A stretch of DNA of 64,000 bases from Variovorax paradoxus (GTDB lineage Bacteria > Pseudomonadota > Gammaproteobacteria > Burkholderiales > Burkholderiaceae_C): NCBI RefSeq assembly GCF_024734665.1, contig NZ_CP102931.1, positions 4,710,001 to 4,774,000 of the forward strand, read 5' to 3'. Of this stretch, positions 1 to 64,000 are shown piece by piece (position 1 is the first letter of the stretch; the number at the start of each line of letters is the position of its first letter). Below the pieces are notes generated by a model. It did no database searches. It was not told the DNA's origin and saw only the letters and a program-made list of their open reading frames with translations. Made by a program: the position numbers and the translations under genes.

Positions 1-399
1 AAGATGGCGCTGATGCCTTGCCACGCCTTCTTCCAGTTCTACGTGGCGCCGCCGCAGGCCAAAGGCGAGCGCGGCAAGCTCAGCTGCCAGCTCTACCAGC
101 GCAGCGCCGACATCTTCCTGGGCGTGCCCTTCAACATCGCAAGCTACGCGCTGCTCACGCACATGGTGGCGCAGCAGTGCGACCTCGACGTGGGCGACTT
201 CATCTGGACCGGCGGCGACTGCCACATCTACAGCAACCACGCCGAACAGGTGGCGCTGCAGCTGAGCCGCACACCGTACCCGTACCCAACGCTGCACATC
301 AAGCGCAAGCCAGCGTCGATCTTCGACTACCAGTACGAAGACTTCGAAGTGCTGGACTACCGGCACGGCGATCCGATCAAGGCACCCGTGGCGGTGTGA
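1..399 (+). CDS. thyA: Thymidylate synthase, 3' end only
   Basis: Makes dTMP from dUMP using methylene-tetrahydrofolate, producing dihydrofolate. Only the C-terminal 132 residues are in the window; the start lies upstream. The visible part opens at the catalytic segment, with the nucleophilic cysteine of the PCH motif encoded at 19-21, followed by the SCQLYQRS arginine loop and the NIASYALL and QCDLDVGDF blocks typical of the family. A short insertion (about eight residues, after FQFYVA) separates PCH from the SCQLYQRS loop compared with the E. coli enzyme as I recall it. Its product dihydrofolate is the substrate of folA, which lies one gene downstream, so thyA and folA are likely co-expressed. 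The stop codon overlaps the proposed GTG start of the next gene. Confidence 0.97.
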
Positions 400-2294
400 A
401 GCCCGACGCCCTTCCCGCCACGCCGGGGAGCACCGCGGCTGGAGCCACAGTCCCGCCTCGTCCATTCGCGGAGCGTGCCGGCCTCGTCGCAATGACCGTG
501 GCCGCCGAGCTGACCTTCCTGGCAGCCTCGTTGCTGGGATGGGCGCCGATGATCATTCTCCAGGCGGTCTTTCTCGGGCCGACCACAGCAGCAGTAGTGG
601 GCTCGGCCCTCACCGTGTGGGTCTGGTGGATCTTCCAGCCGAACCTCGACATCTCCGGCATCGAATTGCCGCGCGAGAAAGCACCCGCGCTGTTCGAAGC
701 ACTCGACGGGCTGCGCCAGAAACTCGACGCGCCTCCCATCCACCGCGTCATGCTGTGCGAAGACCTCAACGCTGCGGCCCACCTTTCCGGCGGGCTGCTG
801 TCGTTGGTCGGTGGCCAGCGCACACTCCTGCTCGGCGTGCCGCTCCTGAAGTTGCTGTCGAAAGACGAGGCGACTGCGGTCATTGCGCACGAGCTGGGGC
901 ATTTCTCACGCCATCACGGCCGCCTGGGGCACTGGGTCTACAACGTCCGCGCCAAGTGGCGTGTCTACCTTGACGGTGACGAAAGACGAGACTCTGGCCT
1001 CGATCGGCTGCGCCGGTGGATTGCCTCGGCCTTCCTGCCGCGCTTCATGCGCATGTCGGCGAGCCGCTCGCGCGCCTGCGAGTTCGAGGCCGATGCATTG
1101 GCGGTGCGGGCGACAGGTAGCGGCCACCTCGCGCAGGCTCTCATCAAGCTGGACATCGCCGGGAGCCTGATGCGCCACGGCCTGCGCCGGAAACTCAACG
1201 AGCTGCAGGCCGAATCGCCGCATGCACCGGCAGCCTTCTGGGACCTCGTTGCGGACTTCGTGCGCGACACCGCCCCCGACAAACTGCAGGCCGCGCTCGA
1301 TGAGGCGCGCAGCCTGCCGCGGCGCGTGCACGACACTCATCCCAGCCTCGATGCCCGCATCGAAGCCATAGGCGCGTCGCTGAATCTGCCCGACTGGACA
1401 CCCGCAGACTGTGCCGGCCAACAACTGCTGGGGGCCGACTGGCCCACGCAGCTCAATGCAGCGAATGCGCGATGGTGCGAGCAGAAGGCGCCGGCATGGC
1501 GCTTGCGTCATCTGCGGCTGCGTGCGCTGCAGGCACGTCGGCTCGCAGACGCGGCCGGTGACGATGCCGTCGAACTTGCGCACCTGCAGTCCGAAGACGA
1601 GATCAAGGCCTCCGACGACACGCTGCAGGCACTCGAACGCCACGCCCGGACGCATGCGGCCGACGCGCTGGCCCAGTACGGCCTCGGCCTCGCGCTGCTG
1701 AATCGCGCGCGGCCCGAAGGCATTGCGCAAGTGCGTTCTGCCATCAAGCTGGACAGGCGCCTTGCGGTGCCGGGCTACGAAGCCATCCTTTCGCATGTAC
1801 ATCTGCACGGCACCGAAGACGAGATCCACGAGTTCTCGAAGCGCCGGGACCTTGCTGCCGAGAAGCAGGGATTGCTGCGCAAGGGCTTCTGGCGCCACCT
1901 GATGGACGTGCCCCTCACGCCGCTGCAACCCTGGGCCGCACAGCTGCTGTCCGAGGTGCTGCGCGAGGAAAAAGCGCTCGACGGCTGCTGGGTGGCGCGC
2001 ACGCGCATGAGCAGCGAGACCGGCGAAATCTATGACATCAACCTGCTGATCGCGCGCGTCCACCATGCGAAGCTGGAAGCGGACGACCTCGACGAGGATG
2101 CGCTCTCCGCCCGGTATGCGACGTACCTCGCGGCTCTCTGCCCTCCGAACGAACTGCTGCGGCTCTCCGTCTACTTCGACACAGAGCCCATCAACCCGCG
2201 CCTGCTGGCGCGCTTCATGGACGTACCGGGCTGCGAACTCCACAAGCCAACCGGTACCATCAACGCGAACATGATAAAAATCGACTCGCTCTGA
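396..2294 (+). CDS. M48-family membrane zinc metalloprotease
   Basis: Predicted membrane-bound zinc protease of the M48 (Ste24/HtpX-like) type, acting at the cytoplasmic membrane. The metal motif HELGH is at residues 165-169 and the third ligand is E229 in EFEAD. Two hydrophobic stretches near residues 33-80 form the N-terminal membrane anchor. The C-terminal half (about 400 residues) is soluble, alpha-helical and TPR-like in character, making the protein longer (632 residues) than HtpX. The start is uncertain: a GTG at 396 overlaps the thyA stop (GTGA) and gives a cytoplasmic leader, while ATG at 492 lacks a clear ribosome-binding site but begins right before the first membrane segment. Its location between thyA and folA does not suggest a substrate. 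Confidence 0.8.
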
Positions 2295-2313
2295 AGCCGA
2301 TACCTTGCCTGCC

Positions 2314-2829
2314 ATGAACGTCAATCTCATCTTCGCCCGCGCCGCCAACGGCGTGATCGGCGCGAACAACACGATCCCCTGGCACATCCCGGAGGACATG
2401 GCGCACTTCAAGCAACAGACCGCGGGCGCGCCGGTGATCATGGGCCGCAAGACCTGGGATTCGCTGCCGCCGCGCTTCCGGCCGCTGCCGGGCCGACAGA
2501 ACATCGTGGTGACGCGGCAAGCCGACTGGCGGGCCGAAGGCGCACTTCGCGCGGGCAGCCTGCAAGAGGCGCTGTCGCTTTGCGAGTCGTCGTCGAAGCC
2601 CGACGCCGTATGGGTCATCGGCGGCGCGCAGATCTACGCCGAGGCCGAGCCGCTTGCGCAGCGCGCAGTAGTGACCGAACTCGCGCGCGACTACGAAGGC
2701 GATGCCTACGCTCCTGAACTCGACGCCGCCGTGTGGCGCGAGACGCAACGCGAATCGCATGTCTCGGCCAAGGAAGGCCTGGGCTTCAGCTTCGTGATCT
2801 ACGAGCGCGTCGCCCCCACGAAGAAATGA
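2314..2829 (+). CDS. folA: Dihydrofolate reductase
   Basis: Reduces dihydrofolate to tetrahydrofolate with NADPH, regenerating the cofactor consumed by thymidylate synthase. The protein is 171 residues, close to the family norm of about 160. Diagnostic elements: the PWHIPEDM active-site segment with W23 and the catalytic acid D28, the PVIMGRKTWDSLP cofactor-binding block, the GRQNIVVTR block and the VIGGAQIY motif. ATG at 2314 is chosen over an in-frame TTG three codons upstream because MNVNLIFA aligns with the family N-terminus. Lies 19 bp after the protease stop and overlaps the next gene by ATGA. Confidence 0.97.
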   Translation: MNVNLIFARAANGVIGANNTIPWHIPEDMAHFKQQTAGAPVIMGRKTWDSLPPRFRPLPGRQNIVVTRQADWRAEGALRAGSLQEALSLCESSSKPDAVWVIGGAQIYAEAEPLAQRAVVTELARDYEGDAYAPELDAAVWRETQRESHVSAKEGLGFSFVIYERVAPTKK

Positions 2830-3968
2830 GCGACAGCGCTCCCCATCGACTGCCCGTGCCGGACTTGCGGCGCCGGTCGCTGGTGGCGGGCGCAGCGCTG
2901 CTTGCGGGCCTTGCGCCGCTGCAGGCAGTGCAAGCGGCCGAGCCGCTGGAGCCCGACGAAGAAGCGCTCTTCATGACCGGCACAGCGCGCCCCACCGTCG
3001 ACGGCCGGCTCGAAGTCGATATCCACGCGTGGATCTTCGAGCGCGAGCATCGCTGGGGGCTCAACACGGCCCTCGCACGCTATCTCGGCCTGAGCCTGAA
3101 GAAGCTCTCGCCCGCCGCGCGCCTGCGCTTCAACCAGCGCACCGCGCTGTTCCATGCGGAGTCGGAAGAAGACAAGGTTATCGACGTCGACTTCGACGGC
3201 GGCCCCGCACGCGTGACGATGCCGCCATCGGGCAAGGACGGCCGCAGCAACCTGCGCATCGTGATCGACGCACCGCGCGCGCCACTGCTGCCAACGTCGC
3301 CATTGCCGCAGGAGTGGGTGCAGTTCCATGGCGTGGCCGGCCCGGGTGAGCTGCTGCATCGCTTCAGGGGCCATGCGCTGGTTGTGCCCGCGCAGGGCGT
3401 GTCGGTCATCTCGGACATCGACGACACCATCAAGCGCACACAGGTGCGCGACCGGCGCGAGATGCTGCTCAACACTTTCGCGCGCCGCTTCGAGGCCGCG
3501 CCACGCATGGCGGCCTGGTATCGCGCGCTGGCGAAGACGCCCGACACGCGCTTTCACTACCTTTCGGCGAGTCCAATCCAGCTCTACCCGGCGCTCTCGG
3601 ATTTCATCCGCAACGCCGACTTTCCCGCGGGCAGCATGCATCTGCGCGAAAGCACCACGTGGCGCACGCTGATTCCCGGCGAGCAGGATTCGCGCGAGCA
3701 CAAGCTCGGCGTGATCAACCGGCTGCTCACCGAATTTCCGCAGCGCCGCTTCGTGCTGGTGGGTGACTCGGGCGAAGCCGATCCCGAGATCTACGCGCAA
3801 ACGTTTCACTCTCATCCGCAGCGCATCGACAGCATCGTGATCCGCGACGTGACGGGCGAAGGCCGCACCTCCGATCGCTATCGCGCAACCTTCGAAGGCA
3901 TCGATCCGGTGCGATGGCACATCGTGATGCCGGACACCACGGCGTGGCCCGTGCAAGCGCTCAACTAG
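2826..3968 (+). CDS. App1-type phosphatase (DUF2183), exported
   Basis: Putative phosphatase of the App1/DUF2183 family (phosphatidate-phosphatase related, HAD-like). The signature SDIDDTIK has its catalytic aspartates at D197 and D199, and a second conserved block, VLVGDSGEADPEIY, lies near the C-terminus. The N-terminus carries an RRRSLVAG stretch followed by a hydrophobic Ala/Leu-rich segment ending in AVQAAE, consistent with a Tat-type or Sec signal, so the enzyme is probably periplasmic. The twin-arginine motif is imperfect. Length is 380 residues. ATG at 2826 overlaps the folA stop (ATGA), which fixes the start and implies translational coupling. The physiological substrate is unknown. 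Confidence 0.82.
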   Translation: MSDSAPHRLPVPDLRRRSLVAGAALLAGLAPLQAVQAAEPLEPDEEALFMTGTARPTVDGRLEVDIHAWIFEREHRWGLNTALARYLGLSLKKLSPAARLRFNQRTALFHAESEEDKVIDVDFDGGPARVTMPPSGKDGRSNLRIVIDAPRAPLLPTSPLPQEWVQFHGVAGPGELLHRFRGHALVVPAQGVSVISDIDDTIKRTQVRDRREMLLNTFARRFEAAPRMAAWYRALAKTPDTRFHYLSASPIQLYPALSDFIRNADFPAGSMHLRESTTWRTLIPGEQDSREHKLGVINRLLTEFPQRRFVLVGDSGEADPEIYAQTFHSHPQRIDSIVIRDVTGEGRTSDRYRATFEGIDPVRWHIVMPDTTAWPVQALN

Positions 3969-4131
3969 CCGCCGAGTTACCGGAAACAAACTGGCGCCTT
4001 CGTGGCTCCAGCAGCGCGAAAGGAACACTTCGGTACACCCGAGGAAAGGCATGCGCGGCGCAGGGTTTAGACAGCGCTAATTGTTTGTGCGCACAATGCC
4101 GTAAACGCCCTCAACCAAAAGGAGACGGCTC

Positions 4132-4371
4132 ATGTCCATGGAATTTCTACGGGTTATCGCCGAGCAGAAATTGCCATACGTTATTCACACGCCGGCTGAC
4201 ATCGACAGGCTGCGCGTGCTGCGTGCGGCAGAGTTGGTGACCGCCTTCATTCCGCCTTCGGACCGCGCCCCCGATGCGCGCGCGATCCGCCAGTTGGCCC
4301 AGGTCGAATCGATCACCGCCAAGGGCAAGCTGGCACTGAACAAAGCTACTTCGGCATTCATCGAGCTCTAG
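4132..4371 (+). CDS. Small protein of unknown function (79 aa)
   Basis: A 79-residue protein I do not assign to a family. It has a strong ribosome-binding site (AAAAGGAG at 4117-4124, seven bases before the ATG) and normal high-GC codon use, which argues that it is real. The sequence is soluble, with a predicted mixed helix/strand character: VIHTPADIDRLRVLRAAEL near the start and AKGKLALNKATSAF near the end. No membrane segment, signal peptide or cysteine is present. It stands alone: 163 bp separate it from the App1-like gene and 480 bp separate it from tssB. Confidence 0.7.
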   Translation: MSMEFLRVIAEQKLPYVIHTPADIDRLRVLRAAELVTAFIPPSDRAPDARAIRQLAQVESITAKGKLALNKATSAFIEL

Positions 4372-4851
4372 CAAGGCGCCCCCGCGGCTTCGCACGAAGC
4401 CCGCGACGTTTGCGCCATTGACGCAGCCCCGCGCTGCGCTCACCCGGGTTCCCCGGGTCCTCCATTCCAGTTACACATCGCGCCGTCCCGCGCACGCGGG
4501 AGCACGCGCGCGATAGCACCGCCCCCGCCTTCCTGTCATTGAACTTTGGTCCGATGCGCCAGCCGGCGCGTCTGCCTAGCATTCGGCTACCCACTTGCGT
4601 GATAAATCACTCATTTGTGTAACTTTACAAAGCTCAGGTACTTGTTTTCATTGAGTTTTGTCCACCGCAAACGGGACCCCTCCCCAATTCTGGGGATTGT
4701 TAGCAAATATCTCGATTTGTATCTTCCATCCGTCTTTGATGCATGCCGGGACTGCAACGGCAACGGACCGCGCACCGCCCCAACCAGGCGACGAGCGTCG
4801 AGAAATTTCAACGTGTGTTCTTGTCAATTCAACCTTTTCTGAGAGCGAAAA
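4372..4851 (+). promoter_or_regulatory. Intergenic region upstream of the T6SS operon
   Basis: This 480-bp gap holds no convincing gene. The first half is very GC-rich and contains a perfect inverted repeat, ACCCGGG-TTC-CCCGGGT, at 4442-4458, which could end transcription of the preceding gene although no T-run follows. From about 4590 the sequence becomes clearly AT-richer than its surroundings, with a small dyad TGTAA-CT-TTACA at 4618-4629. This is the only sizeable non-coding gap before the 26-kb secretion block, so the T6SS promoter most likely lies here. I do not see a sigma-54 -24/-12 element. Confidence 0.5.
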
Positions 4852-5445
4852 ATGTCGAATAGCCTGCAAAACTGGGTAGGACGCAATCGTCCGCCGCGCG
4901 TCCAGATCACCTATGACGTGGAGATCGGCGACGCCATCGAAAAGAAGGAGCTGCCGCTGGTCGTGGGCCTGCTGGCCGACCTGTCGGGCCAGCCCGCACA
5001 GCCGCTGCCGAAGCTCAAGGAGCGCCGCTTCGTCGAAATCGACCGCGACAACTTCGATGAAGTTCTGGGCAACATCACTCCCCGCCTCGACCTCTCGGTG
5101 CCCGACACCATGAAGGGCGAAGGCAACCTGAAGATCGAACTGAGCTTCAAGGAATTCAGCGACTTCCACCCCGAAGCCATCGTTGACCAGGTGCCCCGCC
5201 TGGCCAAGCTGCTCGAAGCCCGCCAGCAACTGCGCGACCTGCTCGCCAAGCTCGACGGCAACGACGAACTCGACGACCTGCTCGAGCGCGTGCTGCTGAA
5301 CACCGAAGACCTGAAGACGGTCCAGAGCCAGGCCAGGGCCGAAGCCGGCAGCGCGCCAGCGCAAGCCGCCCCGGCCGCAGCCGCAGCACCGCAAGCGGCT
5401 GCGGAAACCCAATCGTCCCCCGAAGCCGAAGCACCGGCAGCGTGA
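4852..5445 (+). CDS. tssB: T6SS contractile sheath small subunit TssB (VipA)
   Basis: Pairs with TssC to form the cytoplasmic contractile sheath that drives the Hcp tube out of the cell. The N-terminus (SNSLQNWVGRNRPPRVQITY) and the following EIGDAIEKKELP, VVGLLADLSG and RRFVEIDRDNFD blocks are characteristic of the family. The length is 197 residues, slightly longer than usual because of an Ala/Pro/Glu-rich tail after about residue 163. It is the first gene of the operon, 60 bp before tssC. Confidence 0.97.
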   Translation: MSNSLQNWVGRNRPPRVQITYDVEIGDAIEKKELPLVVGLLADLSGQPAQPLPKLKERRFVEIDRDNFDEVLGNITPRLDLSVPDTMKGEGNLKIELSFKEFSDFHPEAIVDQVPRLAKLLEARQQLRDLLAKLDGNDELDDLLERVLLNTEDLKTVQSQARAEAGSAPAQAAPAAAAAPQAAAETQSSPEAEAPAA

Positions 5446-5505
5446 TCAACCACGCCGGCCGCAGCCCTTCGGGCGCAATCCGGCAACTTTTGAATGGTGA
5501 TAGAG

Positions 5506-7005
5506 ATGGCCAACAAATCCAAAGCCGCTGAAGCCGGCAGCGCAGCAACCACCGTCACAACCAGTGACCTCGGTCTGCTCGACAAGATCGTCCTCGAAGG
5601 CAACATGACGACCGAGCCTTCGCAGGGCGCCTACGCGAAGAAGCTGATCGGTCAGCTGGCTTCGCAGATCCTCGACGAAGGCATGAAGACCAGCCCCGAC
5701 AAGGGCGTGGTCACGCTGATCAACGAGCGCGTCGCCGAAATCGACCGCCTGCTGACCGACCAGCTCAACGCGATCCTGCACGCCCCCGAGTTCCAGGCCC
5801 TCGAAGCCTCCTGGCGCGGCCTGCACGACCTGGTGACCGGCACCGAGACCGGCAGCAACCTGAAGCTGCGCCTGCTCAACGTGAGCAAGAAGGACCTGCT
5901 GAAGGACCTGGAGACCGCCGTCGACCACGACACCAGCGTGCTCTTCAAGAAGATCTACGAAGAGGAATACGGCACCTACGGCGGCCACCCCTATTCGCTG
6001 CTGATCGGCGACTACTACTTCGGCCGCCACCCGCAGGACATCGCCCTGCTGGAGCGCATCTCCCGCGTGGCCGCCGCCGCGCACGCGCCCTTCATTGCAG
6101 CCGCCGCGCCCGCCCTGTTCGACTTCAAGTCGTTCACCGAACTCGGCATTCCGCGCGACCTGTCCAAGACCTTCGAGAGCGCCGAGCTCGCCACGTGGCG
6201 CGGCTTCCGCGAATCGGAAGACTCGCGCTACGTGTCGCTGGTGCTGCCGAGCTACGCAGCCCGCCTGCCCTACGGCGCCAAGACCATTCCCGTCGAGAAC
6301 TTCAACTACGAAGAAGACGTGGACGGCACCGACCACGGCAAGTACCTGTGGGCCAACGCGGCCTACCAACTGGGCCTTCGCATCACGCAGGCTCACTCGC
6401 TGTACGGCTGGACCACGGCCATCCGCGGCGTCGAAGGCGGCGGCAAGGTCGACGGCATGGTGGCCCACGCCTACAAGACGGACGAAGGCGACATCGCCCT
6501 GAAGCCGCCGACGGAAGTGACCATCACCGACCGCCGCGAAAAGGAACTGAGCGACCTGGGCTTCATCGCCATCGTCAACTCCAAGGGCTCGAACACCGCG
6601 GCCTTCTTCGGCGGCCAGACCGTGAACAAGCCCAAGGTGTACGACAAGGATTCGGCCAACGCCAACGCGGCAGTCTCGGCTCGCCTGCCCTACATCCTGG
6701 CGGCCTCGCGTTTCGCGCATTACCTGAAGGTGATCGTGCGCGACAAGATCGGCAGCTTCCAGACGCAGGCCGACATGCAGAAGCACCTGAACAACTGGGT
6801 TGCCAACTACGTGCTGGTGAGCCCCTCGGCGCCGCAGGCCATGAAGGCCAAGTACCCGCTGAGCCAGGCCCGCGTGGACGTGACCGAAGTTCCGGGCAAG
6901 CCGGGCTCGTACCGCGCCATCGCCTTCCTGAAGCCGCACTTCCAGCTCGAAGAACTCTCGGCCTCGATCCGCCTGGTGGCCGACCTGCCGGCTGCTGCCG
7001 CCTGA
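5506..7005 (+). CDS. tssC: T6SS contractile sheath large subunit TssC (VipB)
   Basis: Large sheath subunit, interlocked with TssB and disassembled by ClpV after contraction. The 499-residue length fits the family. Recognisable blocks include FQALEASWRGLHDLV, VLFKKIYEEEYGTYGG, the PFSLLIGDYYF-like segment and RLPYGAKTIPVENFNYEE. The ATG at 5506 (MANKSKAAEAG) is preferred over an in-frame ATG four codons upstream because a weak GATAGAG sits just before it. The downstream gene is hcp, the usual order tssB-tssC-hcp. Confidence 0.97.
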   Translation: MANKSKAAEAGSAATTVTTSDLGLLDKIVLEGNMTTEPSQGAYAKKLIGQLASQILDEGMKTSPDKGVVTLINERVAEIDRLLTDQLNAILHAPEFQALEASWRGLHDLVTGTETGSNLKLRLLNVSKKDLLKDLETAVDHDTSVLFKKIYEEEYGTYGGHPYSLLIGDYYFGRHPQDIALLERISRVAAAAHAPFIAAAAPALFDFKSFTELGIPRDLSKTFESAELATWRGFRESEDSRYVSLVLPSYAARLPYGAKTIPVENFNYEEDVDGTDHGKYLWANAAYQLGLRITQAHSLYGWTTAIRGVEGGGKVDGMVAHAYKTDEGDIALKPPTEVTITDRREKELSDLGFIAIVNSKGSNTAAFFGGQTVNKPKVYDKDSANANAAVSARLPYILAASRFAHYLKVIVRDKIGSFQTQADMQKHLNNWVANYVLVSPSAPQAMKAKYPLSQARVDVTEVPGKPGSYRAIAFLKPHFQLEELSASIRLVADLPAAAA

Positions 7006-7067
7006 TCGCCCCCTTCATTCATCTGCATCGACAGACGAACCAACAGATTCACTGAAAGAACATTCAC

Positions 7068-7550
7068 ATGCCTATCTATCTCAAGATCCCAGGTGTCACC
7101 GGCCAAACCCAGATTGAGGGCCACAAGGACGAACTGGAAGTCCAGAGCTTCCAGTTCGGCGCCGGCCTTGCCGTGACGGCGGGCACCTCCAACCAGGAAC
7201 GCACCGCGGGCAAGCCCAGCTTCTCCGAAATCACCGTGACCCGCACCAGCGACTCGGCCACGCCCCAGCTGCTGCAGAAGCTCGCCGGCGGCGAGGTGTT
7301 CGCGGGCGACACCATCATCACCTTCCCGCGCGAAGACAAGAGCGGCCTGCTGCCCTTGATGGTCGTGACCCTGACCGACGTCATCCTCAGCGGCCTCTCG
7401 GTGTCCAGCGGCGGTGACCTGCCGCAGGAAAGCGTCTCCCTGAACTACGCGGCCATCAAGGTCGAGTACACGAAGCAGAAGGAAGAAGGCGGCCAGGAAG
7501 GCATCGCACCGTTCGGCTGGGATCTCTCGAAGAACGTCGCGGTCGCATGA
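7068..7550 (+). CDS. hcp: T6SS inner tube protein Hcp (TssD)
   Basis: Forms hexameric rings that stack into the tube propelled by the sheath; it can also carry small effectors in its lumen. The 160-residue protein starts MPIYLKIPGVTGQTQIEGHK and contains the FQFGAG segment, ITVTRTSDSATPQLL and the SSGGDLPQESVSLNYAAIKVEY segment that define Hcp. There is no C-terminal effector extension. A GAAAG sequence precedes the ATG. Confidence 0.97.
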   Translation: MPIYLKIPGVTGQTQIEGHKDELEVQSFQFGAGLAVTAGTSNQERTAGKPSFSEITVTRTSDSATPQLLQKLAGGEVFAGDTIITFPREDKSGLLPLMVVTLTDVILSGLSVSSGGDLPQESVSLNYAAIKVEYTKQKEEGGQEGIAPFGWDLSKNVAVA

Positions 7551-7579
7551 CGGCTCGACGCTGACACCCGGCGCCTACC

Positions 7580-8041
7580 GTGTCCGAACTCATCAAAGGG
7601 GGCGTCGCGCCCCTGTTCGACCGGCTGGCGTCGGCGCCGTCCGAGCACGCCCGCGGCGCTGCTCATCTCGAAACGATGGAGTCCTTGCAGGACTCCATTG
7701 GTCGTGAGCTGCGCCGCCTGTTCAACACGCGCTCGCCGCTGTCGGCCTCCGACTATGCGCAGGGCAGTGGCACGGTGCTGGAGTACGGCATTCCGGATTT
7801 CTCCGCGCTCAGCGCGCAGAACGCCGCCGACTTGCAGCAGCTGGCTGCCACGCTGCGCCAGGCGGTGCAGCGCTACGAGCCGCGCCTGACGGACGTGAGC
7901 GTGCAAGTGAGCGCCACGCCCAACCGGCATGAAGTGGCGCTGGTGCGCATCGGCGCGCAGGCGCGGGCCGGGCTCGCGCTGCGCCACGTTGATTTCGAAA
8001 TGCTGCTCGGCACGCCCGACAGCCTGATGAAGATCGCCTGA
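7580..8041 (+). CDS. tssE: T6SS baseplate protein TssE (gp25-like)
   Basis: Baseplate wedge component related to phage T4 gp25, which nucleates sheath polymerisation. The 153-residue protein contains the expected ESLQDSIGRELRRLFNTRSPL block (residues about 34-54) followed by GIPDFSALS and the RYEPRLTDVSV segment, all typical of gp25-like proteins. Translation begins at GTG 7580, since no ATG is available near the conserved N-terminus. The stop at 8039-8041 is one base away from the tssF GTG start. Confidence 0.95.
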   Translation: MSELIKGGVAPLFDRLASAPSEHARGAAHLETMESLQDSIGRELRRLFNTRSPLSASDYAQGSGTVLEYGIPDFSALSAQNAADLQQLAATLRQAVQRYEPRLTDVSVQVSATPNRHEVALVRIGAQARAGLALRHVDFEMLLGTPDSLMKIA

Positions 8042-8042
8042 C

Positions 8043-9824
8043 GTGTCCGACATCCAGCACAGTGACCTGCTGCAGTACTACAAGCGCGAACTGTCCTATC
8101 TGCGAGGACAGGGGTCGGACTTCGCCCAACGCTATCCCAAGGTCGCCTCGCGCCTCTCGCTGCACGGCGGCGAATCGCTGGACCCGCACACCGAACGGCT
8201 GATCGAGTCGGTGGCCTTCCTGTCGGCTCGCGTGCATCGCGACCTCGACCAGGAATTTCCCGACGTCGCCTACGCGCTGCTCGACAACCTCTGCCCGTCG
8301 CTGGTGCAGCCGCTGCCCTCGATGTCGGTGGCGCAGTTCGGGCTCGATCCGGCGCAGGGCAAGGTCACGGCGGGCTTTCGCGTGCCGCGCCACACCATGC
8401 TGCATGCGAGGACGCAGGCCACGCAGTCGCAGGAATGCCGCTTCCGCACCGCATGGGACACCGTGCTGTGGCCGCTGCGCATCGCGCACGCCGCCATCGA
8501 CGCCGACGCCGTGCTGCGACTCAGGCTCGAATGCAATACCGAGGCCGACTTCTCCGAGCTGGAGATCGACAGCCTGCGCATCCACCTGCAAGGCGACTGG
8601 ATGACCACGATGCCGCTGTACGACGCGCTGGTGTCGGGCGTGAAGTCGGTAGGCGTCACCCCCGAAGGCGGCGCGCTGCAGATGCTGCCGGCCGACGCGT
8701 GGCGCGAAGTCGGCTTTGCCGAAGGCGAAGAAGTTCTGCCGCAACCCGCCAACGCACAGCCCGCCTACGGCCTGCTGCAGGAGTACTTCGCGTTTCCGCG
8801 CAAGTTTCATTTCTTCGACCTGCATCACCTGCGCTCGCGGCTGGGCGGCGGGCGAAGCTGCGAGCTGGTGTTCCAGCTCGACCGCACCACCAGGGTGCTG
8901 CGGCACATCGACGCCGACAACTTCCAGCTCGGCTGCACGCCCATCGTCAACCTGTTCCCGCGCGTGAGCGAGCCGCTGGTGATGGACCAGCGCCACTACG
9001 AATACATGCTGGTGCCCGACCGCCAGCGCGACGCGACCACCGAGGTGCATTCCATCGTCTCGGTGATCGCCTCCGACCCGGACGCCGACAAGCCTGTCGA
9101 CGTGCCGGGCTTCGCCGCGCTGGGCCACGTGGACGGCGCACAGGGCGCGCAAGGCGGTGCGGTGTTCTGGGCCGCGCGGCGCGAGCCCTGCCTGCGCCAG
9201 AACATTCCCGGCACCGACGTCTTCCTGTCCTTCGTCGACCAGGGCAAGACACACAGCCGGCCCGCGCAACCCGTGGTCTATGCCCACCTGCTGTGCACCA
9301 ACCGGCGGCTGGCCGAGCAAGTGCCCGTGGGCGCGCGCCTTGTGGCCGAAGGCCCATCGCAGCCCACGCACGTGCGCTGCCTGTACGAACCCACCGCGCA
9401 GCGCGATCCGCCGCTGGGCAGCGAAACGCTGTGGCGGCTGGTGTCGCTGCTCACGCTCAACCACCAGTCGCTGGTTGACGGCTCCACCGGCCGCGAGCAG
9501 TTGCGCGAGATGCTGCTTCTGTTCGCCTCCGACAGCCGGCGCGACCATGCGCAGATCCGCGGCATTGCCGGGCTCTCTGCGCGCGGCGTCACCGCGCACG
9601 TGGGCACCGAAGCCTGGCGTGGCTACTGCCGCGGCACGCAGGTCACGCTCGAATTCGAGGACGACGCCTTCGTCGGCGGCTCCCCTCTCATGATGTCGGC
9701 CGTGCTGGCGCGCTTCTTCGCGATGTACACCTCGGTGAACTCCTTCGTTCGCCTCGTGGTGCGCAACGGCGAAGAGGTCAGAAAACAGTGGGCTCCGATG
9801 ACGGGCCGGCAGGTGGTTCTGTGA
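8043..9824 (+). CDS. tssF: T6SS baseplate protein TssF
   Basis: Baseplate wedge subunit that forms the core of the baseplate with TssG and TssE. The 593-residue length is typical. The N-terminus carries the family hallmark LLQYYKRELSYLRGQGSDFA and then HTERLIESVAFLSARVHRDLD; the C-terminus has the GGSPLMMSAVLARFFAMYTSVNSF-like region. The GTG start at 8043 sits one base after the tssE stop, and the stop codon overlaps the tssG GTG, so tssE-F-G are translationally coupled. Confidence 0.96.
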   Translation: MSDIQHSDLLQYYKRELSYLRGQGSDFAQRYPKVASRLSLHGGESLDPHTERLIESVAFLSARVHRDLDQEFPDVAYALLDNLCPSLVQPLPSMSVAQFGLDPAQGKVTAGFRVPRHTMLHARTQATQSQECRFRTAWDTVLWPLRIAHAAIDADAVLRLRLECNTEADFSELEIDSLRIHLQGDWMTTMPLYDALVSGVKSVGVTPEGGALQMLPADAWREVGFAEGEEVLPQPANAQPAYGLLQEYFAFPRKFHFFDLHHLRSRLGGGRSCELVFQLDRTTRVLRHIDADNFQLGCTPIVNLFPRVSEPLVMDQRHYEYMLVPDRQRDATTEVHSIVSVIASDPDADKPVDVPGFAALGHVDGAQGAQGGAVFWAARREPCLRQNIPGTDVFLSFVDQGKTHSRPAQPVVYAHLLCTNRRLAEQVPVGARLVAEGPSQPTHVRCLYEPTAQRDPPLGSETLWRLVSLLTLNHQSLVDGSTGREQLREMLLLFASDSRRDHAQIRGIAGLSARGVTAHVGTEAWRGYCRGTQVTLEFEDDAFVGGSPLMMSAVLARFFAMYTSVNSFVRLVVRNGEEVRKQWAPMTGRQVVL

Positions 9825-10825
9825 TCGAACAACTCACCGCCCGCCCGCAGGACTTCAACCTGTTCCAGGCCATCAGCCTGCTCGAGCGCGCCGCGCCCGA
9901 GGCGGTGCCCGTGGGCCGCTCGCAAGGCCCGCGCGAACGCGAGGCCGTGCGGCTGCATGCCTTCGTCACGCTGGCGTTCGAAGCCAGCGACGTGCGCGAA
10001 GTCGGCACCGATGCATCGACCGGCGAGCCCTTCGAGCTCACCACGCCCGCCCTTTCGCTGGGCGGCAGCGGCGGCCCGCTGCCGATGCCCTTCACCGAGA
10101 TGCTGCTGGAGCGCCGGCAGCAGCGCGACCACGCGACGGGGGACTTCCTCGACATCTTCAATCACCGCTTCCTGGCCTTCCTGTACCGCAGCCGCCGCAA
10201 GCACCACGTGGCGCTCAACCCGCAGTCGCCTTCGAGCTCCACGCTGGCGTCCACGCTCGATGCGGCCAGCGCACTGGGCCTGCGCGCCGGCGTGCGCGCA
10301 CCCGACGGCTCTGCCCTGTGGCTGCGCCATGCCGGCCTGCTCGGCGGCGCGCCGCGCGGCATGACCGCGCTGCTGGCCCTGCTGCGTGACCGCCTCGGCG
10401 TGCAGGTGCACGGCACGCAGTTCCGTGGCCGCTGGCTCGCGCTGGAGCCCGATGCCTCGGCGCGGCTGGACATGCGCACGCCGCTGGGCGGCGGCGCCGT
10501 GCTTGGCAAGCGCGTGTGGGACCAGGGCGCCGGCATCCGCCTCACCTTCAGCAACCTGAGCCAGCAGCGCCTGCGCGCCCTGCTGCCACGCGGTGCCGAC
10601 CATGCGCTCGCCAAATGGCTGGTGCGCCGCTTCATTCCGCAAGACCTGAAGGTCGAGATGGAGCTGAGCCTCGCTCCCACCGAGTTGCGCAGCAGCGTGC
10701 TCGGCGCCGCGAACCCGATGCGACTGGGCTGGACCTCGTGGGTCGCGGGCCCGACCTTTCGCGGCGCACTGCCGCCCGTTCATCACACCCTGACCAGCGA
10801 CGGCGGCGACGCGCCCGGCGCCTGA
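9821..10825 (+). CDS. tssG: T6SS baseplate protein TssG
   Basis: Baseplate wedge protein partnering with TssF. The GTG at 9821 overlaps the tssF stop as GTGA and gives a 334-residue protein beginning IEQLTARPQDFNLFQAISLL, which matches the family N-terminus; an earlier in-frame GTG at 9788 would add 11 unconserved residues. Further family blocks are the DIFNHRFLAFLYRSRRKHH segment and the VRRFIPQDLKVEMEL segment near the C-terminus. Confidence 0.95.
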   Translation: MIEQLTARPQDFNLFQAISLLERAAPEAVPVGRSQGPREREAVRLHAFVTLAFEASDVREVGTDASTGEPFELTTPALSLGGSGGPLPMPFTEMLLERRQQRDHATGDFLDIFNHRFLAFLYRSRRKHHVALNPQSPSSSTLASTLDAASALGLRAGVRAPDGSALWLRHAGLLGGAPRGMTALLALLRDRLGVQVHGTQFRGRWLALEPDASARLDMRTPLGGGAVLGKRVWDQGAGIRLTFSNLSQQRLRALLPRGADHALAKWLVRRFIPQDLKVEMELSLAPTELRSSVLGAANPMRLGWTSWVAGPTFRGALPPVHHTLTSDGGDAPGA

Positions 10826-10839
10826 CCCGAACACTACTC

Positions 10840-13572
<2,733 letters not shown>

Positions 13573-13575
13573 TAG

Positions 13576-15522
13576 ATGAACATGCGCGAAGGCTTCACCC
13601 AGCACGCCGCCTTCCTGACGGTGAAGACCGTGCTCGGGCCGGACGAACTGCTGCTCGACGCCTTCCAGGCCGCCGAGGGGTTGTCGCAGCTGTTCGCGTG
13701 CTCGCTCACCATGCGCTCCCCTTCGAGCGAGCTGAAGGCCGCCGACCTGATCGGCACCTCCGCCACGGTTGCGCTGCAACGGCCCGAGAAGGAAACCCGC
13801 TTCTTCAACGGCATCGTCTCGCGCTTCACCTACCTGGGCAGCAACCGGGACTTCGCGACCTACTCGCTCGAACTCGTGCCGCGCATGTGGCTGCTCACGC
13901 TGGGGCGCGACCGCGTCATCTACCAGAGCATGAGCACGCCCGACATCCTGCAGAAGGTGCTCGGCGAGTTCGGCGTGGCCTTCAGCACGCAGCTGCAGGG
14001 CACCTACGCACCTCGCGAATACTGCGTGCGCTACGACGAGACGGCCTTCGACTTCGTCTCGCGCCTGATGGAAGAGGAAGGCATCTTCTACTTCTTCACC
14101 TTCGCGGACGGCGCGCACACGCTGGTGCTGGCCGACAGCAACTCGGCGTGCATGCCCTGCCCCCACGCGGAAAAGCTCGTCATGCGCAACAGCGAGGAAG
14201 GCTACGCCCACACCCATGCCGTTACCCGCTTCGAGTCGGACGCCCGGCTGGTGACCAAGGACCAGGCGGTGGACGACTACGACTTCCTCACGCCCGACAC
14301 CGATCTGCGGCAGCAGCACGATGGAAAGATCGGGCGCGGCCTCGACTACGAATATCCCTCGCGCGTGCCTGCGGCGGCCGGCGCGGCGCGCGCGCGCATC
14401 CGCCTGGAAATGCACCAGACCGGCAGCCAGTCGGGCCGCGGCGACAGCCATTGCCACTACCTGACGCCGGGCACCACCTTCACGCTGGAAGAGCATGCTC
14501 GCGAGGATCTCAACGTGAAGCACGTGGTGCACAGCGTGCGGCACCACGCCGAGCGCGAGCACTACAGCAACAGCTTCGAGACCCTGCCTCCCGAGCTGCC
14601 CTTTCGCCCGCAACGCCTCACGCCGCGACCGGTGGTGGCCGGCAACCATACGGCGCAGGTGGTGGGCCCGGCCGGCGAAGAAATCTGGACCGACGAGCAC
14701 GGGCGCATCAAGGTGCAGTTTCCGTGGGACCAGCTGGGCAAGAAGAACGACAAGAGTTCGTGCTGGATCCGCGTCTCGCAGATGTGGGCCGGCAAGGGCT
14801 GGGGCGCCCTCTTCCTGCCGCGCATCGGGCAGGAGGTGGTCGTGAGCTATGTCGATGGCGATCCCGACCGGCCGCTGGTCTCGGGCAGCGTCTACAACGG
14901 CACGAACCCCACGCCGGTCACCCTGCCTGGCATGTCGTCGCAAAGCACGATCCGCTCGCGCTCGACCAAGACCGGCGACGCGGGCAACGAAATGCGCTTC
15001 GAGGACAAGAAGGGCTCCGAAGAGTTCTACCTGCACGCCCAGAAAGACATGCGCGTGGAAATCGAGAACGACCTGACCACCACGGTGATGGCCGGCAACG
15101 AGCTCCACACCGTCACAAAGGGCAACCGCACGGTCAAGGTCGACACGGGCAACGAAATCCACTCGGTGAAGGGCACACGCGCGCTGGACGTCACGGGCAA
15201 CGAAACGCACGACAACAAGGCCAACTTCACGCAGACGGTCACCGGCAACTACGAGCTCAAGGTCACGGGCAACCTGGTGATCGACGTGACAGGCACCCTG
15301 CTCATCAAGTCGGCCCAGACGCTGGACCTGAAGGCCGGCACCGACCTGGGCGCCAACGCCGGCATCAACTTCAAGGCCGAGGCCGGCGTGGCGCTGTCGG
15401 CCAAGGGCGGCGCCTCGCTGTCGAACGAGGCGCCTTCGATCAGCAGCAAGGCCTCGGGCATGAACGCCGTCGAAGGCGGCGGCATGGTCACGCTCAAGGG
15501 CGGGCTGGTGAAGATCAATTGA
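13576..15522 (+). CDS. vgrG: T6SS spike protein VgrG (TssI)
   Basis: Trimeric spike at the tip of the Hcp tube. The order is a gp27-like base (residues about 1-380, with YQSMSTPDILQKVL and FVSRLMEEEGIFYFF), an OB-fold gp5-like segment (GPAGEEIWTDEHGRIKVQFPWD), then a beta-helical needle with repeated TGNE and VTGN motifs. The protein ends after the needle at 648 residues with GGMVTLKGGLVKIN, so there is no fused effector domain; cargo must be carried by separate proteins such as the two genes that follow. Its ATG is three bases after the clpV stop. Confidence 0.97.
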   Translation: MNMREGFTQHAAFLTVKTVLGPDELLLDAFQAAEGLSQLFACSLTMRSPSSELKAADLIGTSATVALQRPEKETRFFNGIVSRFTYLGSNRDFATYSLELVPRMWLLTLGRDRVIYQSMSTPDILQKVLGEFGVAFSTQLQGTYAPREYCVRYDETAFDFVSRLMEEEGIFYFFTFADGAHTLVLADSNSACMPCPHAEKLVMRNSEEGYAHTHAVTRFESDARLVTKDQAVDDYDFLTPDTDLRQQHDGKIGRGLDYEYPSRVPAAAGAARARIRLEMHQTGSQSGRGDSHCHYLTPGTTFTLEEHAREDLNVKHVVHSVRHHAEREHYSNSFETLPPELPFRPQRLTPRPVVAGNHTAQVVGPAGEEIWTDEHGRIKVQFPWDQLGKKNDKSSCWIRVSQMWAGKGWGALFLPRIGQEVVVSYVDGDPDRPLVSGSVYNGTNPTPVTLPGMSSQSTIRSRSTKTGDAGNEMRFEDKKGSEEFYLHAQKDMRVEIENDLTTTVMAGNELHTVTKGNRTVKVDTGNEIHSVKGTRALDVTGNETHDNKANFTQTVTGNYELKVTGNLVIDVTGTLLIKSAQTLDLKAGTDLGANAGINFKAEAGVALSAKGGASLSNEAPSISSKASGMNAVEGGGMVTLKGGLVKIN

Positions 15523-15535
15523 ACGATTGAACGCC

Positions 15536-16261
15536 ATGGCACTTCCTTCCCTCCCAACAAAAGACCTGGCCTCGGTGCCCGAGGCCGTGGTGCGCGAAGC
15601 CCTCGACGGTGCAGGCCAGACGGTGGTGCGCGCGTCGTTCCTGGGCGACGTGCCGCACGGGCCGATGCAGGTGTTCTCGGCCGCGGGCAAGCCCGCGATG
15701 GAGGCTTCTTATCAAGCCGGCGTGCCGCACGGCGCCATGCGCCTGTTCGACGAACGCGGCCAGCTGCTGCAGGAAACGCAGCGCTTCGGCGGCGTGGCCG
15801 AAGGCACCACGCGCAGCTACTACCCCAGCGGCAAGCTCATGCAGACGCACCAGCACGTGCGCGGCACGCTGCACGGCGATGCCGTGGCATACGCCGAGTC
15901 AGGCGACGTCACGGCGCGGCTGCGCTACGTGGCCGGCCGCCTCGAAGGCGAAGCCACCTACTACAACGAAGGCCGCATGGTGCGGCGCGAGCAGTACCGC
16001 GCCGGCCTGCTCAACGGTGAAGTGCTCGACTACCTGGCAAGCGGCGGCGTGGCGCAGTCGTCCACCTACGTGGCCAGCGTGCTGCACGGCCCGCTGCAGC
16101 GCTTCTGGCCCAACGGGCAGCTGATGGAAGAAATCGCCTACCGCCAGGGCAAGCCGCACGGCAACCCGCGCCGCTTCGACCAGACGGGCCGCGAGGTCGT
16201 GGAGACGGCCGCATCGCCGGGCTTCATGAAGAGCCTGGAAAAAATCGTGAGGGGAGGCTGA
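15536..16261 (+). CDS. MORN-like (YwqK-type) repeat protein in the VgrG-PAAR interval
   Basis: A 241-residue protein built almost entirely of short repeats with the pattern G-x-x-H/E-G-x-x-x-x-Y/F-x-x-x-G-x-L, visible about eight times (for example GVPHGAMRLFDERGQLLQE, SYYPSGKLMQTHQHVRGTLHG and FWPNGQLMEEIAYRQGKPHG). This is the MORN-variant (MORN_2, YwqK-like) repeat, which folds as a beta-meander and usually mediates binding. There is no signal peptide or membrane segment. It occupies the place where T6SS clusters often keep an effector, adaptor or chaperone, between vgrG and the PAAR-like gene, with 3 bp to the next start. ATG at 15536 is chosen. Whether it is an adaptor, immunity protein or effector cannot be told from sequence. 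Confidence 0.8.
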   Translation: MALPSLPTKDLASVPEAVVREALDGAGQTVVRASFLGDVPHGPMQVFSAAGKPAMEASYQAGVPHGAMRLFDERGQLLQETQRFGGVAEGTTRSYYPSGKLMQTHQHVRGTLHGDAVAYAESGDVTARLRYVAGRLEGEATYYNEGRMVRREQYRAGLLNGEVLDYLASGGVAQSSTYVASVLHGPLQRFWPNGQLMEEIAYRQGKPHGNPRRFDQTGREVVETAASPGFMKSLEKIVRGG

Positions 16262-16264
16262 GCC

Positions 16265-16654
16265 ATGGGCATGCACGTCTGCATGGGGGCCACGCTGCAG
16301 TGCAGCTTCGGCGCCGCGCCTTCCAACCTCGTGGTGCTGCCGGTGAACGCGGTGGTCACCAGCGGCGTGCCGGCCGCCACCATCATGGACAACAAGCCGA
16401 TCGCCAACATCCTGCCCTTCGGCACCTGCAACAGCATGTCGAACCCGATGGTGGCCGCAGCCACCGCCGCCGCGCTCGGTGCCTTCACGCCGATGCCCTG
16501 CATTCCGGTGACGGCCGCGCCCTGGGCACCCGGCTCGCCCACGGTGCTGGTCGGCAGCATTCCCGCCCTGCAGGACAGCTCGAAGCTCGCATGCAACTGG
16601 GGCGGCGTGATCCAGGTCGTCGTGCCGGGGCAGTTCACTTCAATGGTCCCCTGA
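16265..16654 (+). CDS. DUF4280 PAAR-like spike-tip protein
   Basis: Small (129 residues) protein of the DUF4280 family, considered PAAR-like and expected to cap the VgrG spike. Visible hallmarks are MGMHVCMGATLQCSFG at the N-terminus, the DNKPIANILPFGTC block, and PCIPVTAAPW with GGVIQVVVPGQ near the end, including several conserved cysteines. There is no C-terminal toxin domain. It lies three bases after the MORN-repeat gene and is followed by the amino-acid module. Confidence 0.88.
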   Translation: MGMHVCMGATLQCSFGAAPSNLVVLPVNAVVTSGVPAATIMDNKPIANILPFGTCNSMSNPMVAAATAAALGAFTPMPCIPVTAAPWAPGSPTVLVGSIPALQDSSKLACNWGGVIQVVVPGQFTSMVP

Positions 16655-16683
16655 CCTGGTCACCACCTACTCCTGCCCACCCC

Positions 16684-16911
16684 ATGTCTCAATACGTTTT
16701 CACGATGAGCTCCCGCATGGTCGCCATCACGGTGACCTGCCTGGTGCTGCTGTGCGTCCTGCTGTTCCTGATGGGCGTGGAGATCGGCAAGCTGCTGGCG
16801 CCCGCGCCCATCGCTGCTGCTCCTGCCGTCACGGCGCCCGCGCCAATGCAGTCGCCCTCCCCCGCACCTGCCCCCGCAGCCGCGCCGGCTCCCGCCGCCT
16901 CCACCCAATGA
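16684..16911 (+). CDS. Small single-pass membrane protein of the T6SS insert
   Basis: A 75-residue protein with one transmembrane helix (residues about 10-36, MVAITVTCLVLLCVLLFLMG) and an Ala/Pro/Ser-rich tail of about 35 residues. I recognise no family. The topology suggests a short cytoplasmic start, one membrane pass and a flexible tail, perhaps in the periplasm. It starts 29 bp after the PAAR-like gene and its stop overlaps the ATG of the binding-protein gene (ATGA), so it belongs to the same transcription unit and looks like the first gene of the inserted amino-acid module. Confidence 0.7.
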   Translation: MSQYVFTMSSRMVAITVTCLVLLCVLLFLMGVEIGKLLAPAPIAAAPAVTAPAPMQSPSPAPAPAAAPAPAASTQ

Positions 16912-17936
16912 CCAAAGTAGATCCAAGCATGTCGAACAACACACGACACCTCACGGGCATGCACAGCGCGCTGCGTCGCCTCGCCCTTCCGACATTGCTG
17001 GCGCTGGCCGGCCTCTGCGCGGGCGGCCCCGCTGGCGCGGCAGGCGAACGGCCCGTGGCGCAGGGCGTGATCGCCGTGCCCGCCGCACTCGCTGCGCCTG
17101 CCGCCGCAGCGCCCGCGTTTCCGGTCGAGCCGGCAGCCCCCGTCGCGCCACCGGCGCCCGTGCTCACCAACGGCCTCGTGCGCGTGCCCGACGGCCGCCT
17201 GCTCGCGCCCGACATCGCGCGCATCGTGACGCGCGGCGAGCTCGTGGTGGCCATGCTCAAGGTCGACACGCCGCCGTTCTTCTTCTTCGACGACGCCGGC
17301 CAGTGGACCGGACTCGAGGTCGGCCTTGCGCAGTCGCTCGCCAAGGAGCTGGGCGTGAAGCTGCGCTTCAACCGCGAGGCCGGCACCTTCAACGCGGTGG
17401 TCGACCTGCTGGCCAACGGCCAGGCCGACCTGGCCATCAGCAAGCTGTCGCGCACGCTGGCGCGCACGCAGACCATTGCGTTCAGCGACGCCTACCTCAC
17501 GCTGAACCACTCGCTGATCTTGAACCGCATGAAGTTCGCGCAGATCTCGCACGGGCGGCCTCTGCCGGAGGTCATTCGCAACTTCAACGGCAGCATCGGC
17601 GTGATCGCCAAGTCGTCTTTCGCGGACTACGCGCGCACCAACTTCCCGCACGCCAAGGTGCAGGAGTTCCCGACCTGGAACGAGGTGCTGGTGGCCCTGC
17701 ACAAGGGCGAGATCGTGAGCGCCTACCGCGACGAGTTCGAGGTCAAGCGCGTGCTCAAGGCCGACCCGACCGTGTCGCTCGTGCTGCGCACCGTGACGCT
17801 GAAGGATCTTGAAGACACGCTGGGCATCGGCGTGGCCGTGACCGACACCACGCTGCTGGCCTACGTCAACCAGTTCCTCGCCCAGCGCACCGAGAAGCTG
17901 GACATCCAGAAGGTGCTGCAGGCACTCGACCGCTGA
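16908..17936 (+). CDS. Periplasmic amino-acid-binding protein (SBP_bac_3 type) in the T6SS locus
   Basis: A 342-residue protein with an N-terminal hydrophobic segment (RRLALPTLLALAGLCAGG, probable signal peptide or anchor), an Ala/Pro-rich linker of about 55 residues, and a family-3 solute-binding domain from about residue 105. The domain has the ELVVAMLKVDTPPFFFFD start, the WTGLEVGLAQSLAKELGV block and an AR-x7-FSDAYL segment, where binding proteins contact the ligand backbone. Family members bind polar or acidic amino acids. No ABC permease or ATPase gene accompanies it; instead DAACS-type transporters follow, which is unusual. The long linker could let it sit at a distance from the inner membrane. 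ATG 16908 overlaps the previous stop; ATG 16929 is an alternative. Confidence 0.82.
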   Translation: MTKVDPSMSNNTRHLTGMHSALRRLALPTLLALAGLCAGGPAGAAGERPVAQGVIAVPAALAAPAAAAPAFPVEPAAPVAPPAPVLTNGLVRVPDGRLLAPDIARIVTRGELVVAMLKVDTPPFFFFDDAGQWTGLEVGLAQSLAKELGVKLRFNREAGTFNAVVDLLANGQADLAISKLSRTLARTQTIAFSDAYLTLNHSLILNRMKFAQISHGRPLPEVIRNFNGSIGVIAKSSFADYARTNFPHAKVQEFPTWNEVLVALHKGEIVSAYRDEFEVKRVLKADPTVSLVLRTVTLKDLEDTLGIGVAVTDTTLLAYVNQFLAQRTEKLDIQKVLQALDR

Positions 17937-17959
17937 GCCGCAAAGAACACGCACCCATC

Positions 17960-19234
17960 ATGAATTCCTCCAAGCTCTACGCCTTCGTCCTCAACCCCTG
18001 GGTCGTGATCATCAGCCTCGGGGCCGGCGTGGCCTTCGGCATGCTCGCGCCCCCGCTCGCGACCACCCTGAGTTTCGTGGGCGACATCTACGTCGACCTG
18101 CTGAAGATGATCACGCTGCCCTTCATGGTCTCGGCCGTGATCTTCAGCCTGCAGCGGCTGTTTCGCGACGGCGGCACGGCCAGCCTGCTGGGGCGCGTGG
18201 CGCTGGTGTTCCTCGCGTTCTCGGCCTTCGTGGCCATTGCCGGCGCGGCCACGCTGCTGCTGCTTCGCCCCGGCGAGAACCTGCCGGCCAGCACCATGCA
18301 GACCTTCGGCCAGATCGTCGGCGGCGACCTGAGCGCCAGCGACACGGCCATGAGCCTGCGCGGCACCGACGAAGTGAAGAAGACCGCCAGCTTCGCCGAC
18401 ATGCTGGTGAGCCTGGTGCCCGCCAACATCTTCACGGCACTGGCCAACGGCGACACGCTCAAGACGCTGGTGTTCGCGCTGCTGTTCGGCCTGGCGGTGG
18501 GGCACGTGCCCACGCGCATTTCAGACGGCCTCACGCAGGCGCTCGAAACCGTCTATCACGCCTGCCAGACGCTGATGCGCTGGCTGAGCTTTCCACTGCC
18601 GGTGGTGCTGTTCTGCATGAGCGCGGCGCAGCTGGGCAAGACGGGCATAGAGCCGCTGCGCGCGATGGGTGCCTTCGTGCTGGCTTTCCTGGTGGTGTCG
18701 ACGGTGCTGCTGGCGGTGGCCTGCGTGATCATCTGGAAGCGCTCCAACGGCACGCTGGGGCAAACGCTCAACGCCATGCGCGGCCCCTTCGCGCTGGCGC
18801 TGGCCACGCGCAGCAGCGCCACCTGCATGCCGATCATGATCGAGAGCCTGGTCACGCGGCTGGGCTTCGCGCGCTCGCGGGTCGAGCTGCTGGTGCCGCT
18901 CACGGTGTCGCTGCTGCGCATCGGGCCGGTCGTGTACTACGTGTGCGCCACGCTTTTCATCGCGCAGATCTACGGCCGCTCGCTGTCGCCGGTGGAAATC
19001 GGCATCGTGCTCACCTCCTCGGTGCTCGCGGGCTTTGCCTCGGCGGGCATGACGGGGCTGGTGACGGTGTCGCTGATCGGCATGACCTGCACCTACCTGG
19101 GCCTGCCCTTCGAGGCGGCGTTCATCCTGTTCCTGGCGGTGGACCCGGTGTGCGACATGCTGCGCACGCTGGTGCTAGTCATCGGCAACACCGCGGCCGT
19201 CGCTGTCGTGTGCCCCCGGCCACTGAAGATCTAG
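17960..19234 (+). CDS. DAACS-family (glutamate/aspartate-type) transporter with altered cation site, copy 1
   Basis: A 424-residue multi-pass inner-membrane protein of the dicarboxylate/amino acid:cation symporter family. Helical hairpins are recognisable: HP1 TRSSATCMP at 283-291, HP2 GFASAGMTG at 358-366, and the TM8 signature with D395, D399, R402 and T403. R402 corresponds to the arginine that recognises the acidic side chain and D399 to the aspartate that holds the amino group in GltPh. However, the TM7 NMDGT motif is replaced by LRIGP (319-323), and the TM8 asparagine and final aspartate used for sodium are L406 and N410. It may therefore bind an amino acid without normal sodium coupling. 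It lies between the binding protein and the racemase. Confidence 0.85.
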   Translation: MNSSKLYAFVLNPWVVIISLGAGVAFGMLAPPLATTLSFVGDIYVDLLKMITLPFMVSAVIFSLQRLFRDGGTASLLGRVALVFLAFSAFVAIAGAATLLLLRPGENLPASTMQTFGQIVGGDLSASDTAMSLRGTDEVKKTASFADMLVSLVPANIFTALANGDTLKTLVFALLFGLAVGHVPTRISDGLTQALETVYHACQTLMRWLSFPLPVVLFCMSAAQLGKTGIEPLRAMGAFVLAFLVVSTVLLAVACVIIWKRSNGTLGQTLNAMRGPFALALATRSSATCMPIMIESLVTRLGFARSRVELLVPLTVSLLRIGPVVYYVCATLFIAQIYGRSLSPVEIGIVLTSSVLAGFASAGMTGLVTVSLIGMTCTYLGLPFEAAFILFLAVDPVCDMLRTLVLVIGNTAAVAVVCPRPLKI

Positions 19235-19247
19235 AGGGCACGCACTC

Positions 19248-19982
19248 ATGTCACGCATCGGCGTTCTCGGCGGCATGGGCCCATCGGCAACGGTGGACTT
19301 CATGGAAAAGATCATCCAGCTCACTCCCGCCACGCGCGACCAGGAGCACCTGCCGGTGATCGTGGCGAACCTGCCGCACGTGCCGGACCGCTCCAGCGCC
19401 ATCCTGGGCACGGGGCCCGACCCGCTGAGCTCGCTGCTCGCGGGCATTGACGTGCTCAACGACATCGGCGTGGGCGTGATCGCGATTCCCTGCAACTCGT
19501 CGCATCACTGGTATGCGCAGATGGTCGAGCACAGCCGGGCACCGGTGATCCACATCGCGCAGTCGTGCGTGGCCGCCATTGCCACGGCACCGAACGAACG
19601 GCCGGTGCGGGTGGCGGTGCTCGCCACGCGAGGCGCGCTGGCCTCGGGCTTCTACCAGCAGGCGCTGCGCGAACGCGGCATCGACTTTCTCGTGCCCGAC
19701 GCCACGACCGGCCAGGACCACGTGGACGCCTGCATTCGCGCCGTAAAGGGCGGCGACGTGCAGGCCGGCGCGGCAGCCTTCGAGCTTGCGCTGGAAGCAC
19801 TGGCCGCCACCGGCGCCACCGCGGTGATCATGGGCTGCACCGAATTGCCGATCGCCGCGAAGGCCGCGAACGCCGCCGGGCACAGCGCCCTGACGCTGAT
19901 CGACAGCTCGCTGGAGCTGGCCCGTGCCACGGTCGCTTTCGCACTCGACAAGGGATGGAACAAGCCGACATGGGTTTCCTGA
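19248..19982 (+). CDS. Aspartate/glutamate-type amino acid racemase in the T6SS locus
   Basis: A 244-residue cytosolic enzyme of the PLP-independent Asp/Glu racemase superfamily, interconverting L- and D- forms of an amino acid by a two-cysteine mechanism. The N-terminal IGVLGGMGPSATVDFMEKI, the first catalytic cysteine C82 in PCNSSHHW, and the second, C197, in MGCTELP are all present, so it is probably active. The CNSSH variant in place of the common CNTAH leaves the substrate open (Asp, Glu or another amino acid). It starts 13 bp after transporter 1 and overlaps transporter 2, tying it to amino-acid transport within the secretion operon. Confidence 0.9.
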   Translation: MSRIGVLGGMGPSATVDFMEKIIQLTPATRDQEHLPVIVANLPHVPDRSSAILGTGPDPLSSLLAGIDVLNDIGVGVIAIPCNSSHHWYAQMVEHSRAPVIHIAQSCVAAIATAPNERPVRVAVLATRGALASGFYQQALRERGIDFLVPDATTGQDHVDACIRAVKGGDVQAGAAAFELALEALAATGATAVIMGCTELPIAAKAANAAGHSALTLIDSSLELARATVAFALDKGWNKPTWVS

Positions 19983-21436
19983 CGCGCATGTCCCACAGCC
20001 TGCTCGCCCTGCTTCTGTGCATGGCGGCAGGCGGTGTCGTGGGCGTCTATGCGCCCATGGTGGGCGACGTGGGGTACACGGCGGCGCAGGTCTACCTGGC
20101 AATCGTGAGCATGGCGGCCATTCCGCTGCTGGTGGTCGCCACCTTCTTCGGCCTGCGCCAGACCATGGGGCTGCCCTTTCCGGGACGGCGCATCGCGATG
20201 ATCGCGGGCCTTGCATTGCTGCTGGTGATGAGCTGCGCGGGCACCGGGCTGGCGCTGGGCTGGATCAACGCGCCGGGCGCGCACCTGGACGCCGAATCGC
20301 GCGAGCACCTGGGCGAACTGGTGCAGCAGGCCGGCGACGGCGGCGACCTCGAAATGCGCCTGCACGACAGCAGCACGCAGGCAACGGCCATCGAGCGCCC
20401 CCGCGTCACGCTGGTGCCCGACAACTTCTTCCGCGTGCTGGTGGAGGGGCGCTCGCTGGGCATCCTGTCGTGCGCGCTGCTGTTCGGCCTGGCCTTTGCC
20501 GCGCTGGCGCGCACGCAGCACGCCGCGCTCAACCACATGTTCGAGGGCATCTACCGCACGCTTGAACTCATCATCGCGCGCGCCAACATCCTGCTGCCGG
20601 TGGTGGCCTTCGGAATGTCGGCGCACGTGTTCGCGCAGACCGACGCGGTGACGATCCGCGCCATGAGCGGCTTCCTGCTGCACTTCGTGGCGCTGGTGGC
20701 GCTGCTGGCCGTGGGCGCCATCGCGGTGATCCACCGGCGCGGCAACCAGCCGCTGGCCGACGTGCTGCAGCACCTGAAGACGCCGATGCTGGTGAGCCTG
20801 ATGTCGTCGAGCACCACGGCCAGCATTCCGCACACCATCGAGGCGATGAGCGCGCGGCTGGGCTTCAGCCGCGGCATCGTGGAGCTGGTGGTGCCCACCG
20901 CCTCGGTGTTCCTGCGCGCGGGCTCGGCGCTGTACTACGTGCTGCTGGCGCTGTTCGTGGCCAACCTCTACGATCGCACGCTCAGCGCGGCCGACATCGG
21001 AATGATCGGCATGGGCGCGACGGTTGCGGCCTTCGCCTCGGCGGGCAACAACAGCCTGACCAACGTGGGCTACGCGGGCATCGTGCTGGCGATGCTGCAG
21101 CTGCCCATCGAGGCCGCGCTGGCGCTGTTCCTGGCCATCGACCTGATCTGCGAGGGGCCGCGCAACCTGCTGACGCTGCTGGCCACCTGCGTGCTGATTT
21201 CCGTCGTATCGGCGGGCCTGCCGTCGGAGCGTGTCACGGCGCCTGCCGCAGACGTGGCACCCGCGAAGCCGCTGCGCTTCGTGCTCACGCGCGGAAACGT
21301 CATGCTGCTGGCGGGCTGCAGCGTGCTGGCCTCCCTGCTGATTTTGCTGATGGGCATTGCCGTGGGAGCGCGGCAGGCGCAGCCCTCTGCCGCGTATGCG
21401 ACTTCGGCCGCGGCGAACCCTGGAATCTCGCGATGA
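19970..21436 (+). CDS. DAACS-family transporter with altered cation site and extra C-terminal helix, copy 2
   Basis: A second, divergent DAACS-type membrane protein (488 residues with the start at ATG 19970; ATG 19955 is possible). It shows HP1 MSSSTTASIP at 278-287, HP2 AFASAGNNS at 354-362 and a TM8 block with D391, E395, R398. The NMDGT site is LRAGS (315-319), the same LR-x-G change as in copy 1, and the TM8 sodium residues are T402 and T406. The substrate aspartate has become glutamate (E395) but the arginine is kept. After the usual fold there is an extra hydrophobic helix (about 444-466) and an Ala/Ser-rich tail, absent from copy 1. Start overlaps the racemase end, and the stop overlaps tssJ (ATGA). 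Confidence 0.82.
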   Translation: MGFLTRMSHSLLALLLCMAAGGVVGVYAPMVGDVGYTAAQVYLAIVSMAAIPLLVVATFFGLRQTMGLPFPGRRIAMIAGLALLLVMSCAGTGLALGWINAPGAHLDAESREHLGELVQQAGDGGDLEMRLHDSSTQATAIERPRVTLVPDNFFRVLVEGRSLGILSCALLFGLAFAALARTQHAALNHMFEGIYRTLELIIARANILLPVVAFGMSAHVFAQTDAVTIRAMSGFLLHFVALVALLAVGAIAVIHRRGNQPLADVLQHLKTPMLVSLMSSSTTASIPHTIEAMSARLGFSRGIVELVVPTASVFLRAGSALYYVLLALFVANLYDRTLSAADIGMIGMGATVAAFASAGNNSLTNVGYAGIVLAMLQLPIEAALALFLAIDLICEGPRNLLTLLATCVLISVVSAGLPSERVTAPAADVAPAKPLRFVLTRGNVMLLAGCSVLASLLILLMGIAVGARQAQPSAAYATSAAANPGISR

Positions 21437-21909
21437 ACCGCACAAAGACTTCTCTCTTCAGATGGATCGCCGCCCTGCTGCTGCTCTCGCAGCTGGCCGC
21501 ATGCGGCAGCCTGTTTCCCAAGGGCACGCGCGTGAACTGGAGCGAGCTCACGCTGTCGGCCTCGCCCGACGCCAACCAGAACAGCCCGGTGGCGGTCGAC
21601 GTGGTGATGGTGCTCGACGACACCATGCTCGCCCGCATCACCGAGCTCACCGCAGCCAAGTGGTTCGGCGCGCGCGCCGACCTGCAGAAGACCTTTCCGC
21701 AGAGCCTGTCGTACCTCTCGTGGGAGCTGGTGCCGGGCCAGACGATTCGCGTGCCCTCCAGCGCCTTCGGCTCGCAGCGCGTGGCGGCCGTGCTCGTCTT
21801 CGCGAACTACACCACACCCGGCGCCAATCGCGTGCGGGTGGAAGACCTCAAGGGCGCCGTTGTCGCCCGCTTCGACGTTCAAAGCTTCGACGTGTCGACC
21901 ACACGCTGA
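21433..21909 (+). CDS. tssJ: T6SS outer-membrane lipoprotein TssJ-like
   Basis: Lipoprotein that anchors the TssL-TssM membrane complex to the outer membrane. The 158-residue protein has a lipoprotein signal peptide with lipobox LAAC (C24) and a short beta-sandwich-like domain: SPVAVDVVMVLDDTMLARI and YLSWELVPGQTIRVP match TssJ-type proteins. Overall similarity to the best-known TssJ proteins is low, so the assignment rests on topology, size and its place directly before tssK-tssL-tssM. ATG at 21433 overlaps the stop of transporter 2. Confidence 0.82.
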   Translation: MNRTKTSLFRWIAALLLLSQLAACGSLFPKGTRVNWSELTLSASPDANQNSPVAVDVVMVLDDTMLARITELTAAKWFGARADLQKTFPQSLSYLSWELVPGQTIRVPSSAFGSQRVAAVLVFANYTTPGANRVRVEDLKGAVVARFDVQSFDVSTTR

Positions 21910-21974
21910 ACAACCCGGACCCTCGCCAGTGAACACCGCATTCCATCTTTCTTCTTCCTGCGCAGGAGCCCGCC

Positions 21975-23315
21975 ATGTCTGACGTGCACAGCGCCTCCCC
22001 CATCACCGATCGCATCGAGTGGCATGAAGGCATGCTGCTGTCGCCTCAGCACTTCCAGCAGCTCTCGGCGCGCACCGATTCCCTCGTGGCCTGGCAGACG
22101 CTGGCCGCCGCGCCCTTCAGCTGGGGCGTGCGCCGCCTGGTGTTCGACCAGGGCCTGCTGCCCGCAGGCCTGCTGCGCGTGCTGGCGCTCGACGCCATCC
22201 TGCCGGACGGCACAGCCGTGCAGTACTCGGCCGCCGAGGCCGCGCACGGTGCGCTCGAACTCTCGCTCGCACCGCATAAAGACCAGCTGGCCGTTGAGCC
22301 GCTCGACATCTACCTCACGCTGCCGGTTGCCGGCCCCGCGCGGCATCGTGGTGCGACCGTGCGCTTTCGCTCGGTGTCCGGTGCGCCGGTGGAAGACGCC
22401 GTGTCCGACGCCGAGCCCGCGAACATCCCCCGCATGCTGCCGCGCCTGGCGCTCAGCGCGGGCGCGGTGCCTCCCGGCACGCACGTACATCTGCGCCTGG
22501 GCCAGGTGTTCAAGGACAACGAAGTTGTGAAGCTCGGCGACGCGCAGCCGCCGCTGCTCGAAGTAGCGCGCGACAACCCGCTGTGGACTGCGGCCGCCGG
22601 CCTGCTGGGCCAGCTGCGCGGCAAGGCGGCCTTCGTCGCGAAGCAGACGGCTGTGCCCTCTTCACGCGTGGACGACCGCCTCGCGCACCTCGAACTGAAG
22701 GACCGGCTGCGCAGCCTGCTTTCGGGCCTGCCGCATGCCGAGGCCGTGCTGCGCACGCCGCACCTGCATCCGCTGCCGATGTACTGGTCGCTGTGCGCGC
22801 TGCTGGCATCGCTGAGCCTGCTGCGGCCCGGCGGCCTGCCGCCGGTGCCGATGGACTATGACCATGCGAACCCCTCGCGCGTGTTCCAGCCGCTGCTGCT
22901 GGCGCTGCGCGACGCGGTGTCCGAAGTGAGCCAGGAGTACCGCGAGCACAAGTTCGAGTTTCGCCAGGGCGCATTCGAGACCACGCTGCAGCCGCAGTGG
23001 CTGGCCGGCACGCGCATCGTGGTCGGCCTGCGCGGCCAGTCCGACAAGGATCTGCTCGCCTGGATGGACAGCGCCATCGTCGGCGCGCAGTCGGCCTACC
23101 CCTCGTTGCGCGAACGCCGCGTGCTGGGCGCTGTGCGCCGGCCCATCGAATCGGCCGACGAGCTCGGCCTGCGCCCCGGCTCGGGCTACCTGCTCTACGC
23201 GATCCAGACCAGCGCCGCGCTGACAGTAGCCGGCGAACTGCTGGTGATCGCCAACGCGAACGAAGGCGCTACCGCGCAGCCTCCGCAGGAAATCGTGCTG
23301 TTCATCAAAGACTGA
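21975..23315 (+). CDS. tssK: T6SS baseplate-membrane complex linker TssK
   Basis: Trimeric adaptor that joins the baseplate to the TssL-TssM membrane complex. The 446-residue protein begins with the typical RIEWHEGMLLSPQHFQQ segment and continues with VRRLVFDQGLL and the LPRLALSAG block. A good ribosome-binding site, AGGAG at 21964-21968, precedes the ATG by six bases. Followed after 9 bp by tssL. Confidence 0.97.
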   Translation: MSDVHSASPITDRIEWHEGMLLSPQHFQQLSARTDSLVAWQTLAAAPFSWGVRRLVFDQGLLPAGLLRVLALDAILPDGTAVQYSAAEAAHGALELSLAPHKDQLAVEPLDIYLTLPVAGPARHRGATVRFRSVSGAPVEDAVSDAEPANIPRMLPRLALSAGAVPPGTHVHLRLGQVFKDNEVVKLGDAQPPLLEVARDNPLWTAAAGLLGQLRGKAAFVAKQTAVPSSRVDDRLAHLELKDRLRSLLSGLPHAEAVLRTPHLHPLPMYWSLCALLASLSLLRPGGLPPVPMDYDHANPSRVFQPLLLALRDAVSEVSQEYREHKFEFRQGAFETTLQPQWLAGTRIVVGLRGQSDKDLLAWMDSAIVGAQSAYPSLRERRVLGAVRRPIESADELGLRPGSGYLLYAIQTSAALTVAGELLVIANANEGATAQPPQEIVLFIKD

Positions 23316-23324
23316 TCGACCCCC

Positions 23325-24086
23325 ATGGCACGCACCCTTCCCGACCTCGCGGTCGACGACCACATTACCAAGCAGTTCCGCGCGTTCTACGACGAGATCG
23401 TGAAAGCGCGCGACCGCACCGCCGAATCGCGCGAGACCGACATCGACATGGTGGCGCAGGCGCTGGCCCGCCACCTTGAGAACCTGCTCGAGCTGCAGTC
23501 GCTCGAATCGCGCCGCGAGAGCACGCGCTTCGAGCTGGAGAACGTGGCCGACGCACGCTACCTCAAGGCCGCGCTGGCCGACGAGATCCTGCTGCACACG
23601 CCGTGGATAGGCCGCGAGCGCTGGACCGCGCACCTGCTGGAGTCTTCGCTGTTCCGCACCAACATCGCGGGCGACCTGGTGTTCAGCCGCATCGAAGAAC
23701 TGCTGTCGGGCCGCGAGCCTTCGCGCCGCGACATCGCGCGGCTGTATCTCTTTGCGCTGGCGCTGGGCTTCCAGGGCAAGTACCGCGGCGGCGGCGAAGA
23801 AGCGCGCCTGCTCGGCTACCGCGAGGAGCTGTTCCAGTTCGTCTACCAGCGGCAGGCCGACTTCTCGGGCCGCGACCGCGTGGTGTCGGAGCGGGCCTAT
23901 GCGAGCACGCTCTCGCACATCGCGCCGCGCAAGCTGCCCACGCTGAGCCGCTGGACGGTGCTGTTCCTGCTGTGTACCGCCTCGCTGCTCGCGGTGTCGG
24001 AGCTGTTGTGGCTGTGGCAGTCGTGGCCGGTGCGGCAGGTGCTGCAGCCGGGCGCGGTCGATGCATCGGGGGCCTACCAGCGATGA
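23325..24086 (+). CDS. tssL: T6SS membrane complex protein TssL (DotU)
   Basis: Inner-membrane protein with a cytoplasmic helical hook domain and a C-terminal membrane anchor, partner of TssM. The 253-residue length is the short DotU form without a fused OmpA/peptidoglycan-binding domain. Visible: AALADEILLHTPWIGRERW, SLFRTNIAGDLVF, ALALGFQGKYRG, and the single transmembrane helix WTVLFLLCTASLLAVSELLW near the C-terminus. Because no OmpA domain is fused, peptidoglycan anchoring would need another protein; none is evident in the window. Confidence 0.95.
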   Translation: MARTLPDLAVDDHITKQFRAFYDEIVKARDRTAESRETDIDMVAQALARHLENLLELQSLESRRESTRFELENVADARYLKAALADEILLHTPWIGRERWTAHLLESSLFRTNIAGDLVFSRIEELLSGREPSRRDIARLYLFALALGFQGKYRGGGEEARLLGYREELFQFVYQRQADFSGRDRVVSERAYASTLSHIAPRKLPTLSRWTVLFLLCTASLLAVSELLWLWQSWPVRQVLQPGAVDASGAYQR

Positions 24087-24112
24087 ACGACTTGCGCCAT
24101 TCAAAGAGCCCC

Positions 24113-24118
24113 AGGAGG
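24113..24118 (+). promoter_or_regulatory. Ribosome-binding site that fixes the tssM start
   Basis: A perfect AGGAGG lies eight bases before ATG 24127. It decides the start of tssM against an in-frame ATG at 24061, which lies inside tssL and would add 22 residues ahead of the membrane helix. Confidence 0.85.
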
Positions 24119-24126
24119 TCGTCGCC

Positions 24127-27100
24127 ATGCTGACAGACCAGCTCTTCCTCATTTCCATCGCAGTGCTCACGCTGGTGGTGCTGCTCGTGCTCGGCATGGT
24201 GCTGTACTTTGCGGCGCGCCGCTCGCACGCCAAGCCGTCGAGCGATCCGAAGGTCGCGCGCATCCGCTTCGACTCGCTGCGCAGTTCGTTCCGCCAGGCC
24301 GTCGAGCTGATCGAAGGCAACATCGCTTCGCGCGCCGACCGCTACGGCATTCCGTGGATCATGCTGCTCAACGAGGGCGACGACCACCGCCAGTTGCCCA
24401 TCGAGCAATCGGGCGTGGCGAGTGCGCTGAGCACGGAGTCAGCCTCTGCCGCGACCACGCAGGGCATCTCGTGGCACTTCTTCGACCGCGGCGTGGTCAT
24501 CGACATCCAGGGCGCCTACCTCGGCTCGCCCGATGACGACGATGCCTCCGAGAAGCCATGGGACGAGTTCCTGGGCATGTGCCGGGCCTACCGGCCGCAG
24601 CGGCCGTTCGACTCGGTGGTCATCACCATTCCGGCGGCGCTGCTGCTCGACGACAGCACCGACGGACGGCTCGAACTCTCCAAGCGCGCCAAGCTCGCGC
24701 ACCGCCGCCTGTGGCTCGCGCAGAACCGCTTCGCGATGCGCTTCGCGGTGTACGTGCTGATCACCGGCGCGGAACATCTCGAAGGCTTCAGCGCCTTCGC
24801 GAGCTCCCTGCCCGAGCCGCTGCGCGCGAGCATGCTGGGCTGGTCGTCGCCTTACGACCTGTCGACCACCTACCAGCCGGGCTGGGTCGACGAGGCGGTG
24901 GGCACCGTGGTGCGTTCGGTGTCCGACGTGTCGGCCGAGCTCTTCGCCACCGACACCGCGCCGCAGGGCGCCGGCCCGCAGCTGCTGCTGCCTTCGCGCA
25001 TCGAGGCACTGCGGGGCCAGCTGCAGCTGTACGTTGACGAGCTGATGCGTCCGAGCGCGTATCACGAGCCCTTCTTCTTCCGCGGCATCTACCTGACGGG
25101 TGACAGCGGCGAATCGGCGCAGGCTGTTGCCGCCATCGACGCCGAGCACGACAGCTACGGCCAGAAGGACCTCGAGCCCATCGGCGGCGACCTGATCGCG
25201 CAGCTGATGCGCCAGCCGGCATTCCTGCGTGACCTGTTCGAGAAGAAGATCTTTCTCGAATACGGGCTCACGCGGCCGTCGCGCACACAGACGCTGGCGC
25301 GCCCGGTGCTGCACAGCGCGCTGCGTTGGACGGCGATCCTGTTCCTCAGCGGCTGGGGCATTGGCCTGGTTGTGGCCACATGGCAGCTGCACCGGCACAA
25401 CAGCACGCTGGTGTCGGCGCTCTCGCAGCTGCAGCACGACGCGCAGTACCGCATGCGTGCACTGCAGCGCGGCGAGACTATTCCGACCGCGTGGTACCGC
25501 AACAAGGCGCTGTCGCTGCTGGCCATGAACGAGCGGCTGCGCACCGACGGCACGTATTCCTTCTTCATGCCCGGCTCGTGGCGGCCCTTCGACGACCTGA
25601 ACGAACGCGTGATAGAGCGCATCGAGCGCGAGTTCGGCGACATCGCAGTGAGCACGCTGCGCCGCGAGCTGATGGCCCGCGTGAGCCAGCTGAGCGGCGT
25701 GGAGCAGGACGAGGCCACCGGCGAATTCATCGTCGGCGCCAACTGCAGCCTGCCGCCGAGCTTCAAGACCATTGGCGATGCGCCGCGCAAGAACGGCCTG
25801 CTGGTGGAAGACCAGCCCGAGTTCGGCGCTCTGCAGCGCTATCTTGGTTCGGCCGAACAGCTCGACACCGCACTGCAGGCGGTGGAGCGCCTGCGCCAGC
25901 CCTCCACCGGCAACGCGGAAGACCTGCGCGTGGCCGTGCGCTACGCGCTGGGCGCCGAACTGCCCGCCGACCTGAGCCGCAACCTGCGCTACTTCCGCCA
26001 GGCGGCAGAGGGCAAGGCGCTGGCGATTCCGCTGACACCGGTGCAGTCGGCGCTGCGCTGCGCGCTCGACAAGGGCACGGCGCAGCTCGACACGCGACTG
26101 TTCGTCAACAACGAGCTGCTGGTGTCCGAGCAGTCGCTGGGGCGGCTGCTGCCATCGCTTGCCAGTGCGGGCACCTTCGCGCGCACCACGGCCAGCTATC
26201 GCGAAGTGATCGCCGCCATCAAGGACCAGGAAGACCTGGTCGCCTCGGGCAAGGGCGGCTGGATGCGCCAGCCGGTGCTGGTGCTGGGCGCTTCATACGA
26301 CCGCACGATCGCGCGCATCGAGCAGAACCGCCTGCTGGGGCAGGAGCCGGCCGATGCGGTGCGCGGCCGCGCGCAAGATGCCTTCCAGAAATTCCGCGCC
26401 GAGTTCAACCTGCGCTTCGGCGGCGCGCAGCCCGGCCTCGTGTGGCAGGACAAGGAAGGCCGCTTCGCACTGGCGCCCGAACGCATCGCGCTGCGCGACG
26501 CGCTCACCGCGTTGCTGGCGCAGCCCTTCATGGCCGCCGCACGCGACCGCGAGCTGCCGGGCGCGGGCCTGCGCTCGACGACCACGTGGGACCTCATGCG
26601 GCTCGACCAAGCGCTGGCCGTCGGCGACATCCGCAAGCGCTACATGACCGACGGCATGACAGCCTTTCCGGCCACGGTTCGCCCGGGCGTCGAGAGCGCG
26701 CTGAACGCGCACTTCGCGCAACTGGTGGTCGACCAGGTGGCCGAGGCCGCGACCGGTGCCAACGACGGCATGCGCCCCACGTCGGGCGCGCTGATGGCCA
26801 CCGACACGCAGGCTGCGGCTTATGAAGCCTCGCGCCAGCGCCTGGCCAAGATACAGGCGCTGCTGTACGAGATGGGCGCCGGTCCGCGCGCCGAAGACCT
26901 GCGCGCGATGATGTCGCGCGACGCGCTGCAACGCCTGGAAGGCGTGGACGAAGCCTTCAACCAGTCGGAGCTGTACGCCATGCGCGGACGCGACTTCCAG
27001 GGCTGGCGCGGCGAGCGCGGGCCGATGCTGGTCGCCTTCGGCGTGCCGGACACGGGCTCGCTCGCGGCCTACCTGGGCCAGCAGTTCAATCGCACCGAAA

Positions 27101-28209
27101 CGCTGGGCAAGCTGGCCGACAGCTACATCGCGGCGCTCGACGGCGCGGGTGCGGGCTCGGTGCTCGCGCAGCGCTGGCAGGCGATCAATCGCGACCTGGA
27201 GCGCTACCGGCTGAAGAACCCGAACAGCAGCCTGCTGCTGCTCGAGCAGTTCCTCGGCACGACCGGCGCCGAGATCGACCGCGAGACCTGCGCCGCCAAG
27301 CTGGCCGGCAAGGCGCCTGCAGCACGCATCGGCGACTACTTTGCCGACCGCCACCAGCAGATCTACAGCGCCCTGCTCGCGCGCTGCTACGAGCTGCAGT
27401 TCGGCGACCAGCAGGAGTTGTGGACGCAGTTCTCCACGCGCTTCAACCGCTCGCTGGCGGGCCGGCATCCGTTCGGCGCGGCGACGGGCCGCGCCTTCGA
27501 TCTGGCCGACCCGGCGGACGTGAACGACCTCGCGCGGGCCTTCGACCCGCTGTCGCGCGCGTTGAAGGACAACCGCACCGACGGCACCGTGCGCACCTCG
27601 GCCATGCCGGGGACGGCCGCGCGCCGCTTCGCCGAGCAGTTCGGCCGCGCACGCGACTTCATGCTGCCGCTGTTCCCGACCGAAGAAGGCGCCGCGCCGG
27701 GCTATGACCTGAGCGTGGACTTCCGCGTGAACACCGGTGCCGAGATCGAGGGCAACAAGATCATCGACTGGTCCTTCGAGGTCGGCGACCAAGTGCTCAA
27801 GCAGCGCGACCCACCGCGCACGCTGCGCTGGGAATACGGCATGCCGGTGGCGCTGGTGCTGCGCATCGCGAAAGACTCGCCGCTGGTCGCGCGCGCCGAC
27901 CCGCAGCAGCACGCATTGCTGACCGACGGACAGACCGTGAGCTTCCGCTTCGCGGACCCGTGGGCGCTGTTCACGCTGGCGCAGCGCCAGCGTGAAGCCG
28001 ACACGGTGCAACGGCCGGACGGCCGCTCGCAGCTGCTGAAGTTCGAGTTTCCGCTGGTGGCCCAGTCGGCTGGCGACACCGCCCAGTCGCCTGCGGGAGG
28101 ACGCGCGCGCGTATTCCTGCGCGTTGCCGCAAGCCCCGCCGGCAAGAAGACCGCCCTGATCTGGCCCGCCGCGTTCCCGATGCGCGCCCCTGAATGGAAC
28201 ACGCCCTGA
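24127..28209 (+). CDS. tssM: T6SS membrane complex protein TssM (IcmF), without Walker A motif
   Basis: Large inner-membrane protein (1360 residues) spanning to TssJ and forming the trans-envelope channel. Transmembrane segments are at residues about 8-30 and at AILFLSGWGIGLVVATW near residue 405; a third helix seen in some TssM proteins between them is not present. The cytoplasmic NTPase-like region has lost its nucleotide site: where the family has GxPGxGKT, this protein reads LNEGDDHRQL (81-90), and the DTAG Walker B-like motif is DIQG (126-129). The rest of the IcmF and periplasmic regions is intact. The stop overlaps the tssA ATG. Confidence 0.95.
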   Translation: MLTDQLFLISIAVLTLVVLLVLGMVLYFAARRSHAKPSSDPKVARIRFDSLRSSFRQAVELIEGNIASRADRYGIPWIMLLNEGDDHRQLPIEQSGVASALSTESASAATTQGISWHFFDRGVVIDIQGAYLGSPDDDDASEKPWDEFLGMCRAYRPQRPFDSVVITIPAALLLDDSTDGRLELSKRAKLAHRRLWLAQNRFAMRFAVYVLITGAEHLEGFSAFASSLPEPLRASMLGWSSPYDLSTTYQPGWVDEAVGTVVRSVSDVSAELFATDTAPQGAGPQLLLPSRIEALRGQLQLYVDELMRPSAYHEPFFFRGIYLTGDSGESAQAVAAIDAEHDSYGQKDLEPIGGDLIAQLMRQPAFLRDLFEKKIFLEYGLTRPSRTQTLARPVLHSALRWTAILFLSGWGIGLVVATWQLHRHNSTLVSALSQLQHDAQYRMRALQRGETIPTAWYRNKALSLLAMNERLRTDGTYSFFMPGSWRPFDDLNERVIERIEREFGDIAVSTLRRELMARVSQLSGVEQDEATGEFIVGANCSLPPSFKTIGDAPRKNGLLVEDQPEFGALQRYLGSAEQLDTALQAVERLRQPSTGNAEDLRVAVRYALGAELPADLSRNLRYFRQAAEGKALAIPLTPVQSALRCALDKGTAQLDTRLFVNNELLVSEQSLGRLLPSLASAGTFARTTASYREVIAAIKDQEDLVASGKGGWMRQPVLVLGASYDRTIARIEQNRLLGQEPADAVRGRAQDAFQKFRAEFNLRFGGAQPGLVWQDKEGRFALAPERIALRDALTALLAQPFMAAARDRELPGAGLRSTTTWDLMRLDQALAVGDIRKRYMTDGMTAFPATVRPGVESALNAHFAQLVVDQVAEAATGANDGMRPTSGALMATDTQAAAYEASRQRLAKIQALLYEMGAGPRAEDLRAMMSRDALQRLEGVDEAFNQSELYAMRGRDFQGWRGERGPMLVAFGVPDTGSLAAYLGQQFNRTETLGKLADSYIAALDGAGAGSVLAQRWQAINRDLERYRLKNPNSSLLLLEQFLGTTGAEIDRETCAAKLAGKAPAARIGDYFADRHQQIYSALLARCYELQFGDQQELWTQFSTRFNRSLAGRHPFGAATGRAFDLADPADVNDLARAFDPLSRALKDNRTDGTVRTSAMPGTAARRFAEQFGRARDFMLPLFPTEEGAAPGYDLSVDFRVNTGAEIEGNKIIDWSFEVGDQVLKQRDPPRTLRWEYGMPVALVLRIAKDSPLVARADPQQHALLTDGQTVSFRFADPWALFTLAQRQREADTVQRPDGRSQLLKFEFPLVAQSAGDTAQSPAGGRARVFLRVAASPAGKKTALIWPAAFPMRAPEWNTP

Positions 28210-29453
28210 TGGCCGCCGTGCTCGCTCCCCTGAACACCGAGGCCGCCAACGGCTTCGCACCCGACCTCGCGGCCTTCCTGGCGCCGCTGCAAATCGAAGG
28301 CGAAGGCCCCGCCGGGCCGCCGCTGCGCTACGACCCGGTGTACTCCCGCATCCGCGATGCGCGCATGGAGGAAGACGCCAGCCTGCCGATGGGCGAATGG
28401 ACGCGCCCGCTCAAGAAGGCCGACTGGCGCGCCACCGAGATGCTCTGCGCCGAGGTGCTGCAGCGGCGCAGCAAGGACCTGCAGGTGGCCGCGTGGCTCA
28501 CCGAGGCGTGGGTGCATCGCCATGCGATCGACGGGCTGATCGCGGGCACGCGGCTGCTCGAAGGGCTGGCGCGCGACTTCTGGCAAGACGTGCATCCATG
28601 CATTGGAGAAGACGGCGACGCCGACATGCGAACGGCCACCTTCGTGTGGCTCAACGACACCCTCGCGCAGACCTTGCTGATGCGCGTGCCGCTGCTCGCG
28701 TGGCCGGATTTCTCCCCGCCCTTCATCAACCTGGGCGACTGGCAGCGCGCGCTGACCACCGAGTTCGGCGCCGGTGCGGCCGCCGCCGCAGGCAACGCCA
28801 AGTCGAAGGCAAAGGACGTGGCCGAGGAGCCGAACGCGCAGACGGTATCGCGCCAGGACATCCTGGACCACGCAGCGCGCGACCTGCATGCGCTTGCCGC
28901 GCTCGACGACCGGGTGGCGCTGGCCGCCGACATCTGGCAGGAGCTGACAGCCCTGCTCGACGAACGCTTTGGCGCCGATGCGCCCAGCCTTTCGAAGGTG
29001 GCGGAGATGCTGGCGCGCATGCGGCAAGCGCTGCGCAGCCTGCTGCAGGAGCGCGACCCGCGCGACGAAGAAGAGCCAGAAGAGCCGGCCATGCCGGTGG
29101 AGCCGTCCGCCAGCTGGGCGGCATATGCATCAACTCCCGCTGCGACCTCGATGGACGACAACGACATGAGCGAAGCCCCTCTTTCTCCTTCTCCCATCTC
29201 TCCTCCTTCCGGGCCGCTGCCGCAAGCCGCGGCGAGCGGGCGCATCGGCAGCCGTGCCGAGGCCTACCAGTTGCTGGAGCTGGCCGCCGCCTACCTGATG
29301 CGCGAGGAGCCGCACAGCCCGACGCCCTACCTCGTCAACCGCGCGGTGGCCTGGGGGCGCATGCCATTGCCTCAACTGATGCAGGAGGTGTTGCGCGAGG
29401 ACGGTGACCTGAACCGCTTCTTTTCGATCATCGGCGTCAGGCCCGATGCATAG
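28209..29453 (+). CDS. tssA: T6SS assembly protein TssA (ImpA_N domain)
   Basis: Coordinates baseplate priming and tube/sheath polymerisation. The 414-residue protein has an N-terminal ImpA_N domain (RYDPVYSRIRDARMEED, TRPLKKADWRATEML, TEAWVHRHAIDGLIAG) and a C-terminal segment with SRAEAYQLLELAAAYLMR and EPHSPTPYLVNRAVAWGRM, the short-helical-tail type. The two are joined by a Ser/Pro-rich linker. ATG 28209 overlaps the tssM stop (TGATG); ATG 28194, five codons earlier, is an alternative without a better ribosome-binding site. Confidence 0.95.
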   Translation: MAAVLAPLNTEAANGFAPDLAAFLAPLQIEGEGPAGPPLRYDPVYSRIRDARMEEDASLPMGEWTRPLKKADWRATEMLCAEVLQRRSKDLQVAAWLTEAWVHRHAIDGLIAGTRLLEGLARDFWQDVHPCIGEDGDADMRTATFVWLNDTLAQTLLMRVPLLAWPDFSPPFINLGDWQRALTTEFGAGAAAAAGNAKSKAKDVAEEPNAQTVSRQDILDHAARDLHALAALDDRVALAADIWQELTALLDERFGADAPSLSKVAEMLARMRQALRSLLQERDPRDEEEPEEPAMPVEPSASWAAYASTPAATSMDDNDMSEAPLSPSPISPPSGPLPQAAASGRIGSRAEAYQLLELAAAYLMREEPHSPTPYLVNRAVAWGRMPLPQLMQEVLREDGDLNRFFSIIGVRPDA

Positions 29454-29516
29454 AGACGAGGCGGCGATCTTGTTTTTCTGAAATGGGGAAACCCCCTTCT
29501 CCACGAAAGGTATCGC

Positions 29517-30908
29517 ATGCCGTTCAAGAGCGCTGACGTCGAAGAGGTCCTGGTCCAGGGTGCCCACATGAGTGGAGACCGCAACTCCATCGCTACGGCC
29601 CTCAAGCTGAAGGCGAAGCTGGGGGTGCTGATCATCTACAGCCCGTCCTTGCGCGTCCAGGGACTGGAGCTGGAGAACTTCTACAAATCCATCGTAGATG
29701 CGAGCCGCGTGGCCTCTATTCAGATCATTCATTCGTCCGATCCGTCTCTCGCGGCGGGCGAAAAGTGCATGAAGGATGTCTACCGGCTGGTAAGCAGCAG
29801 GGATTTCAAGAATCTTCCCGGCTTCATGAAGACGATGATTCCATTCCCTATCCGCATGTGCTCCGCGACCTTCGGCACGGGCGTCATTGCGGATGCCTTC
29901 CAGAAAGATGCAGGGAGCACACGAAACAGTACGCGGGCCCTCTGGCGACTGGACAAGGTCCCGAAGAAAACGGGTCCCGGCGTCATCGACAAGCGCCCGG
30001 ACGTCCGCAAGTTCCTGACGGATCGAGGCTTTCTCCAGAAACGCGCCTATGTCTTCCTGTTCGCGAAGGAGGGCCCGAGAAGGGCCGAGAAGGCGCATCA
30101 CTTCACGTCGATCCTGACGTGGCGCATGCTCCATGAGGAGATCGGCCGCTCGTCTTCCGTCATTCCCGTGGCCGCAGGCGACTACATCGGCCTGCGTACG
30201 CTGCCCACCCTGGCAGAGTTCTGGAAAGACACCGACTGGACCCAGCTGTGGACCGATGTCACGGTCGATCCGCGCTCCGCGCAACTGGGCCTGTGGTGCC
30301 TGCTGGCCGAGGAATACACGGGCGTGTCGATCATCGGCATGCGCAGCGGGATGATCGAAGTCCCCGCGCTGCTCGGCATCCGCACGCTCTACCTCGAGGA
30401 AAAATTCAACCAGCAGGCGGAACGCATGGCCAAGTGGATCGGCAAGGTGCCCGGATTCGAGCGCCAGGTCGTGGACAAACCGGCCGGCATCAAGCAGCAG
30501 CTTTACTGGCGCAACGAGAGCGCAAAGCGCTACCAGCCAAGCGCCGTCTCCAGCCACGCCGCGAGCAACAGCGCACATCTGGCCGGCATGGTGCAGGGCT
30601 TCCGGCTGGGAAGGCCATTCAGGGGACAGACGAGGTTTACGCCCGCGCCCGTTCTGAACGAGCCTCAGCGCAAGCCGACAGAGGCACGCACGCGGCCCCA
30701 GCCGACCTTGCTGGCAAACACGCGCCTGCCCGCCCCGATAGATGCCGCGAACCTGCAACTCGCCAAGTCGGAGTTCGACAGGATCGTGACTTGGGCCAAG
30801 GCCACACCGGTGCCCACCGGCGCGACCACGAGCGTGCACGGTTCGGTCGCCAGAGTGGTCGAGGTCCAGGAGCCGCAAGAAGCGCCAAAGTCAGCCACAA
30901 ATCTCTAG
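29517..30908 (+). CDS. Protein of unknown function at the end of the T6SS operon
   Basis: A 463-residue protein I do not recognise. It follows tssA after 63 bp, has its own ribosome-binding site (GAAAGG, nine bases before ATG) and is the last plus-strand gene of the block. Residues 1-350 look globular and soluble; the segment SIIGMRSGMIEVPALLGIR (about 275-293) followed by TLYLEE resembles the donor-side region of GT-B glycosyltransferases or sugar epimerases, but only weakly. The last 100 residues are low-complexity, rich in Pro, Thr, Ala and Arg, and probably disordered. No signal peptide or membrane segment is present. Position suggests a T6SS accessory protein or an effector; base composition is somewhat lower in GC than tssM. 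Confidence 0.75.
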   Translation: MPFKSADVEEVLVQGAHMSGDRNSIATALKLKAKLGVLIIYSPSLRVQGLELENFYKSIVDASRVASIQIIHSSDPSLAAGEKCMKDVYRLVSSRDFKNLPGFMKTMIPFPIRMCSATFGTGVIADAFQKDAGSTRNSTRALWRLDKVPKKTGPGVIDKRPDVRKFLTDRGFLQKRAYVFLFAKEGPRRAEKAHHFTSILTWRMLHEEIGRSSSVIPVAAGDYIGLRTLPTLAEFWKDTDWTQLWTDVTVDPRSAQLGLWCLLAEEYTGVSIIGMRSGMIEVPALLGIRTLYLEEKFNQQAERMAKWIGKVPGFERQVVDKPAGIKQQLYWRNESAKRYQPSAVSSHAASNSAHLAGMVQGFRLGRPFRGQTRFTPAPVLNEPQRKPTEARTRPQPTLLANTRLPAPIDAANLQLAKSEFDRIVTWAKATPVPTGATTSVHGSVARVVEVQEPQEAPKSATNL

Positions 30909-30915
30909 GAGCCAA

Positions 30916-30972
30916 GGTCTCGCGAGACCGCGCACCGGGTCCCTTTAGGCAGCGGCGGTCGCCGCGGGACCG
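30916..30972. terminator. Inverted repeats between convergent operons, candidate bidirectional terminator
   Basis: Between the last T6SS-block gene and the convergent CBS gene is a perfect 14-bp palindrome GGTCTCGCGAGACC (30916-30929), and a second possible hairpin with CGGTC at 30956-30960 pairing GACCG at 30968-30972. GGTCCC at 30938-30943 could alternatively pair with GGGACC at 30966-30971. There is no T-run, so this is a candidate based on position and pairing only. Confidence 0.45.
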
Positions 30973-30983
30973 AACGCCGTGCC

Positions 30984-31421
30984 TCAACCCAGCACGTCGT
31001 TCACCTGCTCGCGGAACTCGGTCAGGCTCACGGCCGCCCCAATCTCCCGCGGCAACGCATCGCGCACCGAGAACACGCCAAGAATCTTCGCCCCCGCCGC
31101 CAGCGGCAGGTGACGGAAGCCCCGTTCGAGCATGAGCACGACGGCGTCGGACACCAGCGTTTCGGGCGGCACGCAGATGGGGTTGGGCGTCATCACGTCG
31201 CGCACCGCCGTGCGATCAGGGTCCAGTCCCTTGGCAAGCACCCGGGTCATCAGGTCGCGCTCGGTCAGGATGCCCAGCAGCGTGTCGGGCAGGTCCATGA
31301 TGAGCACGCTGCCGCAGTTGGCGCGCGTCATCACGCAAGCGGCGTCGCGCACGTTCGCCTGCGGACCCAGGCTGATCACATGCTTGCGCGAGATGGACTG
31401 GAAAACAGTGCGCTCGGTCAT
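30984..31421 (-). CDS. Tandem CBS-domain protein
   Basis: A 145-residue protein of two CBS domains, which usually bind adenosine nucleotides and act as energy or redox sensors. The first domain ends with LLGILTERDLMTRVLAKG and the second with ILGVFSVRDALPRE; DVMTPNPICVPPETLVSDAV is the typical linker. There is no attached enzyme domain. It is the last gene of the minus-strand oxidoreductase operon, 49 bp after the beta subunit, so it may tune that enzyme to the adenylate pool. Confidence 0.88.
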   Translation of the reverse strand: MTERTVFQSISRKHVISLGPQANVRDAACVMTRANCGSVLIMDLPDTLLGILTERDLMTRVLAKGLDPDRTAVRDVMTPNPICVPPETLVSDAVVLMLERGFRHLPLAAGAKILGVFSVRDALPREIGAAVSLTEFREQVNDVLG

Positions 31422-31469
31422 GATGCACCCTCCGGAAGTGGCGTCGTGGATGGTGCCGCCGACTGCGGC

Positions 31470-32525
31470 TCAGCGCAAGGAGGCGTTGAGCCGTTCCAGC
31501 GCCGTGGCGCCGGGGCAAAGCTGGTCAGGCCCCATCGCGTTGAGCGGCTGGTCGCTGGTGTTGAGCGCCGTGTGCAGGTCGGTGGCCAGCGGGTCGACGT
31601 AGAGCAGGCCGGTCACCACCTCGCCCATCTCGTGGTGCCGCTGCATGTAGGCCATGGCGGCGTAGCGGTCGCCAGGGTTGTAGTCGGGGTGCAGGCTGCG
31701 CAGGCGCAGCAGCGTGCCGTCATGCTGGCGTACGTCCATCACTTCGCCCGGTTCGATATCGACGGCAATTTCGTCCCGCCCGCTGATGAAGTCGATACGG
31801 CTCACCGCCTCGTTGTGCTCGCGCACGTAGTCGTAGCTCTTGGTGCTGCCGGGGTGGTTGTTGAAGGCAACGCAGGGGCTGATGACGTCGATGAAGGCGG
31901 AGCCGCCGTGGCTGATCGCCCCTTTTATCAGTGGCACAAGTTGCGCCTTGTTACCCGAAAAGCCCCGCCCCACGTAGCTGGCGCCCAACTGCAGCGCCAT
32001 GGCCACCAGGTCCACGGGGCTGTCGGTATTGACGACGCCCTTCTTGCTTTTCGAGCCCTGGTCGGCGGTAGCCGAGAACTGGCCCTTGGTGAGGCCGTAG
32101 ACCCCGTTGTTCTCCACGATGTAGGCCATGCGCACGCCGCGCCGCATGGCATGGGCGAACTGGCCCAGGCCGATGGACGCCGAGTCGCCGTCGCCCGAAA
32201 CGCCCAGGTACAGCAGGTCGCGGTTGGCGAGGTTGGCGCCGGTCAGCACGCTGGGCATGCGGCCGTGCACGGTGTTGAAGCCGTGCGATGCGCCCAGGAA
32301 GTAGTCCGGCGTCTTCGAGCTGCAGCCGATGCCCGAGAGCTTGGCCACGCGATGCGGTTCGATGTCCAGCTCCCAGCAGGCCTCGATGATGGCGGCAGAG
32401 ATCGAGTCGTGGCCGCAACCTGCGCACAGCGTGGAGATCTTTCCCTCGTAGTCGCGCCGCGTGTAGCCGACCTTGTTGGTGGCCAGCGTCGGATGCCGCA
32501 ACCGGGGCTTGGCAAGGTAGGTCAT
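31470..32525 (-). CDS. korB: 2-oxoacid:ferredoxin oxidoreductase, beta (TPP) subunit
   Basis: Catalytic thiamine-diphosphate subunit of a 2-oxoacid:acceptor oxidoreductase (351 residues), oxidatively decarboxylating a 2-oxoacid to its acyl-CoA. Cysteines typical of the proximal 4Fe-4S cluster appear in CAGCGHD, GIGCSSK and SPCVAFNN. The TPP motif GDGDSASIGLGQF ends with the asparagines of YIVENN. Overlap with the alpha gene is four bases (ATGA). The exact substrate, 2-oxoglutarate, pyruvate or another oxoacid, cannot be read from the sequence; KorB is the best general match. Confidence 0.88.
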   Translation of the reverse strand: MTYLAKPRLRHPTLATNKVGYTRRDYEGKISTLCAGCGHDSISAAIIEACWELDIEPHRVAKLSGIGCSSKTPDYFLGASHGFNTVHGRMPSVLTGANLANRDLLYLGVSGDGDSASIGLGQFAHAMRRGVRMAYIVENNGVYGLTKGQFSATADQGSKSKKGVVNTDSPVDLVAMALQLGASYVGRGFSGNKAQLVPLIKGAISHGGSAFIDVISPCVAFNNHPGSTKSYDYVREHNEAVSRIDFISGRDEIAVDIEPGEVMDVRQHDGTLLRLRSLHPDYNPGDRYAAMAYMQRHHEMGEVVTGLLYVDPLATDLHTALNTSDQPLNAMGPDQLCPGATALERLNASLR

Positions 32526-34372
32526 GCAGGCTCTTTCGTGTCGGTGCTGCCGGAGGCTTGCGTCGTCTGTTGTTGCACATGCGCGCTGATCGACTGCACG
32601 ATGAAGCGCGCGGTGATGGGCGTGCCGTCGAAATGCAGCACCCGTATCAACCGGGCCGGATCGGCGTCCAGCTCATTGACCAGCAGGCTGCGCATCTGTG
32701 CGTCGCGGTTCTGCTCAACCACGAACACCCGCTCGTGCTGCGCCAGGAACTGCACCACGCTGTCCGCAAAGGGAAAGGCGCGCAGCCGCAGTGCATCGAG
32801 ATGGATGCCGCGTTCTTCCAGCGCCTGCAGCGCTTCGTGCATCGATGGGCTGGTGGAGCCGAAATAGATCACGCCCAGCTTGGTCTTTTCGGCGGCGGGC
32901 CGAAGCACCGGCTGCGGCACCAGCGTGGCCGCGGTTGCGAACTTCTTCAGCAGCCGCTCCATGTTGTAGATGTAGTCCGGCCCGCGCTCCGAGTAGCGGG
33001 CGTAGGCGTCGCGCGTCGTGCCGCGCGTGAAGTAGCTGCCCTTGGTCGGGTGCGTTCCGGGCAGCGTGCGCCAGGGAATGCCGTCGCCGTCCACGTCCTT
33101 GTAGCGGCCGAAGTCGCGGCCCGCCTCGAGCTCTTCGGCGCTCATGACCTTGCCGCGGTCGTAGGCCTTGCTGTCGTCCCAGGCAAAAGGCTCGCACAGG
33201 CGCTGATTCATGCCGATGTCCAGGTCGGTCATCAGGAACACCGGCGTCTGCAGCCGGTCGGCCAGGTCCAGCGCCGCGGCCGCATGCTCGAAGCACTCGT
33301 GCGGATCTTCGGGAAACAGCAGCACGTGCTTGGTGTCACCGTGCGATGCATACGCGCAGGAGAGGATGTCGGCCTGCTGCGTGCGCGTCGGCATGCCGGT
33401 GGAAGGGCCGCCGCGCTGCACGTTGATGAGCGTGACGGGAATCTCCGCAAAGTAGGCCAGCCCGATGAACTCGCTCATCAGCGAAATGCCCGGCCCCGAG
33501 GTCGCGGTGAAAGCGCGTGCGCCGTTCCACCCGGCGCCGACCACCACACCGATCGATGCAAGCTCGTCTTCCGCCTGCACGATGGCAAAGCGATGCTGGC
33601 CGGTGGCCGGGTCCACGCGGAATTTGGTGCAGTACTTCTGGAAGGCCTCGGCCACCGAAGACGACGGCGTGATCGGATACCAGGCCGCGACCGTGGCGCC
33701 GCCATACACGCAGCCCAGAGCGGCGGCGCTGTTGCCATCGACGAAGATGCGGTTGCCGACCCCGTCGGCGCGCCGCACCCGCAGCCCCAATGGCTCATGC
33801 AGATTCTCCCGCGCGAAGTCGCAGCCCAGGTGCAGCGCCTGCACGTTGGAGGCGAGCAGCTTTTCCTTGCCCTTGTACTGTTCGCCGAACAGCTTCTCGA
33901 CCACCTCCGGCTCGATGCCGAGCAGGATGGCCAGGGCGCCCACGTAGACGATGTTCTTGAACAGCTGGCGCTGCCGCGGGTCTTGATAGACGGCGTTGCA
34001 GATTTCGGTGAGCGGCATGCCGATCACGCGAACGTCGCTGCGGAACTTCGATGGCGGCAGCGGCCGCGTGCTGTCGTAAAAGAGATAGCCGCCGGGCTCC
34101 AGCTCGGCCAGGTCAGCGTCCCAGGTCTGCGGATTCATCGCCACCATCATGTCGGTGCCGCCGCGCCGCCCGAGATGGCCCTGCTCCGTCACGCGCACCT
34201 CGTACCAGGTGGGCAGGCCCTGGATGTTGCTGGGGAAGATGTTGCGCGGGCTCACTGGCACGCCCATACGCAGGATCGCCTTGGCGAACAGCTCGTTGGC
34301 CGAGGCCGAACCCGAGCCGTTGACGTTGGCGAACTTGATGACGAAGTCGTTGACTGCCTCTATCTGCTTCAT
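32522..34372 (-). CDS. korA: 2-oxoacid:ferredoxin oxidoreductase, fused gamma-alpha subunit
   Basis: 616-residue subunit in which the gamma domain (residues about 1-185, with GSGSASANELFAKAILRMG and GHLGRRGGTDMMVAMNP) is fused in front of the alpha domain (GNSAAALGCVYGGA, then YPITPSSSVAEAF and ATSGPGISLMSEFIGLAYF). This gamma-alpha fusion is a common bacterial form. The start at 34372 (MKQIEAVNDFVIKFANV) overlaps the stop of the GltD-like gene and is preferred to an upstream in-frame extension of 30 low-complexity residues. Confidence 0.9.
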   Translation of the reverse strand: MKQIEAVNDFVIKFANVNGSGSASANELFAKAILRMGVPVSPRNIFPSNIQGLPTWYEVRVTEQGHLGRRGGTDMMVAMNPQTWDADLAELEPGGYLFYDSTRPLPPSKFRSDVRVIGMPLTEICNAVYQDPRQRQLFKNIVYVGALAILLGIEPEVVEKLFGEQYKGKEKLLASNVQALHLGCDFARENLHEPLGLRVRRADGVGNRIFVDGNSAAALGCVYGGATVAAWYPITPSSSVAEAFQKYCTKFRVDPATGQHRFAIVQAEDELASIGVVVGAGWNGARAFTATSGPGISLMSEFIGLAYFAEIPVTLINVQRGGPSTGMPTRTQQADILSCAYASHGDTKHVLLFPEDPHECFEHAAAALDLADRLQTPVFLMTDLDIGMNQRLCEPFAWDDSKAYDRGKVMSAEELEAGRDFGRYKDVDGDGIPWRTLPGTHPTKGSYFTRGTTRDAYARYSERGPDYIYNMERLLKKFATAATLVPQPVLRPAAEKTKLGVIYFGSTSPSMHEALQALEERGIHLDALRLRAFPFADSVVQFLAQHERVFVVEQNRDAQMRSLLVNELDADPARLIRVLHFDGTPITARFIVQSISAHVQQQTTQASGSTDTKEPA

Positions 34373-36174
34373 GCCGTCACCCCCGCCTCCGCCCCTGCAG
34401 GCGTCATCTTCAGCAAGAACTTCTGCATATCCCACGCGCCCGTGGGGCAGCGCTCGGCGCACAGGCCGCAGTGCAGGCAGACGTCTTCATCCTTGACCAT
34501 CACGCGGCCCGTCTTGAGCCCGCCGGACACATACAGGTCTTGCGCCAGGTTCAGCGCCGGCGCCTTGAGCCGGGAGCGCAACTCGACTTCTTCGCCGTTG
34601 TCGATGAAGTTGATGCAGTCCATCGGGCAGATGTCCACGCAGGCATCGCATTCGATGCAGGCAGCTTCGGTGAACACGGTCTGCACGTCGCAGTTCAGGC
34701 AGCGCTCGGCCTCCTTGAAGGCGGTGGCGGCGTCGAAGCCCAGCTCCACCTCCACGCGGATGCTGGCCAGTGCCGTCTCTGCCTTGGCCCACGGCACCTT
34801 GTAGCGCAGGTCGTTGGAGGTGTCGTTGTCGTAGCTCCACTCGTGGATGCCCATCTTCTGCGACACCAGGTTGGTCATCGGCGCCGGGCGAACGTAGACC
34901 GGCTCGGCACGCAGCAGCTTGTCGATCGACACCGCAGCCTCGTGGCCATGGGCCACGGCCGTGATGATGTTCTTGGGGCCGAAGGCCGCATCGCCGCCGA
35001 AGAACACGTTGGGCACCGTCGACTGGAAGGTGTTCTCGTCCAGCTTCGGCAGGCCCGACTTGTCGAAGGCGATGCCGCAGTCTCGCTCGATCCACGGGAA
35101 TGCGTTTTCCTGGCCCACCGCCACCAGCACTTCGTCGCATTCGAAATACGCGTCCGGCTCGCCGGTAGGCACCAGCGAGCGGCGGCCCTTGTCGTCGTAC
35201 TCGGCACGGACGATCTCGAAGCGCATGCCCAAGAGCTTGCCTTCTTCGTGAACGAAGGCCTTGGGCACGTGGAAGTCGACGATCGGAATGCCTTCGTGCT
35301 GGGCGTCTTCCTTTTCCCAGGGCGAGGCCTTCATCTCAGCAAAGCCGCTGCGCACGATGACTTTCACGTCGGTGCCACCAAGGCGGCGGGCCGAGCGGCA
35401 GCAGTCCATGGCCGTGTTGCCACCGCCCAGCACGATCACGCGCTTGCCGATGCTGCTGACGTGGCCGAAAGAAACTGAGTTGAGCCAGTCGATGCCGATG
35501 TGGATGCTGGCCGCCGCTTCCTGCCGGCCAGGCACGTCCAGGTCGCGCCCGCGTGGTGCCCCGCAGCCGACGAAGATCGCGTCCCACTCCTGTGCCATCA
35601 GCGCCGTCATCGAGTCGATGCGCTCGCCGCTGCGGAACTCGACGCCCAGGTCGAGGATGTAGCCCGTCTCCTCGTCGATGACCGACTCCGGCAGGCGAAA
35701 GCGCGGTATCTGCGTGCGGATGAAGCCGCCGGCCTTGGCTTCGCCGTCGAACACCGTCACTTCGTAGCCGAGCGGCGCCAGGTCGCGTGCGACGGTGAGC
35801 GAGGCCGGCCCCGCACCGACGCAGGCAACGCGCTTGCCGTTCTTCGGCTCCAGCTTCGGCATGCGCGCGCGCACGTCGTCCTTCATGTCGGCCGCCACGC
35901 GCTTGAGCCGGCAGATGGCCACCGGTTCGGGCTCCCCTGTGTTGCCCTCTTCCACCCGCCCTCGCCTGCAGGCCGGCTCGCAGGGCCGGTCGCAGGTGCG
36001 ACCCAGGATGCCGGGGAAGACGTTGGACACCCAGTTGATCATGTAGGCGTCGCTGTAGCGGCGCTGCGCGATCATGCGGATGTATTCAGGGACGGGGGTG
36101 TGCGCCGGGCAGGCGTACTGGCAATCGACGACCTTGTGGAAATAGGCCGGGTTGGCAATGTTCGTTCGCTGCAA
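34369..36174 (-). CDS. GltD-like FAD/NAD(P)H oxidoreductase with C-terminal ferredoxin domain
   Basis: A 601-residue flavoprotein that probably passes electrons between NAD(P) and the KorAB enzyme. The order is an N-terminal Fe-S region with cysteines in CQYACPAHTPVPEY and RTCDRPCEPACRRG, an FAD site GAGPASLTVARDLAPLGYEV, an NAD(P) site VIVLGGGNTAMDCCRSARRLGG, and a C-terminal two-cluster ferredoxin with CIECDACVDICPMDC and CLHCGLCAERCP. This matches the small subunit of glutamate synthase and related modules. No gltB partner is present; the co-transcribed partners are korA and korB. Start is a TTG (see separate site). Confidence 0.88.
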   Translation of the reverse strand: MQRTNIANPAYFHKVVDCQYACPAHTPVPEYIRMIAQRRYSDAYMINWVSNVFPGILGRTCDRPCEPACRRGRVEEGNTGEPEPVAICRLKRVAADMKDDVRARMPKLEPKNGKRVACVGAGPASLTVARDLAPLGYEVTVFDGEAKAGGFIRTQIPRFRLPESVIDEETGYILDLGVEFRSGERIDSMTALMAQEWDAIFVGCGAPRGRDLDVPGRQEAAASIHIGIDWLNSVSFGHVSSIGKRVIVLGGGNTAMDCCRSARRLGGTDVKVIVRSGFAEMKASPWEKEDAQHEGIPIVDFHVPKAFVHEEGKLLGMRFEIVRAEYDDKGRRSLVPTGEPDAYFECDEVLVAVGQENAFPWIERDCGIAFDKSGLPKLDENTFQSTVPNVFFGGDAAFGPKNIITAVAHGHEAAVSIDKLLRAEPVYVRPAPMTNLVSQKMGIHEWSYDNDTSNDLRYKVPWAKAETALASIRVEVELGFDAATAFKEAERCLNCDVQTVFTEAACIECDACVDICPMDCINFIDNGEEVELRSRLKAPALNLAQDLYVSGGLKTGRVMVKDEDVCLHCGLCAERCPTGAWDMQKFLLKMTPAGAEAGVTA

Positions 36175-36180
36175 CGCGTG

Positions 36181-36186
36181 TCTCCT
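36181..36186 (-). promoter_or_regulatory. Ribosome-binding site supporting a TTG start
   Basis: AGGAGA on the minus strand lies six bases before TTG 36174, where the conserved protein (QRTNIANPAYFHKVVDCQY) begins. No ATG or GTG with a comparable site is near, so a TTG start is favoured for the GltD-like gene. Confidence 0.7.
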
Positions 36187-36280
36187 GGCTGTCGCCTGGA
36201 ACCCCGGAGGGGCCGACGAGTGGCTTTTCCGCCAGTATGCGCCGCGCAGGCGAATGCGCAACCTTGGTGAAATCCCGCAG

Positions 36281-37159
36281 CTAGCCGGCCGACCCCTCCA
36301 GGGCAACGGCAAAGAGGGCATCGATCAGCGGCCGCTCCCTGCGGATGGAAAGGCAGCACAGCGAATAGCTGATCGACAGCTGCTCATCGTCGATCGCCAC
36401 TGCCGCAAGGCCCGGCAGCGGAATGAACTCCACCTGCGTGACGAAGCCGACGCCCATTCCGTTGGCCACCGCGTGCAGGATGGCCTCGCGGCTGTTGATT
36501 TCCATGGCGCAGTTCAGGTTGACTTTCTGCTGCAGGCAGGCGCGCTCGACGCGATGGCGGGTCTTGGAACCGGGCTCGCGCAGGATGACCGTTTCGTGTT
36601 CGATGTCGCGGGTGGTGATCGATGCGCGCTTCGTCCACGCATGGCCCTCGGGCACCACCGCGACGATGCGCTCCGTGCGGTAGGGCGCGATGTGCAGGCC
36701 TTCGGCCGCCGCGGGTTCGGCGACGATGCCCACGTCGATGGAGAAGTCCTGCAGCCCCCGGAGGGTGGACTCCTCCGACCCGATCGACACCGTCAGGTCC
36801 AGCGACGGATGCGCCTCCTTGAAGTTGCGCGCCAGCTCCAGCGCAATGGGCGGCGACACCGCACCGACGCGCACCAGCCCCACCTTGAGCTTGCGCGCGC
36901 TCTCCAGGAAGAGCATCGCCTCCTCCTCCTGCCCGAACAGGCCCTGCGTGATGGCATAGAGCCTCTCGCCGGCCGCGGTGAGCCGCACGCCGCGCCCGCT
37001 GCGCAGGAACAGTTCCACGTTGAAGCGGGCTTCAAGGGCCTTGACCTGGTCGGTCACCGTCGGCTGCCCGATGTGCAGGTATTGCGCCGCCGAGGTGAAG
37101 CCGCCCGTCTTCGCCACGGCATGGAAGCATCTGATCGATTTGTAGTACTGGTGGAACAT
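36281..37159 (-). CDS. LysR-family regulator, divergent from the phosphonate genes
   Basis: A 292-residue LysR-type regulator. The N-terminal winged helix (YYKSIRCFHAVAKTGGFTSAAQ and LHIGQPTVTDQVKALEARF) is followed by a periplasmic-binding-like effector domain. It is transcribed away from the iron alcohol dehydrogenase across a 210-bp gap, the classical arrangement for a LysR regulator controlling the divergent operon, here phosphonate breakdown. It also lies 107 bp before the oxidoreductase operon on the same strand, so control of that operon is a second possibility. Its inducer is unknown; a phosphonate such as 2-aminoethylphosphonate or phosphonoacetaldehyde would fit. Confidence 0.9.
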   Translation of the reverse strand: MFHQYYKSIRCFHAVAKTGGFTSAAQYLHIGQPTVTDQVKALEARFNVELFLRSGRGVRLTAAGERLYAITQGLFGQEEEAMLFLESARKLKVGLVRVGAVSPPIALELARNFKEAHPSLDLTVSIGSEESTLRGLQDFSIDVGIVAEPAAAEGLHIAPYRTERIVAVVPEGHAWTKRASITTRDIEHETVILREPGSKTRHRVERACLQQKVNLNCAMEINSREAILHAVANGMGVGFVTQVEFIPLPGLAAVAIDDEQLSISYSLCCLSIRRERPLIDALFAVALEGSAG

Positions 37160-37369
37160 GCATTCGGGCCCCGGCGAAGCCGGCGGCTCCTTCAGGAAGA
37201 AAGCCTCTCACAAGCACGCCCGGGCGCGAATGAGCGCTTTCCCGGTCGCGATGCCCGCACAGGCGATCCATCGATTTTCGACCATGCGGACACCGGAAAT
37301 GCGATTGGACGCGATAGCGGGCCGCTTCGACACTGGCCGCCATACGAGACAACCGAAGCGAAAGACCCG

Positions 37370-38464
37370 ATGCCCCACGCGTACCACAACCCCGTTTCCA
37401 TCCACTGCGGCCGAGGCAGTCTGGAGCGGTTGCCCACGATCCTCGCCGGCCGCCGCGTCGTCGTCGTCACCTTTCCCGAAGCCCGCGAGCTCGGACTGGT
37501 CGCCCGCCTCCGCGAGCTTCTGAAAGACTCGCTGCTCGGCGTGATCGACGACGTGCGCCCCAATCCCGACGTGGCGCACTTGAGCGCCCTCTACAACCGC
37601 TTCTGGCAATCGCCCGAAGCATGCGACGCCATCGTCGCCGTGGGCGGCGGCAGCGCCATCGACACGGCCAAGGCACTGATGGTGGGCACGGCAAGCGGCC
37701 AGTTCGACGAGCTCGTCGGCCTGTTGGCAACCGGCAAGCCCTTTGCCCCCACCAGCGTCAAGCCGCTGATCGCGGTGCCGACGACGGCGGGCACCGGCAG
37801 CGAAGTGACGCCCTGGGCCACGATCTGGGATGCCGCCCGGCAGAAGAAGTACTCGCTGCACCTGGAGGCCACATGGCCTGAAGCCGCCATCGTCGATCCC
37901 GAGCTGATGCTCTCGGTGCCGGCGGGCACCACCGTGTCGACGGGGCTCGATGCGCTTTCCCACGCGCTGGAATCGGTGTGGAACGTGAACGCAAACCCCA
38001 TCTCCGACACCTTCGCCATCTCCGCCGTGCAGGACATCTTCGAGTGCCTGCCGGCGCTGCGGGCCGATCTCGGCAACATCGAACTGCGCGAGCGCATGGC
38101 GCTGGCCGCGCTCAAGGCCGGCCTTGCGTTCTCCAACACGAAGACGGCCCTGGCCCATTCGATCTCGTACGAGATGACGCTGCGCTACGGCCTGGCGCAC
38201 GGGATCGCCTGCTCGTTCACCCTGCCGATCGTTCTTGAAAAGGCATGGGCCCGCTCTCCCGATCGGGACCGCACGCTGCAGCGCCTGTTCGGGCCCGACC
38301 TGACCATTGGCTCCCGGCGCTTGCGCGACTTTCTCCAGGGACTCGGCGTGAAGACCGAGTTCGCGGACTACGGCGTGGCGGACAGCGAAGCCGCGGCCAT
38401 GATCGCGCGCGCCATGGATGGAGCGCGCGGCAAGAACTTCATAGGGGCGGTGTCCGCCCAGTAG
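37370..38464 (+). CDS. Iron-containing alcohol dehydrogenase, probably acting on phosphonoacetaldehyde
   Basis: A 364-residue type III (iron-dependent) alcohol dehydrogenase. The NAD site GGGSAID is at 92-98, the PTTAGTGSE block at 137-145, and metal ligands D194, H198, H263 and H277 are all present, so it should be active. It resembles phosphonoacetaldehyde reductases (PhpC-like), and its neighbours phnA and phnY act on phosphonoacetaldehyde and phosphonoacetate. It could oxidise 2-hydroxyethylphosphonate to phosphonoacetaldehyde, feeding PhnY, or reduce the aldehyde. The start ATG 37370 (MPHAYHNPVS) is internal to a longer open frame. Substrate assignment is by context. Confidence 0.82.
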   Translation: MPHAYHNPVSIHCGRGSLERLPTILAGRRVVVVTFPEARELGLVARLRELLKDSLLGVIDDVRPNPDVAHLSALYNRFWQSPEACDAIVAVGGGSAIDTAKALMVGTASGQFDELVGLLATGKPFAPTSVKPLIAVPTTAGTGSEVTPWATIWDAARQKKYSLHLEATWPEAAIVDPELMLSVPAGTTVSTGLDALSHALESVWNVNANPISDTFAISAVQDIFECLPALRADLGNIELRERMALAALKAGLAFSNTKTALAHSISYEMTLRYGLAHGIACSFTLPIVLEKAWARSPDRDRTLQRLFGPDLTIGSRRLRDFLQGLGVKTEFADYGVADSEAAAMIARAMDGARGKNFIGAVSAQ

Positions 38465-38486
38465 TCGGTCAGTCGGTCAGTCGGTT
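38463..38486 (+). repeat. Three tandem 8-bp repeats after the dehydrogenase stop
   Basis: AGTCGGTC, AGTCGGTC and AGTCGGTT follow each other without gaps, starting inside the TAG stop. They lie in the 104-bp gap before the transporter gene, which also holds a small hairpin (ACGGAC at 38533-38538 pairing GTCCGT at 38543-38548). They may be slippage products or a regulatory site. Confidence 0.7.
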
Positions 38487-38568
38487 GAATCTGTAGAGCA
38501 TCGAAAAAAATGCCGGCATTCGAGCCGGTCCCACGGACCCACGTCCGTCAAGAACAGGAGACAAAGAC

Positions 38569-39873
38569 ATGCAATTGGCAAATCAAGGCCTGCAGGCCGG
38601 GGCGTACGCGCCGCCTCTCGAACATTCATTCCGGCGCGCGCAGTGGCGAATGCTGCTGGCAGCGATGTTCTGCTACCTCTTCTTCTATACCGGCCGGCAG
38701 ACCTTCGGCTTCGCCATCCCGGGGCTGCAGAAGGAATTCGGATTGTCGAAGGAGGTCCTGGGTTGGGCCTCGGCCAGCCTGCTGTGGTGCTACGCCATCG
38801 GCCAGGCGATCAACGGCAACCTCGCCGACAAGTTCGGCGGCCGGCGCGTGATGACTGCGGGCGCCATCCTGTCCTGCGCGGCCAACTGGGTGGTGAGCTT
38901 CGCCGTCGGGTTCAAGACGCTCGCGATTCCATGGGGCGTCAACGGCTACTTCCAGGCGCTCGGCTGGGCGCCGGGCAGCCGCCTGCTGTCGAACTGGTGG
39001 GGCACCGGGGAGCGCGGCAAGGTCTTCGGCTTCTACACCTTCGCTGCCGGATGCGCGTCGGTCCTGTCGTTCGTCACGTCCATCGTGGTGGTCAACGTAC
39101 TGCACCTGGACTGGCGCTGGATCTTCAGGCTGCCCGTGCTGCTGATGCTGGTGGGCGGCATCGCGTTCTACCTGATCGCCCGGGAGCGCCCCGAAGACCT
39201 CGGCTTCAAGTCGCCCGACACCGGCATCGCCAACGAGGAAGACGCAAAGGCCGCCGCCCAGCACACGTCCGAAGAAAGCTCGTGGACGCGCTACAAGGCC
39301 GTGCTCTGCAACCCGAAGCTGCTCGTCGCGGCACTCGCCATCGGCTTCCAGAATGCCGCGCGCTACGGGCTGATCGTCTGGGTGCCGGTGCACTTTCTCG
39401 GCAAGGACTGGAGCAAGATGGCCGACGGCATGATCGATCCCGCATGGATCTCGGTCGCACTGCCGGTGGGCATGGCCTTCGGCGCACTCACCAACGGCTG
39501 GATCTCCGACCGCGTCTTCGGCTCGAAGCGCTACAAGGCCATCGTGCTGTACATGCTGCTGGGCGCGGCAGCCTCGGTCGGCATGTACCTGCTGCCCACG
39601 AGCATCGGCGGCCTGGCACTTCTGTTCCTCGCAGGCTTCTTCGTCTACGGCCCCGCCTCTTCGTTCTGGGCGCTGTGCCCCGACCTCGTGGGCGCCAAGC
39701 GCTCGGGCACCGCCACCGGCGTCATGAACTTCTTCTCGTACCTGCTGGCGGGCCTCGGCGAACCGCTGATCGGCCGGCTGCTGGATCACTCGGGCAACAC
39801 CTCGATGGTCTTTCCGATCGTGGCCGCCAGCTGCCTCATCAGCGCCTTCATCGCGGTCTTCATCCGTCGCTGA
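38569..39873 (+). CDS. MFS transporter of the organophosphate:phosphate antiporter type
   Basis: A 434-residue, 12-helix permease resembling the GlpT/UhpT/UhpC family of organophosphate transporters. The N-terminal FFYTGRQTFGFAIPG segment corresponds to the YYLVRKNFALAMP region of that group, and NGNLADKFGGRRVM is the MFS loop 2-3 motif. A good ribosome-binding site, AGGAG at 38556-38560, is eight bases before the ATG. Gene order (dehydrogenase-transporter-phnA-phnY) makes a phosphonate such as phosphonoacetate, 2-hydroxyethylphosphonate or 2-aminoethylphosphonate the likely substrate. Confidence 0.85.
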   Translation: MQLANQGLQAGAYAPPLEHSFRRAQWRMLLAAMFCYLFFYTGRQTFGFAIPGLQKEFGLSKEVLGWASASLLWCYAIGQAINGNLADKFGGRRVMTAGAILSCAANWVVSFAVGFKTLAIPWGVNGYFQALGWAPGSRLLSNWWGTGERGKVFGFYTFAAGCASVLSFVTSIVVVNVLHLDWRWIFRLPVLLMLVGGIAFYLIARERPEDLGFKSPDTGIANEEDAKAAAQHTSEESSWTRYKAVLCNPKLLVAALAIGFQNAARYGLIVWVPVHFLGKDWSKMADGMIDPAWISVALPVGMAFGALTNGWISDRVFGSKRYKAIVLYMLLGAAASVGMYLLPTSIGGLALLFLAGFFVYGPASSFWALCPDLVGAKRSGTATGVMNFFSYLLAGLGEPLIGRLLDHSGNTSMVFPIVAASCLISAFIAVFIRR

Positions 39874-41139
<1,266 letters not shown>

Positions 41140-41166
41140 CGACAACGACTTCCGGAGCACTCCCCC

Positions 41167-42615
41167 ATGAGCCAAGCCATCCTGAAGCCAGGCACCGTCC
41201 ACCGCGAGGCCCTGCGCATTGCCGGCGAGCGGATTCACCGCGACCGCACGATCGACGTCACCTACCCCTATACCGGCGAAGTGATCGCCACCGTGCCCAA
41301 GGCCACGCTCGAAGATGTTCGGGTGGCCTACAAGATCGCACGCGACTACAAGCCCACCCTCACGCGCTACGAGCGCTACAAGATCCTGATGCGCGCGGGC
41401 GAGATCATCGCCTCGCGCCTGGACGAGATCTCGCGCGTGATCACGATGGAGTCGGGCCTGTGCCGCAAGGACTCGCTGTACGAGGTGGGCCGCGCCTCCG
41501 ACGTGCTGCTGTTCGCGGCCAACCAGGCGCTGGTGGACGACGGCCAGGTGTTCTCCTGCGACCTCACGCACCACGGCAAGAGCCGCAAGGTCTATACGCT
41601 GCGCGAGCCGCTGCAGGGCGTGGTCACGGCCATTACGCCGTTCAACCACCCGCTGAACCAGGTGATCCACAAGGTGGCGCCGTCCATTGCCACCAACAAC
41701 CGCATGGTGCTCAAGCCCAGCGAGAAGACGCCGCTCACCGCCTTCATCCTGGCCGACATCCTGTACGAGGCGGGCCTGCCGCCGCCGATGCTGTCGGTGA
41801 TCACGGGAGACCCGAGGGAGATTGCCGACGAGATGCTCACCAGCGCCGACGTGGACCTGGTCACCTTCACGGGGGGCGTGGCCATCGGCAAGTACATCGC
41901 GGGCAAGGCGGTGTACAAGCGCCAGATCCTGGAGCTGGGGGGCAATGATCCGATCATCGTGATGGAAGATGCGGACGTCGAGGAGGCGGCCACGCTGGCG
42001 GCCAGCGGCTCGTACAAGAACTCGGGCCAGCGCTGCACGGCGATCAAGCGCATGCTGGTGCACGAGGCGGTGGCGGACCGGTTCGTGGAGCTGCTGCTGG
42101 CCAAGACGAAGGCCCTGAAGTACGGCGACCCGATGGACCCGGCCACGGACATGGGCACGGTGATCGACGAGGCGGCGGCGATCCAGTTCGAGGCGGTGGT
42201 CAACGAGGCGATCAAGGCGGGTGCGAAGCTGTTGTACGGCAATGTGCGTAGCGGCGCGCTGTATTCGCCGACGGTGCTCGACCATGTGGACCCCGGGATG
42301 ACGGTGGCCAAGCACGAGACCTTCGGGCCGGTCTCGCCGGTGATCCGCTTCAAGACGATCGAAGACGCGATCCGCATCTCCAACGGCACGGCCTACGGGC
42401 TGTCTTCTGCGGTGTGCACGAACCGCATGGACTACATCACGCGCTTCATCCGCGAGCTGAACGTGGGCAGCGTCAATGTGCGCGAGGTGCCGGGCTACCG
42501 CCTGGAGCTCACGCCCTTCGGCGGCATCAAGGACTCGGGCCTGGGGTACAAGGAAGGCGTGCTCGAGGCCATGAAGAGCTTTACCAATACCAAGACTTAT
42601 TCGTTGCCGTGGTAG
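41167..42615 (+). CDS. phnY: Phosphonoacetaldehyde dehydrogenase
   Basis: Oxidises phosphonoacetaldehyde to phosphonoacetate with NAD. A 482-residue aldehyde dehydrogenase with the fold's key residues: N160 in ITPFNHP, general base E256 in ILELGGN, and nucleophile C290 in SGQRCTAIKR. The basic residues R289 and K294 around the cysteine suit a phosphonate-bearing substrate, as described for the Sinorhizobium PhnY. Adjacent phnA supports the assignment. The usual partner transaminase PhnW, which makes the aldehyde from 2-aminoethylphosphonate, is not in the window. Confidence 0.93.
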   Translation: MSQAILKPGTVHREALRIAGERIHRDRTIDVTYPYTGEVIATVPKATLEDVRVAYKIARDYKPTLTRYERYKILMRAGEIIASRLDEISRVITMESGLCRKDSLYEVGRASDVLLFAANQALVDDGQVFSCDLTHHGKSRKVYTLREPLQGVVTAITPFNHPLNQVIHKVAPSIATNNRMVLKPSEKTPLTAFILADILYEAGLPPPMLSVITGDPREIADEMLTSADVDLVTFTGGVAIGKYIAGKAVYKRQILELGGNDPIIVMEDADVEEAATLAASGSYKNSGQRCTAIKRMLVHEAVADRFVELLLAKTKALKYGDPMDPATDMGTVIDEAAAIQFEAVVNEAIKAGAKLLYGNVRSGALYSPTVLDHVDPGMTVAKHETFGPVSPVIRFKTIEDAIRISNGTAYGLSSAVCTNRMDYITRFIRELNVGSVNVREVPGYRLELTPFGGIKDSGLGYKEGVLEAMKSFTNTKTYSLPW

Positions 42616-42722
42616 TCGCAGCATCTGACAGGGACCTGACCACCTTCTCCCGCGCTCCACCAGTCACCCTCATGTCACGCACGCACTGAAAGCTCCACCC
42701 CTTTCGCTCGTCCGTGACTCTC

Positions 42723-44906
42723 ATGCAGCCTACTTCCCCACTTCGCCGCGCCCTGGCCCTCGTGCCGGTCTCTTGCCTCAGTCTCTCCGCGCTCCTGCTG
42801 GGTGCATGCGGTGGAGACAGCGGCTCTTCTTTCTCATTGCCCCCAGGCACCGGGACTTCGACAACGCCGACCAACCCGGGCAACACGACGACCACCAGCG
42901 GGGTGGTTGTCGGCAGCTACTTCGTCAACGCCAAGGTCTGCCTGGATCTCAACTCCAACGGCCGCTGCGATGCGGGTGAGCCGTCCACCCGATCGGACAA
43001 GCAGGGCGGCTTCACGCTTGCCGGCTCGGGCGCGGGCATCGTGGCAGAGATCGGCACCGATGCCACCGAGCTCGATCCATCCATCCCCTCTTCCAGGCCG
43101 GTGACTTCAGCGCTCGTGCTGCGTGCGCCGAAGGAAGCGCCGGGCGTTGTCGACTTCGAATCGACCGCGGTGGTCGCGGAGATGGAAGCCAACGGGCTCG
43201 ACTTCAAGACCGCTGCGGGCAAGGTGGCGATCTCTGTCGGCGTGGTCGCGTCGAAGCTACTCGGCGACATCAACACCGAGACCGACCCTGTTGCCAAGGC
43301 CGCGCTCAAGGCCGCGTCCGACGAGGGCCTGCAGCGCATCCGCGATGCGCTCGCATCGGCCGCGAACACTGACGACGTCAAGGCGGTGGTAACGGCCGCT
43401 GCCCTGACGGACCGCTACTACCAGACCAAGGCGCCGTACCGCCCGCAGCAGGATGTCAGCACCTACGAGGCGGCGCCTGCGGGCTTCTCGCCGGTCTACA
43501 CCGAGGTGGTTGCGCGCCACGGTTCGCGCGGGCTCTCGGGCCTCAAGTACGACCTTGCGGTCTACAACATGTGGAAGAAGGCGCAGGACGACGGCGCCCT
43601 CACGCCGCTGGGCGAGAAGCTCGGGCCCGACGTGCTGAAGATCATGAAGGCCAACTTCCTGCTCGGCTATGGCGTGGCCGGCATCAGCACGCCCGGCTAC
43701 GGCAACGAGACGCAGGTCGGCATCAACGAGCACACGCAGCTCGCGGCAAGGCTGGTTCAGCGCCTGCCGGCCTACTGGAAGCAGATCGGCGACAACGCCG
43801 GCTCCGCCCCGCGCCAGATCGTGACGGTGACCTCCGGCGTCGATCGCGCGGTCGACAGCGGCAACTTCTTCGTGCAGTCGCTCAAGGCGACTCAGCCTGC
43901 GCTGGCACCGCTGCTGACCTATCCGCCGGCACCCGCACCCTACCCCGATAACGGCACTGCAGTGAGCCAGCCTGTGGGCACCAACCGCTTCCTGCTGTAC
44001 TTCCACAAGCTCGTGAAGGCGACCGACCTGGTGACGAACACCACCGATCCGCTCTATACGACGTACCAGGCCAGCCTGGCCTACCAGAACTACAAGAGCA
44101 ACGATGCCGACCTGCTCGCCAAGCAGAGCGGCCTGACGGTCACGCCCGAGGCCGCGGCTGCCGGCCGCCTGCTGCTGGAGCGCCTGTTCGCCAAGAGCTT
44201 TGTCGACAAGATCGCCAACGGCACGTACAGCTTTTCCAACAGCGGCAGCTTCAGCTACACGAGCGACGACGGCAAGTTCGCGCCCAGCCTGAGCGGCGAC
44301 GGCAAGACGTCGATCAAGTCGCCCGGCGACGCGGGCGCCCTGCTGTACGAGCTGTATGTGATCGCACCCGCGATGCGCGGCGAGGCCGGCGTCGATTTCA
44401 CTGCCTACATGCCGGCAGCGCAGGCGAAGTTCTTCGCCGCGCTCAACGACGGCTCCGACTTCTACGACAAGGGCCCCGGCATGACGGAGAAGGGCGATAT
44501 CACTTCGCGCATGTCGCAGATCCTGGTCGACGACATGTTCAACGAGGTCGATGCGATCGCCAGGGGCGACCGCTCGCACGCGGCCAAGCTGCGCTTCACG
44601 CACGCCGAAATCATGATGCCCTTCGCGGTGCGCATGGGCCTGAAGGGCGTGGACCAGAGCGTGCCCAAGGCCTCCAGCTTCAGCTACGACAGCAACACGT
44701 GGCGCGGCGAATACGTCTCGCCGATGGCGGCCAACATGCAGTGGGACGTGTTCGCCGACGGCGGCGGAAAGCTGCTCGTGCGCATGCTCTACAACGAGAA
44801 GGAAACCGACTTCAAGGCGGCCTGCGACACCGCGAAGGCAGCGGGCACGGCGCACTACTACGACTACACGGGCCTGAAGGCCTGCTACGGGCACGTGGCC
44901 CAGTAG
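42723..44906 (+). CDS. Histidine-type phosphatase lipoprotein, MINPP/phytase-like
   Basis: A 727-residue predicted lipoprotein: signal peptide with lipobox LGAC (C29), a Gly/Thr-rich linker, an N-terminal module of about 200 residues (starting GSYFVNAKVCLDLNSNGRCD), then a histidine acid phosphatase domain from about residue 250. The catalytic motif RHGSRG has R265 and the nucleophile H266. The distal motif is HAE (627-629), the version found in MINPP-type inositol-phosphate phosphatases rather than the HD of classical histidine acid phosphatases. It would release phosphate from phytate or another organophosphate at the cell surface or in the periplasm. Placement next to phn genes supports a phosphorus-scavenging role. 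ATG 42723 is preferred over GTG 42714. Confidence 0.82.
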   Translation: MQPTSPLRRALALVPVSCLSLSALLLGACGGDSGSSFSLPPGTGTSTTPTNPGNTTTTSGVVVGSYFVNAKVCLDLNSNGRCDAGEPSTRSDKQGGFTLAGSGAGIVAEIGTDATELDPSIPSSRPVTSALVLRAPKEAPGVVDFESTAVVAEMEANGLDFKTAAGKVAISVGVVASKLLGDINTETDPVAKAALKAASDEGLQRIRDALASAANTDDVKAVVTAAALTDRYYQTKAPYRPQQDVSTYEAAPAGFSPVYTEVVARHGSRGLSGLKYDLAVYNMWKKAQDDGALTPLGEKLGPDVLKIMKANFLLGYGVAGISTPGYGNETQVGINEHTQLAARLVQRLPAYWKQIGDNAGSAPRQIVTVTSGVDRAVDSGNFFVQSLKATQPALAPLLTYPPAPAPYPDNGTAVSQPVGTNRFLLYFHKLVKATDLVTNTTDPLYTTYQASLAYQNYKSNDADLLAKQSGLTVTPEAAAAGRLLLERLFAKSFVDKIANGTYSFSNSGSFSYTSDDGKFAPSLSGDGKTSIKSPGDAGALLYELYVIAPAMRGEAGVDFTAYMPAAQAKFFAALNDGSDFYDKGPGMTEKGDITSRMSQILVDDMFNEVDAIARGDRSHAAKLRFTHAEIMMPFAVRMGLKGVDQSVPKASSFSYDSNTWRGEYVSPMAANMQWDVFADGGGKLLVRMLYNEKETDFKAACDTAKAAGTAHYYDYTGLKACYGHVAQ

Positions 44907-44932
44907 TCCAGTAGCCCCGCATCTCCCCGCAT

Positions 44933-45937
44933 CTATTTCCTGGTCTTCCTGGCGGGTGTCTTCACGCCCTGGCGCAGCGAGCGCTGCCTCAGCGTCGCAC
45001 CCGAGCCCCGTGGTGGGCGCGCCGGGGCCACGTCGTGCTGGCTCGCCCGCAAGGTGAAATCGCAGGTCTTCACGGCCAGCTCGACGATGCGCGCCAGCGC
45101 GGGGCTGGAGTTGTCGCGCCGGTAGACCGCGCTGTAGACCAGCGGCGGCGGCATGGGGTCGCTCTTCACCACGCGCAGCAGGCCACTCTTGATGTCCGGG
45201 CGCACATAGTCGAGCGCCTGCTGGCTGATGCCGAAGCCGCTGATCGTCAGTTCGCGCAAGACGGTCGTGCTGTTCGTCAGCATGACCTTGCCGAAGCGGA
45301 AGCCGTGCTCCGCGCGCCAGGCTTCGTAGAACCTGTTCTTCGAGGCGCCGGCGGGCTGCTCGATCACGGGGTAGTCGGCAAACTCGTGCGGCTTCAGTGC
45401 CCGCGCGGGAATGTCGAGCCGCGGGCTTGCGATCCAGGCCTGGTCGACTTGCCCCACCTTGATCGATTCGAAAGCCTGTCCCCAGAAGATGCCGGGCATG
45501 ATGGTCAGGTCGAGCTTGTTGGCTTCGAGGCGCTCGAAGAGCGTGAGCCCCGCGTCCACCACGGGCTCCAGCGTTACCTGAGGGTGCAGCTTCTGCAGCA
45601 GCTGGATCAGGCGCGTGAGCCAGGTCATCGCGATCAGCTCCGTCACGCCCACCCGGAAGGTGCCGCGCAGCGTCTTGTCGAGGCTGATGTCGTGCTCGAT
45701 GCGCTGCCAGAGCCGTTGCGCTTCTTCCGCGAGCGGCAGCAGTTCCCGGCCGGCCTGGGCCAGCTCCAGGCCGTGGGAGGTGCGATGCAGCAGGGGGCCG
45801 CCGAGCGATTCCTCCAGTTCCGCCAAGCGCTTGGAGATGGCCGACTGCGTGGTGTGCAGCTTCACCGCCGCGGCACTGAAGCTCTGGAGCTTGGCGCTGA
45901 AGAGGAAGGCCTCCAGCTGCTTGAAAGTGAAGTTCAT
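44933..45937 (-). CDS. LysR-family regulator, divergent from the aminotransferase operon
   Basis: A 334-residue LysR-type regulator with an N-terminal winged helix (FKQLEAFLFSAKLQSFSAAA and HTTQSAISKRLAELEESLGG) and an effector-binding domain. A basic tail of about 30 residues (Arg/Pro-rich) extends past the usual end. It is transcribed away from the aminotransferase gene across about 100 bp and is the likely regulator of that operon. The start ATG 45937 (MNFTFKQLEAF) is chosen over ATG 45958, which adds seven residues. Confidence 0.9.
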   Translation of the reverse strand: MNFTFKQLEAFLFSAKLQSFSAAAVKLHTTQSAISKRLAELEESLGGPLLHRTSHGLELAQAGRELLPLAEEAQRLWQRIEHDISLDKTLRGTFRVGVTELIAMTWLTRLIQLLQKLHPQVTLEPVVDAGLTLFERLEANKLDLTIMPGIFWGQAFESIKVGQVDQAWIASPRLDIPARALKPHEFADYPVIEQPAGASKNRFYEAWRAEHGFRFGKVMLTNSTTVLRELTISGFGISQQALDYVRPDIKSGLLRVVKSDPMPPPLVYSAVYRRDNSSPALARIVELAVKTCDFTLRASQHDVAPARPPRGSGATLRQRSLRQGVKTPARKTRK

Positions 45938-46039
45938 GCCATCGGAATGTACGCCCATGGCTCTGCAGGAAAAAAAGGAATACCGCGCTCCTCCGATTTC
46001 TCGTTTGTCCCGCAGCAGCCGGACTTTGATACTGCGTGC

Positions 46040-47269
46040 ATGCTTCACATCGCACCACGCCTGAATCGAATCAAACCATCTCCCAGTTCCATGGCCGGCC
46101 AGAGGGCGCGCGAGCTGCGCGCGATGGGCCGGGACATCCTCGGCCTGACCGCGGGCGAGCCCGACTTCGAGACACCCGGGCACATCAAGGAAGCGGCAAT
46201 CCGAGCAATGGCCGACGGCCAGACCCGCTACACGGACGTGGGCGGCACGCCGGTGCTGAAGGAAGCCATTGCCGGCAAGTTCCTGAACGAGAACGGGCTG
46301 GCCTACACACCGGGCGAGATCATCGTGGGCACCGGCGCCAAGCAGGTGATCTTCAACGCGCTCATGTGCACGGTCGCAGCGGGTGACGAGGTCATCGTGC
46401 CGGCCCCCTACTGGGTGTCTTACCCGGACATCGCCCTGCTGGCCGGTGGCGTTCCGGTTTTCGTCGACTGTCCGGCGGCATCGGGCTTCAAGCTGCAGCC
46501 TGCCGATCTCGAACGCGCCATCACCGGCAAGACGCGCTGGCTGATGCTGAACTCGCCGAACAACCCGAGCGGGGCGACCTACACGCGTGCCGAGCTCCAG
46601 GCACTGGCCGAGGTGCTCCGTCGCCACCCCCAGGTCTGGGTGCTGACCGACGACATCTACGAGCACCTGATCTATGGCGACGTCGAGTTCGCCACCATGG
46701 CCCAGATAGCGCCCGACCTCAAGGACCGCACGCTGACGGTGAACGGTGTTTCCAAGGCCTACGCGATGACGGGCTGGCGCATCGGCTATGGCGCGGGGCC
46801 TTCTGCGCTGGTCAAGGCGATGGTCAAGCTCCAGTCGCAGAGCACCTCCGGGCCGAACTCGATCGCACAGGCTGCGGCCGTCGCCGCGCTCACAGGGCCG
46901 CAGGACACCATTGCCTCGAACCAGCGCGAATACGAGAAGCGGCGCGACATGGTGGTTGCCTCGCTCAATGCCATCGACGGCATCCATTGCGCAGCGCCCG
47001 ACGGTGCGTTCTACATCTTCGCGTCATGCAGCGCGCTGTTCGGTCTTCGCACGCGCACGGGCGTTGCAATCGAAAGCAGCGACGACTGGGTAATGCACCT
47101 GCTCGATTCGCAGGACCTGGCGGCGCTGCAAGGCAGTGCCTACGGCGTGCCGACACATTTCCGCATTTCGTTCGCCGCCAGCACAGAGCAGCTGCTGGAA
47201 GGTTGCCGCCGCATTGCGCGAGCGCGCGACGAACTCACGGGCCAAGCCATCAACCAGGAACTGCAATGA
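46040..47269 (+). CDS. Class I PLP-dependent aminotransferase, aspartate-aminotransferase-like
   Basis: Transfers an amino group between an amino acid and a 2-oxoacid. The 409-residue protein has the family I-gamma pattern: GEPDFETPGHI, YTDVGGTPVLKEAI, NSPNNPSGA (N175), D204 and Y207 in DDIYEH, and the PLP lysine K239 in NGVSKAYAMTGWRIGY. The closest-looking enzymes are bacterial aspartate/prephenate aminotransferases, but its neighbours (TctC-type binding protein and RraA-like aldolase) suggest a catabolic role, such as making a 4-hydroxy-2-oxoacid from its amino acid. Its stop overlaps the next start (ATGA). Confidence 0.92.
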   Translation: MLHIAPRLNRIKPSPSSMAGQRARELRAMGRDILGLTAGEPDFETPGHIKEAAIRAMADGQTRYTDVGGTPVLKEAIAGKFLNENGLAYTPGEIIVGTGAKQVIFNALMCTVAAGDEVIVPAPYWVSYPDIALLAGGVPVFVDCPAASGFKLQPADLERAITGKTRWLMLNSPNNPSGATYTRAELQALAEVLRRHPQVWVLTDDIYEHLIYGDVEFATMAQIAPDLKDRTLTVNGVSKAYAMTGWRIGYGAGPSALVKAMVKLQSQSTSGPNSIAQAAAVAALTGPQDTIASNQREYEKRRDMVVASLNAIDGIHCAAPDGAFYIFASCSALFGLRTRTGVAIESSDDWVMHLLDSQDLAALQGSAYGVPTHFRISFAASTEQLLEGCRRIARARDELTGQAINQELQ

Positions 47270-48252
47270 AACTCCAACCTCTTCTGAAGCTGCTGCCGGC
47301 CCTTGCCGCGGGCACCGTCTGGCTTGGCGCCACCCATGCGTGGGCTGCAGATGCCTTTCCCTCGAAACCGGTGAAGATCCTCGTGGGGTTTTCGCCCGGC
47401 GGCTCCAACGACGTCGTGGCACGCCTGATCGCGCCGAAGCTGGCGGAAGGGCTCGGGCAGCAGGTTCTGGTCGAGAACCGTCCCGGCGCCGGCGGCAACA
47501 TCGCGGCATCGGCCATGCTCGGCGCGCCCGCGGACGGGCACACGCTGCTGATGTGCACCACGGGAACGCTGTCGATCCAGCCGTACATCCTGAAGAGCAT
47601 GCCCTTCGATCCCGAGAAGGACATCGCACCGGTCACGCAAGTCGTCAACGCGCCCTACATGCTGCTGGTCAATTCGACCCTGCCGGTGAAGAGCGTCAAG
47701 GAGCTCGTTGCATACGCCAAGCAGAAGCCCGGCGAGATCAACTTCGCTTCCTCGGGCACGGGCACCGGCGGGCATCTTGCGGGCGAGATGCTGAAGAGCC
47801 GAGCGGGCATCGACATCGTTCACGTGGCCTACAAAGGCACTGGCCAGGCCATGACGGACCTCATTGCAGGCCAGGTCTCGATGATCTTCGACCAGCCCGT
47901 CAGCTCGATGCAGTACGCACGCGCGGGCAAGCTCCGCGCGCTGGCTGTGGCCAGCCCGCGCCGGCTGGCGGCCTTCCCCGACATTCCGACCGTGACGGAA
48001 GCCGGCGTTCCCGACTTCGATCCCGTGACCTGGGCAGGCATCTGCGCAGCGAAGAACACGCCCCCGGCCGTCGTCGAACGCATACAGCGCGAAGTTGCCA
48101 AGGTGCTGGCGATGCCCGAGATCTCCAAGCGGCTCGCCGCCGACGGCCTGGAGCCTGTAGGGAGCACCCCCGAGCAGTTCCGCACCTTCCTGGCTGCCGA
48201 CAAGCGCAAGTGGGGCCGCGTGGTGAAAGACGCCGACGTCAAGGCTGAATGA
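47266..48252 (+). CDS. TctC/Bug-family periplasmic binding protein
   Basis: Periplasmic solute-binding protein of the tripartite tricarboxylate type, abundant in Burkholderiales. 328 residues with a signal peptide (hydrophobic core LLPALAAGTVWLGATHAWA, cleavage near AWA-AD). Family hallmarks are FPSKPVKILVGFSPGGSNDV, QQVLVENRPGAGGNIAA and AAPADGHTLL-like GAPADGHTLLM. These proteins bind carboxylates through main-chain and water contacts, so the ligand cannot be read directly. No TctA/TctB membrane genes are in the window, so it may serve as an orphan receptor. Ribosome-binding site AGGAA six bases before the ATG. Confidence 0.93.
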   Translation: MKLQPLLKLLPALAAGTVWLGATHAWAADAFPSKPVKILVGFSPGGSNDVVARLIAPKLAEGLGQQVLVENRPGAGGNIAASAMLGAPADGHTLLMCTTGTLSIQPYILKSMPFDPEKDIAPVTQVVNAPYMLLVNSTLPVKSVKELVAYAKQKPGEINFASSGTGTGGHLAGEMLKSRAGIDIVHVAYKGTGQAMTDLIAGQVSMIFDQPVSSMQYARAGKLRALAVASPRRLAAFPDIPTVTEAGVPDFDPVTWAGICAAKNTPPAVVERIQREVAKVLAMPEISKRLAADGLEPVGSTPEQFRTFLAADKRKWGRVVKDADVKAE

Positions 48253-48268
48253 GAGAACGAGACAGACC

Positions 48269-48955
48269 ATGAACCAGCTACCTGACATCGTGCGCAACTT
48301 CGAGCGCGTTCCCTCCGATCTGGTCCGGCGGGCTGCGGCGTTCCAGCCTGCCATCCTTGCCGACGTGGCGGGCCGCCGGGGCGCCCTGCACGGCCGCATC
48401 CAGGCCTTGCGCCACCGGATGAAGCTCGTCGGCAATGCGCTCACGGTCGAAGTGCGGCCGGGCGACAACCTGATGATCCACGCCGCCATTGCGCTGGCAA
48501 AGCCCGGCGACGTGCTGGTGATCGACGGCAAGGGCGACCAGAGCGCCGCCCTGATGGGCACGATCATGATGAACGCCTGCAGACAGGTCGGTATCGCCGG
48601 CGTGGTGATCGACGGCGCGGTGCGCGACAGCGTCGAGATCGACGAAATGGACTTTCCCGTCTTCTCGGTCGGCACCAATCCCAACGGCCCGACGAAGCTG
48701 GCCTCGGGGCGCATCGGGCATCCGGTGTCCGTGGGCGGCGTGGCCGTGCGTGCAGGCGACCTGGTCGTGGCCGATGCGGACGGCGTGGTGGTGGTCGAGC
48801 GGGAAAGAGTCGAGGCGCTTCTTCAGGCCGCAAAGCAGAAGGTCGAGGACGAAGCCGCGCGCATCGAGGCCATCAAGAAGGGCGATACGGCGGCCAAGTG
48901 GCTGGACTCCGCCTTGCGCAAGGCGGGCGTGCTCAAGGAAAACGAGACGCTGTAG
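48269..48955 (+). CDS. RraA-like aldolase (4-hydroxy-4-methyl-2-oxoglutarate aldolase family)
   Basis: A 228-residue protein of the RraA/HMG-aldolase family, metal-dependent enzymes that split 4-hydroxy-4-methyl-2-oxoglutarate to two pyruvates and can decarboxylate oxaloacetate. The catalytic block GVVIDGAVRD with D115, R119 and D120 is intact, and GDVLVIDGKGD is the preceding strand. R119 and D120 match the Arg/Asp pair needed by true aldolases, so enzymatic rather than RNase-regulatory function is favoured. Co-transcribed with the aminotransferase and binding protein, 16 bp after the latter. Confidence 0.88.
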   Translation: MNQLPDIVRNFERVPSDLVRRAAAFQPAILADVAGRRGALHGRIQALRHRMKLVGNALTVEVRPGDNLMIHAAIALAKPGDVLVIDGKGDQSAALMGTIMMNACRQVGIAGVVIDGAVRDSVEIDEMDFPVFSVGTNPNGPTKLASGRIGHPVSVGGVAVRAGDLVVADADGVVVVERERVEALLQAAKQKVEDEAARIEAIKKGDTAAKWLDSALRKAGVLKENETL

Positions 48956-49414
48956 GAGCCATTCGACCGAAGGCATCTATGCCGGGAGGGCGATTCGCGC
49001 AGGCGGAATTCAGGCGCTCATAATGTCCGCCGGCCACGCCAGAGGCCGCCTTCCCCTTCTTGCAGATCCGAGCTTTCTTTCTGGCGTTCACGGGACGACA
49101 CCATGAGCTCATTGCACATGTTTCTACCGGTATGCGAACCAGCACGCAGCGAGGCGCTGGCGCAGTTGATAAGGACACACCACGTGCCCCGCCACCTCGT
49201 CAAAGGCATCGCGATCAGACACCGCAGTGCATGCGGGCCGGCCGCTCCGGTCGACGCACCGCAGCAACAAAGCCTGCAGCAGGCGCAGGAATCCCAGGCA
49301 CCTGCTGCTGCGCCGGAGTAGCCGCATCGTATTAGCCGCCCGGGCGCCAATGGTCAAAGAAACCTGAGTACTCCCCGTCCCGGGCAAGGAGGCCCGTCTC
49401 GCAAGGGCGCTCCC
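48956..49414 (+). other. Non-coding gap of 459 bp, one doubtful small frame
   Basis: No convincing gene. A 72-codon frame at 49103-49321 (MSSLHMFLPVCEPARSEALA...) ends in a Gln/Ala/Pro-rich tail, has only a weak ribosome-binding site and atypical codon use, so it is not called. Overlapping frames on the other strand look like noise. The gap separates the aldolase operon from the convergent SGNH hydrolase gene. Confidence 0.4.
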
Positions 49415-50173
49415 TCAAGCACATTCGGGGGCAAGGTTGTCCAGCACTTTGATCAAGCGCTCAACGAGTCGAGTTGAATAGGCTTGGGACGGATGAAGAA
49501 TGTCCGCCATCTCGCCGCGACGCATCGGCACGCTGCCCCAGTCGGCGAACGGCACCGCGAGATCCGCTGTCACGCGTCGCACCGTCGCGTCGCCTCGTGC
49601 GCGCACGTCGGCGCCGGCAAGCGTCTGCGACAAGCCCGTCAAGACCACATCGCGGCCCTCTGCCCTGGCCGTCGAGACCATGGAACGCAAGGCCGACTCC
49701 AGCGGCAAGTTCTGCATGGCGTCATTGAGCCCGTGCTCGATGACCACGATGCGGCCCGAGCGTGCCTCGTTCGCGAAAGCCGCCGATCGCGCGCTGGCTG
49801 TTTCTCCGTTCACGGAGCGGTCTACCACATGGTATCGAGGACGCATCCGACGGATTGCGGCCGCCGGAGCCTCATCGAGCCGCTTGTCGCCCAGGTAACC
49901 GCCATGAAGGATGGAGTCGCCGTAGAGCTCGACGCTGCAGGCAGCGTTCGTCTTCGCGGCAGCAGCGACGGAAGCGTCCGCGAGGCCCGGATGGAGATCT
50001 CCATGCCGATCACCCGAGCGGCTTGCAAGCGAAGTCACGGGCCCCTTGGCGTGATCCTCCGAAGGCGCCACGTGGGATTGCGAGCAGGCGGTGGCCAGCG
50101 CCGTGCCCAGGACGATGGCAATCGTTCTGGACCGGGTGGATCGCCACGATGGAATACGAGTGAAATCAGGCAC
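49415..50173 (-). CDS. SGNH/GDSL-type hydrolase, exported
   Basis: A 252-residue hydrolase of the SGNH superfamily, probably an esterase. The nucleophile is S87 in ELYGDSILHGG, the oxyanion/Asn block is GLND (N150), and the catalytic pair is D224 and H227 in DILHPSQ. The N-terminus has a basic start and a hydrophobic run ending ATAC, which could be an approximate lipobox (C30). Between them is a low-complexity segment of about 45 residues. It lies 122 bp after the outer-membrane protein gene in the same direction and may be the last gene of that operon or independent. Substrate unknown. Confidence 0.85.
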   Translation of the reverse strand: MPDFTRIPSWRSTRSRTIAIVLGTALATACSQSHVAPSEDHAKGPVTSLASRSGDRHGDLHPGLADASVAAAAKTNAACSVELYGDSILHGGYLGDKRLDEAPAAAIRRMRPRYHVVDRSVNGETASARSAAFANEARSGRIVVIEHGLNDAMQNLPLESALRSMVSTARAEGRDVVLTGLSQTLAGADVRARGDATVRRVTADLAVPFADWGSVPMRRGEMADILHPSQAYSTRLVERLIKVLDNLAPECA

Positions 50174-50294
50174 CCCTTCAGGCTAGGGGGCAATGAAGGA
50201 GGAAATGTGGAGCCCTTGTGCGGCGGCGAACGGCGGCGATCGGCGGCAGGATGGCAAGGTCCAGTTCAGTGCCTCCGTGCCGCCTGGAAGACGC

Positions 50295-51287
50295 CTAGAA
50301 CTTGATCGCGAGCCTTACCTGCGCCGTGAGAGGTGCGCTGGTGCGGCCCCGAACCATCGTCTCGTGATATGCGTTGATCCACAGCGCGGTATCGCGGTCG
50401 ATGCGCCACATCATCCCCGGTCCGATGCCCAGCACGCGCTCCTTGGAATTTGGCAGCGTCGTTCCGTTCGCCTTGCTGTCCGAGACCTGCTGGAAGTAGT
50501 AGCCATTGATGCCAAGGCTGAATGAGGGCGTGATCGCATAGGACGCCGCAAAATTCAGCCACGCTGCCTGCCCTGCTTGCGTGCTCGCCAGCGGAGCACC
50601 GTTGAACGACTGCTGCGGGTTGCTTGAGGCGGGCTTGTTGTTCCTGAAGTTGTAGAGGTAGTAGAGCCTCCAGCTGACTTCCCAACGCTCTGCCGGGAAC
50701 AAGGTCGCTGCCCAGTAAGGATTGATGGACGCGAAGCCCGCGCCTTGATTGATGTCCGTTCGCTGGTCGTACTTGCCTGTGGGCAAGATTGCATCCAGCG
50801 AGAAGCGCTGCACGAAGAGCGGTCGGCCATCCGATGCGAGCACTGGATCCGCCTGCATGAAGGCGCCCACGGTGATGTCGCCCAGACCGGTTCCACCGTT
50901 CGTCAATGACTGCCCTGGACCAAAGCTGCTGTTCAGGGCAACGGTCGGCAGGATCGCGGTGAAACCCGGCCGCCAGCCGGCGAAGCTCGTGTCAGACAAA
51001 TAGGCGATCTGGTTTGCCCAGACATAGCTGGTGATCTTCGGATTGCTGAAGGCCGGCACGCTCTTGCCATTGTTGTCTTTGATGGCGTTGGCAGAGGAGT
51101 ACCTCAACCAGCTCAGCCAGGTCCAGCCAGGCGACCCCGTGAAGCCGTCGTAGAAGCTGGTCGCTCCAAGGTTGAGTCCTGCCGGCTGGCTCACGCTGGG
51201 CGTCTGCGCCGCGACGCCTGTAGTCACCGCCAATGACACAGCCGCCGCGAGCAGGGAGCCGCGAGACTGCACACACTTCTTCACCAT
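50295..51287 (-). CDS. Outer-membrane transporter of the phenol meta-pathway (SphA-like) family
   Basis: A 330-residue predicted beta-barrel: signal peptide (SLLAAAVSLAVTTGVAAQ), alternating strands with aromatic belts (YYLYNFRNNK, GINGYYFQQVSD) and a C-terminal strand ending in F. It matches the COG4313 / phenol MetA-pathway family found with aromatic degradation genes and thought to admit hydrophobic aromatics. Located at the end of the dioxygenase-monooxygenase operon, 137 bp after the NTF2-like gene, which fits uptake of the aromatic substrate. Confidence 0.85.
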   Translation of the reverse strand: MVKKCVQSRGSLLAAAVSLAVTTGVAAQTPSVSQPAGLNLGATSFYDGFTGSPGWTWLSWLRYSSANAIKDNNGKSVPAFSNPKITSYVWANQIAYLSDTSFAGWRPGFTAILPTVALNSSFGPGQSLTNGGTGLGDITVGAFMQADPVLASDGRPLFVQRFSLDAILPTGKYDQRTDINQGAGFASINPYWAATLFPAERWEVSWRLYYLYNFRNNKPASSNPQQSFNGAPLASTQAGQAAWLNFAASYAITPSFSLGINGYYFQQVSDSKANGTTLPNSKERVLGIGPGMMWRIDRDTALWINAYHETMVRGRTSAPLTAQVRLAIKF

Positions 51288-51424
51288 CGCTCATCTCCTC
51301 CGAGACTTGGTCTCTCGATTGTTCGAAGCGGATTGCTTCGACACTCGAAGGATAGGAATCGAAGGCCGAGGTGGCTTGCTCGGCGGCGACACACTTGTCC
51401 AGACGCGCCGTCGCCTTGTCGTGG

Positions 51425-51868
51425 TTAACCCGATCGATCAGAGGGGACCTGCGCGCAGTCCTCCTGCGACTGCGCAGACTCCCACAGCTCATCCGGGACC
51501 CGGGTCGACTGGAACAGCCGCAGCTTCCATCCCGTGTCCGTGGCGGGGGTCCATATCTGCGAGACGAACGAGCTGGATCCGAAGCTTTCTGCGCCCTGTG
51601 CGCGGCGCTCCTCGATGCGCAGAAAGCCCGTGAGCAGCACGGCATCGCCCGCCGGGACAGCACGCAGCGCACGGCGCCGAACCAGCTGATAGCGGATGCC
51701 GCCCCGAAGAAAATTCATCAGGTCGGCGTGCGTGTGCACGACACCGGTGGAGTGCACGTAGACAAGCTCGTCATCCAGAAGCGCCGCAACCGCCTCGACA
51801 TCGCCTTCCTCCAGGAGACGGCAACGCCGCCTCTCGTGCGAAAGAACCAGCGCGATGTCCGCGTTCAT
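51425..51868 (-). CDS. NTF2-like (SnoaL-type) small protein
   Basis: A 147-residue protein with the NTF2-like cone fold pattern: an N-terminal helix region (RRCRLLEEGDVEAVAALLDD), then ELVYVHSTGVVHTHADLMNFL and strand-rich QIWTPATDTGWKLRLFQSTRV. This family includes isomerases and hydrolases of aromatic pathways as well as non-enzymatic proteins. Its ATG overlaps the FAH gene stop by four bases, so it is translated with it. A specific reaction cannot be assigned. Confidence 0.8.
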   Translation of the reverse strand: MNADIALVLSHERRRCRLLEEGDVEAVAALLDDELVYVHSTGVVHTHADLMNFLRGGIRYQLVRRRALRAVPAGDAVLLTGFLRIEERRAQGAESFGSSSFVSQIWTPATDTGWKLRLFQSTRVPDELWESAQSQEDCAQVPSDRSG

Positions 51869-52719
51869 TCCTCCGGCACCACACCGTTCACCAGCAGGCC
51901 CACCGAGGAAATCTCCACCTCGACTCGATCCCCCGGCTTGAGCCACAGCGGGGGCGTGCGCTTCACGCCCACGCCTCCCGGCGTTCCCGTGACGATGACA
52001 TCGCCCGGGAGAAGCGTCACGAAGGTCGAGATGTAGTTCACCAGCACAGGGATGGGAAAGATCATCTGGTCGGTTTGCGCGTGCTGCACTTGCTGGCCGT
52101 TCACGCGCGTTCGCAAGTCGAGCGTGCGGTCCTCGGGGAGTTCGTCGAGGGTCACCAGGAAAGGGCCGAATCCACCGGTCTTCGGGAAGTTCTTGCCGGG
52201 AGTGAATTGACGCGTGTGATGCTGCCAGTCGCGCACGCTCGCATCGTTGAAGCAACTCACGCCGAAGACATGGTCCCAGGCATCGGCCTCGGGGATGCGG
52301 CGGCCTTTCTTGCCGATGACGACGGCCAGTTCGCCTTCGTAGTCGAGCTGCGTCGATTCGCGAGGCATCAGCAGGGGCTTGCCGGCGGCCTGGAGCGACT
52401 CGCTCCCGCGCAGGAAAATTGACGGATGTGCCGTCGGATCACGCTGGGTTTCGACGCGATGCGCTTCGTAGTTGTGACCGACGCACGCGATCGTCTTCGG
52501 GTCGGCAATCGGCGGTAGCAGCTCGAGCCGGGACAGCGCGTGGTCGGCATCGGCCGTTGCATGTGCGCGCGCCAGGGCCATCGCCTCTCCGGTCTCGATC
52601 AACGCCTTCAGGGTGCTTGCCCGCGAACCGAGCCGCTTGCGAAGATCGATGACTTCGGATGCGCCGCGCAGCATTCCATAGGATGCCTCGCCCGCAGACA
52701 GGTAGCTGATGAATTTCAT
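51865..52719 (-). CDS. Fumarylacetoacetate hydrolase family enzyme
   Basis: A 284-residue FAH-family enzyme, metal-dependent, acting on 2-oxo-ene or 2,4-dioxo acids from ring cleavage (hydrolysis, hydration or decarboxylation). The metal-binding segment LDYEGELAVVIGKKGRRI, the VFGVSCFNDASVRDWQ block and the TGTPGGVGV loop are typical. AAGGCGA precedes the ATG. In this operon it follows a flavin monooxygenase and an extradiol dioxygenase, so it most likely processes the ring-cleavage product. Overlaps both neighbours by four bases. Confidence 0.9.
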   Translation of the reverse strand: MKFISYLSAGEASYGMLRGASEVIDLRKRLGSRASTLKALIETGEAMALARAHATADADHALSRLELLPPIADPKTIACVGHNYEAHRVETQRDPTAHPSIFLRGSESLQAAGKPLLMPRESTQLDYEGELAVVIGKKGRRIPEADAWDHVFGVSCFNDASVRDWQHHTRQFTPGKNFPKTGGFGPFLVTLDELPEDRTLDLRTRVNGQQVQHAQTDQMIFPIPVLVNYISTFVTLLPGDVIVTGTPGGVGVKRTPPLWLKPGDRVEVEISSVGLLVNGVVPEE

Positions 52720-54407
52720 GTTTTCGCCTTGATCGAGTTTGAGATTGACTGACTTGACGATGTCGTTGCAGCCATTGGTTTGCTGCCGAACGAACTGCGC
52801 GAATGCACTCCGGCCGGCATCGAAAGGTTGATGGTCGAAGACGCGACGACGCTGCTCGCGGGGGAGGCAAGAGTTTTCTGGTTGATCAGCCGTGACCAGT
52901 AGCGATCGGGCCGGATGACCAGCGCGACCGCATCGTGTCGGGCCAGCGTCTTCTCCAGTTCGCGGCTGCGATCGCGCACGGCCACGATCGAAGCGTCGAT
53001 CGGCCCTGGCAGGAAGTCTTCGTCGGACCGGAGCAGCGCGACGACCCGCCCCGGCGGACCGCTCGGCAGAAGCGAGGCAGCATGTTCCCGGAATGCAGGC
53101 GTATCCCAGCCGAGCACGGCGAAGCCCTCCCCCAGCATGCTGTCCAGGCGCACGACTTCTCCCGTTTGCAGCTCGACGTCCGGCTGCGGGATCAATTCGG
53201 ATCGGGGATGCGCGGCCGTCGGATGGAACGCGCCTTGCCGCAGTTGCGGCTTGGGCTTGAAACGCAGTTGAAGGATGTAGTCGCGGCAGGCCGGAATCAG
53301 GCAGGCCAGGCGAAGCGCGGATTGCGCAAGCCACGCACCCGGGACCGTCTTGGGCTGCATGAAAGCCCCGATGCGCAGTGCCATGCGGATCAGGGCCGCG
53401 GCATGGGGGCGGCGTTCGGGTTCGTAGGAGTCCAGCAGCGCTGGCGGCTCGCCCCATCGGACGACGGCAGCGAGCTTCCAGGCGAGATTCGTGGCGTCCC
53501 GAATCCCGCTGTTGAGCCCCTGGCCGGCGAAGGGCGGCGTCAGGTGTGCGGCGTCTCCCGCGAGCAGCACGCGGCCGTCTTTCCATCGCGTCGCCACGCG
53601 AGCGTGGAATCCGTAGATGGCCTTGCGCACCAGGGGCAGTTCCGCGTCCTGCGCCACTCGGTCGCGGATCCATCGACGGAACGTCTGCTCGCTCAGGACA
53701 TCCTCGTCGCGGTCGTCCTCCCGGAGCATGAATTCGTAGCGCAGGCTTCCTCGCGGGCCGGGCAGCCGGATGGCGGGGCGACGCGGGTCGCAATACGTGC
53801 TCGTGTGGCGCAGCGGGAGCTTGCGCTCTGCCAGGTCGACGATGAGCCAGCGCTCGGGGTAGGTCTTGCCATCGAGCGTGATCTTCAAGAGATCACGCAC
53901 CTTGCTGCGCCCGCCGTCGCACGCGATCACCCATCTTGCAACCGTCACGCTCGGACCACTTTCGTGGCGCACTTCGCAACGTACTTCATGGGCATCCTGT
54001 TCGATGGAAACGAGTTCATGGCCGAACCGGACTTCGACGTCCTTGAACCGGCCCAGCCCCTCGAACAGCGTCTTCACCAGCATGGGTTGGCGAAACGCGT
54101 TGCGCTTGGGGTAGCCGTACTCCTGGCGTGTCGGCTGGATGGACGCGAGCGGCTTGCCTTGCCAGTCGAAGTACTGCACGCCATAGCCCAGCACCACATC
54201 CCGGATCACGGCGTCTATGAGGCCCACGCCTTGCATCGTGCGGAGGCTTTCGTCGTCCAGAGTCACGGCGCGCGGTTCGGCTTCGAGCTGGCTGCTTCTC
54301 TCCACCACCAGCGTCTTGACGCCGTACTGGCCCAGAAGGTTGGCCAACGTGAGGCCGACCGGCCCCGCGCCAACCACGACAACGTCGAATGAGTTTGCTT
54401 CGGTCAT
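52716..54407 (-). CDS. FAD-dependent aromatic monooxygenase (MhpA-like)
   Basis: A 563-residue group A flavin hydroxylase, hydroxylating a phenolic ring with NAD(P)H and O2. It has the FAD motif GAGPVGLTLANLL (13-25), the WVIACDGGRSKVRD motif and GDAAHLTPPFAGQGLNSGIRD. Overall pattern is closest to 3-(3-hydroxyphenyl)propionate/cinnamate hydroxylase MhpA. The last 40 or so residues after VIRPDRYWS are unusual: Ser- and Ala-rich and unlike the family C-terminus, which suggests that the reading frame now runs past its ancestral stop. The gene overlaps the FAH start by ATGA, so this frame is used in the operon. Confidence 0.87.
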   Translation of the reverse strand: MTEANSFDVVVVGAGPVGLTLANLLGQYGVKTLVVERSSQLEAEPRAVTLDDESLRTMQGVGLIDAVIRDVVLGYGVQYFDWQGKPLASIQPTRQEYGYPKRNAFRQPMLVKTLFEGLGRFKDVEVRFGHELVSIEQDAHEVRCEVRHESGPSVTVARWVIACDGGRSKVRDLLKITLDGKTYPERWLIVDLAERKLPLRHTSTYCDPRRPAIRLPGPRGSLRYEFMLREDDRDEDVLSEQTFRRWIRDRVAQDAELPLVRKAIYGFHARVATRWKDGRVLLAGDAAHLTPPFAGQGLNSGIRDATNLAWKLAAVVRWGEPPALLDSYEPERRPHAAALIRMALRIGAFMQPKTVPGAWLAQSALRLACLIPACRDYILQLRFKPKPQLRQGAFHPTAAHPRSELIPQPDVELQTGEVVRLDSMLGEGFAVLGWDTPAFREHAASLLPSGPPGRVVALLRSDEDFLPGPIDASIVAVRDRSRELEKTLARHDAVALVIRPDRYWSRLINQKTLASPASSVVASSTINLSMPAGVHSRSSFGSKPMAATTSSSQSISNSIKAKT

Positions 54408-54432
54408 GCGTGTCTGCGCTTTCGTTCTGTCT

Positions 54433-55191
54433 TCATGTCTGCCCCGTGGGTCCATGGGCTTCGATGCGGCCCTCGATTCGCAACCCTGCGCGAATCAGTT
54501 GATCGCCGACCCTGGCCCTGGCGGCCTCAGGCGTCGCCGTCGAATAGATCGCGCTCAGGCTTCCGAGCAGATGCTTGCCGTGATGAAGGGCGACTGCCCA
54601 GCCCATCGCCTCCGCGTCGACCTCGCCCGCGGTTGCGTAGACGGGCCGGGCCCGGATTTCGGCGAGGTATTCGAGCAGCGCTGCGTGGGTTGACGGCAAG
54701 CCCGCTTTTCGAAGCCCGCTCGCGTCGCGCTGCACGATCGAGGCGATCTCGGCCGAAGCCATGTGGGCGAAGATCACTTTCGAAGTCGCGCCTCGATAGA
54801 GCGGCATCGCGCGGCCCCGTTCGTAGCTCACGGTGCTGGGGCCGTAGCGGCCCCGCATCTCCCTCACGCAGACCACCTTGTGGCCGTGCAGCCGGCTGAG
54901 AATGACGGTGGCGCCACCACGTTCGCAGAGCGTTCGCATCACCTCCGAAGCTGCAGCGATCAGGGGATCGTTGACCCGGATCTCCCGATCCAGCTCGACG
55001 ATCGTCGGACCCAGCACGTAGTAGCCGGCCGACGCGCCCTCGATGAACCCGGCCTCTTCCAGCTCGGATACGTAGCGGTAGGCCGTTGCGGCCGATACGC
55101 CGAGCAAGGATGCGATATCGGCAGCACGGAGTTGCTTGCGGACTCCGCCGAAAAGGCGAAGGACCTGCAAGACGTTGCTGGTCTTGGACAT
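54433..55191 (-). CDS. IclR-family transcriptional regulator
   Basis: A 252-residue IclR-type regulator: N-terminal winged helix (SNVLQVLRLFGGVRKQLRAADIA region with LLGVSAATAYRYVSELEEAG) and a C-terminal effector domain with GATSKVIFAHMA. IclR proteins often control aromatic catabolism. Unusually, the gene sits inside the operon, 10 bp after the extradiol dioxygenase gene and 25 bp before the monooxygenase, so it is probably co-transcribed with the genes it regulates, giving feedback on its own level. Confidence 0.92.
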   Translation of the reverse strand: MSKTSNVLQVLRLFGGVRKQLRAADIASLLGVSAATAYRYVSELEEAGFIEGASAGYYVLGPTIVELDREIRVNDPLIAAASEVMRTLCERGGATVILSRLHGHKVVCVREMRGRYGPSTVSYERGRAMPLYRGATSKVIFAHMASAEIASIVQRDASGLRKAGLPSTHAALLEYLAEIRARPVYATAGEVDAEAMGWAVALHHGKHLLGSLSAIYSTATPEAARARVGDQLIRAGLRIEGRIEAHGPTGQT

Positions 55192-55201
55192 GGCGAGCGC
55201 C

Positions 55202-56020
55202 TCAGCTGCGCATGATGGCCACGCCCCACTGGTTCAAGGTCTGCGGCCGGTGCGGCCAGACACCCACGGGGCGGTCTGCCCGACAGACTTCCAGCTCTGC
55301 AGATATCTCGCCCATGTTTCCGTCAGGATCCCGGACCATGAGGAATGTGTCGTTGCCCGGCCCGTGCCGTCCGATGCCCCAGGCCAGGTCGGTGCCGGTG
55401 CTGGCCATGTGATCGGCCCAGTCGCGCAACTGTTGCCAATCCGGCGCCTCGCACGAGAAATGATCGAAGCGCGCCTCCGGTGCACGAAAGATCGCCAGCG
55501 AGTGGTGCTCCGAATCGGTCCTCATGAAGGCAGCGGTGAGGTCGCCTTCGGCGTCGAACACTCTGTCGGAAAGCACAAACCCCAGGCTGTCCACGAAGAA
55601 CTCGACCAGCTTCGCCGGTGCGGGCGAGCGCAATGCAAAGTGCTGAAGACGTGCTTGCAAAGGACTGTCTTCCGACGGCGTCGCTCGATCCACTTCGGGT
55701 GCAAGAAAGGTGATCCGGCGGCCATCCGGGTCCGCAACGGTGTAGCGATTCGCCTCGGGCTCGAGCAACCGGATCTCTCGCGTTGAAAGAAGCATTCGAT
55801 GAGCATCGAAATCGCTTGGTGACTGAAACCGGAAAACGGCCCGCCGCAATTGGCCGGACTGCCCCTCGAAGACCGTCAGCCGACGATCGTTCGCGCTGCA
55901 GGTGATTGACCCTCCAGTCCCGTCGCAATGCAGCCGAAAGGTCTTGGCATAGAAGTCCGCGATCGCTGCCGGGTTGCTTGAATACAGCTCCAGCGCGGCG
56001 AGGGATGCACCGATTTCCAT
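55202..56020 (-). CDS. Extradiol (type I, VOC) ring-cleavage dioxygenase-like
   Basis: A 272-residue two-domain vicinal-oxygen-chelate protein, cleaving a catecholic ring next to its hydroxyls using Fe(II). The C-terminal domain carries the complete ligand set H127, H187 and E238 (in LQHFAL, FDHFSCE and MGEISAE) plus H219 in GRHGPGN, as in active extradiol enzymes. The N-terminal domain has lost the ligands, which is normal. First gene of the minus-strand operon, divergent from the AraC gene across a 287-bp region with paired repeats. Confidence 0.88.
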   Translation of the reverse strand: MEIGASLAALELYSSNPAAIADFYAKTFRLHCDGTGGSITCSANDRRLTVFEGQSGQLRRAVFRFQSPSDFDAHRMLLSTREIRLLEPEANRYTVADPDGRRITFLAPEVDRATPSEDSPLQARLQHFALRSPAPAKLVEFFVDSLGFVLSDRVFDAEGDLTAAFMRTDSEHHSLAIFRAPEARFDHFSCEAPDWQQLRDWADHMASTGTDLAWGIGRHGPGNDTFLMVRDPDGNMGEISAELEVCRADRPVGVWPHRPQTLNQWGVAIMRS

Positions 56021-56081
56021 CTTGTCTCTCCTGATCTTTCGATGGCTGCATCATCGATTGCCGCCTCTCGAAGCACAAACA

Positions 56082-56104
56082 GAATTCTCAATTTCTGAGA
56101 ATCC
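56082..56104. promoter_or_regulatory. Operator-like element, copy A (with internal dyad)
   Basis: A 23-bp element matching copy B at 20 of 23 positions. It contains an inverted repeat, ATTCTCA at 56084-56090 and TGAGAAT at 56096-56102. It lies about 60 bp upstream of the dioxygenase ATG (56020), a fitting place for a regulator. Confidence 0.65.
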
Positions 56105-56227
56105 AGATGCCAGATTCCGGAAACAGGATTCGCGGCGAAATTCATGTCCGCGTGCGTCGAGCCGGGGCTTGGTCTGGACGGCGCGGCGCTGTCCGCAAAA
56201 GGAAGGGTTAACACCTTTTCTCTCGTT

Positions 56228-56250
56228 GAATTCGCAATTCCTGAGAAACC
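56228..56250. promoter_or_regulatory. Operator-like element, copy B
   Basis: Second copy, in the same orientation, 146 bp from copy A measured start to start, close to 14 helical turns. Mismatches to copy A are at element positions 7, 13 and 21 (T/G, T/C, T/A). It lies about 58 bp upstream of the AraC ATG (56308), in a mirror position to copy A. The pairing suggests a looped operator. Confidence 0.65.
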
Positions 56251-56307
56251 CACTTGACCGGCCCCCATGGCCTGCAGAACATGCCGCCGCAAACGAAGGA
56301 GACAAAC

Positions 56308-57288
56308 ATGACGAGTCGCGCTCACGTTTCGGTAGATGCGGTGAGTCCATCCCAACGACTGCCCGCCTGGCATAGCCTGGTGAGTACGCATCTGGGGCGC
56401 ACGCCGGAGTCGTTTCGGGCCCGCGACTCCGGCCGGTGGGAGCCCCTGGCCGGCCAGGCGTTCTGCGGAAGTCTCGAATACGGCACGCTGGGTGGCGCGG
56501 GGCTTTGCCGGCTGATTGCAACGCCCCATCGATTTACCCGATCGATGTACACCCGGCTGGAAGATGCGCCCAGCCCGTTGATGCTCGTGATGCAGCAAAA
56601 GGGCTGCGCCGTGTTCGCGCAGGACGGGCGCAGCGGAATGCTGGAGCCGGGCGATTGGTGCATCCTCGATGCCGCGATGCCGTTTGCAATCGACCATCCG
56701 TCTGGTTGCGACCAGATCATCCTGACACCGCCCCGGCCTTCCGATCCGGCGCTGACCGACTTGATCACGCGAGGCCGCGCGCTGCGTTGTGTCGGGAAGA
56801 AGGGATCCTCGCGGCTGGTGCAGACCATGCTCGGCGAGGCCTATGGACAGTTCGACCGGCTGCCGTCGGAAACCGCCAGTGTCCTGGCTGATGCCATTGC
56901 ATCGTTCGCTTGGCACGCAGTGCAGGAGCGGTGCATGACTTCGAGCAAGGACACGATTCGCGACACCCAGCGCAACAAGCTCAAGGCCTTCATCGACAAG
57001 AATCTGTCCGAGCCCGGTCTCTGCGTCGAGATGATCGCGCAAGGCTGCGGCTGTTCCGTGCGCAGTGTTCACCGCGCGTTCTCGGATGATCCTCAAGGTT
57101 CCGTTTCCGAGTACATCTGGAGCCGACGCGTTGCACAGTGCGCAAGTGCACTCAGGAACCCGACCAACGCCTTGCGCTCCGTCACGGACATTGCAATGGA
57201 CTGGGGGTTCTCCAGTCCATCGCATTTCAGCAGGGCGTTCAGGAGCAGCCTCGGCGTCTCCCCGAAAGCCTACCGGCTGGCGCAGTAG
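56308..57288 (+). CDS. AraC-family transcriptional regulator
   Basis: A 326-residue regulator with an N-terminal ligand-binding domain of the AraC_binding_2 type (cupin-like, FTRSMYTRLEDAPSPLMLVM and MLEPGDWCILDAAMPF) and a C-terminal double helix-turn-helix (VEMIAQGCGCSVRSVHRAFS and TDIAMDWGFSSPSHFSRAF). AAGGAG at 56296-56301 lies six bases before the ATG. It is divergent from the extradiol operon and convergent with the oxygenase/aldehyde dehydrogenase operon, so it can serve either; the paired operator-like repeats in its promoter region favour the dioxygenase operon and itself. Confidence 0.92.
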   Translation: MTSRAHVSVDAVSPSQRLPAWHSLVSTHLGRTPESFRARDSGRWEPLAGQAFCGSLEYGTLGGAGLCRLIATPHRFTRSMYTRLEDAPSPLMLVMQQKGCAVFAQDGRSGMLEPGDWCILDAAMPFAIDHPSGCDQIILTPPRPSDPALTDLITRGRALRCVGKKGSSRLVQTMLGEAYGQFDRLPSETASVLADAIASFAWHAVQERCMTSSKDTIRDTQRNKLKAFIDKNLSEPGLCVEMIAQGCGCSVRSVHRAFSDDPQGSVSEYIWSRRVAQCASALRNPTNALRSVTDIAMDWGFSSPSHFSRAFRSSLGVSPKAYRLAQ

Positions 57289-57299
57289 GCCACGGGCTT

Positions 57300-58748
57300 T
57301 CAGAACGGATAGTGCCGGGCCGAAGTCTGTACGGTGAGCCAGCGCAAGTCCGTGAATGCGTCGATTCCGGAGCGCCCGCCGAACCGGCCGACACCGCTGG
57401 CCTTGACGCCGCCGAACGGCATCTGGGGCTCGTCATGCACCGTGGGTCCGTTGATGTGGCAGATGCCGGACTCGATGCGCTGCGCGACCTGCATCGCGCG
57501 CGCGATGTCGCGGCCGTATACCGCGGCCGACAGGCCGTACTCGTTATCGTTGGCGCAGCGCACCGCTTCTTCCAGGCCCTTGACCCGGACAATGCCCTTG
57601 ATGGGACCGAAGGACTCTTCGCCGTAGATCTTCATGCCTAGCGCGACGTGATCGAGGAGCGTCGGCACCATGAGCGTGCCGTCCGCGCGCCCGCCGCACA
57701 GCAGGCGGGCGCCCGCGGCCAGCGCGTCGTCGAGCAGCATGTTGCAGCGATCCACTGTCGCCATGTCGATGACCGAGCCCAGTGCCGCGCCGGAGCCTGC
57801 CGGGCCGGGAGTCAGCGAGCGCGCCTTCCTGGCCAGCCGCTCGGCGAATTCATCGGCGATGGACTCATCGACAATGATCCGCTCTGTGGACATGCAGATT
57901 TGGCCCGAGTTGAGGAAGGCGCCGAAGATTGCGCCGTCCACGGCTTGATCGAGGTCGGCGTCGTCGAGCACCACAAGCGGCGCCTTGCCGCCGAGTTCCA
58001 GCACCACCGGCTTCAGGTGCTCCGCACATTTGACAGCGATGATTTTCCCGACCCTGGTGGAGCCGGTGAAGTTGACGCGGCGCACAGCGGGGTGCGAGAT
58101 CATGGCGTCAACGACAGGCCCAGCATCGGCTGGGGCGTGGCTCACGAAGTTCACGACACCGGGCGCAACACCGGCACGCGAGAACGCATCGACGATGCGC
58201 CGGTGGGTTGCCGGGCAGGCTTCAGACGCCTTGAGGATCACGGTGTTTCCGCATGCGAGGGGCACTGCGATCGCGCGCACGCCAAGAATCAAGGGCGCAT
58301 TCCAGGGCGCGATGCCCAGGGAGACGCCGGCGGGCTGGCGCACGGCAAGCGCCAGATTGCCAGGAAGATCCGAAGGAATGATTTCACCGTTGATCTGGGT
58401 CGTGAGCGCCGCTGCTTCACGCAGTATTCCCACCGCGGTGACGGCGTTGAAACCGGCCCAGAGTTCGCTGGCGCCGGTCTCGCTCATCATGGTGGCGACG
58501 AGGGTCGGCAGGTCGCGCTCCAGTTCGTCGGCCGCTTTCGTCAGCATCGCGCGCCTTTCGGCGGGGCCGGTTCGCGCCCAGGCTGGAAAGGCCCGCTCGG
58601 CCGCGACAACCGCCGCGACGGCGTCCTCGGGTGCTGCTGCCGCCGCCGTCGTGACCACCTCCCTGGTGATCGGGTTGCATCGCTGAAACGTTGCGCCTGA
58701 ACGGGCAGGGGCAAGCTCCCCCTGAATCTGAAGTTGAACAATGTTCAT
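57300..58748 (-). CDS. Aromatic aldehyde dehydrogenase
   Basis: A 482-residue NAD-dependent aldehyde dehydrogenase with N150 in APWN, base E251 in VVLELGGK and nucleophile C285 in NSGQICMSTER. The ICMSTER form around the cysteine is typical of vanillin, benzaldehyde and salicylaldehyde dehydrogenases. It follows, with a four-base overlap, a carotenoid/lignostilbene-type oxygenase, which produces aromatic aldehydes such as vanillin, so it probably oxidises that product to the acid. Confidence 0.9.
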   Translation of the reverse strand: MNIVQLQIQGELAPARSGATFQRCNPITREVVTTAAAAAPEDAVAAVVAAERAFPAWARTGPAERRAMLTKAADELERDLPTLVATMMSETGASELWAGFNAVTAVGILREAAALTTQINGEIIPSDLPGNLALAVRQPAGVSLGIAPWNAPLILGVRAIAVPLACGNTVILKASEACPATHRRIVDAFSRAGVAPGVVNFVSHAPADAGPVVDAMISHPAVRRVNFTGSTRVGKIIAVKCAEHLKPVVLELGGKAPLVVLDDADLDQAVDGAIFGAFLNSGQICMSTERIIVDESIADEFAERLARKARSLTPGPAGSGAALGSVIDMATVDRCNMLLDDALAAGARLLCGGRADGTLMVPTLLDHVALGMKIYGEESFGPIKGIVRVKGLEEAVRCANDNEYGLSAAVYGRDIARAMQVAQRIESGICHINGPTVHDEPQMPFGGVKASGVGRFGGRSGIDAFTDLRWLTVQTSARHYPF

Positions 58749-60214
58749 CTGTTTTCCTGAATGGTCGTTGGATTGAAGGGAGCCCAGTCGCCGTGGAAGG
58801 CATCGCGCAGCCGGATCGGCAGCTTGATCTGCGCAATCGGTCCGGCTTCGATGTCGGCGGCGTCCAGCACGACCACGGATGCCAGTGCCGTGTCGTGGTG
58901 GTCCACGACAGCCAGCAGCAGCCCTTCCGCCCCGGGGACGGGCACCAATTGAGGCTCCTGGAATGTGGTCGTGTCGGACAGGAAGAGAGCCTTGACGTCG
59001 CCGCTGCGGGTATCTACGCGCACCAGATGGTTCGAACCCAGCCCGATCGGTCCCGCCACGAGCTGACTTCGGGCGGGGTCGATTCCGCCGTAGTAGATGA
59101 AGCGATGCGGACGCATCGACAGGCGCTCGTCGATCCGGGGCAGCTCTCCCGGTATCGGACTCAGGACACGCACGTCGAACGACGTGTCCGGACTTTCGGC
59201 GTCGAAGCTCCAGCGCGTGAGAAAGGGAGCATTTGCCGCAGGCTCGTACACGCTTCCATCCACCGCAGGTATGTAGGGAAAAACATTTCGCGCGGAGACG
59301 CAGAGGTCGATCGTGATCCGGCTGCCCTCGTTGAAGGCATTGGCGACATGGTAGGAATAGCAGGCCGGCCTGCGAAACCAGCGCATGTCACTCGCGGGGC
59401 CGTTCCTGCGCATCACGCCGATCCAGGTGTCCAGCGAGCCGTCCCACATCCAGTGGGTTCCGCCCGATCTCAGGCGGTCGATATCGCAGGTCGTCGGAAA
59501 GACCGAGAAGATGACGTAGTCGCGCGTCACCGCGAAATCGTGTTGCATGGCTGCGTATGGCGCCTCGAACCACTCTTCCCGCACCAGCGTGCCGTGCCTG
59601 TCCGCGACACAGTAGGCAACGCTCTTGCTCGCGTCGCCCGACGCTTCGTATCCGAAGAACACCCATTCGCCGGTCTCCGGGTCTCGCTTGGGATGAGCGG
59701 TAGCCGTGCGCGAGCGCAGCTTTCCGTCGAAATCGTGACGGCCCTTGGTCTCCAGGGTCAGGGGGTCCAGCTCGTACGGCAGGCTGTCCTCCTTCAGCGC
59801 GAACAGCCGGCCCGCATGCATGAACGCCGTCGTGTTTGCCGTGCCCCGGTCGAGCCCGCGCACGGAAGGATGATCGGTGAACTGGTTGCGATACAAGCCG
59901 AACAGTGATCGGCGAACGTCGCGCTCGGCCTCGAACCGCTGCGTGCGCACGTACTTCATCCTGAAGTCGACATGGCCATTCGCAAAGGTGAACGCGCTGA
60001 CGACACCGTCGCCATTGATGTAGATGTCGTCTCCCAGCATGGGCGGGTACTGCGGATCGGGGCCGCAGCGATACCAGGTGCCCTCGAGTGCCGCCGGCAG
60101 CTCGCCGATGACTTCCAGGTCCTGTATCTGGCATTCGACGCGCGAGGGCGCATTCATCCCGGTGAAATGCGGCAATGCAGGGAAATTGCGTGGAGTGCTT
60201 GAATCGTTGTGCAT
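58745..60214 (-). CDS. Carotenoid-cleavage-type oxygenase, isoeugenol/lignostilbene-like
   Basis: A 489-residue non-haem iron oxygenase cleaving an alkene next to an aromatic ring to give an aldehyde. The four iron histidines are H174, H225, H289 and H474 (in ATAHPKR, MQHDFAV, YSYHVAN and AFHGDW). Y108 in LYRNQFTD and K141 in LKEDSLPYELDP correspond, as I recall them, to the Tyr and Lys that hold the 4-hydroxyl of lignostilbene in bacterial dioxygenases, which points to 4-hydroxystilbenes or isoeugenol rather than carotenoids. ATG 60214 is the start; an in-frame TTG two codons upstream is possible. Confidence 0.9.
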   Translation of the reverse strand: MHNDSSTPRNFPALPHFTGMNAPSRVECQIQDLEVIGELPAALEGTWYRCGPDPQYPPMLGDDIYINGDGVVSAFTFANGHVDFRMKYVRTQRFEAERDVRRSLFGLYRNQFTDHPSVRGLDRGTANTTAFMHAGRLFALKEDSLPYELDPLTLETKGRHDFDGKLRSRTATAHPKRDPETGEWVFFGYEASGDASKSVAYCVADRHGTLVREEWFEAPYAAMQHDFAVTRDYVIFSVFPTTCDIDRLRSGGTHWMWDGSLDTWIGVMRRNGPASDMRWFRRPACYSYHVANAFNEGSRITIDLCVSARNVFPYIPAVDGSVYEPAANAPFLTRWSFDAESPDTSFDVRVLSPIPGELPRIDERLSMRPHRFIYYGGIDPARSQLVAGPIGLGSNHLVRVDTRSGDVKALFLSDTTTFQEPQLVPVPGAEGLLLAVVDHHDTALASVVVLDAADIEAGPIAQIKLPIRLRDAFHGDWAPFNPTTIQENR

Positions 60215-60273
60215 GGACAAGAGTGAACTTCGGGACAGGGACAGGGACGGGAACGAGGACGGATGCCCCGGTT

Positions 60274-61458
60274 TCAGGTGGAACCGAGAGGCGAGCGCAC
60301 ACGGTGGCGCTCAGAGCGCGCGTGGTGCGATGTCACGACCACGGAGAGAGCGAGTGCGATCACATAGATGGCAGTGGCAGCCCAGCCGACGCTCCTGAAG
60401 CTGCCGGTGCCCACCGCAACCGCCCCGACGGCCGGCCCCAGCGCCTGGCCGATGAAGATCGCGGCATTGGCGAGGCCGGGCAGGCGGCCGGTCTGGTCCA
60501 TTTCAGCCGTCAGGGCCAGGAGATAGGTGAGCCCGAAGAACCACACCAGCATGATCACGCAGGCTGTCAGCGCGTAGGCAGCCACGCCAGTGCCGTAGAC
60601 CATCAGCAAGGTGGCGAGGATGGAGCCCGCAAATGCAATCAGCTGCGCCGAGCGATGACTGATCCGCCGGCCCACGATGCCGGCCAGCGCCGCGCCCACC
60701 GCACCAGACAGAACGCTCAGCCCCAGAATCATGCCGATGTGATCGGGCGCGATGCCGATCGCCTTGCCGATGCGCTCCTGGTAGACCCACAGAGCGCCAT
60801 GCCCGGCAAACAGAAGGACCACGAGGACAAGCAGCAAAGTGCTGTCTGTGCGCAGCGCGTAGACAGCGGCGCGCCCCGGGCCGCCCTGCCCGCTCGCCGG
60901 AGCTCGGGCGGGGATTCTTCCGCATAGGCCCAGGCTCAGGAGGCAAAGGACGACGAAACCTGCGAACACCGCCGGAATACCGAAGGCCGAGATCACGGGC
61001 GGGAGAATGCCGAGGGAGGCTGCGCCCCACAGCAGGATGCAGATGTTGAGAACCGCGAACGTCTTGTCCTTGTGGGTACGCAAGGCGGTGCTGGCATACA
61101 CCACCGCCTGCACCACGCCTCCGGAAGCCCCCGCCAGCAGGCGCGCGACGCACAACGTCGCGAAGCTCTCTGCCAACGTGCTCCAGACGCTGGCAATCAG
61201 AAGCACGACCAAGGCTATCCGCACGAGTTGCTGCCGGTTCTGCCGGTGTGCGCCAAAAGCCGCGACCGTGCAAGCCAGTGCCATCGACACCAGCTCGATC
61301 CCGAACAGAACTCCCATTTGCTGCAGACCGATGCCCATGCGGTCCACCAGGGCGCCACCGAGGACGGGCTGCATCTGGATGGTGCCCATGCCTGTCACCA
61401 TGCAGATCGCCAGCGCGAACATCGTTGTCCTGCTGTCTATTTTTGTCGAGGCGTCCAT
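60274..61458 (-). CDS. MFS transporter of the oxygenase operon
   Basis: A 394-residue 12-helix major facilitator permease (first helix FALAICMVTGMGTIQMQ, motif-like ALACTVAAFGAHRQNRQQ between helices 2 and 3). The signature motif is weak, so the subfamily is unclear. It is the first gene of the minus-strand unit with the oxygenase (59 bp) and aldehyde dehydrogenase, so it probably imports the aromatic substrate or exports the product. ATG 61458 is chosen because the hydrophobic core starts soon after. Confidence 0.85.
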   Translation of the reverse strand: MDASTKIDSRTTMFALAICMVTGMGTIQMQPVLGGALVDRMGIGLQQMGVLFGIELVSMALACTVAAFGAHRQNRQQLVRIALVVLLIASVWSTLAESFATLCVARLLAGASGGVVQAVVYASTALRTHKDKTFAVLNICILLWGAASLGILPPVISAFGIPAVFAGFVVLCLLSLGLCGRIPARAPASGQGGPGRAAVYALRTDSTLLLVLVVLLFAGHGALWVYQERIGKAIGIAPDHIGMILGLSVLSGAVGAALAGIVGRRISHRSAQLIAFAGSILATLLMVYGTGVAAYALTACVIMLVWFFGLTYLLALTAEMDQTGRLPGLANAAIFIGQALGPAVGAVAVGTGSFRSVGWAATAIYVIALALSVVVTSHHARSERHRVRSPLGST

Positions 61459-61804
61459 TGCGCTGCTTCCATGAATGAGGGTCAGGCAAGGGTAGGAAAT
61501 GCCACCGGGGCGGTCTGGCATCGTTGCGACGGCATTGACTGGACGTGCCACCGCGATCCGAGGGATTTCCCTGGCCGGAATGAGTGGAGCCCTTTCGAGA
61601 TTGGTCGATCGCTGGACTGGGGCAAGCCGCGTGCGCAGCCATGAACAGCAGCACACGCGAAGCTCAAGAGCTTGCTAAGCTGCCCGACCGGCGTCCCACG
61701 GCCGAAGCTCAGCAATCCAGAAATGGGTACGCCAGCGGGTACAAGCCAGAAAATATGCCAAAAACAAAAATAAATCTTTTGAAATCAACAACTTAGAGAA
61801 TTTC
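61459..61804. promoter_or_regulatory. Divergent intergenic region between the MFS gene and xth
   Basis: No convincing gene in 346 bp. A dyad ATGCCA at 61499-61504 and TGGCAT at 61516-61521, separated by 11 bp, lies about 40 bp upstream of the MFS start and could be an operator. The last 70 bp before xth are AT-rich and probably contain its promoter. A 70-codon frame at 61584-61796 has no ribosome-binding site and unusual composition, and is not called. Confidence 0.45.
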
Positions 61805-62590
61805 ATGAAAATCGCCACCTGGAACGTCAATTCCCTCACTGCGCGCCTGCAGCACGTGCTCGACTGGCTCATTGCCAACCCGGTCGACGTGCTGTGCCTG
61901 CAGGAGCTCAAGATGACGGACGACAAGTTCCCGCTCGAGGTGCTGAAGTCGGCCGGCTACGAGGCCGCGGTGTTCGGCCAGAAGACCTACAACGGCGTGG
62001 CGATTCTCAGCCTTGCACCGGTGCGCGACGTGGTGAAGAACATCACCAGCTTCAGTGACGACCAGTCGCGCGTGATCGCGGCCACGGTAGAGACGCCTTC
62101 GGGTCCGCTGCGCGTGGTCAACGGCTACTTCGTGAACGGCCAGGAGCCGGGCAGCGAGAAGTTCGCATACAAGATGAAGTGGCTCGACGCACTGCGCGAC
62201 TCGCTGCGCCAGGAGCTGGCGGCCAACCCGAACCTGGTGCTGCTGGGCGACTTCAACATCACGCCGGAAGACCGCGACAGCTTCGACCCGGTGGGCCTGA
62301 AGGAAACGATCCACCACACGACGGAAGAGCGCAACCACTTCAAGGCGCTGCTCGAGCTGGGCCTGACGGACAGTTTTCGCATGTTCGAGCAGCCCGAGAA
62401 GAGCTATTCGTGGTGGGACTACCGCATGCTGGGCTACCAGAAGAACCGCGGGCTGCGCATCGACCACATCCTGGTGAGCCAGCCGCTGGTGCCGCGCGTG
62501 AAGGGCTGCGTCATCGACCGCGTGCCGCGCAAGTGGGAGAAGCCGAGCGACCATGCGCCGGTGGTGCTCGATCTCGACCTGGGTGCCTGA
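61805..62590 (+). CDS. xth: Exodeoxyribonuclease III
   Basis: AP endonuclease and 3'-exonuclease of base excision repair. The 261-residue protein has the family residues E34 in CLQELK, D149 and N151 in LLGDFNIT, D220 in LRIDHIL and H250 in SDHAPV. The start MKIATWNVNSL is the usual N-terminus. Expressed from its own AT-rich upstream region and followed by a small lipoprotein gene after 4 bp. Confidence 0.97.
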   Translation: MKIATWNVNSLTARLQHVLDWLIANPVDVLCLQELKMTDDKFPLEVLKSAGYEAAVFGQKTYNGVAILSLAPVRDVVKNITSFSDDQSRVIAATVETPSGPLRVVNGYFVNGQEPGSEKFAYKMKWLDALRDSLRQELAANPNLVLLGDFNITPEDRDSFDPVGLKETIHHTTEERNHFKALLELGLTDSFRMFEQPEKSYSWWDYRMLGYQKNRGLRIDHILVSQPLVPRVKGCVIDRVPRKWEKPSDHAPVVLDLDLGA

Positions 62591-62594
62591 GCCC

Positions 62595-63104
62595 ATGACC
62601 ATACGCAACCTCGCAATCGTGGCCGTCGCGCTGACGCTCACGGCCTGCTCGCTGCTGAAGCCCGGCGACAAGGTGGAAGAAGGTGGCAAGAGCGCCGCGA
62701 CCTCGCCTGCGGACGAAACCGCTTCCGGACGCGACGTGCCGACGGTGCGGTTGATCACCGCGCAGACGCCGGCCGTGCGGACCTACCGCAAGATCGGCGC
62801 GCGCCACATCTATAACAAGTATGCAAGCCGCATCTACAAGGGCAAGATCCCGCCGCTGGTGTACGCGGTTGTGGTGGTCGAGACCGACATCGACGCCACG
62901 GGCAAGGTGATCAGGGTCGATTTCAGCCGCACGCCGAGCCATGCGCCCGAAGTGCCGCCGATGATTGCGGAGCTGATCAAGGCCACGTCGCCTTTGCCGA
63001 ACCCCGGCAAGCTGGGCGCCCATACCTACGTGGACACGTGGCTCTGGGACAAGAGCGGAAAGTTCCAGATCGATTCGCTGACCCTGGGCCAGCGGAGCCG
63101 ATAG
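62595..63104 (+). CDS. Small lipoprotein with a TonB-C-terminus-like domain
   Basis: A 169-residue lipoprotein: hydrophobic start with lipobox LTAC (C18), a short low-complexity linker, then a domain reading PPLVYAVVVVETDIDATGKV and FSRTPSHAPEVPPMIAELIK, similar in pattern to the C-terminal domain of TonB-like energy-transducer proteins (V-x-V-x-x-D-x-x-G-x-V). It has no transmembrane helix beyond the signal. Function unknown. Starts four bases after the xth stop, so the two are probably co-transcribed. Confidence 0.72.
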   Translation: MTIRNLAIVAVALTLTACSLLKPGDKVEEGGKSAATSPADETASGRDVPTVRLITAQTPAVRTYRKIGARHIYNKYASRIYKGKIPPLVYAVVVVETDIDATGKVIRVDFSRTPSHAPEVPPMIAELIKATSPLPNPGKLGAHTYVDTWLWDKSGKFQIDSLTLGQRSR

Positions 63105-63131
63105 GCACGCCGCCGGCGCCGACCGCCTCGC

Positions 63132-64000
63132 TCACGTCCAGTTCTGCTGCACCCAGCTGCGCACTGCCGCCCACTCGGGCGAACTCTCGATGTATTTCTG
63201 CGTCGCGCTCACCAACTCGCCCACGTTCTTGTAGTCGTCCAGGCCGAACGGCTGGGCCAGCGGCACGTTGCCGCGCATGTAATTGCTGCCGAGCAGCTGG
63301 CCGGCCTGGGTCGCCGCCAACTCCGCAGTGGCATCCATGGTGAGGTTGAGCAGCGCCGTAGCCGGCACCACGCCGTCGCTGAACGGCCACAGCCAATGCG
63401 TGACGCCCCAGTCCAGCGGGTTGGACACGGAACTGGGCGGCACGCCCACCGGATTGACGCCGGTGCCCAGCGACAGCATCACGATGTCCGACGGGGCGGT
63501 GGCGCAGCCCTGGTAGATCGCCTCCACAATCGCCGTCATCGAGGGGTTGTTGGCGAAGGTGCCGCCGTCGGCGAAGTAGCCGAAGTCCCCCAACTGGTAC
63601 GGCGGGAAGTACGTTGGCGCGGCCGAGGTGGCCAGCGCGGCGTCCACCATGCTGATGCCGCGGTAGGCGTTGCGCTGGCCGTTGGAGATGGTGCACGGCG
63701 CCCAGCTGTTCTGGTTCGCATCCCACAGCCGCGCGGAATTGACGGCCACGAAGCGACTCGCCGAGGACAGCGCACCGCCGCTACCCACCAGTTGCTGGGC
63801 GACTGATTGCAAGCCGGTGTTGACGTACTGGCACTTGAAGATGCCCGGGCCGCTGCCCAGCAGGTCTTCTGTCGACTGCGCCGGTGCCCGGTCCTGCTGC
63901 TTGGCCTGTGCGTCCAGCAGCCAGCCGTTGGGCTTGAAGATGGTGGAGCCATCGTTCTGGTAGACGCTGACGATCTTGTCGATGCTCACTTTGTTCACCA
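63132..64000 (-). CDS. Patatin-like phospholipase, C-terminal part
   Basis: Hydrolase of the patatin (PNPLA) family, cut by the window end, with about 289 C-terminal residues visible. The catalytic aspartate is in the DGG-x-FANNP motif (FADGGTFANNPSM), preceded by AALATSAAPTYFPPY; both are typical. The nucleophile motif GxSxG and the oxyanion loop lie beyond 64000. An ATG at 63998 is probably internal. The stop is 27 bp from the lipoprotein stop, convergent. Confidence 0.88.
   Translation of the reverse strand, partial: VNKVSIDKIVSVYQNDGSTIFKPNGWLLDAQAKQQDRAPAQSTEDLLGSGPGIFKCQYVNTGLQSVAQQLVGSGGALSSASRFVAVNSARLWDANQNSWAPCTISNGQRNAYRGISMVDAALATSAAPTYFPPYQLGDFGYFADGGTFANNPSMTAIVEAIYQGCATAPSDIVMLSLGTGVNPVGVPPSSVSNPLDWGVTHWLWPFSDGVVPATALLNLTMDATAELAATQAGQLLGSNYMRGNVPLAQPFGLDDYKNVGELVSATQKYIESSPEWAAVRSWVQQNWT

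Follow-up and report, generated by a model that had tools for sequence, protein, structure and literature searches.

What might a set of genes for binding, carrying and racemizing an amino acid be doing inside a T6SS operon? This question is raised by a window of 64,000 nucleotides from Variovorax paradoxus (NZ_CP102931.1, positions 4,710,001 to 4,774,000), the whole stretch of DNA analyzed here. Five co-directional genes with three overlapping junctions had been described between a PAAR-like gene and tssJ in the initial annotation, and these coordinates proved exact:

16265..16654, + strand: PAAR-like protein (DUF4280), upstream boundary of the insert; Pfam PF14107, 124.4 bits
16684..16911, + strand: SMP, small membrane protein of 75 aa; one membrane helix predicted by eye, Pro/Ala-rich tail
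16908..17936, + strand: SBP, predicted periplasmic amino-acid-binding protein; SBP_bac_3, 71.7 bits; signal/anchor and Pro/Ala-rich linker
17960..19234, + strand: DAACS1, SDF (glutamate-transporter) family; Pfam PF00375, 203.3 bits
19248..19982, + strand: racemase of the two-cysteine type (C82, C197); PF01177 Asp_Glu_race, 139.7 bits
19970..21436, + strand: DAACS2, second SDF protein; PF00375, 132.7 bits; extra C-terminal SMP-like helix, residues 441-470
21433..21909, + strand: tssJ (lipoprotein), downstream boundary; sub-cut-off TssJ matches and position

Overlaps are found at the SMP/SBP (ATGA), racemase/DAACS2 (13 nt) and DAACS2/tssJ (ATGA) junctions, and gaps of 23 nt and 13 nt separate SBP from DAACS1 and DAACS1 from the racemase, respectively. 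Both DAACS proteins score above the PF00375 cut-off of 27.9 bits. The TssJ profile matches were below cut-off (16.6 bits in Pfam, 18.7 bits in NCBIfam) and the name tssJ is thus based on where the gene lies and on its lipoprotein-like start. The PAAR-like protein matched the NCBIfam IglG-like profile with 57.7 bits, under the cut-off of 200. Searching PHROGs gave no match for SMP, the 463-aa gene or the MORN gene, and no ABC ATPase/permease pair of the TagQRST type (T6SS activation) was present between the PAAR-like gene and tssJ. A sigma-54 promoter before tssB was rejected for the window, where the -24/-12 pattern had 70 matches versus a shuffle mean of 90.7 and the only match upstream of tssB carried 2 mismatches and lay on the other strand.

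The cassette was published as a T6SS feature in 2021 for the T6SS-b of Paraburkholderia phymatum (Bphy_5986-5992), with the same succession as in our window, where it lies downstream of vgrG: YwqK, PAAR-like protein, hypothetical protein, amino-acid ABC transporter (the SBP), symporter, racemase and symporter (PMC8356804). In that report, Hug et al. also gave the cluster for Variovorax, Cupriavidus, Achromobacter and others, as well as a Janthinobacterium cluster without racemase; they named the membrane proteins sodium:dicarboxylate symporters, proposed that they sense dicarboxylates and considered them likely to carry a substrate other than that of DctA (PMC8356804). In the portions of text available, PMC10434147 mentions neither racemase nor symporter and PMC8359209 holds nothing bearing on the cassette. 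A link to TeoL and OMVs, as in Cupriavidus T6SS1, was dropped, the available main text of PMC8776902 naming no symporter or racemase.

The order SBP-DAACS1-(racemase)-DAACS2 was observed in 47/47 T6SS-cluster loci with both transporters visible, out of 53 examined. The set of 53 contains the P. phymatum plasmid locus (L119) and omits L058, L059 and the search loci L001-L006, L060 and L061. Because this order recurs in all 47 loci, it is not a product of chance. Further, the position before tssJ is fixed and the cassette co-occurs with the T6SS subtype in 9/10 TssK-positive genomes. The initial annotation had proposed that the module is built into the operon. Conservation near T6SS loci was run as a refutation test and did not refute the initial interpretation; the ATGA overlap with tssJ and the recurrent order support a cassette that is built into the T6SS operon and co-inherited with it. 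Mirror-tree correlations (r 0.43-0.84) were discarded because DAACS2 matches polluted the DAACS1 matrix where DAACS1 was absent.

The residues of the NMD loop and N401 (GltPh numbering) are gone from DAACS1 as well as from DAACS2. At position 311, arginine is found in 45/46 DAACS1 and 46/47 DAACS2 sequences (lysine in the remaining DAACS2) and in none of 55 background SDF proteins. DAACS1 of the window carries R320 at position 311, L319 at 310 and L406 at 401 while retaining D399, R402 and T403; its DAACS2 carries R316 at 311. The substrate residues D394, R397 and T398 are conserved in T6SS DAACS1 (D394 in 44/46 and R397 in 46/46 distinct T6SS-module sequences), and R397 is missing from 3/47 DAACS2. 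The full Na+ coupling set ([ST]92-93, N310, [MS]311, [DE]312, [DE]405; PMC12668577) occurred in 0/48 DAACS1 and 0/49 DAACS2 rows compared with 23/30 in the class background. The full H+ coupling set (hydrophobic 92, L311, N405; PMC12668577) was likewise seen in 0/48 and 0/49 rows and in 4/4 other SDF proteins of the host. Here, rows include the duplicates L058 (of L017) and L059 (of L033), which are excluded from the 46 and 47 distinct sequences. L087 was removed from the background as a module member (best tblastn match DAACS1, 54%), leaving the 55 proteins, among which L110 doubles as host control.

AlphaFold models of moderate confidence were obtained for DAACS1 (pLDDT 65.7, pTM 0.64) and DAACS2 (pLDDT 70.6), and GltPh entries ranked first for both in Foldseek with query TM-scores of 0.73 and 0.60, respectively. 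No TRAP- or TT-type subunits were detected by Pfam, both membrane partners matching PF00375 only. We tentatively favor, at close to an even chance, a reading in which the T6SS operon recruited an amino-acid cassette that is found independently as well, its core being an SBP-dependent branch of the glutamate-transporter family that probably works without sodium. The periplasmic SBP would catch an alpha-amino acid, perhaps an acidic one, and pass it to DAACS1, probably together with DAACS2. With arginine in what is the Na+/substrate NMD loop of canonical members, these putative elevator-type proteins would need no sodium and act as exchangers or uncoupled carriers, and the racemase, where present, would convert L into D forms and back within the cell.

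Wherever PAAR, SBP, both DAACS and TssJ could all be seen, SMP was present too (40/40 loci, 39 detected by script and L043 by its ORF), and an SMP-like ORF is retained in L053, the sole cassette-free sister T6SS seen. SMP is probably an older part of the T6SS operon. When an SMP profile was compared with 104 DAACS windows, the best five matches all overlapped the DAACS2 tail, with a lowest E-value of 6e-10 against 1.6e-3 for the next window elsewhere. The match falls on the C-terminal helix of DAACS2, which may link the transporter with SMP, itself T6SS-linked, or with the surroundings of SMP.

The main alternative, which we consider possible, is a sensor (transceptor), where SBP and the two SDF proteins would signal the presence of an amino acid outside the cell to the T6SS with little or no transport. 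Loss of the cation residues and of N401, said to hold the main-chain carboxylate of the substrate (PMC12668577), is consistent with this alternative since without N401 DAACS1 and DAACS2 might carry poorly or serve as sensors. The SMP match of the DAACS2 tail also points this way, as do the location of one cassette with no T6SS gene in view (L129) between HD/GAF and guanylate-cyclase-domain proteins and the dicarboxylate sensing proposed by Hug et al. together with T6SS-b expression being highest on citrate (PMC8356804). However, a pure sensor would need neither the conserved D394, R397 and T398 of T6SS DAACS1 nor an invariant racemase site, and Pfam revealed no known signaling domain in any of the five cassette proteins.

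The preferred reading, a recruited SBP-dependent transporter, is also supported by cassettes elsewhere. SBP-SDF units stand in six loci (L118, L129, L130, L131, L133 and L139) where no T6SS gene is in view. SBP adjoins an R311-type SDF in 6/6 such loci (those with the SDF neighborhood visible), as it does in 47/47 T6SS modules; a racemase is found in four (L118, L131, L133 and L139), and in one of the six the cassette lies behind an NHLP-bacteriocin exporter. The SBP and SDF genes overlap in L139 and L130 and are 1 nt apart in L118, compared with 23 nt in the window. Among other SDF loci (n=59, flanks up to ~1.5 kb), weak SBP-like matches were seen in two (L085 and L078). Incidentally, no SBP-SDF fusion gene came to light. 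The SDF protein of L132, from the same search as the cassettes away from T6SS, carries proline at 311, and no SBP is visible near it, the locus lying at a contig edge. An NHLP/Nif11 nature of two small Gemmobacter ORFs, suspected by eye, was dropped as no family match was found. Arginine at 311 occurs in 59/60 relatives of the Gemmobacter protein, taken as sequences only. Outside T6SS the residues are less strictly kept: Gemmobacter D2 and the SDF proteins of L129a, L130, L131 and L133 lack R397, and those of L129a, L129b and L130 lack D394, with N310 retained in L129a and L130 and N401 in L129b. An acidic substrate therefore does not generalize. Gemmobacter D2 matches DAACS1 (4e-9) better than DAACS2 (8e-4) and is thus paired with DAACS2 by position only. 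The six loci would also be expected if the cassette were a passenger serving ordinary amino-acid uptake, for example of D-glutamate or other acids from lysed prey, co-expressed with the T6SS and mechanically unrelated to it; the L133 cassette, which comes after an RpiR/SIS regulator gene, fits such a role. That the cassette co-occurs with the T6SS subtype, has a fixed place ahead of tssJ and carries an SMP-like tail makes this explanation unlikely.

The site residues of SBP and racemase are intact. R186 of SBP is found in 45/45 aligned rows and D275 in 44/45, while both catalytic cysteines of the racemase, reported in the initial annotation for the window, are present in 43/43 aligned rows (both sets include L059, the duplicate of L033). 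By its profile match and two cysteines, the racemase belongs to the PLP-independent Asp/Glu type. Its score of 231.2 bits against the NCBIfam cysteate racemase CuyB exceeds the equivalog cut-off of 190, a name which may be over-broad for this protein. The racemase is missing from 7/47 T6SS modules that retain both transporters and SBP (SBP 47/47), and well-supported branches of the DAACS1 tree, in which outgroup branches are very long, force at least 3 changes in its presence. The suggested amino-acid role thus holds insofar as the components appear suited to binding an amino acid and interconverting its forms, whereas making the D form as the core job does not agree with the seven racemase-free modules and the cassettes with no T6SS gene in view. 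RacK, which had been offered as a precedent, is a PLP-dependent lysine racemase acting on peptidoglycan and is a weak one because the cassette encodes a two-cysteine enzyme of the Asp_Glu_race family, not of the RacK type. D-amino-acid production for RacK-like peptidoglycan editing or self-protection against T6SS toxins, although compatible with the conserved cysteines and with D-aspartate binding by the canonical relative GltTk (6r7r), is disfavored as a core function and highly improbable in view of this mismatch, the repeated absence of the racemase and its presence in four cassettes with no T6SS gene in view.

Several known systems resemble the SBP-dependent transporter that we favor. In TAXI-GltS of Bordetella pertussis, a glutamate-binding SBP and a secondary transporter outside the TRAP and TT types are translationally coupled, and an elevator mechanism was proposed, but this system combines a TAXI SBP with Na+-coupled GltS while the cassette combines SBP_bac_3 with SDF proteins (PMC12344293). 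TRAP and TT transporters share SBP-dependent secondary transport (PMC5812351) and differ in their membrane partners, which in the cassette are SDF proteins. GltPh, GltTk, DctA and GltP share the Pfam family and fold with the cassette proteins, and DAACS1 mostly retains D394 and R397; in contrast to them, the cassette DAACS have arginine at 311, an SBP partner gene and neither NMD loop nor N401. An ancestral uncoupled aspartate transporter (9bgz) indicates that the family can bind aspartate without sodium, yet its NMD loop and binding sites are intact (PMC12668577). In CaiT and LAT, a basic residue replaces Na+ in sodium-independent exchangers (PMC6472337), by analogy only as the fold is unrelated. 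Among the papers listed by searches of open-licence literature, none concerned SBP-linked SDF proteins. New here are the residue losses with R311, the SBP-SDF units away from T6SS, the absence of the racemase from 7/47 modules and the match between SMP and the DAACS2 tail together with the SMP-like ORF of L053; the lost cation residues, the SMP-like tail and the cassettes away from T6SS do not appear in the available text of PMC8356804.

The cassette may also act on the T6SS. A bolder version of our reading, which we regard as rather doubtful, is that an arginine fixed in what was once the Na+/NMD loop takes the place of the coupling cation to give an L/D or in/out exchanger, that in the T6SS the tail gained by DAACS2 couples amino-acid availability, for instance from lysed prey, to weapon use, and that the cassette belongs to operons of two antagonistic secretion systems, T6SS and, in one locus, an NHLP-bacteriocin exporter.

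For T6SS biology, these results shift attention from a sodium:dicarboxylate symporter towards an amino-acid input within a weapon operon, and the presence of very similar cassettes away from weapon genes suggests an amino-acid transporter or sensor of a kind little known so far. That the NMD loop was repeatedly lost and arginine gained represents a natural experiment on ion coupling. According to the authors of the TAXI-GltS study, a soluble SBP had previously been known for TRAP and TT carriers only, and the elevator mechanism may permit SBP use, which further classes would allow to be tested (PMC12344293). GltPh, an elevator carrier studied in depth, is an SDF protein; with an SBP-linked branch of SDF, this proposal would become directly testable, and if the bolder version is true, the branch would add another class to the SBP-dependent secondary transporters, one with the archetypal elevator fold.

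The initial annotation had described five co-directional genes with three overlapping junctions, and the coordinates of the block agree with this. It is flanked by a DUF4280 PAAR-like gene on one side and by tssJ on the other.

Genes of the cassette, in order (window coordinates)
16684-16911, + strand: SMP, small membrane protein
16908-17936, + strand: SBP, SBP_bac_3 binding protein
17960-19234, + strand: DAACS1, transporter of the SDF (glutamate-transporter) family
19248-19982, + strand: racemase, Asp/Glu-type
19970-21436, + strand: DAACS2, second SDF transporter

The surrounding operon is a T6SS, with matches to VipA/TssB, a ClpB/ClpV-like AAA protein, DotU/TssL, IcmF/TssM and ImpA/TssA, and the host genome is a single contig of 7.29 Mb. 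TssJ (21433-21909) is highly divergent and scores under both the Pfam and NCBIfam cut-offs. A MORN_2 (YwqK-like) gene (15527-16261), with vgrG on one side and PAAR on the other, has the lowest mean identity (47.5%) among cluster genes present in more than one locus. For a 463-aa gene 3' of tssA (29517-30908), no Pfam or PHROGs match was found and, among the fetched loci, tblastn gave a match in L007 only; many of these stretches extend about 2 kb past tssA.

The module is genuine and has been reported before as a component of T6SS-b. An identical arrangement of genes is documented in P. phymatum T6SS-b and in a further 15 environmental strains, among them Variovorax sp. PMC12 and one Janthinobacterium without the racemase (PMC8356804). 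In the portions of that paper available, its authors find the presence of two symporters in one T6SS intriguing, know of no earlier report of it, suggest dicarboxylate sensing as the symporters' role and report that T6SS-b reporter expression peaked on citrate; transporter mutants were not found in these portions.

A DAACS2-profile scan of genome contigs yielded 46 loci, the nearest named ones being from Variovorax, and together with seven further loci (L053-L057, L119, L134) 53 were re-examined. Both transporters were visible in 47 of these, all 47 with an SBP, and VgrG, PAAR, TssJ or TssK lay on the same stretch in 52/53. A lack of conservation near T6SS loci, which would have refuted the initial annotation, was not observed. 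The exception, L057, shows a weak TssA-like match and carries TssK on another contig of its genome. SMP was present in all 40 loci where PAAR, SBP, both DAACS and TssJ were visible (39 by script, L043 via an ORF). At thresholds of 1e-60 for TssK and 1e-70 for DAACS1, both proteins selected the same genomes in samples of 250 order (3/4) and 200 family genomes (7/7), or 9/10 distinct genomes over both samples. No genome in these two samples passed for DAACS1 without TssK, a null that depends on threshold, since G263 from the family sample has an interrupted DAACS1 relative and no TssK match. In a class sample of 274 genomes, TssK matched in the window's own genome only. Distribution of the cassette within the genus is uneven, DAACS2 being found in 5/25 genomes. 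The one TssK-positive genome outside this agreement (G147, locus L053) has its T6SS genes in an unchanged order but lacks the cassette, and keeps an SMP-like ORF between PAAR and TssJ. Because of this one locus, SMP would be assigned to the T6SS operon, the SBP-DAACS-racemase block having been inserted after it, or lost in L053.

Both transporters were aligned to a solved family member (GltPh numbering), with duplicates removed for residue counts. The TM7 'NMD' loop, a nexus of Na1-3 and substrate (PMC12668577), is gone in both. DAACS1 carries Leu or Phe at position 310 (46/46), Arg at 311 (45/46), an acidic residue at 312 in 0/46 and Asn at 401 in 1/46. In 47 DAACS2 sequences, position 311 is Arg (46) or Lys (one), Asn never occurs at 310 or 401 and an acidic residue never at 312. 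Among 55 background SDF proteins, none has a basic 311, 53 have N310 and all have N401; all four remaining SDF proteins of the host show the H+-type residue set. The closest relative of DAACS1 in the genome is DAACS2 (3e-50; next 4e-21). The published Na+ and H+ coupling sets were found in 0/48 DAACS1 and 0/49 DAACS2 rows, from which we infer that both may be sodium-independent. According to the available text of PMC12668577, R397 sets the preference for acidic over neutral amino acids, D394 that for acidic amino acids over dicarboxylates, and N401 holds the substrate main-chain carboxylate (site residues are also given in PMC4693270). DAACS1 retains D394 (44/46), R397 (46/46) and T398 (45/46), a pattern that favours an acidic amino acid over a dicarboxylate as substrate; DAACS2 has mostly E394/R397/N398.

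DAACS2 also has an extra C-terminal helix (residues 441-470). Of 104 windows taken from the DAACS1 and DAACS2 alignments and scored against an SMP profile (44 rows), the best five all overlapped this tail (best E 6e-10, next window 1.6e-3; single-comparison E-values). The single-sequence tail scored 31.7, versus at best 19.2 (TssM) for 472 single-sequence windows of ten other cluster proteins. The tail might serve for tethering. In the SBP alignment, an Arg is kept in 45/45 rows and an Asp in 44/45, both of which we take to be ligand contacts as in the family. Both racemase cysteines are present in 43/43 rows, and the putative racemases of the window, L118 and L139 score above the NCBIfam 'cysteate racemase CuyB' cut-off.

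Cassettes also occur without a visible T6SS gene nearby. Searching plasmids with DAACS1 returned four records, two from Paraburkholderia, one from Cupriavidus and one from the alphaproteobacterium Gemmobacter aquarius (L118). The latter is arranged SBP-SDF-racemase-SDF, and no T6SS gene is annotated anywhere in the 25-kb stretch. Identities to the window proteins are 48% (SBP), 34% (SDF) and 40% (racemase); the second SDF (D2), about 23% identical and without the SMP-like tail, can be equated with DAACS2 only through its position because it matches DAACS1 better. Two small ORFs ahead of this cassette (L118:10402-11053) share an 'MWG' motif by eye and have no family match in Pfam or NCBIfam. 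Searching a phylum sample of 378 genomes with the Gemmobacter SDF gave 8 genomes, namely three T6SS modules (the window's own, G056, G1033), four loci without a T6SS match in 12-20 kb (G768/L129, G782/L130, G784/L131 and G984/L133, L131 and L133 being from one genus) and a contig edge (G899/L132). An SBP search of 199 family genomes returned the seven T6SS-module genomes and G263. In its locus L139, the SDF gene between SBP and racemase is interrupted and shares 52-54% identity with DAACS1. The two SDF pieces lie in different frames, perhaps through an assembly error. This cassette sits behind HlyD, ABC1 and ABC2 genes whose scores exceed the cut-offs for NHLP-bacteriocin exporters, separated from them by one Peripla_BP_6 gene (L139:806-11261). 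Its SDF resembles that of the window as closely as the deepest T6SS members do, and the cassette may therefore derive from a T6SS module.

The SBP adjoins an SDF gene in all six loci (L118, L129, L130, L131, L133, L139), an adjacency that was not selected for, as five were found by SDF and one by SBP. All eight SDF proteins read from them have Arg at 311; L132, at the contig edge and with no SBP seen, has Pro. Weak SBP matches were seen in L085 and L078, two of 59 other SDF loci whose flanks reached at most about 1.5 kb. R397 is lost in Gemmobacter D2, L129a, L130, L131 and L133, and D394 in L129a, L129b and L130, while L129a and L130 retain N310 and L129b retains N401; this variation counts against a uniform mechanism. 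In L133 (L133:1923-11049), an RpiR/SIS regulator gene precedes the cassette, and nearby genes encode an SBP of the peptide type (SBP_bac_5) and, judged only by eye, a MurA-like protein. This neighbourhood hints at cell-wall amino acids and was not seen in L131.

Most likely, an alpha-amino acid would be captured by the SBP and passed to the SDF pair, which would work without sodium and have the racemase as an optional partner. TAXI-GltS offers a precedent for an SBP working with a non-TRAP secondary carrier, as described in the available part of PMC12344293. A strong rival is a sensor role, favoured by L129, where two SBP-SDF pairs in opposite orientation (L129:178-11841) are placed between signalling genes, one encoding an HD/GAF protein and the other a guanylate-cyclase/TPR protein. 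RacK-like peptidoglycan editing, proposed initially, is disfavoured as the core function, since the racemase is missing from 7 of the 47 modules (L045, L046, L048, L049, L050, L054, L057) and cassettes exist outside T6SS. To the known T6SS module, the present analysis adds three elements for which no earlier report was found in searches of open-licence literature: an SBP-linked, arginine-bearing branch of SDF transporters, cassettes of this type away from T6SS, and the SMP-like tail.
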